Part shown: piece by piece, positions 1 through 23,566 of the stretch
Layout of the letters: the number at the start of each line of letters is the position of its first letter
Position numbering within the stretch: the stretch's first letter is position 1
DNA from: a virus
IMG/VR virus record: IMGVR_UViG_3300022752_006144
Span: 1 to 23,566 of that record
Length of the DNA: 23,566 nt
Strand: one strand, 5' to 3'
Made by a program: the position numbers and the translations under genes
The notes under the pieces: model-generated
What the model saw: only the letters and a program-made list of their open reading frames with translations
What the model was told of the DNA's origin: nothing
Database searches by the model: none

Positions 1-465
1 ACAGCGCAGAGCCCCTGGGGGCAGCAGGCCCGGCGCTACCTGCAGCAGCGTCTGCCAATCGGCCGTGAGGTGACCCTCGAGGTCAAGACCACCGACCGCT
101 ACGGCCGCACGGTGGCCGAGGTGATCAATGCCATCAACCTCAACCTGGTGATGGTGGAAGACGGCCAGGCCTTTGCCTACCGGCAGTACCTGGGTGGCTG
201 CAACGCCAAGGAGTACCTCGACGCCGAGCACCGGGCGAGCCGGCATCGTTATGGGGTGTGGCAGGTGGAGGGTGGAATCATCCGCCCCTGGGATTTCCGC
301 CGCAGCCCCCGGGGCCGCAGCATCTCCGATGGCACCACTCCCGGAGGCCGCCGTTACCGCTGCAGCGAGATCGGCTCCTACGACCGTGCCCAGGAGCTGC
401 TGCGCCAGGGGCACAGCTATCTCGATGGCAACGGTGATGGCGAGGCCTGCGAAAGCCTGCGCTGA
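1..465 (+). CDS. Thermonuclease-family (SNase-like) protein with C-terminal excalibur-type motif, 5' end missing
   Basis: The reading frame is open from base 1, so the gene begins upstream of the window. A GTG at position 70 could serve as a start, but the in-frame residues before it (SPWGQQARRYLQQRL) fit the staphylococcal nuclease fold, so the gene is better read as truncated by the window edge. The segment DRYGRTVAEV matches the SNase active-site region that holds a catalytic Glu, and the RASRHRYGVWQ segment matches the later conserved helix. The C-terminus DGNGDGEACESL is an excalibur calcium-binding signature, DxDxDGxxCE. The family cleaves DNA and RNA using calcium and is often secreted, but the N-terminus that would show a signal peptide is not in view. 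It lies on the opposite strand to the phage-like operon and may be a chromosomal flank. Confidence 0.85.
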   Translation, partial: TAQSPWGQQARRYLQQRLPIGREVTLEVKTTDRYGRTVAEVINAINLNLVMVEDGQAFAYRQYLGGCNAKEYLDAEHRASRHRYGVWQVEGGIIRPWDFRRSPRGRSISDGTTPGGRRYRCSEIGSYDRAQELLRQGHSYLDGNGDGEACESLR

Positions 466-480
466 TCGCATTGGTGCAGC

Positions 481-510
481 CCCCCTGATCAGGACTGCCT
501 GAGCAGGGGG
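481..510 (+). terminator. Strong stem-loop after the thermonuclease gene
   Basis: A 13-bp stem with one mismatch (481-493 with 498-510) and a 4-base loop starts 15 bases after the thermonuclease stop codon. It has no T run on either strand, so it may be a Rho-aided or 3'-protecting structure instead of a classical intrinsic terminator. It also lies just beyond the 3' end of the converging gene at 528-989, so it could serve both. Confidence 0.4.
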
Positions 511-527
511 TCTGACAGGGGTCCCCG

Positions 528-989
528 CTACGGGAGGTGAATCCACATGGCCGTCGGGAGCTTGAGATCCCGCGCCAGCTTGGCCACGGTGGTGGCCAGG
601 TCCGTGAAAGCAGAGGCTGCCGATCCTGTGCTCGCAGCCGTGCTGCTCGCTGGTGGATCTTCCTCTGCAAACAGGGGGTCTGGCAGTCCGTCGAATTCCA
701 TGGACGGCGACGAACAACAGGTTTCATCGCAGCTGTCGCTGGCCTCGATGGACTGTTCCGCCCACGGCCTGAGCTTCAAGCCGTTGGGGGTCTGCAGCAG
801 GTTCACCTCGTGGCCCTCCAACTCAGTGAGCCTGTCGAGATCGCCGAAGATCTTGCTGCAAGCCAGTGCTCTTCGATTGATGCCGGCGGCATCAATCATT
901 TGAAGCACGGCGAAGGGATCTCCATATGGAGAGATGCCGTGATACAGCACTTGATGCAGCAAGCAGCGGGTGGGGAGAGGCTCAGTCAT
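528..989 (-). CDS. Hypothetical protein, 153 aa
   Basis: The product is not recognised. The ATG at 989 was chosen because a good Shine-Dalgarno GGAGGT lies 7 bases upstream. A longer in-frame version to 1034 would place that site inside the gene. The N-terminal half looks globular (LLHQVLYHGISPYGDPFAVLQMIDAAGINRR in two adjacent helices). The C-terminal third is rich in Ser, Ala, Asp and Glu and likely disordered, before a final helix. A CDETCC cluster is present but no metal-binding family is apparent. It is convergent with the thermonuclease gene and has no close neighbour on its own strand. It could be a lineage-specific accessory gene. The ribosome site makes it likely to be real, but its function is unknown. 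Confidence 0.6.
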   Translation of the reverse strand: MTEPLPTRCLLHQVLYHGISPYGDPFAVLQMIDAAGINRRALACSKIFGDLDRLTELEGHEVNLLQTPNGLKLRPWAEQSIEASDSCDETCCSSPSMEFDGLPDPLFAEEDPPASSTAASTGSAASAFTDLATTVAKLARDLKLPTAMWIHLP

Positions 990-1931
990 CAAGGCCACCT
1001 CCGGTGTGTGCAGCGCAGAACTGGGCGGCGGCATCAGAAGCGATGCAGGTCACACCAGAACGGTGCTGGCTGGGTAGAGATGGCTTGACCTGCCCTGACA
1101 GCTCTGTCAAGGGACTGGGGTCAATTGCTGAGATGTGTCGCGAATGGCGCGCAAAAGGCGGTCGATGGGTCACCATGAATCTGCTGACAGAAAGCAGCAC
1201 CCTTCAAGGGGAGGCCTAGGGAGGTGAGATTCCCTGGGCCTTTTCTTTGCGAAAAGCCCGGGACTCCCCGTGTCGCCCGGCCAAGACCGGGAGTGCCACC
1301 CCTTGCCAAGGCGCCCATCAGTTCTATCAGCACCGGTGGGGTCCTGAACCACCCACCTCCACCAGTGGTGGTGGCAATTCCCAACCGGATCCTGAAGCAA
1401 TGCTTAAATGTTTGGAGGGTGATCCTAGAATCGCGCGCTGGTGATTACTTGGCGCGAGTGTCTGAGGGCTGCGCACCACGGGCCCGTATAACGAAAAATA
1501 ATCGACACTTCTGAGATCAATTGCAGCACAATGGGTCTTGTCGTCTTCTTGGAAGTCTCGTTCTGAGTAGGTGTGGCGATTATGGATCTGGCGCGGCGCA
1601 GTAATCCGGTGTCGGCATGGGCCATTCCCCCTGGCCAATCGCGGAATTTCCATGCAGTTTGTGCATCGTTGTCTGCAGTTGCGCACGAATAGCTGCGCTC
1701 CTGCTCGATTGGCGATGTTCGGAATTCACGCCCACTCGCAAGTGCTGGCCCTCGATCTAGGGACAGCAACTTTGGTGTTCAGGCTTCAATGAGTCGCTGC
1801 GCCCCATGCCGGTCCCGGGGTGTCGGCAGCGTGATGCAGGTTTTGCATTATTTCCATAGCCAGGTCCTGCGCCTCTGTTGCTCAGGCGTCTGTCTGGGGC
1901 GAGAGGCACTGCCGATGCCGGCGCCGATCGC
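990..1931. other. Gene-poor stretch without a convincing coding region
   Basis: Open frames here are short, lack ribosome binding sites, overlap one another and give low-complexity or Arg/Pro/Cys-rich translations, so none is called. The part from about 1420 to 1800 is visibly richer in A and T than the surrounding genes. The only clear element is the intrinsic terminator at 1212-1248. A small hairpin at 1833-1848 (ATGCA with TGCAT arms) is too weak to call. The stretch may contain a small RNA ending at the terminator, remnants of deleted genes, or a boundary of the mobile element. No tRNA-like or attachment-like sequence was found. Confidence 0.5.
1212..1248 (+). terminator. Intrinsic terminator with no obvious upstream gene
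   Basis: An 11-bp stem (1212-1222 with 1231-1241, one G-T wobble) with an 8-base loop is followed by TTTCTTT. This is the form of a factor-independent terminator for + strand transcription. The nearest + strand gene ends at 465, on the far side of a gene on the opposite strand. The natural substrate would therefore be an unannotated short RNA starting within about 990-1200. The right arm can also pair with 1251-1259 (GGGC..TTTTC with GAAAAGCCC), giving a competing hairpin. Confidence 0.7.
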
Positions 1932-2879
1932 TCAGCACTGTTTCAGCGTCTCTGCCTGTTGCTTGTAGGCCGCCGCCCATTGCCTCAGGCCCGGCTTGGA
2001 ATCCAGGTAGGCCTCCCACTGCTGATCGGTCGACTGGGTTGCCAGGTCTTGCACGGGCGGCAACTCCAGCTTCCGGCGCAAGGCGTTGATGTGCTCAACC
2101 ATGCCCTTGTAGGCCGCACTGTCTTGGTTGTCGCTGAGCTTGATGATTGAGCACCACGGCTTTTTGTTGTTCACCACCAGAAGCGGTTTCTTCAAGGCCT
2201 CTAGCTCAAGCATCGACTTCTGGAGTCCAGCTTCGTAAAGGGGTTTGGTGGTTTCAGGTCCGCGCCTGGTGCCTGCGGTGAGACCCGTGGAAAACCGCAG
2301 GAGCTCCATCGCTGGTCTGGGGCTTTCGATGGTGGCGAAGTCAAGGCTGACATCTTTACCAAGCGGATCGATGGTCTCAACCTGAAAGCCCGTGATGGTG
2401 TAGTTCTTGACCATGAACGGGGCCGCCAGCATCATCGGCCAGAAGAACAAAGCACCAGCAACGGCAACGCTCACCGCGCTGCTGGCGTCGGTCCCTGAGC
2501 CTGCATTCGCCGATTTCCAGCTGATGATCTCGGCCGGCTTCAGCACCAGGCTCTCTTTGTTCTTGCCGTAGTCGAAGGTGATCTCACTGCCATCTTTGGA
2601 GAGCAGGGTCAAGCCAATCTGCTTCCCGCTGGTCGGCTCAACGGTCAGGAAGCCGGCGCGAGAAAAGGGATAGGTGGGGGGCTGCAATTCATCGGCTTTC
2701 TTCTTGGCTTCCTTTGCAGCGGCTGAATCCTGGGCGCAGCTGGCCTCTTGATCAGGCGTGAGGCCGCGTCCCGGCGGATATTTGCAATACAGCGGCAGCT
2801 CGTTCGCCAGTACAGGAAACTGGCCGGTCAATAGAGCTGCCGCGGCTAACAGGCTGAGTGGACTATGGCTTGACTTCAC
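1932..2879 (-). CDS. Exported protein of unknown function, 315 aa
   Basis: The GTG at 2879 is preferred over an in-frame GTG at 2903, because AGGAG lies 10 bases upstream of it and the resulting N-terminus is a textbook signal peptide (MKSSHSPLSLLAAAALLTG, then FPVLA before NE). The mature part begins with a short Cys-containing segment, then a Lys/Ala-rich stretch. A beta-rich region (TVEPTSGKQIGLTLLSKDG) follows, then a hydrophobic segment around residues 140-165 (VAVAGALFFWPMMLAAPFMV) that may be a membrane span. The C-terminal half is helical and ends in Cys. No enzyme motif or known family is recognised. The protein probably acts in the periplasm or is anchored in the inner membrane. It sits downstream of the WYL gene on the same strand, across about 150 bp that contain a possible terminator, so separate transcription is likely. 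It may be a host gene. Confidence 0.75.
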   Translation of the reverse strand: MKSSHSPLSLLAAAALLTGQFPVLANELPLYCKYPPGRGLTPDQEASCAQDSAAAKEAKKKADELQPPTYPFSRAGFLTVEPTSGKQIGLTLLSKDGSEITFDYGKNKESLVLKPAEIISWKSANAGSGTDASSAVSVAVAGALFFWPMMLAAPFMVKNYTITGFQVETIDPLGKDVSLDFATIESPRPAMELLRFSTGLTAGTRRGPETTKPLYEAGLQKSMLELEALKKPLLVVNNKKPWCSIIKLSDNQDSAAYKGMVEHINALRRKLELPPVQDLATQSTDQQWEAYLDSKPGLRQWAAAYKQQAETLKQC

Positions 2880-3030
2880 GACGCAATTGCTCCTGTTGGC
2901 CACGGCTGTGCTGGTCCCTTTATGTAGACGCTGGAGTGCGTCTTTCAGGAGCGTCGTGATGAATGGTTGAACCCATGCGAAATTCGCATCAAAACAAGAT
3001 CTCTCAGGATCTCGTTGGGTTCAGGCGTGA

Positions 3031-4311
3031 TTACAACAACCGCCTGTCTTTGTGCAGGCGGTTGGCAAAGTCAGTCCGCTGGGAAGGCTGGTCAGCGGCA
3101 GCGGTTGGGCTTGGCTGCCCACCATTGGCCGCCATCGCCTCCTGACAGCGCTGCAGCAGCTCCTGCCTGAGGGCATCGGGTTGTTCGATGCGAATGCCGC
3201 CGCCAAAGGCAAACAACCAGCTGCGCAGGTCGATGTCGGCCGCCACGGTCCAGGGCGGTAGGTCCAGCTCCACCGGGTAGGGGTGGCTGGCATCGGCTGG
3301 GCCTGGCTCGAGCACGTGCGGCGCCTTGGGGTGATGCCACCAGGTGTCGCCTGGCAGGGGTCTGGAAAAGCGGGTGTGCTCGATCGGATAGCGCTGCAGG
3401 CCCTCGCGGATGAAGGCAAAGGCCCAGGGGCTGCAGCAGAAGCGCAGGGTCACCAGGGCTTGGGTGCGGCGCTGGGCTGGGCTGCTGGCCACCGCCAGCT
3501 GTTGCTCCAGATCACTACCGAAGTAAATGCCGCCGCTGTGGTGCAGCAAGCGCTCCAGCCGGTTCAGGGCGTCGGCGTGCTGCTCGGAGTTGCGGCGCAG
3601 GTCGCCATCGCCGCGGGCCATGGCGAGGCGATCGAGCCGTTCGCTGCGGATCAACCCCTGCTCGCGGCCCACCTGGTCCTCCTCAAAGAGGAGGTACCAG
3701 CCCACGTTGTGAAAGATCAGCTGCAGCGGCCACACCCGCAGCTCACCAGCGGGGCTGCCTGCAAAGCTGCCCACGCCGGGGTAGCGCTGCAGCAGCACGC
3801 GGCGGTGTTCCACGATCGCCGCCTCGATCGCCTCGGCGCGGCGGGGTGCGGCCAGCGAATCGCGGCGCACCAGCTGGGTGTCGACCACCGCATGGCGGGC
3901 ATAGCTGCGCACAGGCGGCAGCCCATCAGCGCTGATGCCGGCCCAGCCCAGCCGTTCATCCAGCTCGGCCAACAGGTCCTGCGCCGATGGATCGGCCAGG
4001 CGGCCTGCCGCCTGCTGCACCACGTTGTGCACCTCCCGCAGCCTGGCCGGGGAGAGCACGGCGGTGCCCAGGCAGTAGCCATGGCGCACGTTGTCGTTGC
4101 GGTTGCGGAAGCCGTAGGGGGTGAGGAGCTTCTCGAGGTCCTTGCGCAGGGTGGCTGTTTCGCCCGGCAGGTAGGCGCCGGGGATCGTTTCTGTGGCCGT
4201 GATCAGGTGCTGATGCAGGTTGCTGCCGCGCTCGGCTGGCCGGTCAAAGGGCACCTGCAGCAGGTGGCGCAGCAGCGTCATCACCCGCACAAACACCGGC
4301 CCATCGCCCAT
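3031..4311 (-). CDS. WYL-domain transcriptional regulator, 426 aa
   Basis: WYL proteins sense ligands, often nucleic acids or nucleotides, through a beta-barrel domain and regulate transcription through an N-terminal winged helix; many control phage defence or DNA-damage genes. The diagnostic segment GWYLLFEEDQ followed by IRSERLDRLAM lies near residues 204-231. The N-terminal segment TLRKDLEKLLTPYGF near residue 54 looks like the recognition part of a winged HTH. A C-terminal domain (about 335-410, with DIDLRSWLFAFGGG) resembles the WCX extension. The ATG at 4311 is 4 bases after the stop of the preceding head-protein gene, which suggests translational coupling. An ATG at 4281 is an alternative start. 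A regulator at the end of a capsid operon is unusual. It could be element-encoded cargo, or a host gene joined to a phage remnant. Confidence 0.85.
   Translation of the reverse strand: MGDGPVFVRVMTLLRHLLQVPFDRPAERGSNLHQHLITATETIPGAYLPGETATLRKDLEKLLTPYGFRNRNDNVRHGYCLGTAVLSPARLREVHNVVQQAAGRLADPSAQDLLAELDERLGWAGISADGLPPVRSYARHAVVDTQLVRRDSLAAPRRAEAIEAAIVEHRRVLLQRYPGVGSFAGSPAGELRVWPLQLIFHNVGWYLLFEEDQVGREQGLIRSERLDRLAMARGDGDLRRNSEQHADALNRLERLLHHSGGIYFGSDLEQQLAVASSPAQRRTQALVTLRFCCSPWAFAFIREGLQRYPIEHTRFSRPLPGDTWWHHPKAPHVLEPGPADASHPYPVELDLPPWTVAADIDLRSWLFAFGGGIRIEQPDALRQELLQRCQEAMAANGGQPSPTAAADQPSQRTDFANRLHKDRRLL
3037..3064 (-). terminator. Inverted repeat overlapping the end of the WYL gene
   Basis: A perfect 10-bp inverted repeat (3037-3046 with 3055-3064, 8-base loop) covers the last codons of the WYL gene. 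In the - direction it is followed by TTGTAATC, which is only weakly T-rich. It probably acts as a terminator or a 3'-end stabiliser for the capsid/WYL transcript. Confidence 0.4.
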
Positions 4312-4315
4312 GGGC

Positions 4316-4753
4316 TCAGGCCGCGATGGTGGCCGTCAGACCCACGTGCATGCCCGCTGGTGTGGTCGGGGTCACGAGCGCCTTGGCGAAACACACCGCC
4401 GGCAGATCGAGGTTGGGCAGATCCGCCGGAGAGATCTGGATGTCATGGCCGGAAAGGAAGGCCTCCACCCGGCCGCCTTCTGCCGGTAGGGCGACGCGGA
4501 CAGCACTGATCCAGCTGCCGGTGGTGCCATCGCGCAGCACCGGTGCTAGCAGCAGTTCCACCTCCACCGCGGCGGGAGCGCCGGGATGGGAGGCCACCAG
4601 CGAGAAGCGGGAGGCTGCATCGAGCTTGGTGTTGAGCAGCACCTCCTCACCGGAGAGGAAGGTGTGCTCGGTGTTGCGGATGGCGCTGCGGTTGGTCCAG
4701 CCCACCAGGGTGGTCTCCGCATCGATCAAGGGGTTGCCGTTGCGCGTGGCCAT
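4316..4753 (-). CDS. Probable head-associated structural protein, 145 aa
   Basis: The gene starts 3 bases after the capsid protein stop codon and ends 4 bases before the WYL start, so it is firmly inside the operon. The product is predicted to be mostly beta strand, with many short Val/Leu/Thr stretches (SRFSLVASHP, VEVELLLAPVL, AVRVALPAEG), no signal peptide, no membrane span and no Cys cluster. A short beta-rich protein encoded directly after a major capsid protein is typically a head decoration, stabilisation or head-completion protein. The role is inferred from position and fold impression, as no specific family was recognised. A tail-attachment adaptor is the main alternative. Confidence 0.65.
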   Translation of the reverse strand: MATRNGNPLIDAETTLVGWTNRSAIRNTEHTFLSGEEVLLNTKLDAASRFSLVASHPGAPAAVEVELLLAPVLRDGTTGSWISAVRVALPAEGGRVEAFLSGHDIQISPADLPNLDLPAVCFAKALVTPTTPAGMHVGLTATIAA

Positions 4754-4756
4754 GGT

Positions 4757-5686
4757 TCAGGCAGCGGGGGTGATGTTGAAGAGACGGCCGGCGGCGCGGG
4801 GCTGCAGCACGGCAAAGCCCACGTACCAATCCACGCGGGTGCGGAACACCGGGGCATCGGGCACCTCGCCCAGATCCCGTACCGAGATGCCGTAGCGGCC
4901 CTGGAACGGGCCCTGCAGGCCGGTCACGCCCTGATCACCAAAGGTGCAGCAGTAGATCGAGCTGGTGCCGCCCGCCTCGTCGTAGCCCATCACCTCGACG
5001 CCCTGGGCATCGCGGTCGACGGTGAGGATGTCGCAGTCCTGGTAGCGGTGCACCGTCATCCCGTAGGAGTTGGTGCTGGTCTGGTACACACCACCGCCAA
5101 TGGAGGCGCGGGCGAGGGCATTGAGCTGGCGGCGCATCGCCTTGCTCATCACCAGCACCTTGCTGCCGCCGTAGGCATTCACCGAATCGATCAGCTCATC
5201 GAGCCGATCAAAGTTCAGCGGTGCACCGGGGATGGCACCTGAGGCGTTGTTGATCGCCATCGGGTTGCCGGGCGGCAGCCGCTTGCTCAAGCCGTCAAAG
5301 GCGCGGGGATTGCTGGCGGTGTCGCCGTTGATCACGGTCGCCTCCAGCGTCAACCGCATCGAGCGCACCTTCATCTCGATCTGGCTGGCGCGGGCCTCCG
5401 GGCCCATCAGGTCCACGATCGAGCGGTCCACATCCACGTCACCGCCAAAGAGGTGCACCGCTTCTGCGCGCTGGTCCACCACGCCGTAGCTCTGGGTGTA
5501 GCCCTCGTTGACGGCGCGGAAGCCCACCGAGGGAAGTTCCTGCTCGGCGGAATAGAAGAGGCCGCTGCCGGCGATGTTCATGAACGGCAGCCGGGCGAGC
5601 AGTTCGCCCTCCGAGAAGGTCTTGAGCACAGCGAGGTGCTCAAGCCGGTGCTCGTATTTGGCTGCCTCGATCAGGGTGAGGCCCAT
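4757..5686 (-). CDS. Phage major capsid protein, 309 aa
   Basis: The product resembles the HK97-fold phage capsid family that opens with LTLIEAAKYEHRLEHLAVLK. That family then carries a LPFMNIAGSGLFYS segment and the conserved core GFRAVNEGYTQSYGVVDQ leading into VHLFGGDVDVDRSIVD (about residues 53-91). The family builds the icosahedral shell from many copies. The remainder has the expected mix of a long helix (MRRQLNALARASIG) and beta strands, and 309 aa is a normal length. No N-terminal delta domain or protease site is obvious, which fits use of a separate scaffold-like protein. The ATG at 5686 lacks a clear Shine-Dalgarno and is preceded by GC-rich hairpins (5695-5709). Before the IS insertion the gene lay about 84 bp downstream of the 134-aa gene at 7139-7543; the IS now separates them. 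Confidence 0.85.
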   Translation of the reverse strand: MGLTLIEAAKYEHRLEHLAVLKTFSEGELLARLPFMNIAGSGLFYSAEQELPSVGFRAVNEGYTQSYGVVDQRAEAVHLFGGDVDVDRSIVDLMGPEARASQIEMKVRSMRLTLEATVINGDTASNPRAFDGLSKRLPPGNPMAINNASGAIPGAPLNFDRLDELIDSVNAYGGSKVLVMSKAMRRQLNALARASIGGGVYQTSTNSYGMTVHRYQDCDILTVDRDAQGVEVMGYDEAGGTSSIYCCTFGDQGVTGLQGPFQGRYGISVRDLGEVPDAPVFRTRVDWYVGFAVLQPRAAGRLFNITPAA

Positions 5687-5694
5687 GGCACAGG

Positions 5695-5709
5695 TGGGGC
5701 CAGGCCCCA
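5695..5709. repeat. GC-rich palindrome in the capsid gene leader
   Basis: A perfect 7+1+7 inverted repeat (TGGGGCC, one A, GGCCCCA) sits 9 bases upstream of the capsid ATG. A second, overlapping hairpin pairs GGGGC near 5704-5708 with the same string at 5718-5722. On the transcript these could limit access to the start codon. The core TGGGGCC is shared with the larger palindromes at 10856 and 16218. Confidence 0.5.
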
Positions 5710-5781
5710 GTGATGTCAGGGGCTATTGCCGAGCAGCTGCGCTGAGCGTTTTGGGCCGTGTGCCGTCCCCTCAGAGTTGCT

Positions 5782-5785
5782 CTAG
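5782..5785. repeat. IS target-site duplication, left copy (CTAG)
   Basis: CTAG directly abuts the left terminal inverted repeat, and the same four bases abut the right end at 7150-7153. This is the expected signature of a 4-bp target duplication. Confidence 0.8.
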
Positions 5786-7149
5786 GAGGCTGCTGAAAAA
5801 AACGAGAAAAGCCCAGCCTGTTGGTCGATTCGCGCTCGTTTTCGCGCCGCGTCAATCAGGTTGACCGCCAGCAAGGGGCTGGCCCTCTGCTTTGAGGACC
5901 TGAAAGCGTGGTTCGGAGCCTGGTTGGCGATGCGTTTGCCCCCCTGGCGGCAGCTTTCATGCCATCACCGCCTGTGCCCTGAGCAGGTTGGTGATGCGAA
6001 TCAGGTTGTAGGCCAACACGTGCAGACGGAACACGGCCCCAACCTTTGACCTGCCTCTGGCCTTGAGCTGCCGCAGGCCAGCGGCCTGCTTGATCCAACC
6101 AAACACCTGCTCGATCCGCTTTCTGGTGTGGATCGATTGGGCATATCCCTCGTGGCGGACAGTCCGGCCGTCAATGGCTGAGCTGCGGCGGGTCTGGATG
6201 TTCTGAGCCACATGGGGCGTGATGCCGCTGATGCGCAGGTCGGCCACGAAATCCCTGGTGTCGTAGCCCTTGTCGGCACCCAGGGTTTTCTGGTGAGCAC
6301 CCTTGAGCGAACGGGCCATCCGCAGGGCTGAATCCCGCTCAGCGGTGCCGCTGGCCTGGGTGACCTCACTGGCAACCACCAGCCCGTTGCGGTTCTCCAT
6401 GACGCAGTGGCCCATGAAACTCAGAAAGGCACCAACACCAGGAGCCTTCTTGAACAGCCGGGCCTCGCTATCGCTGCTGGAACGATGGGTCTGGTTGGAG
6501 AGCAGCAGGCCGCGGAAGTCACCCCTGGCTCGCTTCTTGCCAGCTGAGGTGCTGCCGCCAAACCCCTTGCCACCGCTGGGTGGTGGTGGATCGTCGTCGA
6601 GGCCATCGATCCTCTCCAGTGAGCTGTGGGAGGCCCAAGCCCGCAGCAGGGTGCCATCCACTGAGAAATGCTCGGAACTGAGCAGTGGCTTGACCTCGGG
6701 TGTTTCCAGCAGCAGCTCCAGGAACTTGGCCATGAGGTCCTCATTGAGCAGCCGGTCACGGTTTTTCGTGAACGTGGTCGGGTGCCAAACGGGATCGTCC
6801 GGGTTGAGCCCCACAAACCAGCGGAACAGCAGGTTGTAGTCCAGCTGCTCCATCAGCATCCGCTCGGAGCTAATGGCGTAGATCGCCTGCAGCAATAGGG
6901 CCAACAGCAACTGCTCTGGCGGAATTGAGGGCCTGCCGCTCTCAGGGTAGAGCTTGCAGAAGGCGGGGTTGAGCCGATCGAGGGCTTGATCGGCCAACCG
7001 CCGCACCTGCCGCAGGGGATGACTGGCCGGGATGCGGTCTTCTGTGGAGATGTACGAGAACAGGGGACCGGTGCGTTCCTGCTGGCCGCGCATCCACTTA
7101 ATGCCGTTGGCCCATTCTCCCGCAGCTGGCTGGCTTTTTCAGCAGCCTC
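5786..7149 (-). mobile_element. IS5/IS1182-like insertion sequence, 1364 bp, complete
   Basis: The element is bounded by perfect 15-bp inverted repeats (GAGGCTGCTGAAAAA at 5786-5800 and its complement at 7135-7149) and flanked by CTAG duplications. It carries one transposase gene on the - strand with an intact frame. Downstream of the transposase, a hairpin with arms 5799-5806 and 5835-5842 ends in a T run in the - direction and may terminate its transcript. Intact ends, intact frame and an undamaged target duplication suggest recent insertion. The insertion separates the 134-aa gene from the capsid gene. Confidence 0.9.
5957..7093 (-). CDS. IS5/IS1182-like DDE transposase, 378 aa
   Basis: The enzyme catalyses cut-and-paste transposition of its IS. 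The N-terminal part matches the InsH/DUF772 domain (LFSYISTEDRIPASHPLRQVRRL, then GRPSIPPEQLLLALLLQA and LLFRWFVGLNPDD). The DDE catalytic residues are visible as Asp in HFSVDGTLLRAW, Asp in TLGADKGYD and Glu in KRIEQVFGWIK near the C-terminus. A charged linker rich in Asp, Pro and Gly separates the first Asp from the rest of the RNase H-like fold. The length is normal for the family and no frameshift is seen, so it is probably active. The ATG at 7093 lies 42 bases inside the right inverted repeat. Confidence 0.93.
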   Translation of the reverse strand: MRGQQERTGPLFSYISTEDRIPASHPLRQVRRLADQALDRLNPAFCKLYPESGRPSIPPEQLLLALLLQAIYAISSERMLMEQLDYNLLFRWFVGLNPDDPVWHPTTFTKNRDRLLNEDLMAKFLELLLETPEVKPLLSSEHFSVDGTLLRAWASHSSLERIDGLDDDPPPPSGGKGFGGSTSAGKKRARGDFRGLLLSNQTHRSSSDSEARLFKKAPGVGAFLSFMGHCVMENRNGLVVASEVTQASGTAERDSALRMARSLKGAHQKTLGADKGYDTRDFVADLRISGITPHVAQNIQTRRSSAIDGRTVRHEGYAQSIHTRKRIEQVFGWIKQAAGLRQLKARGRSKVGAVFRLHVLAYNLIRITNLLRAQAVMA

Positions 7150-7543
7150 CTAGTGGGGTCTGCCGACCTGGAAGCGTGTTGATGGCCAGTCTTCTGCTGC
7201 TCCGGTAGCTCTGCCAGAACACCACCAGCAACCGGCCGATCAAGGAGTGCGGGAGCTTGCGCTCACGAGCGGCCGAGCTCCATAGCCCCCGGCTGATCAG
7301 CCAGCGCTTGATCGCTTCCATGAAGCGGCCGCGGCGGCTGGCGAGCCAGAGAGAACGCTCGAGTTGCTGACGCCTGAATTCGCGGCGCTGATGGATTTCG
7401 CCCATCACGATCCCGTGCAACTCCCAGTCCACTGAACTCCTGGAGTTCTGCCGGTAGTGGGCATCGAGCTCCAGCAACTTTTCATCCTCGAGATTGCGTG
7501 CCAGCTGGCAGTAGTGCTCGTGGCTCTCAGGCAGGAGGCACAT
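7139..7543 (-). CDS. Hypothetical protein whose last codons are supplied by the IS, 134 aa
   Basis: The product is not recognised. It is charged and helical (HEHYCQLARNLEDEKLLELDAHYR, in two helices, then MGEIHQRREFRRQQLERSLW) with an Arg-rich C-terminus. The ATG at 7543 is a conservative choice. An in-frame ATG at 7636 would extend it, but it overlaps the start of the divergent C39 peptidase gene. The IS inserted three codons before the original stop. Removing the IS and one CTAG restores an ending PLEQL, whereas the present ending is PLGGC, with the stop inside the IS inverted repeat. The length is therefore unchanged. Before insertion the gene ended about 84 bp upstream of the capsid gene on the same strand, so it probably belonged to the head operon. 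Confidence 0.6.
   Translation of the reverse strand: MCLLPESHEHYCQLARNLEDEKLLELDAHYRQNSRSSVDWELHGIVMGEIHQRREFRRQQLERSLWLASRRGRFMEAIKRWLISRGLWSSAARERKLPHSLIGRLLVVFWQSYRSSRRLAINTLPGRQTPLGGC
7150..7153. repeat. IS target-site duplication, right copy (CTAG)
   Basis: This is the second copy of the CTAG duplication next to the right inverted repeat. It matches 5782-5785. Confidence 0.8.
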
Positions 7544-7634
7544 CGGCCGACTTGGATGACCTGCTCCACAGTCTGCGCCGAATGCGGCTGCCTGGATTGG
7601 CGAAACGGCAACAGCAGAGGACTGCCCTGCTGCC

Positions 7635-8381
7635 ATGTCTCCAAGCTCTCCCGCTCCGGCTGCCGTCACGCCTGCTGCCCAGGCGCCGTTCAACGCTGAG
7701 CGCTGGCGCCAGTTCTGGGACAACTGGAAGGCTCAGCCCCAGCAACTGGAGGGCATCGAGCAGCTGCGTCAGGCCGTCATCGCTGCAGACCCTGCACTGC
7801 TGACGGAAGCCGCCTCCTGGCGGCAGACCTTCTCCTCGGCGCCGCCGGCCCCGGCCCATGCGAATCCGCTGCCGGTGGCCTGGGAGAACCAGAACGACAA
7901 CGCCTCAGGCACTGGCTACCGCGAGTGCTTCTCCAGCAGCTGCGCCATGCTCGCCCGCTACTGGGGCAAGGTCTCAGGCGACGACGACTACAACGTCATC
8001 CGTGCCCGCTACGGCGACACCACTTCGGCAGAAGCGCAGCTGGCGGCTTTGCGGTCTCTGGGGCTGACGGCGAACTTCGCCACCAACGGGCAGCGCGCAA
8101 CGCTGGAGGAGCAGATCAACCTGGGGCGGCCGGTGGCGGTGGGCTGGCTACACCACGGCCCCGCCTCAGCCCCCAGCGGCGGCGGTCACTGGAGCGTGGT
8201 GATCGGTTTCACCGAGACAGTCGCCATCCACAACGACCCGAACGGTGAGGCCGACCTGATCCATGGCGGCTACACCGCCAACACCAATGGAGCAGGGCAG
8301 CACTACAGCTGGAAGAACTGGCTGCCGCGCTGGCAGGCCGATGGCCCCGGCACCGGCTGGCTGCTCACCTGCCATCCCTGA
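7635..8381 (+). CDS. C39-like cysteine peptidase (papain-like fold), 248 aa
   Basis: The C-terminal 160 residues match phage C39_2-type peptidases. The catalytic Cys lies in YRECFSSSCAML (Cys98 or, more likely, Cys103), the His is in GGGHWSVVIGF (His185) and a supporting Asp is in IHNDPNGE (Asp201). A typical Trp-rich C-terminus follows (SWKNWLPRWQADGPGTGW). An N-terminal extension of about 85 residues is Ala/Pro-rich with a helical part. It has no signal peptide, so release would need a holin or another route. Such proteins in phages usually cleave peptide bonds in the cell wall. The next gene starts 17 bases later and encodes a small membrane protein, which favours a lysis role. The start codon overlaps a possible start of the divergent gene. 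A role in processing secreted peptides is less likely because no transporter is adjacent. Confidence 0.8.
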   Translation: MSPSSPAPAAVTPAAQAPFNAERWRQFWDNWKAQPQQLEGIEQLRQAVIAADPALLTEAASWRQTFSSAPPAPAHANPLPVAWENQNDNASGTGYRECFSSSCAMLARYWGKVSGDDDYNVIRARYGDTTSAEAQLAALRSLGLTANFATNGQRATLEEQINLGRPVAVGWLHHGPASAPSGGGHWSVVIGFTETVAIHNDPNGEADLIHGGYTANTNGAGQHYSWKNWLPRWQADGPGTGWLLTCHP

Positions 8382-8398
8382 CCCCAAGGAGCACGGCC

Positions 8399-8656
8399 AT
8401 GGCTGGTGGCGAGGGATTTGATCGCGAGCGCTTCCTATTGCGGGCGGTGGCTGGGGTGTTCATCGCCCAGTTCGCGCTCTATGCCGCAGGCCTTGGCGGT
8501 TGCTTCTGGCTTGGTCTGCAGCGGCGGCTTGGCCCGGTGTGCAGCAGCTACGCCGAGAACCTGCAGCAGACCTTTGAGACGGCCGTTGGCACCAGCCTGG
8601 CCTTGCTTGGTGGCGGCAGCATCGCGAGTGCACGGCGGCGCAATCCCGATGACTGA
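8399..8656 (+). CDS. Small membrane protein, holin candidate, 85 aa
   Basis: The ATG at 8399 has AAGGAG 8 bases upstream, 17 bases after the C39 peptidase stop. A short charged N-terminus is followed by a long hydrophobic span (FLLRAVAGVFIAQFALYAAG, continuing to LGGCFWLGL) and a second weaker one (AVGTSLALLGGG). The protein ends in a basic and acidic tail (ARRRNPDD). Small size, one or two membrane spans, a charged tail and coupling to a cell-wall-type peptidase are the usual features of class II holins. No family could be named from sequence alone. A regulator or anchor for the peptidase is the alternative. If it is a holin, it would form pores in the inner membrane and let the peptidase reach the cell wall. 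Confidence 0.65.
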   Translation: MAGGEGFDRERFLLRAVAGVFIAQFALYAAGLGGCFWLGLQRRLGPVCSSYAENLQQTFETAVGTSLALLGGGSIASARRRNPDD

Positions 8657-8701
8657 GCCGTCCCACCGGCTCCCTCCCGCGCTGATGCAGAGGGATGTGA
8701 A

Positions 8702-9376
8702 TCAGTGCTGGGGATGGGCCTCTGGCCGCTCCAGGTAGCTGGCAGCCCACACCGCCGGCGCGATGCCATGGGGCACCAGGCGCCGGTAGGGCTCGCTGCT
8801 CAGCAGTTCCTGCACCGCTTCTGCCAGCAGGGCGGTGGAGCGACTCTCCGGCAAGCGATGGCTCAGGGCCTGCTGCACGCGCAGCAGGTACCAGGCACTG
8901 CCCTCCAGCCCAGCCGTGAAACGCTCCCAGCCATTGGGGTTGCTGCGCGCATCGAGCACCAGATCGCGGGCGTTGTGGGCCTTGTCGGCTGCCGCCACCA
9001 GCAGGGAGGTCTGCGGCTTCTCCTCCAGTGAGGCGATGTAGCGGGTCTTGCGCAGCAGCCAAGGTTCCTTCTCGGCGCCGGGCTCCACGGGGCCAGCGGT
9101 GTCGGTGCAGTCCACCACGATCGCGGCCACCTCCTCGCCAAAGCGTGCAGCAATCGAGGCCTGGCTCTGGCCCGCATCCTCGATGGCGTCGTGCAGCAGA
9201 CCAGCGATCGCCTGGTTTTCGCTGCCGCCGTCCTCCCACACCAGAGCACTCACGGCAATGAGGTGGGCGATGTAGGGAACCGGCTTGCCCTTGCGCCGCT
9301 GACCGCGGTGCAGCTCAGCCGCCCAGCCCAGGGCATCGGTGTAGCGCTGGCTGTGGGCGTTCTCAGGAGCCGTCAT
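8702..9376 (-). CDS. HD-domain phosphohydrolase related to SpoT/Mesh1 (p)ppGpp hydrolases, 224 aa
   Basis: The N-terminal 140 residues carry the RelA/SpoT-type HD signature: LHRGQRRKGKPVPYIAH (His38), the HD pair in AIAGLLHDAIED (His62, Asp63), and the downstream metal-binding Asp in AAADKAHNARDL (Asp131). The family hydrolyses (p)ppGpp, or related phosphorylated nucleotides, using Mn2+. There is no synthetase, TGS or ACT domain, so it is of small-hydrolase size. The C-terminal 80 residues are helical. The ATG at 9376 was chosen over a GTG two codons upstream; neither has a clear Shine-Dalgarno. It stands alone on the - strand inside a mixed-strand block, facing the peptidase/holin pair. Its activity is inferred from motif only, and another phosphate-containing substrate is possible. 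Confidence 0.8.
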   Translation of the reverse strand: MTAPENAHSQRYTDALGWAAELHRGQRRKGKPVPYIAHLIAVSALVWEDGGSENQAIAGLLHDAIEDAGQSQASIAARFGEEVAAIVVDCTDTAGPVEPGAEKEPWLLRKTRYIASLEEKPQTSLLVAAADKAHNARDLVLDARSNPNGWERFTAGLEGSAWYLLRVQQALSHRLPESRSTALLAEAVQELLSSEPYRRLVPHGIAPAVWAASYLERPEAHPQH

Positions 9377-9435
9377 CGCCACGTTCTACAGCCGGTGTTG
9401 CGGCTGCTGTCTCAACCAGGCCCCGGCAGCCATCC

Positions 9436-9598
9436 GGCCATGGGGTCGGCGAGGAATCACCAGCACTGCCCCGGAGCGCAGGGCTGCGCCCTGCTCGCCC
9501 CGCCCTGGCAAGGGCTAACGCGAGCCGCTGCGCGGCCCTTGCCAGGGCGTGTCGTCCGGGGCGATGGGTCAGGTGTTCCTCGCCTCCGTCCCATGGCC
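9436..9598. repeat. 163-bp nested imperfect inverted repeat
   Basis: Several arms fold around one centre: GGCCATGGG at 9436 with its complement ending at 9598, GGCGAGGAA at 9448 with 9576-9584, CCCCGGA at 9469 with 9555-9561, and a perfect 15-bp arm at 9501-9515 with 9535-9549. The left half holds an extra small hairpin (GCAGGGC..GCCCTGC at 9478-9494) that has no partner on the right. The right end overlaps the ATG of the 71-aa gene at 9593. The layout resembles a MITE or a large cruciform. It lies between two genes transcribed away from each other. Confidence 0.7.
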
Positions 9599-9808
9599 TC
9601 CTCTGCTCCTCTGGCCTGTCCGATCCGTCAGCTGGTGCTGCACAGCTATCCAGCTGGGCTCAAGGTCGCCGCTGCCGAGCGCGTCACGGTCTTCTATGGC
9701 CGCCGCGGCAAGCCCGTGAAGAAGCCTCGCTTCCTGCCAGCTGAGCTGGCCCATCAGCTGGCCCGCAAGCTGGCCGCCAAGCGCCTCGGCACCGTCTCGG
9801 TGCTCTGA
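9593..9808 (+). CDS. Small basic hypothetical protein, 71 aa
   Basis: The ATG at 9593 is used; the same frame is open further upstream, but there it runs through the inverted repeat and has no better start. The product has a hydrophobic/neutral N-terminus, then a strongly basic stretch (RVTVFYGRRGKPVKKPRFLP) and a helix (AELAHQLARKLAAKRLG). This suggests nucleic-acid or ribosome-associated binding, but no family is recognised. An intrinsic terminator lies 15 bases after the stop, which supports a real transcription unit. No Shine-Dalgarno is evident; the start codon lies within the right arm of the 163-bp inverted repeat, so its expression may depend on that structure. Confidence 0.55.
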   Translation: MASSAPLACPIRQLVLHSYPAGLKVAAAERVTVFYGRRGKPVKKPRFLPAELAHQLARKLAAKRLGTVSVL

Positions 9809-9822
9809 GGCGGCGGCCTTGT

Positions 9823-9846
9823 GGCCCGGCGTTGCCGGGCCTTTCT
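9823..9846 (+). terminator. Intrinsic terminator of the 71-aa gene
   Basis: A perfect 8-bp GC stem (GGCCCGGC at 9823-9830 with GCCGGGCC at 9834-9841), a 3-base loop and TTTCT follow the + strand stop codon at 9808. The opposite direction lacks a T run, so it terminates + strand transcription. Confidence 0.8.
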
Positions 9847-9883
9847 GCCCTTGGCCAGCTCACCTCCAGGCCAGTGGCTGATT

Positions 9884-10168
9884 TCAAAGCCAGGGCCGGT
9901 AGCGGCTCCGTTGCCTGCGCGCTGCAGCACGAGCGGGAGCTGAGCCGAACTGGGGGCTGCTGCCATTGCGGCGCCGCCGCACCCAAACGCCCTGTCGGAT
10001 CAGGCGGCGGTCGGCCTCATTGGCTTGCTGGATCGCCACCAAGCTGCCGTAGCCGGCTTTCTGCCTGGCCTGAGCACGATCCCTGGCCTGGCTGCGATTC
10101 AGCGCCGGCACCACGGTGGCAGTGGAGCGGCGGCTCCAGAAGGCCAGGTAGTCGTGCCAGCGCGTCAT
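9884..10168 (-). CDS. Hypothetical basic protein in the head operon, 94 aa
   Basis: The gene begins 5 bases after the scaffold-like gene stop codon, so it is probably co-translated with it. The protein starts MTRWHDYLAFWSRRST and continues with a helical basic segment (NRSQARDRAQARQKAGYG) and an Arg-rich tail. Its net charge is strongly positive. This could suit binding to packaged DNA or to the acidic scaffold-like protein. No family is recognised. The Arg-rich tail is also what a non-coding GC-rich strand would give, so the C-terminal part is less certain than the N-terminal part. Confidence 0.5.
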   Translation of the reverse strand: MTRWHDYLAFWSRRSTATVVPALNRSQARDRAQARQKAGYGSLVAIQQANEADRRLIRQGVWVRRRRNGSSPQFGSAPARAAARRQRSRYRPWL

Positions 10169-10173
10169 GACGC

Positions 10174-11064
10174 TCAGCTGCGCGGGCTGCGGCCATTGAG
10201 GGCAAAGCCAGCCCGGTAGAGCTCGCTGGCGCTCATCGCCTGCGGATTGATCACCTCGCCAAAACCGCTGGCGCCGATACCGCTGGCTGCAGTGCCCGGG
10301 GGCATGGCGCCCGTGCCCATGGCACCGCGCTGCTGGAACAAGAAGCCATACACGGGGTGGATGCGCAGCTGATCGAGGTAGTCGGCCGTGGTCATCGGCC
10401 GGCCGTCATCACCCAGCAGGGGCTGGCCCTGAGCGTCCAACGGTTCGAGAGCATCGCTGCCGTCCTTGCTGCTGCCAAGCCGGAAGCAGTCCCAGAGCAT
10501 CGAGCGGAACACCTGAAAGAAGGTGCCGCGCCCATCGCCGCCGGTGCGCCCTTCCGCTTCTGAAAAGGCCCGCTCCAGCAGCCGCTCTTTGCGCAGCTCC
10601 TGCACCCGCTCATGGGCGGCGTCGCGCTCCGCCGAGACAGCTGCCACCCGTTTGGCGGCGGCCTCCTCCATCTGGCGTTCCCGTAGCTCCAGCTGCTGCT
10701 CGAGGTGCTGCTTTTGGCGTTCGGCCTCCTGCAGACGGGCGTACTCCTCGGGGTTGATCTCCGAGAAGCGGGTCAGCTGCTGCCGCAGCCCCCGCAGTTC
10801 TTTCTCGAGGTTGTTGCTGCGGCGGCGCTCGGCCTTGAGGGCTTCGCTGAGGCCAGCCCCATTGGGGCCAGCCCCAATGGGGCCATCGCCGCCGGATCCC
10901 TGGCTGGATTCATTGGCAGTGGTTGCAGCATCCGAGCCAGTGCTGTGCTCCGCCTGAATGCTGTCCTGCTCAGTGGTCTCCGGTTCACGGAGGTCCAGCA
11001 AGTCGTTGCCAGCACCCGCGTTTCGGGTCGTGCTCGTGTTGGGGGTTGCGGAAGCAGTGGCCAT
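10174..11064 (-). CDS. Scaffold-like coiled-coil head protein, 296 aa
   Basis: The protein has the architecture of phage scaffolding proteins. A low-complexity N-terminal region rich in Ser, Thr, Gly and Glu (about 1-70) is followed by a long charged coiled coil (about 75-165, including ERRRSNNLEKELRGLRQQL and EEAAAKRVAAVSAERD). A globular C-terminal part follows (FFQVFRSMLWDCF, DYLDQLRIHPVYGFLFQ). Scaffolding proteins direct capsid assembly and are lost from the mature head. The order portal, scaffold, capsid supports this, although about 4.2 kb of other genes now separates it from the capsid gene. A 28-base palindrome (10856-10883) inside the gene encodes two GPxGA-type repeats in the disordered region. 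The ATG at 11064 is the first Met. Confidence 0.75.
   Translation of the reverse strand: MATASATPNTSTTRNAGAGNDLLDLREPETTEQDSIQAEHSTGSDAATTANESSQGSGGDGPIGAGPNGAGLSEALKAERRRSNNLEKELRGLRQQLTRFSEINPEEYARLQEAERQKQHLEQQLELRERQMEEAAAKRVAAVSAERDAAHERVQELRKERLLERAFSEAEGRTGGDGRGTFFQVFRSMLWDCFRLGSSKDGSDALEPLDAQGQPLLGDDGRPMTTADYLDQLRIHPVYGFLFQQRGAMGTGAMPPGTAASGIGASGFGEVINPQAMSASELYRAGFALNGRSPRS
10856..10883. repeat. 28-base palindrome inside the scaffold-like gene
   Basis: Two 13-base arms (GCCCCATTGGGGC and its complement) flank a 2-base centre. The same stretch can be read as about two copies of a 15-base tandem unit. It encodes GPIGA and GPNGA in the linker before the coiled coil. A second element of the same size and design lies in the large terminase gene at 16218-16245. 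Confidence 0.75.
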
Positions 11065-11136
11065 GACCCGTCTCGGCTGTCAGTGGGATGGCAGCCCATC
11101 ACGGCGCTGCCTGTTCCCTGTTGCCGAGCGGCACGT

Positions 11137-11574
11137 TCAGCAGCCCTGGGCGACATAGACCGGGATGCTGATCGAATCTCCTGACTGGCCGGAATAGATC
11201 CGCAGAGCACCATTGCCGCCGGAGGTCTCATAGCCGGTCCGCTTGCTGGTGAAGGTCAGATCCACCTGGTAGTTGCCCACCCTGCCGCTATAGACGCTTG
11301 GAGTGCCGGCCGGCGCCCCCTTGTCCGGGTCGGAGCGTGTAATGGCGATCGAGCGCAGCTGGCCATTTAGCTTCAACACCATCGTGCCGTTGAAGTCCCA
11401 GGCTGCATACAGCGGCCCCTCCCAGCCTTTGCTGCCTCGCTGTGAGGCGGCACCATTGCAGCCCATGATTCCGGTGTCTTCGAACTTGAACGTCCCCACG
11501 GCGGGAACCGCAAGAGCTGATGTCGGCATCAGCGTCAGGCTCAAGGCAACCAGGGACAACCAGAGCCCTTTCAT
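11137..11574 (-). CDS. Secreted protein of unknown function in the head operon, 145 aa
   Basis: The start codon overlaps the stop of the preceding 211-aa gene by four bases (ATGA), so the two are coupled. The N-terminus is a clear Sec signal peptide: MKGLWLSLVALSLTLMPTSALA with cleavage before VPAVG. The mature protein of about 123 residues looks like an all-beta domain (TFKFEDTGIMGC, TMVLKLNGQLRSIAIT, NYQVDLTFTSKRTGY) with Cys residues near the start and at the very end, which could form a disulfide. No known family was recognised. A secreted protein within a head-assembly operon is odd. It might alter the cell envelope of the infected or lysogenic cell, for example in superinfection exclusion, but that is only inference. 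Confidence 0.75.
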   Translation of the reverse strand: MKGLWLSLVALSLTLMPTSALAVPAVGTFKFEDTGIMGCNGAASQRGSKGWEGPLYAAWDFNGTMVLKLNGQLRSIAITRSDPDKGAPAGTPSVYSGRVGNYQVDLTFTSKRTGYETSGGNGALRIYSGQSGDSISIPVYVAQGC

Positions 11575-12206
11575 GGCGACGGCATCGGTGTTTCCAATGT
11601 ATTCAGCACAGCGCCGATGGCCCGATTCGGCTTGAGGGTCCCGAACACCCGCTCGCCGATCAGCGGCTGCACCAGGGAGCCGATGCCGCCGGATCCGTAA
11701 TCGGCGCCGAATTCCAGCACCACAAAGGCGGTGTGCTGGGCGTAGGGATCCACATCAGCAGCGCCCGCAGCGTTGAGCAGGCTGAGATCCCCCAGCCAGA
11801 TCAGTCCCTCGCAGGGAGCCACCACGGTGCTGCTGAGCGCACCTCCCGGAGCGTCGCTGCCAGCGCTGGCAACACGGCGGCCGTTCTGCTGCCAGCTCAA
11901 GCTGCTGCTCAGCCAGATGGCGCCAGGGTGAGGCGGCAGGCGAGTGGCCCGGCAGACCGTGCCGCTGTAGGTGAAGTCGCCGGTGTCGACCCCAGGGCCG
12001 TTCTCCTTGGCGGAGATGTAGTTGGCGCGCACCAGAAAGCACTCGAGTACATGCGCCGCCACCACCGCTGAGGTGGTGTCTCCTGGGATGGCGTTCTCCG
12101 CCAGCAGCAGGCGTGCATTGGCAAACGGCTGCAATGGCGTGGCGGGCCAGGGCCCTGCCGCCCGTGGATGTTGGTTGCTGGTGAAACGCCTGGGGCTTGT
12201 GGTCAT
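11571..12206 (-). CDS. Hypothetical structural-type protein, 211 aa
   Basis: The gene starts 3 bases after the stop of the 175-aa gene upstream and overlaps the next gene by four bases. The protein has no signal peptide or membrane span. It is rich in Ala, Gly, Leu and Val, with alternating short beta strands (AVVAAHVLECFLVRANYIS, TAFVVLEFGADY, GAIWLSSSLSWQQNG). The FVVLEFG segment and the overall composition fit a virion protein, but no family was recognised. Its place after the portal and before the scaffold-like gene is where head-completion or adaptor proteins can be found. No strong alternative can be offered. Confidence 0.6.
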   Translation of the reverse strand: MTTSPRRFTSNQHPRAAGPWPATPLQPFANARLLLAENAIPGDTTSAVVAAHVLECFLVRANYISAKENGPGVDTGDFTYSGTVCRATRLPPHPGAIWLSSSLSWQQNGRRVASAGSDAPGGALSSTVVAPCEGLIWLGDLSLLNAAGAADVDPYAQHTAFVVLEFGADYGSGGIGSLVQPLIGERVFGTLKPNRAIGAVLNTLETPMPSP

Positions 12207-12209
12207 CGC

Positions 12210-12737
12210 TCAACCCCGCAGCATCGGCGTTGCGCCCAGCTGCCCTGCGGCCTGGGCGGTGAACTGCACCCAGCTGCTGAGCCCAGGCAGCAGCAACAGC
12301 AGCTGGTCGGCGTAGCGGCGCCGCCGGCGTAGCAGTCCCATCGCGGGCGAGCTGGGGTTGGCGTAGGTGGTTTCGCTCTCCTCGCGCAGGAGCGCCGTGT
12401 CGTAGGCGATCACATCTGCTTTCTGCAGGGGTGCATCACCAGCCGCGGCAACCGAGCCGGCGATCGGCCCCGAGTGGCTGCGCTTCTGGATCGCCTGCTC
12501 CTGCTCGCAGCCACCGGCCAGCAGCTGTTGATCGATCAGGGCCACCGCATCCAGTAGGGCACGGGCGCTCAGCACCCCGGCCGGGTGTTGGCGCAGTAAA
12601 TCCGCCATCGCCCGGCCGATGGCATCCAGGCAGGGAACGGTGGCGGGCAGCGCCAGACACTGGCGGATGGCCTCCTGGTCTTGCGGTTGCCACGTCGCGC
12701 CACCTGGCGCGCTGGGCACTTTGCTGCTGATGGTCAT
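12210..12737 (-). CDS. Hypothetical protein coupled to the portal gene, 175 aa
   Basis: The ATG at 12737 overlaps the portal stop codon (ATGA), which decides the start over a longer in-frame version reaching 12776. The protein appears largely helical, with a central pair of helices (LDAIGRAMADLLRQHP and ARALLDAVALIDQQLL). A basic, then very hydrophobic C-terminal part follows (GLLRRRRRYADQLLLLLPG). The segment between is rich in Ala, Gly and Ser. No domain is recognised. Tight coupling to the portal suggests a role in the portal vertex, as an adaptor or a portal chaperone. The hydrophobic run is short and preceded by Arg residues, so a single membrane anchor is possible but not favoured. Confidence 0.6.
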   Translation of the reverse strand: MTISSKVPSAPGGATWQPQDQEAIRQCLALPATVPCLDAIGRAMADLLRQHPAGVLSARALLDAVALIDQQLLAGGCEQEQAIQKRSHSGPIAGSVAAAGDAPLQKADVIAYDTALLREESETTYANPSSPAMGLLRRRRRYADQLLLLLPGLSSWVQFTAQAAGQLGATPMLRG

Positions 12738-14149
12738 GCAGAAGCCGGTGCCACACCGGCCAGATCCCCCAGCCATTGCCGCAGGGCCTGCTCGCTCACG
12801 ATGCCGCGCTCATGCAGCTGCAGCATTTCGGCCACGGTGGGTTGAGGCTTGGGCGCGGGGGCCAGCGGGCTGATTTCCACCAGCAACGCCGGGCCCTCCT
12901 GCACGGGAACTGGTTCTCCGGTGATTGCGCACCAGTGCTGCAGCAGAGAGGAGAACATCGAGGCCTTCTGGATCGCCTGGCTCTGCAACAGCGCATAGGC
13001 CTGCGAGGCCGCAAGCGAGATCTCGGTGGCGGTGCGCGGTGCCCCCTGGGCGCCGGATGGGATCAGGGCATCACGGCGCATGCCCTGGTCTAGGGATTCC
13101 AGCCAGGCGCGGTGCTCGGCCAAGGAGCGGGCCTGGATCTCCACGAACTGGAAGCTGGCCCCATCGGGCAGATCGATCACGGTGTTGGGGCCGAGCACCA
13201 CCGGCTCGCTGGTGCCACTGCCCATGGGGCCGACGACCCCTGTGCGCACACCCACCGGCAGGGCGGTTCGGTACAGCAGCTCCTGGTAGTCGCTCTGGCA
13301 CCGGAAGTGGTTGAGGTACTGATGCGCCAGGCCCAGATGCGGCAGGTCGCCCTCGCCAAAAGCGGCGCCATCACTGGCGTACCAGATCAGGGGCAGCTGG
13401 CCGATGCCGCGGTAGTGCTGCAACCCCGTGCGTTGCGGTCGCCAGCCAGATGGGGCCTGCGGATCGGCCACGAGCTCGAAGGTCTCAATACCCATGCCGT
13501 CGCCATCGAGCGCAACGGATCCGTAGAGCCAGGGATGCTGTGGTCGATCCGGGTCCAGGGGCTGGTCCTGGGCCTTGGGGTTAGGCAGCCGAAAGCTGAC
13601 CGCATCCGGCAGGGACTGGGGGGCGGGCAAGTGCCAGTTCAGGACGTCGCGCCGTTCCAGCAAGGCCAGCCGTGGCAATGACAGCCGATCACCACGGCGC
13701 AAGGCCTGCTGCCTGTCCCCTTCGCTGGGCCAGAGGTGCTGCGGTGGCAGCACGCCAATCAGTGCTGCACCATCGCGGAGCACCAGCACGTCGGCGCGCT
13801 CGAGGAACACACCCAGGTCGGTGCCGCGTCCATCAACGTCGCTGATCACCGCCTGCAGCGAGGCCGGCAGCTCACGCCAGTGGCTGGAGGCGAGCATCCC
13901 CGCGAAGGTTCGTAGGGCATCGCGGAAGAACCCGGAGGGCAAGGCCGCCTCAACCCGGCGGAGGTAGGCGGTCTCGGGTTCGCGATCGCCGCGGGGTAGG
14001 TAGTGCTCCTTGCGGCCGGCGAGGAGGTCCCAGCAGTGCTGGATCAGATCTAGCCGGGGAAGAAGATCCAGTAAGACTCGATGCCTGCGTAGAGGCAAGC
14101 CCAAGCCGCACTCCTGAGCCCGGTCGCTGTTCGTGATCTCAGCCGGCAA
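12734..14149 (-). CDS. Phage portal protein, DUF4055-like, 471 aa
   Basis: The product matches the DUF4055 portal group. An early segment HYLPRGDREPETAYLRRVEAAL is followed by SGFFRDALRTFAGML (about residues 50-90). A central beta-rich clip/wing region follows, then the stem/crown part with GMRRDALIPSGAQGAPRTATEISL and a helical C-terminus. Portals form a dodecameric ring at one capsid vertex, through which the terminase pumps DNA. At 471 aa it is in the usual range. No ATG precedes the conserved region. The start used here is a TTG at 14149, and an in-frame stop lies 16 codons upstream with no ATG or GTG between, so a TTG start, or loss of an original start, is implied. It is coupled to the next gene by an ATGA overlap. 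Confidence 0.88.
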   Translation of the reverse strand: MPAEITNSDRAQECGLGLPLRRHRVLLDLLPRLDLIQHCWDLLAGRKEHYLPRGDREPETAYLRRVEAALPSGFFRDALRTFAGMLASSHWRELPASLQAVISDVDGRGTDLGVFLERADVLVLRDGAALIGVLPPQHLWPSEGDRQQALRRGDRLSLPRLALLERRDVLNWHLPAPQSLPDAVSFRLPNPKAQDQPLDPDRPQHPWLYGSVALDGDGMGIETFELVADPQAPSGWRPQRTGLQHYRGIGQLPLIWYASDGAAFGEGDLPHLGLAHQYLNHFRCQSDYQELLYRTALPVGVRTGVVGPMGSGTSEPVVLGPNTVIDLPDGASFQFVEIQARSLAEHRAWLESLDQGMRRDALIPSGAQGAPRTATEISLAASQAYALLQSQAIQKASMFSSLLQHWCAITGEPVPVQEGPALLVEISPLAPAPKPQPTVAEMLQLHERGIVSEQALRQWLGDLAGVAPASA

Positions 14150-14188
14150 GACGGGATAACAGCTCTTCCGCTGTTGCCGAGCCGATTC

Positions 14189-14620
14189 TTAATCCTTCAA
14201 GCCCGCTGCCTGACGCGCGTTGACAGGGCCTTGAACGTCCACGACAGCTGGATGGCGTGGTCGTCCCAGAACCCAGCACGGCACGTAGTCGGGCTGCCCC
14301 TGGAGACAGGCCTCGTACTGGGGGTAGTCGTCAGACATGACAAACCCCTCGCATGCTTCGTACACCCAAAGACGAGGGAAACGTCCTTGCCGGGCATCAG
14401 CAATCAGTACATCAACAATGGCCTCAGCATTAGGTGTTTCCAGGAAACAAAAATCTGACGCAAAAGGCTTGACTAGAGAGAGGGGAATGGCTGCGAAATA
14501 GACATGTAGATCTCCCTGGATTGCCAGCCCAAAAAGAGCGTCGAAGACTGGGTCCTTGGGCGGCTTAAATGGATTGCCAGAATCCTGCGGATCCAGATTT
14601 ATCGGGTTGATGCTTGGCAT
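14189..14620 (-). CDS. Conserved-looking hypothetical protein of lower GC, 143 aa
   Basis: The product is not assigned to a named family. It looks like a compact globular protein, with DLHVYFAAIPLSLVKPFASDF, then FCFLETPNAEAIVDVLIADARQG and FVMSDDYPQYEACLQGQPDY in distinct blocks. It has no signal peptide or membrane span. Its DNA is visibly less GC-rich than the genes on either side, mainly from 14400 to 14620, which suggests separate acquisition. It sits between the sigma factor and portal genes, 30 bases after the sigma stop and 39 bases before the portal start. It may be a moron-type gene rather than a structural one. No Shine-Dalgarno is evident upstream of the ATG at 14620. Confidence 0.6.
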   Translation of the reverse strand: MPSINPINLDPQDSGNPFKPPKDPVFDALFGLAIQGDLHVYFAAIPLSLVKPFASDFCFLETPNAEAIVDVLIADARQGRFPRLWVYEACEGFVMSDDYPQYEACLQGQPDYVPCWVLGRPRHPAVVDVQGPVNARQAAGLKD

Positions 14621-14650
14621 TGCGTTGGCTCGGTGCCTGGGCGGGCCTGC

Positions 14651-15175
14651 TCAAGCACCATCTTGTTCATGGGCGGTCATTGCAACCACTCGCACCGAGC
14701 ATGCAGTGGTGATCTCGGCCCAGCGCCGAGGAGTGAGGCCTAGTTGCTGAGCCACATCAGTTGGTGCCGCTCCCTGCCGCAGCAGCTTCTGCCCGCGTGC
14801 GTGCAGCTCCCGCCAGCGGCCAGGTACCGAAATCAGGAATCCCTTGTCGCGCAAGTAGTGGGTGATCTCGCCGTTCACAAACGGCCTGGCGTAGGCGATG
14901 AAGTGATTAGGGCTGCGGCCGGGGTGCTGGGTGTTGTACCGACGCGAGGCCTTGATCAGCCCGATCGCCGCCAGCTGCTCCAGATCTTCTTTGGGATGAC
15001 CGGTGCGGCGGGCGTAGTTGGCTGCCACTTTGGCGGCGAAAGGGAGGTGCTCCACTACCAAGGCATCAGCAGCGGCATGGGGTGAGCGCTCAGGACCTCG
15101 CGAAAGCCCTGATGCCGTCACGCGAGCAGTGGCCTGCTGGGGCTTGGGGCGGTGGACGTGTAGTGGGGTGCTCAT
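14651..15175 (-). CDS. Short sigma-70-family factor with regions 2 and 3 only, 174 aa
   Basis: Residues about 40-110 match sigma region 2 of the SigB/SigF/SigG type: VVEHLPFAAKVAANYARR, then EDLEQLAAIGLIKASRRY and NHFIAYARPFVNGEITHYLRDKG. Region 3 follows with SVPGRWRELHARGQKLL and a helix-turn-helix-like block (APTDVAQQLGLTPRRWAEI). The chain ends there, so region 4, which contacts the -35 element, is absent. Region 2 binds the core polymerase and melts the -10 element, so the protein may direct RNA polymerase to element promoters, possibly late genes. It starts 20 bases after the terminase stop and precedes the portal cluster. A truncated host-derived sigma or a regulator that only binds core enzyme is possible. 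The Arg/Pro-rich N-terminal 35 residues are probably flexible. Confidence 0.82.
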   Translation of the reverse strand: MSTPLHVHRPKPQQATARVTASGLSRGPERSPHAAADALVVEHLPFAAKVAANYARRTGHPKEDLEQLAAIGLIKASRRYNTQHPGRSPNHFIAYARPFVNGEITHYLRDKGFLISVPGRWRELHARGQKLLRQGAAPTDVAQQLGLTPRRWAEITTACSVRVVAMTAHEQDGA

Positions 15176-15195
15176 CAGAAATGGGGGGATGTCCC

Positions 15196-16845
15196 TCAGC
15201 GGGAGAACAGCAGCGGCCGGGGCGTGGCCTTGCCCTGGCTGCGCCAGTGCTGGCTCTGCAGCCAGATCACGCCCTGGCAGAAGGCATCCACCAGGTCGTC
15301 GTGGGCCCCGTTGGGAAAACCCAGCAACTCGCTGATCAGGGCCTCGTTGCCGCTGCGAAAAGCCAGCTGGCCGGCCTCTAGCAGCGGGGCCACGGCATGG
15401 GCGCGGCTCACCTTGCTACCGGTGGGCCGCACTGCAATCAGCCCTGGAATCTGCCGCCGCAGCAGCTGGCAGACGGCCGGGCCATTGGCGGCGTCTTCGA
15501 TCAGCACCGCATCAGGACTCAAGTCCTGCCCCAGTGACGCCAGTGTCTGGCCGAGGAATTTGACCACCCCCGGCAGGTCGAGGCGGTGGTGCTGGCTCCA
15601 GATCACCTCGATCCGATGGACAACGCCTTCTTGCGGTTCGGCCGGTGAGCGCACCCCGGCGGCACTGGGGTGGAGCTGCTCACCCCGTGCCTTGGCCTGG
15701 CCAGCCGGGTGGCGGGCCTCCTGATCCGGCAGCAGGCCGAGAAGGCAGAAGCCGCAGTAGTCGTTCTCCGCTCCCCCCTTGAAGCTCAGGTCGCAGCTCA
15801 GCACCACCGCCGCAAACGCCCTTTGCGCCGCCCGGCCGTCTGGGGCAGGGGTGCCCGCTGTGGTGCCGATCCAGGCGCGTTGGAACAGCAGACCCTCCGC
15901 CGGTGAGGGCCGCTGCTGATACAGCGCGTTCCACCAGTAACTGCCGGCGCGGATGCGGATCTGCTCCAGCTCCCCCAGAGGGAACCGCTGCGGGCAGAGC
16001 GGCTCACCGGGCTGGCGCCAGTCCGGCTCGATGGTGCAGGTGTTCGGGAACTTGATCTGCTGCTGGGGCGGTTCAGCAATGGCCGGCAGGTTCAGCACCT
16101 GCCAGCGCTGCGGAGCCTCGCCGCTCTCCTGCTCCAGCAACCAGCCGATCAGGTCCTCCTGGTGCCAGCGGGTGAGTACGACGACCTGCGCAGCACCTGC
16201 AATACCCCCTCGTAAAGGCCCCTCTGGGGCCGGCCCCAGAGGGGCGGGTTCGGCGCGGGTGAGCCAGACGGATTGGAACCACTCGATCAGCTTCTGGCGT
16301 TGGCTGGCGGAGTTGGCGTCTTCCGGACCCTTGTAGGGGTCATCGATGATCCCCAGCGCGTAGCCCTTGCCGGTAAACGGCCCGCGCACACCAGCGGCGA
16401 TGCAACCGCCTCGATCAGGGGTGAGCCAGTTGCCCACGGCAGTGGAGTCCTTTGAGAGGGGGTGGCCGACCGCGCGGTAGTAGTGCCGTGCCTCACGGCT
16501 ATGGGCATAGGCCAGCTCGGCCGAATAGGAGGCGATGGCGCAGAAGCGCGTGGGGTACCGGCTCACCCAGTAGGCGGGGAACAGCTTGGAGACCAGCAGC
16601 GATTTGCCCAGCCGCGGGGGGCAGCAGACGATCAGGCGGTTGAGCTCGCCATCGGCCACGCGCTGCAGCAGGGCGATCAGGCGTTCGGCCCAGGTGTGGA
16701 AGGCGTAGCCGGGATAAGCGGCCACGATGAAGTCACGGAACAGCAGGCCTTGGCGGCTAATTGACGCCCGGTCGGGATCGGGAACACCCAGCAGGCCCCC
16801 GTCAGCCCACAGGTCAGACGCCGGATCCAGTAGCAGACCCTCCAT
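15196..16845 (-). CDS. terL: Terminase large subunit, 549 aa
   Basis: This is the packaging motor. The ATPase half has a Walker A-like CCPPRLGKS (residues 74-82) and a Walker B ending in acidic residues (ALGIIDDP, 163-170). The nuclease half has the three acidic clusters of the RNase H-like fold: CDLSFKGG (Asp352), VLIEDAANG (Glu450/Asp451) and GAHDDLVDAF (Asp516/Asp517). The ATG at 16845 overlaps the small-terminase stop by one base (TGATG), which decides the start; the open frame reaching further upstream is a shadow of the small-terminase gene. A 28-base palindrome (16218-16245) encodes a short AP-x-GP repeat (about residues 200-210) between the ATPase core and the next conserved strand (VVVLTRWHQEDL). 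Length and motif order are normal, so the enzyme is probably functional. Confidence 0.93.
   Translation of the reverse strand: MEGLLLDPASDLWADGGLLGVPDPDRASISRQGLLFRDFIVAAYPGYAFHTWAERLIALLQRVADGELNRLIVCCPPRLGKSLLVSKLFPAYWVSRYPTRFCAIASYSAELAYAHSREARHYYRAVGHPLSKDSTAVGNWLTPDRGGCIAAGVRGPFTGKGYALGIIDDPYKGPEDANSASQRQKLIEWFQSVWLTRAEPAPLGPAPEGPLRGGIAGAAQVVVLTRWHQEDLIGWLLEQESGEAPQRWQVLNLPAIAEPPQQQIKFPNTCTIEPDWRQPGEPLCPQRFPLGELEQIRIRAGSYWWNALYQQRPSPAEGLLFQRAWIGTTAGTPAPDGRAAQRAFAAVVLSCDLSFKGGAENDYCGFCLLGLLPDQEARHPAGQAKARGEQLHPSAAGVRSPAEPQEGVVHRIEVIWSQHHRLDLPGVVKFLGQTLASLGQDLSPDAVLIEDAANGPAVCQLLRRQIPGLIAVRPTGSKVSRAHAVAPLLEAGQLAFRSGNEALISELLGFPNGAHDDLVDAFCQGVIWLQSQHWRSQGKATPRPLLFSR
16218..16245. repeat. 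28-base perfect palindrome inside the terminase gene
   Basis: The sequence equals its own reverse complement over all 28 bases, with the pattern GCCCC TCT GGGGC repeated in mirror form around CCGG. It encodes the AP-x-GP repeat. It shares size, framework and reading frame with 10856-10883, but its variable bases differ in a pairing-preserving manner. Confidence 0.8.
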
Positions 16846-17372
16846 CAGCTTTTGCTCTCCGGCGGTTTGAGCGGAGCGCGCAGCAGTCCACCGATCTCGG
16901 CGATCACCCGGAAGGCACCCACTGCAGCTGAGAACTGCTCGGCATCCATGGCGCGGCGGGCGCAGTCGTTGAGGGCAAAGATCTGCTCGGCCTGGTGCCG
17001 GCGGCGGTCGGAGATCAGCTCCTCCACCATGCGCATCCGCGCCAGGTCGAGATAGCGATTGATCGTCTTGACGTTGCTCACCCCCCAGCTTTCGCCAGCT
17101 TTTGCCCTGATCTCCAGCAGCGGCAGCCGCTGAGCGATCCACAGCTGGGCCTCAGCAATCCGTCGCTCGACCTCTCCAGCGGTGGCCCTGGGCGTCTTGA
17201 CGTGGTGAGGAGCGCGCCGCGGTGGGTTGGTCTGACTGATCGGCCGGCTTGGGTCCACCGCTACCGCCACCGGCTCCCAGAGAGCGTCTCCGTCGGCGTC
17301 CTGCTGATCGGGTGCGGAGCGCAGCTCCTCCACCGGATCGGCAGCGGCCTGGTGGTGGGCGCGAGGGGGCAT
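16845..17372 (-). CDS. terS: Terminase small subunit, probable, 175 aa
   Basis: The gene immediately precedes and overlaps the large-terminase gene. After a Pro/Asp/Arg-rich flexible N-terminus (about 1-60), the protein has a helix-turn-helix-like region (AEAQLWIAQRLPLLEIRAK, then ESWGVSNVKTINRYLDLAR). Helices suited to oligomerisation follow (EQIFALNDCARRAMDAEQ and AAVGAFRVIAEIGGLL), ending in LKPPESKS, which would be the part that contacts the large subunit. Small terminases recognise the packaging site and load the motor. Assignment rests on position, size and the HTH pattern, since this subunit is poorly conserved. Confidence 0.78.
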   Translation of the reverse strand: MPPRAHHQAAADPVEELRSAPDQQDADGDALWEPVAVAVDPSRPISQTNPPRRAPHHVKTPRATAGEVERRIAEAQLWIAQRLPLLEIRAKAGESWGVSNVKTINRYLDLARMRMVEELISDRRRHQAEQIFALNDCARRAMDAEQFSAAVGAFRVIAEIGGLLRAPLKPPESKS

Positions 17373-17376
17373 CGGC

Positions 17377-17760
17377 TCAGAACGGCTGGTCCTGGGCCTT
17401 CGGGGGGCGGATGGTCCAGAAGGGCTTGCCGCGCTTCTCGGTGGCGCTGCCCTGCTGGATGGCGCTCTCCTTAGCGGCCTTGAGCTGCTGCTCGATCTGC
17501 TGCACCGCAGCGGGGAACGCGTAGCTCAGCCGGCCAAGGCTGTGGGAGAAGGCCCAGTCGTTGTGGGAGAAGGAGGGATCCAGCTGGCCGGTGGCCATCG
17601 CCGCGTTGAGGGCCTCCAGCAGGGGGTCCAGTTGCTGCTCCAGCTCCTTCTGCTGCGCCTTGATCGCGGTGACAGCGTCCAGCAGGGCGTCGAGATCAAC
17701 CTCCCCCGCAGCAGTCAGGACCGGCGCGGGAGGAGCAGCAGCGAGCAGGAGATCCGCCAT
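17377..17760 (-). CDS. Coiled-coil hypothetical protein next to the exonuclease gene, 127 aa
   Basis: The ATG at 17760 is preferred over a TTG five codons upstream. The N-terminus is Ala/Pro-rich, then an amphipathic coiled coil runs from about residue 20 to 55 (ALLDAVTAIKAQQKELEQQL). A W-FSHSLGRLSYAFPAAVQQIEQ block and a terminal ATEKRGKPFWTIRPPK segment follow. Short proteins with a coiled coil and an aromatic block ending in a Trp near a basic tail are common beside phage recombination exonucleases, so a partner role for the nuclease at 17865-18557 is plausible. No name can be given. The stop lies 4 bases before the small-terminase start. Confidence 0.65.
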   Translation of the reverse strand: MADLLLAAAPPAPVLTAAGEVDLDALLDAVTAIKAQQKELEQQLDPLLEALNAAMATGQLDPSFSHNDWAFSHSLGRLSYAFPAAVQQIEQQLKAAKESAIQQGSATEKRGKPFWTIRPPKAQDQPF

Positions 17761-17864
17761 CGAGGAGCACCACAAAGACTGCCCGGATGCCTCCGAGCCT
17801 GCCCAATCTAGCGGCTATGGAACGTTGGCCAGCTTGTCAGGCCTGCTTGCGGTGATCCTGGCGT

Positions 17865-18557
17865 TCAGAAGGGTCGGTGGGCCAGGCAGTAGCGGCTCCA
17901 GGCGGCGGCCCAGGCGCTCAGGCACTGCTCACGGCTGTAAAAGGTGCTGGTGAACGCCTCGCCGGGTTTGCTCCAGATCGTCTGGCCCAGCTCGTAGTGG
18001 TTCCCCTGCGCAGCCTCCAGCACCATGTAGCCGCCCAGCTGCGCGGCGGTGGAATAGGGCCGTCCGTGGGCCGAGAGGGTCTTGAGGTCGTACAGCACCC
18101 GCACCTCCCGTCCCCTGCGCTCACTCAGCGCTGGTGAGACATACGCCCCATCGAAGGCCCCGGCGACGTTGCGGACCAGGCAGCAGGTGAGTCGCTCGCT
18201 GGCGATCACCTGCACCTCGTCCCAGAGCGGCAGCTGCAGTAGCGGCAGAATCCAGTCCCGGTACGGGTGATGACCCGGCAGGGCCTCTGCTTCCAGCAGG
18301 GCATCGGCTGCGCTCTTGCCCACCAGGTAGCGGGCCTGGCTGTAGCGCTCCAGAGCGGCATGCACGGTGGTGCCGCGGGGCTCCCAGATGGAGCGCTTGG
18401 CCTGAATCGAGCGCTTGGCTACGGCGCTCAGGCCATGGGCCAGCACACCGGTGATCGACACCGGGAACAGGTGATCGCCCAGCCAGTAGCGGTGGGCTGC
18501 TTCGTCCCGCCAGAGGCCGGGAATGGGCTCAAGCCAGGTCGATGTGGTGCTGCGCAT
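17865..18557 (-). CDS. PD-(D/E)XK superfamily nuclease, exonuclease-like, 230 aa
   Basis: The protein carries the core of the RecB/Cas4/lambda-exonuclease-like PD-(D/E)XK fold. An early RGTTVHAALERY gives His66, ERLTCCLVRNVAGAFDGAYV supplies Glu121 and the GxFD turn, VLYDLKTLS is the D-x-K catalytic pair (Asp157, Lys159), and AAQLGGYMVL is the QhxxY motif (Gln173, Tyr177). Such phage enzymes resect double-stranded DNA ends for single-strand annealing recombination or genome repair. The length is typical for a stand-alone nuclease. The ATG at 18557 is followed upstream by a non-coding region of 287 bases with repeated motifs that probably controls it. A single-strand annealing partner was not recognised in the window. 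Confidence 0.85.
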   Translation of the reverse strand: MRSTTSTWLEPIPGLWRDEAAHRYWLGDHLFPVSITGVLAHGLSAVAKRSIQAKRSIWEPRGTTVHAALERYSQARYLVGKSAADALLEAEALPGHHPYRDWILPLLQLPLWDEVQVIASERLTCCLVRNVAGAFDGAYVSPALSERRGREVRVLYDLKTLSAHGRPYSTAAQLGGYMVLEAAQGNHYELGQTIWSKPGEAFTSTFYSREQCLSAWAAAWSRYCLAHRPF

Positions 18558-18844
18558 GGCCGTTTCAGATGTGACGCGGTGTGACGGTGGCTGTCACAGC
18601 CGAGATCGCCTGCTGGCAGAGGCTTCTGGCGGTGCCTGTAACGATGTAACCCTTTTTCAGATATAGAGGCATTAGCAAGCAGCAGTGTCTGGTTGAGCAG
18701 GTGTGCATTTGTCTTTGAATTCATAGGGGGCTCTATGTGCTCCCTGGAGCGTTACATCGTTACGGAGGCCCAGATCCTTTGCGGGACAGGCGATCTGGGC
18801 GTTACCTCTGCTGTTATGTCTGGCCGTTTTGTAACGGCTGCGGG
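18558..18844. promoter_or_regulatory. Non-coding control or origin region with repeated GTAAC/GTTAC motifs
   Basis: The stretch has no credible gene. GTAAC or its complement GTTAC occurs at 18638, 18646, 18751, 18759, 18801, 18831 and 18844. The first two pairs form a perfect 13-base inverted repeat 100 bases apart (18638-18650 with 18751-18763). Next to the exonuclease start lie GTGAC at 18571 and 18581 and GTCAC at 18592, forming a TGTGA-N8-TCACA type dyad. The middle part is A/T-rich, with TATAGA at 18662 on + and CTATAT on -. The layout fits either an operator/promoter region for the nuclease and terminase transcript or an iteron-like origin next to the primase gene. Confidence 0.65.
18638..18763. 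repeat. Perfect 13-base inverted repeat with 100-base spacer
   Basis: GTAACGATGTAAC at 18638-18650 is matched exactly by its reverse complement at 18751-18763. Each arm is itself a direct repeat of a 5-base motif with 8-base spacing, close to one helical turn. This suits binding of a dimeric protein on one face of the DNA. Confidence 0.75.
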
Positions 18845-21457
18845 TTACAGCACGCTCAGGGGAATGGCGACGGCACGGCTGACCATGCCGGCGCCACAGA
18901 AACGCACAGGTCCGGCCCGTTGCGCACCGCTGAGGCGCAGCAGCACCACTGACCAGCTGTTCTGCCAGGCGGTATCGGCCAGGAAGTGCTCGATGGCCTT
19001 GGCGGTGTTGCTCACCAGCAGCCGGTCCTGATCCACCCGCAGGCCATGGCGGCCCATGGTCTGGGCCGCCAGGCCAGGGCTCACGTCGATGCAGCTGCTG
19101 TGGCATGCCGCCAGCTCCACCAGTTCACCGATGGTGCGGGTGACGGGCTTGTCGTCGGTCTCCACCCGCACCTGCCGCTGCAGGATCGTCTGAATGCAGC
19201 GGGCCTCGTCGGGAACCTCGGTGCTCTGGCTGTAGCTGTCCCAGTTGTGGACCTCAATGCACTCCTCGGCCTCCTTCTGGCTGGGAACTGCATCGCTGAG
19301 CAGCGACCAGGCGCCGGCCATCAAGGTCCCGTACTGATCCCCCAGGCGCTGGGAGTCGAAGTGGCGGGCGGCAGCCGCCGAGAAAACCACAACCGACTGA
19401 CGGATCACCGGGATCAGCGACACCGTCCGAGCGATCAAGCGCCGCGCCAGCTGCGGGGTGATGTAGCGCTCGAGATCCCGATCGAGGCTCTGCCAGTGGG
19501 CTTCGCGTTCCTCCTGATTCATCTCGGTGGGGCTGCGCAAGGTGAGCTGCGCGAAGCGGCTCTTGTCAGCTCCCTGCTTGAGGGCGGTGGCGATCGAGGA
19601 CATCAAGAACATCGAGCGCACCCGGTAGCGGCTCACATCGCCGCTGGGGGAACCCTTGAGCATCTCGGCACTGCTCTCGCTGCTGGCCACCCGCGCCAGC
19701 GAGAGGATCGCCTGCATCCGCTGCTGGTCGCCCTTCTCGTTGCTCTCCGCCTCATCGAAGACCACCGGCACGGCATCGGAGCAAATGGTCTGACGCAGGC
19801 CGGCCTCTGTCGTGGCGCCCGACACCGCCAGGCGCAGGTCACCGAGCAGCGGCACCACAAAGCGATCGAGGATCTGGCTCTTCCCGGAGCCGGCACCGGC
19901 GGTGAGCCAGAGGTGGGGCCGCCAGCGCAGGGCTCCGCAGATCGGAGCCAGCACCACCCAGCCCTGCAGCAGGGTGCCGGAGGCCGGCACCTCCCAGCGA
20001 AAACGGTTGGCGATGCTGACGATCACCGCCGCTTCCTCCACGGTCAGGGGTTTGACGCCGCAGGGCCCCTCCTGGCGTTCGAGGCGCTGGTAGATGTGCC
20101 GCGAGCGGAATGGCTTGGTGATCGGGTGCTCCCCCTCGGGGGTGATCAGGCGATCGCCGAGGTGCAGCACGGTGCGGCCCTCATCCCACCAGGCCCCGCG
20201 GCCACGGATGCGTTCCACCGCGAAGATCCCCATCGCGGCGGAGCTCTTGTGCAGATCGCTGGCCGCCGCCGGCCAGTTCACCCCGGTGCGGCTGGGGTAG
20301 AGGCTCTCCCAGTACTCCAGTGGTGCCAGGGCGACGAGGTGAGTCGCGGTGTGGCAGCCGCGGGGCAGCCGGATCACCTGACCGGTGCTGGAAGGTTGGT
20401 AGAAGTTCGCGTCGGCGTCGTAGCCCAGGCAGAGGAAGGGCGCTGCCGGCCTGGGGGCTGCAGCACCCGCCGGCGGGGGAGGAGGCCCATCGCCACCCGC
20501 CTCTGGCGGGGTCCATGGCTGGGCTGCTTTCGCCAGTTGGCGTGCGGCCTGCCGGGGCGTCCAGTCGGCATCGGCCAGGTCCCAGCCCTGGGGCAGATCC
20601 GCCGGCAGGGCCACCAGTTGCAGCTGGCAGTCAAGGGGATGCAGCAGAGCGGCCAGGCTCTCCATGGCTTCCACTCCGGCGGCATCGGCATCGGGCCAGA
20701 GCGTCACCGAGCGGCCGGCGAGCGGTGTCCAGTCCGCCTTGGCGATCGCCTTCGATCCGTTGGGCCAGGTCAGCACCGCGTGCTGCGGGAACAGGCGGGC
20801 AGCTGCATCGGCGGTGCCCTCCCCTTCCACCACCAGCACCGGAGCCTCGGGGCGCCTGTGCAAATCCGGCAGCCCATAGAGCGGCCGGGGTGCGGGCCAG
20901 TCGCAGGTGAAGGCATCGCGGCGGCTGGGGCGATGCCAGTCCCCATCGAGCCAGACCCGATGCAGGAAGGCTTTGGCGCCGCTGCGCAGCCGGATCCGCT
21001 GGATCCAGAACAGCACCTCTCCGGCGCCATTGCGGTAGGCCCACTGGGCGGTGGCGCCGCGGTTCAACGGCGGCGGCGGCGCATCGGCAGGGGGCTTCTC
21101 GGGCATGCGCCAGGGCTTGCCGTTTCGGCTGGTGGCACTGCCGGCACGTGGGTCCTGCTGATCAGGCACCAGGCCAAGGAAGGCCTCCACCTGCCGGGCG
21201 GCCTCCACAAAGCTCCAGCCCTGCCGGCGCATCAGCAAGTCAATGCCGGAGCCGGCACCACCGCGCTGGTCCTTGCCGCCGCACTGGTTGCAGAACCAGG
21301 AGCCGCTGCCGTCCTTGTCGTCGAAGCGGTAGCGATCGGTTCCGCCGCAGAGCGGGCAGGACTGATGACGATCGCTCAGCTCCGCGTCACTCAGCCCTGC
21401 CAGGGCAGCAAGGATCTCCGGCCAGCGGCCTCGGGCCGCAGCAATGGCATCGGCCAT
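18845..21457 (-). CDS. Primase-ATPase/helicase fusion, 870 aa
   Basis: The N-terminus is a zinc-ribbon primase domain (Cys34, Cys37, Cys56, Cys59, with SCPLCGGTDRYRFDDKDG). A TOPRIM-like primase region follows, with VLVVEGEGTADA (Glu211 region) and LWPDADAAG (253-261). After a Pro-rich linker (about 315-340) comes an ATPase with Walker A TAGAGSGKS (519-527) and Walker B VPVVFDEAESNE. Zn-primase/helicase fusions of this kind start and drive phage or plasmid-type replication. The ATG at 21457 was chosen because the longer frame would overlap the gene at 21468-21671, and because the zinc ribbon begins soon after. A GGTGAG lies 9 bases upstream. The C-terminal 300 residues are not assigned. It is downstream of a repressor-like gene on the same strand. 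Confidence 0.88.
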   Translation of the reverse strand: MADAIAAARGRWPEILAALAGLSDAELSDRHQSCPLCGGTDRYRFDDKDGSGSWFCNQCGGKDQRGGAGSGIDLLMRRQGWSFVEAARQVEAFLGLVPDQQDPRAGSATSRNGKPWRMPEKPPADAPPPPLNRGATAQWAYRNGAGEVLFWIQRIRLRSGAKAFLHRVWLDGDWHRPSRRDAFTCDWPAPRPLYGLPDLHRRPEAPVLVVEGEGTADAAARLFPQHAVLTWPNGSKAIAKADWTPLAGRSVTLWPDADAAGVEAMESLAALLHPLDCQLQLVALPADLPQGWDLADADWTPRQAARQLAKAAQPWTPPEAGGDGPPPPPAGAAAPRPAAPFLCLGYDADANFYQPSSTGQVIRLPRGCHTATHLVALAPLEYWESLYPSRTGVNWPAAASDLHKSSAAMGIFAVERIRGRGAWWDEGRTVLHLGDRLITPEGEHPITKPFRSRHIYQRLERQEGPCGVKPLTVEEAAVIVSIANRFRWEVPASGTLLQGWVVLAPICGALRWRPHLWLTAGAGSGKSQILDRFVVPLLGDLRLAVSGATTEAGLRQTICSDAVPVVFDEAESNEKGDQQRMQAILSLARVASSESSAEMLKGSPSGDVSRYRVRSMFLMSSIATALKQGADKSRFAQLTLRSPTEMNQEEREAHWQSLDRDLERYITPQLARRLIARTVSLIPVIRQSVVVFSAAAARHFDSQRLGDQYGTLMAGAWSLLSDAVPSQKEAEECIEVHNWDSYSQSTEVPDEARCIQTILQRQVRVETDDKPVTRTIGELVELAACHSSCIDVSPGLAAQTMGRHGLRVDQDRLLVSNTAKAIEHFLADTAWQNSWSVVLLRLSGAQRAGPVRFCGAGMVSRAVAIPLSVL

Positions 21458-21467
21458 GGGATGTCGC

Positions 21468-21671
21468 TCACCATCCCTGGCTGGCAGGTGCCTGGTTGCC
21501 CGTAGAGCCGCGATCCGGCGTGGGCACCAGGGCCTCACGGTGAATCACCGCGTCGAGCACCTGGCGCAGGGCGGCTGAGCGGCTCAGGGAGCCATGGCGA
21601 CGCCGGGCATCCAGCCAGGCCAGCTGCTCTTGGGTGATCGAGACACTCACCGGCAGGGCGTAGTCGGACAT
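21468..21671 (-). CDS. Ribbon-helix-helix repressor-like protein, 67 aa
   Basis: The N-terminal half fits the CopG/Arc-type fold. A beta strand LPVSVSITQEQLAWLD leads into a helix, a turn with SLSRSAALRQ, and a second helix QVLDAVIHRE. RHH dimers insert the paired strand in the major groove and commonly repress their own operon. The C-terminal 20 residues (Pro/Gly/Ser-rich) look unstructured. The gene ends 11 bases before the primase start and is divergent from the helicase gene, so it could control both transcripts through the intervening 106 bases. An antitoxin role is possible but no toxin gene is adjacent. Confidence 0.75.
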   Translation of the reverse strand: MSDYALPVSVSITQEQLAWLDARRRHGSLSRSAALRQVLDAVIHREALVPTPDRGSTGNQAPASQGW

Positions 21672-21777
21672 GGGAACTCTGCTCGCGAACTACAGCCTAA
21701 TACCGTGGGCCAGCTCTCGCTAGGCTAAGCCAAAGAAGGCCAGTGGCTAGCTCCTGTCCTGATCGCCTGTGATCCTG
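21672..21777. promoter_or_regulatory. Divergent promoter region between repressor-like and helicase genes
   Basis: The two transcription units start back to back here. GCCTA at 21695-21699 and TAGGC at 21721-21725 form an inverted repeat with a 21-base spacer. TATTAG on the - strand near 21700 is a possible -10 element. These are weak patterns, and the region is called mainly from gene orientation. Confidence 0.5.
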
Positions 21778-23196
21778 ATGGCCCCGATCGTCCTGCGCGA
21801 CTACCAGCGGCAGCTGTTGGCCGACCTCCGCGCCGCCCTCAAGATCCACCGCCGGGTCTGCGCCGTGATGCCCACCGGCGCCGGCAAGGGTCAGACCATT
21901 GGCGCGATCGTGCAGGGGGCAGCCGGCAAGGGCCGGAGGGTGCTGGTGCTCGCCCACCGGGCCGAGCTGATCGAGCAGCTCAGCGGCACGGTGCGGGCCT
22001 GGGGGCTGGAGCCCGACGTGATCGCCCCCGCCCACTGGCTGCAGGGCCGCCAGGTCGCGGTGGGGTCCGTGCAGACCGTGGTTCGGCGGCTCGCGCAGCT
22101 GCCGCCGCCGGATCTGATCATTCAGGACGAGGCCCACCACCTGGTGGCAGGCAATGTCTGGGGCCGGGTCATCAATGCCTGGCCCGAGGCCCACCTGATC
22201 GGCAAGACCGCCACCCCCGAGCGCCTCGACGGCAAGGGTCTGGGCGTGGAAGCCGGCGGCTATTTCGAGGCCCTGGTGCTGGGGCCCTCAGCGGCCTGGC
22301 TTGTGGAGCAGGGCTGGCTGGCCAAGCCCCGGGTCTTCTCCTGGTCAGGCGCCCGGAACAGCAAGCTCCGCCGTCGCATGGGCGACTTCGATCTGGAGGA
22401 GGCAGCACGCGCCTTTGGCGATCGGGCCGCCATCGGTGATGCGGTGTCGCACTACCAGCGCCGGCTTCACCCGGGCACGGCCATCTGCTTTTGCTGCACG
22501 ATCGCGCACGCCGAGCAGATGGCCGCGGCCTTCCGCAGTGCGGGAATTCGGGCCGCGTCAGTAAGCGGCGGCACCCCAGCGGGGGAACGAAAGCGCCTGA
22601 TCGCCGGGCTGGGCACCGGCAAGGTGGAGGTGCTCAGCAGCTGCATGATCATTTCCGAGGGCACCGACATCCCCTCGGTGGGCGGGGCGATCCTCATGCG
22701 CCCAACCGCCAGCCTGTCGCTCTATTTGCAGATGGTCGGCCGTGCCCTGCGTCCCGCACCTGGGAAGCAGGAGGCCGTGATCCTCGATCACGTCGGCAAT
22801 GCCCATCGCCATGGCCTGCCCACCGATGAGCGCGAGTGGAACCTGGCCGGCCGCCGCCGCCGCGAGGGTGTCTCGATTCCGATCAAGGACTGCCCTGCCT
22901 GCTTCTGCAGCTGCCCCAGCGCTTCACAGGTCTGCCCCGACTGCGGCCATCTGTTCCTGGCCGACGAGCGCGATGAGCAGCGCCGCGGGCTCCAGCAGGT
23001 TGAGGGTGAACTGGTGGAAGTCACGGGGTCAGCAGCCCGCCACCGGCCCAAGCCCAGGCAGCAACAGCAACGGCCGCGGCGTACGCACCCGGCAGCGGGC
23101 TGCCGCACCTTTGAGGAGCTGCTGGAGCGGGAGCAGGAGCGGGGCTACAAGCCAGGCTGGGCCAGGCATGTCTGGGCGGCACGGCAGCAGCGATGA
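21778..23196 (+). CDS. SF2 DEAH-type helicase with C-terminal zinc-binding part, 472 aa
   Basis: The protein has the full SF2 motif series: motif I PTGAGKGQT (32-40), motif II QDEAHH (116-121), motif III GKTATP (142-147), motif V SEGTDIPSV, and motif VI QMVGRALRPAPGK. In motif I the residue after the Lys is Gly in place of the usual Thr or Ser. A Cys-rich segment after the helicase core (CPACFCSCPSASQVCPDCG) should bind zinc, and the tail is Arg/Gln-rich. The enzyme probably unwinds or remodels DNA during element replication or repair. The ATG at 21778 is used; a GTG three codons earlier is possible. The VRR-NUC gene begins 21 bases after the stop, which suggests a helicase-nuclease pair. Confidence 0.9.
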   Translation: MAPIVLRDYQRQLLADLRAALKIHRRVCAVMPTGAGKGQTIGAIVQGAAGKGRRVLVLAHRAELIEQLSGTVRAWGLEPDVIAPAHWLQGRQVAVGSVQTVVRRLAQLPPPDLIIQDEAHHLVAGNVWGRVINAWPEAHLIGKTATPERLDGKGLGVEAGGYFEALVLGPSAAWLVEQGWLAKPRVFSWSGARNSKLRRRMGDFDLEEAARAFGDRAAIGDAVSHYQRRLHPGTAICFCCTIAHAEQMAAAFRSAGIRAASVSGGTPAGERKRLIAGLGTGKVEVLSSCMIISEGTDIPSVGGAILMRPTASLSLYLQMVGRALRPAPGKQEAVILDHVGNAHRHGLPTDEREWNLAGRRRREGVSIPIKDCPACFCSCPSASQVCPDCGHLFLADERDEQRRGLQQVEGELVEVTGSAARHRPKPRQQQQRPRRTHPAAGCRTFEELLEREQERGYKPGWARHVWAARQQR

Positions 23197-23217
23197 ACCT
23201 GCCCGGCAAGAGGAAGC

Positions 23218-23566
23218 ATGGCTTCTTCCTCCAGCGAACACGAGATCCAGCAGCGCATTCGCCTGGCCTGCGGCCGCGGACCGGTGCGGCTCTGGCGCAA
23301 CAACACCGGCGCCCTGGTTGACCAGCAGGGGCGCTTCGTGCGCTTTGGGCTGTGCAAGGGCAGCAGCGACCTGATCGGTCTCCGCTCTCTGGAGATCACC
23401 CCGGAGCTGGTCGGCAAGAGGCTCGCCCAGTTCGTCGCCCTGGAGATCAAAGCCCCCCAGGGTGTGGTCAGCCCTGAACAGCAGGCGTTTTTGCGCTTGG
23501 TGCAGCAGCTCGGTGGCGTGGCAGCCGTCTGTCGCTCCATTCAGCAGGCCGAGGCGGTCCTGGGCC
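23218..23566 (+). CDS. VRR-NUC domain nuclease, 3' end cut by the window
   Basis: The ATG at 23218 has AGAGGA just upstream. The frame stays open to the last base, so the gene is incomplete here. Motifs of the VRR-NUC branch of the PD-(D/E)XK fold are present: an early Glu in SEHEIQQRIRLAC, VRLWRNNTGA, the GSSDLIGL segment with the catalytic Asp, ALEIKAPQG (E-x-K) and the helix SPEQQAFLRLVQQLGG. Stand-alone VRR-NUC proteins in phages act as structure-specific or junction nucleases and often accompany SF2 helicases, as here. About 116 residues are visible, close to the whole domain, so little is probably missing. Confidence 0.88.
   Translation, partial: MASSSSEHEIQQRIRLACGRGPVRLWRNNTGALVDQQGRFVRFGLCKGSSDLIGLRSLEITPELVGKRLAQFVALEIKAPQGVVSPEQQAFLRLVQQLGGVAAVCRSIQQAEAVLG

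Follow-up and report, generated by a model that had tools for sequence, protein, structure and literature searches.

A terL-adjacent sigma factor without region 4 and a putative single-block late promoter motif in a virus family integrated in freshwater picocyanobacteria

What use might a virus have for a sigma factor that stops short of region 4, and which of its genes would such a protein serve? The question is raised by a gene in a virus record of 23,566 nucleotides (23.6 kb; IMG/VR IMGVR_UViG_3300022752_006144), the whole of which is called the window here and which is a fragment in comparison with relatives that reach 40 kb and beyond. The first-pass annotation of this DNA described a sigma factor with regions 2 and 3 of the SigB/SigF type that ends before region 4 and lies in a packaging operon between terminase and portal. 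It proposed that a protein reading mainly the -10 side could give the element a promoter class of its own, or hijack the host polymerase in the presence of a helper phage. The gene, which we call mini sigma, and its best-matched part are located as follows:

14651-15175, minus strand: mini sigma factor, ORF with ATG start, 174 aa, regions 2 and 3, no region 4 (profile matches, family alignment, predicted structure; adjacent to terL in 60+ related loci)
14840-15061, minus strand: sigma region 2, match to Pfam Sigma70_r2 (30.0 bits in the six-frame search)

Residues 39-112 of the protein match Pfam Sigma70_r2 (PF04542) with 29.7 bits (cut-off 24 bits); this is the only Pfam family matched, with no region-4 family among the Pfam matches, and in a six-frame search of the whole window region 2 was found once and Sigma70_r4 (PF04545, PF08281) not at all. 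The best NCBIfam match is SigF (PRK07408), of which positions 29-159 of 258 align with residues 36-163; the alignment covers regions 2 and 3 and ends there, and of both the SigF and the SigB/F/G models only these two regions are covered. Sequence matches in the PDB comprise S. aureus SigB, SigF, RpoH and FliA, while the PHROG matches (phrog_36098, 351 and 21612) are all named merely "RNA polymerase sigma factor". An AlphaFold model built from 16 sequences comprises four region 2 helices (residues 32-110) and a three-helix region 3 (119-160), with a mean pLDDT of 75, values of 84-95 for most of residues 31-160, and disordered termini. A Foldseek search with this model placed sigma32, SigB, SigA and FliA in RNA polymerase structures at the top, with only one match below E = 0.001. 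Region 3.2 and region 4 are missing. The core-binding signature of region 2.2, EDLxQxxxxGLIKA, whose loss would have spoken against a functional sigma factor, has been retained: EDLEQLAAIGLIKA lines up with EDLVQVGMVGLIGA of SigB, and E63, D64, L65, E66, Q67 and G72 are invariant across the mini-sigma family, as is a further block, H106-Y107-L108-R109-D110-K111-G112-F113. Judged by region 2, the 2.2 signature and region 3, the protein is of the group 3 (SigF/SigB) type of the sigma-70 family, from which it departs in the missing region 4; Pfam, NCBIfam, the six-frame searches and AlphaFold/Foldseek agree on the domain content that had been read from the sequence at first.

Absence of region 4 could also mean that mini sigma is a decayed, truncated remnant of SigF, a reading to which we assign next to no probability. 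More than 60 related loci, on viral contigs and in Cyanobium and Synechococcus chromosomes, encode the same short protein directly 3' of terL, with conserved sequence and open frames (an internal stop, TGA, is reported for a single copy), and the members of the family share their end point just past the region 3 helix-turn-helix. The scans gave 54 loci in genomes, of which about 47 belong to close picocyanobacterial relatives (Cyanobium, Synechococcus), and 19 viral loci. A truncated pseudogene was ruled out, all relatives being equally short; a sigma factor with region 4 is encoded in them only by a separate second gene. The carriers are a virus family integrated in freshwater picocyanobacteria. 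One genome, that of Cyanobium sp. Cruz-8D1 (G008, locus L036), contains about ten mini-sigma copies, which indicates many related elements in one host.

The surroundings of mini sigma in the window are made up of the following genes:

21468-21671, minus strand: 67 aa protein labelled RHH (a label only, with no HMM behind the name), first gene of the operon that ends in mini sigma, no late motif upstream (synteny, motif scan)
18845-21457, minus strand: primase, early operon, without the late motif (profile matches, motif scan)
16845-17372, minus strand: putative terminase small subunit, terS (position and conservation; weak phrog_34910)
15196-16845, minus strand: terminase large subunit, terL, directly upstream of mini sigma and in the same direction (phrog_38, 290 bits)
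14189-14620, minus strand: 143 aa ORF in the variable interval between sigma and portal, present in just two other loci (locus comparison)
12734-14149, minus strand: portal protein (DUF4055), predicted mini-sigma target (domain and PHROG profile matches)
10174-11064, minus strand: head scaffolding protein, predicted mini-sigma target (phrog_206)
4757-5686, minus strand: major capsid protein, predicted mini-sigma target (Pfam and PHROG profile matches, phrog_212)

Mini sigma is the last gene of an early operon with the order 67 aa protein, primase, nuclease, p127, terS, terL, sigma; downstream follow a variable interval, portal, p175, p187, scaffold, major capsid protein and fibres, and this order is constant in the relatives wherever the extent of the contig shows it. 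The proposed place between terminase and portal can be refined: mini sigma directly follows terL, and it is separated from portal by the variable interval with its cargo. This interval measures 505 bp in the window and up to 7.1 kb in relatives. In a set of them (loci L007, L023, L060, L013, L004, L055, L012 and L090) it spans 0.5-7 kb and carries defence-like genes, mostly on the opposite strand (AriA-like, GmrSD/HEC-06, HEC-01, Shedu SduA, FRG (PDC-S15), NsnA-like, TmtA-like and HamB-like helicase); eight of ten sampled cargo proteins match defence models, some of them partially, and the interval looks like a defence-gene hotspot adjoining the sigma gene. Between the 67 aa gene and a helicase gene lies a divergent early region (21672-21768) with repeated CTAGC / TTAGGCT-like sites, possibly operators, and without the late motif described below. 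Upstream of the capsid promoter motif, a 378 aa transposase-like gene (5957-7093) separates the C39 gene from the capsid gene; the relative G009 has none at this position. In another element, G012 (L091:5931-19631), no tail tube, tape-measure or baseplate match was found among about 15 scanned proteins of the structural region, which has collagen-like fibres only; this element also encodes an endolysin, an AAA ATPase and a subtilase, and it may be a podovirus-like phage or a tail-less satellite.

A search for a -10-like motif shared by the element's genes had been suggested together with the promoter-class idea. Such a motif exists and is confined to late genes; its consensus is (C/T)GGCAA(T/C/G)AG, mostly 25-70 nt before the gene, and in the window it occurs at the following sites:

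14171-14179, minus strand: CGGCAACAG copy of the -10-like late promoter motif, 30 nt before portal (motif scan)
11118-11126, minus strand: CGGCAACAG copy of the late promoter motif, 62 nt before scaffold (motif scan; 32 of 35 loci)
5723-5731, minus strand: late promoter motif in the form CGGCAATAG, 45 nt before the gene for the major capsid protein (motif scan; 15 of 15 loci)
7606-7614, plus strand: CGGCAACAG copy of the late promoter motif, 29 nt before a gene (248 aa) that is similar to the C39-like portion of the endolysin found in relatives (motif scan; 7 of 12 loci)

A scan of eleven elements found the motif, in the orientation of the gene, before portal, scaffold, capsid, fibre, structural and lysis genes. 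The counts above, like those for the portal (26 of 44), refer to 120-nt upstream windows after removal of duplicate elements, and they are not independent events, the loci being related to one another. Upstream of the seven early genes the motif was found in none of 272 cases (67 aa protein 22, primase 19, nuclease 36, p127 37, terS 49, terL 51, sigma 58), and on the opposite strand of the upstream windows it is virtually absent (about 0). Its distance from the gene is 61-70 nt for scaffold, 43-52 nt for capsid and mostly 29-34 nt for portal; 14-18 of the 44 portal genes are without the motif at the called start, and gene p175 has it in 8 of 42 loci. Because the motif was initially noticed by eye before portal and capsid genes, only the scaffold, fibre and lysis sites are independent. 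Within single elements, sites 20-75 nt before genes exceed chance (binomial p from 1e-3 to 3e-7), while total counts are only about 1.5 to 3 times the third-order Markov expectation, and therefore position, not number, is the strong signal. Host genomes contain YGGCAATAGC 4 to 19 times each, so it is not specific to the element, though dense in it. A motif-like CGGCAAGAG at 23204-23217, 14 nt before gene p116 and overlapping its ribosome-binding site, recurs in 9 of 13 loci and may be a chance match or a promoter.

In a gene-class-balanced profile the invariant columns of the motif carry 1.6-2.4 bits, and no column in the 50 nt upstream exceeds 0.26 bits, i.e. there is no -35 block; downstream there is some information, with G at +14, which may reflect the start region or the kinship of the loci. 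A single block without -35 partner is just what a sigma factor without region 4 should need, and a late-gene-confined motif of this kind bears out the idea of a -10-side sigma factor with its own promoter class.

Related sigma factors are found in the cyanosiphoviruses P-SS2, S-CBS2 (GU936714; L109) and S-CRES1 (OQ587939; L111). These group 3 proteins are 30-34% identical to mini sigma over the core and, like it, are encoded directly 3' of terL and have no Pfam region 4 match; they differ in a longer C-terminal tail (206-244 aa). By sequence and place, mini sigma belongs with them. In S-CBS2 and S-CRES1 a block GG(C/A)ANNCTA, which differs from GGCAANAG of the freshwater elements, stands about 30 nt before many genes: S-CBS2 has 25 sites (4.7 expected from a Markov model), 21 of them within 80 nt upstream of genes, and S-CRES1 has 19 (6.0 expected), 16 of them upstream of genes. 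The block came from a k-mer search of the very genomes that supplied these counts. Another form, GG(C/T)AANA, was considered as the cyanosiphovirus block and discarded as not enriched. P-SS2 has 3 GG(C/A)ANNCTA sites in the 49 kb examined, fewer than the 3.5 expected; the P-SS2 paper (PMC2784084) reports the sigma factor, and we found no motif of this kind there.

Could the late motif be the binding site of some other late activator, unrelated to mini sigma? We regard this as quite improbable: the motif core GGCAA resembles the -12 box of SigF, GGTAA, the geometry is that of a single -10-like element, and the core GG(C/A)A recurs in marine phages that likewise have a terL-adjacent sigma factor.

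Another candidate is the product of the second sigma gene (sigB), a protein of about 208 aa encoded at the far end of complete relatives (L089:3883-4509; also L091:4992-5621 and L094:4607-5233). Regions 2 and 4 are present in it (Pfam region 4 matches reach about 35 bits), region 3 is not; in coordinates of the SigF model it comprises region 2 plus 162-252, while mini sigma comprises 29-159. The parts that the two proteins have lost are complementary. Judged by synteny with G009, the gene should lie outside the window, beyond its left end. The zero count in the sigB row of the motif scan (0 of 39) refers to about nine true sigB genes plus cross-hits to mini sigma, not to 39 sigB genes. That the late motif is read by this second sigma factor, leaving mini sigma a different role, seems improbable, although the second factor is likewise SigF-related and was found in the complete elements inspected (G009, G012, G010, G005C36, G005C12, G006, G008C32 and G002). 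Its region 4 is at odds with a motif that has no -35 partner. Moreover, S-CBS2 and S-CRES1 combine a related motif and a mini-sigma relative with a second sigma factor that is RpoD-type or unassigned, no sigB having been noticed there in searches that were not sigB-specific. Mini sigma and the late motifs persist where sigB has decayed to a remnant (G011) or is broken (SynAce01), in elements that may be decaying altogether. The first base of the motif also tracks the clades of mini sigma, being C in clade A (all genes examined) and T, rarely A and once C elsewhere; sigB identities between and within the clades overlap, with no parallel split. The link between motif and clade may merely reflect co-inheritance with the late genes. 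Both this link and the persistence of the motif beside a decayed sigB carry little weight, given the joint inheritance of late genes and sigma and the possible decay of the elements concerned.

A split sigma factor with a region-4-only partner was considered and rejected, the candidate in G011 being the sigB remnant, from which region 2 is gone. A related proposal, a variant of the explanation that we prefer and not exclusive with it, is that mini sigma works only with a flap-holding, region-4-like partner, as T4 gp55 does with gp33. We consider this rather unlikely. Mini sigma is without regions 3.2 and 4, and full activity of T4 late transcription depends on gp33 and the clamp (PMC7892883), but gp55 alone supports basal transcription (PMC7892883), the window holds no region-4 family match, and the neighbouring gene 14189-14620 is not conserved.

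Region 2 by itself can bind core polymerase, and mini sigma might accordingly act mainly by sequestering the host core enzyme and shutting off host transcription. An inhibitor would need neither the conserved region 3 helix-turn-helix nor a matching promoter motif, and we hold this role to be highly improbable.

Our preferred explanation is that mini sigma, a descendant of a group-3 SigF-type sigma factor, is the late-transcription sigma of an integrated cyanobacterial virus, acting in the manner of T4 gp55 and phiEco32 gp36; we consider it likely, and the short sigma factor is very probably the switch for virion production. It would be produced from the end of the early operon, which is most likely read first and has no late motif (a host-type promoter for this operon is our guess), and would bind host core RNA polymerase via region 2. 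Its regions 2 and 3 would then read one extended -10-type block, (C/T)GGCAA(T)AG(C), and open the promoter, no -35 box being needed because region 4 is absent. In this way mini sigma would turn on separate late units, i.e. portal, scaffold, major capsid, fibre and lysis genes; with a promoter for each unit, neither the cargo between sigma and portal nor the transposase-like gene need block late expression. The suggested hijacking of host polymerase with a helper phage found no support: the motif stands before capsid, portal and lysis genes of the element itself, and we saw no sign of a helper in anything examined. We also lean slightly towards a broader proposal, namely that a SigF-derived, region-4-less late sigma factor encoded after terL is a common late switch of freshwater prophages and marine cyanosiphoviruses, with lineage-specific one-block promoters (GGCAANAG or GG(C/A)ANNCTA) derived from the SigF -12 box.

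Late-gene regulation in cyanobacterial temperate viruses has hitherto been guessed merely from the presence of sigma genes, and a literature search of open-licence papers found no description of the motif. The present analysis offers a testable late-promoter code for cyanobacterial temperate viruses, cultured phages included, and a motif usable for annotating late genes in uncultured viruses. It also adds to the cases in which single-element promoters accompany the loss of region 4, this one apparently of separate derivation, and so informs the minimal requirements of a sigma factor.

Among known systems, cyanobacterial SigF recognizes a -12 box GGTAA and a -32 box TAGGC (PMC2758279); it has region 4, whereas mini sigma lacks region 4 and its motif lacks a -32 box. 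T4 gp55 is a homologue of sigma region 2 without region 4, and its late promoters consist of a single -10-like element with no -35 (PMC7892883). Mini sigma is alike in both respects, in the second by sequence only, but it retains a SigF-type region 3 where gp55 has a helix-loop-helix, its motif is GGCAATAG-like, unlike that of gp55, and it has no recognised partner, whereas gp33 and the sliding clamp cooperate with gp55. The phiEco32 gp36 protein, which has no homology to region 4, serves single-element middle and late promoters with the consensus tAATGTAtA, and the missing -35 element has been tied to the missing region 4 (PMC8948821). Mini sigma shares with it the lack of region 4 and the single-element promoters, but differs in consensus, host and genome; a tblastn search with mini sigma gave no sign of a sequence relation, with neither T4-like nor phiEco32-like phages among its matches. 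By analogy, then, mini sigma resembles gp55 and gp36 in its proposed mechanism, and we place it in neither family.
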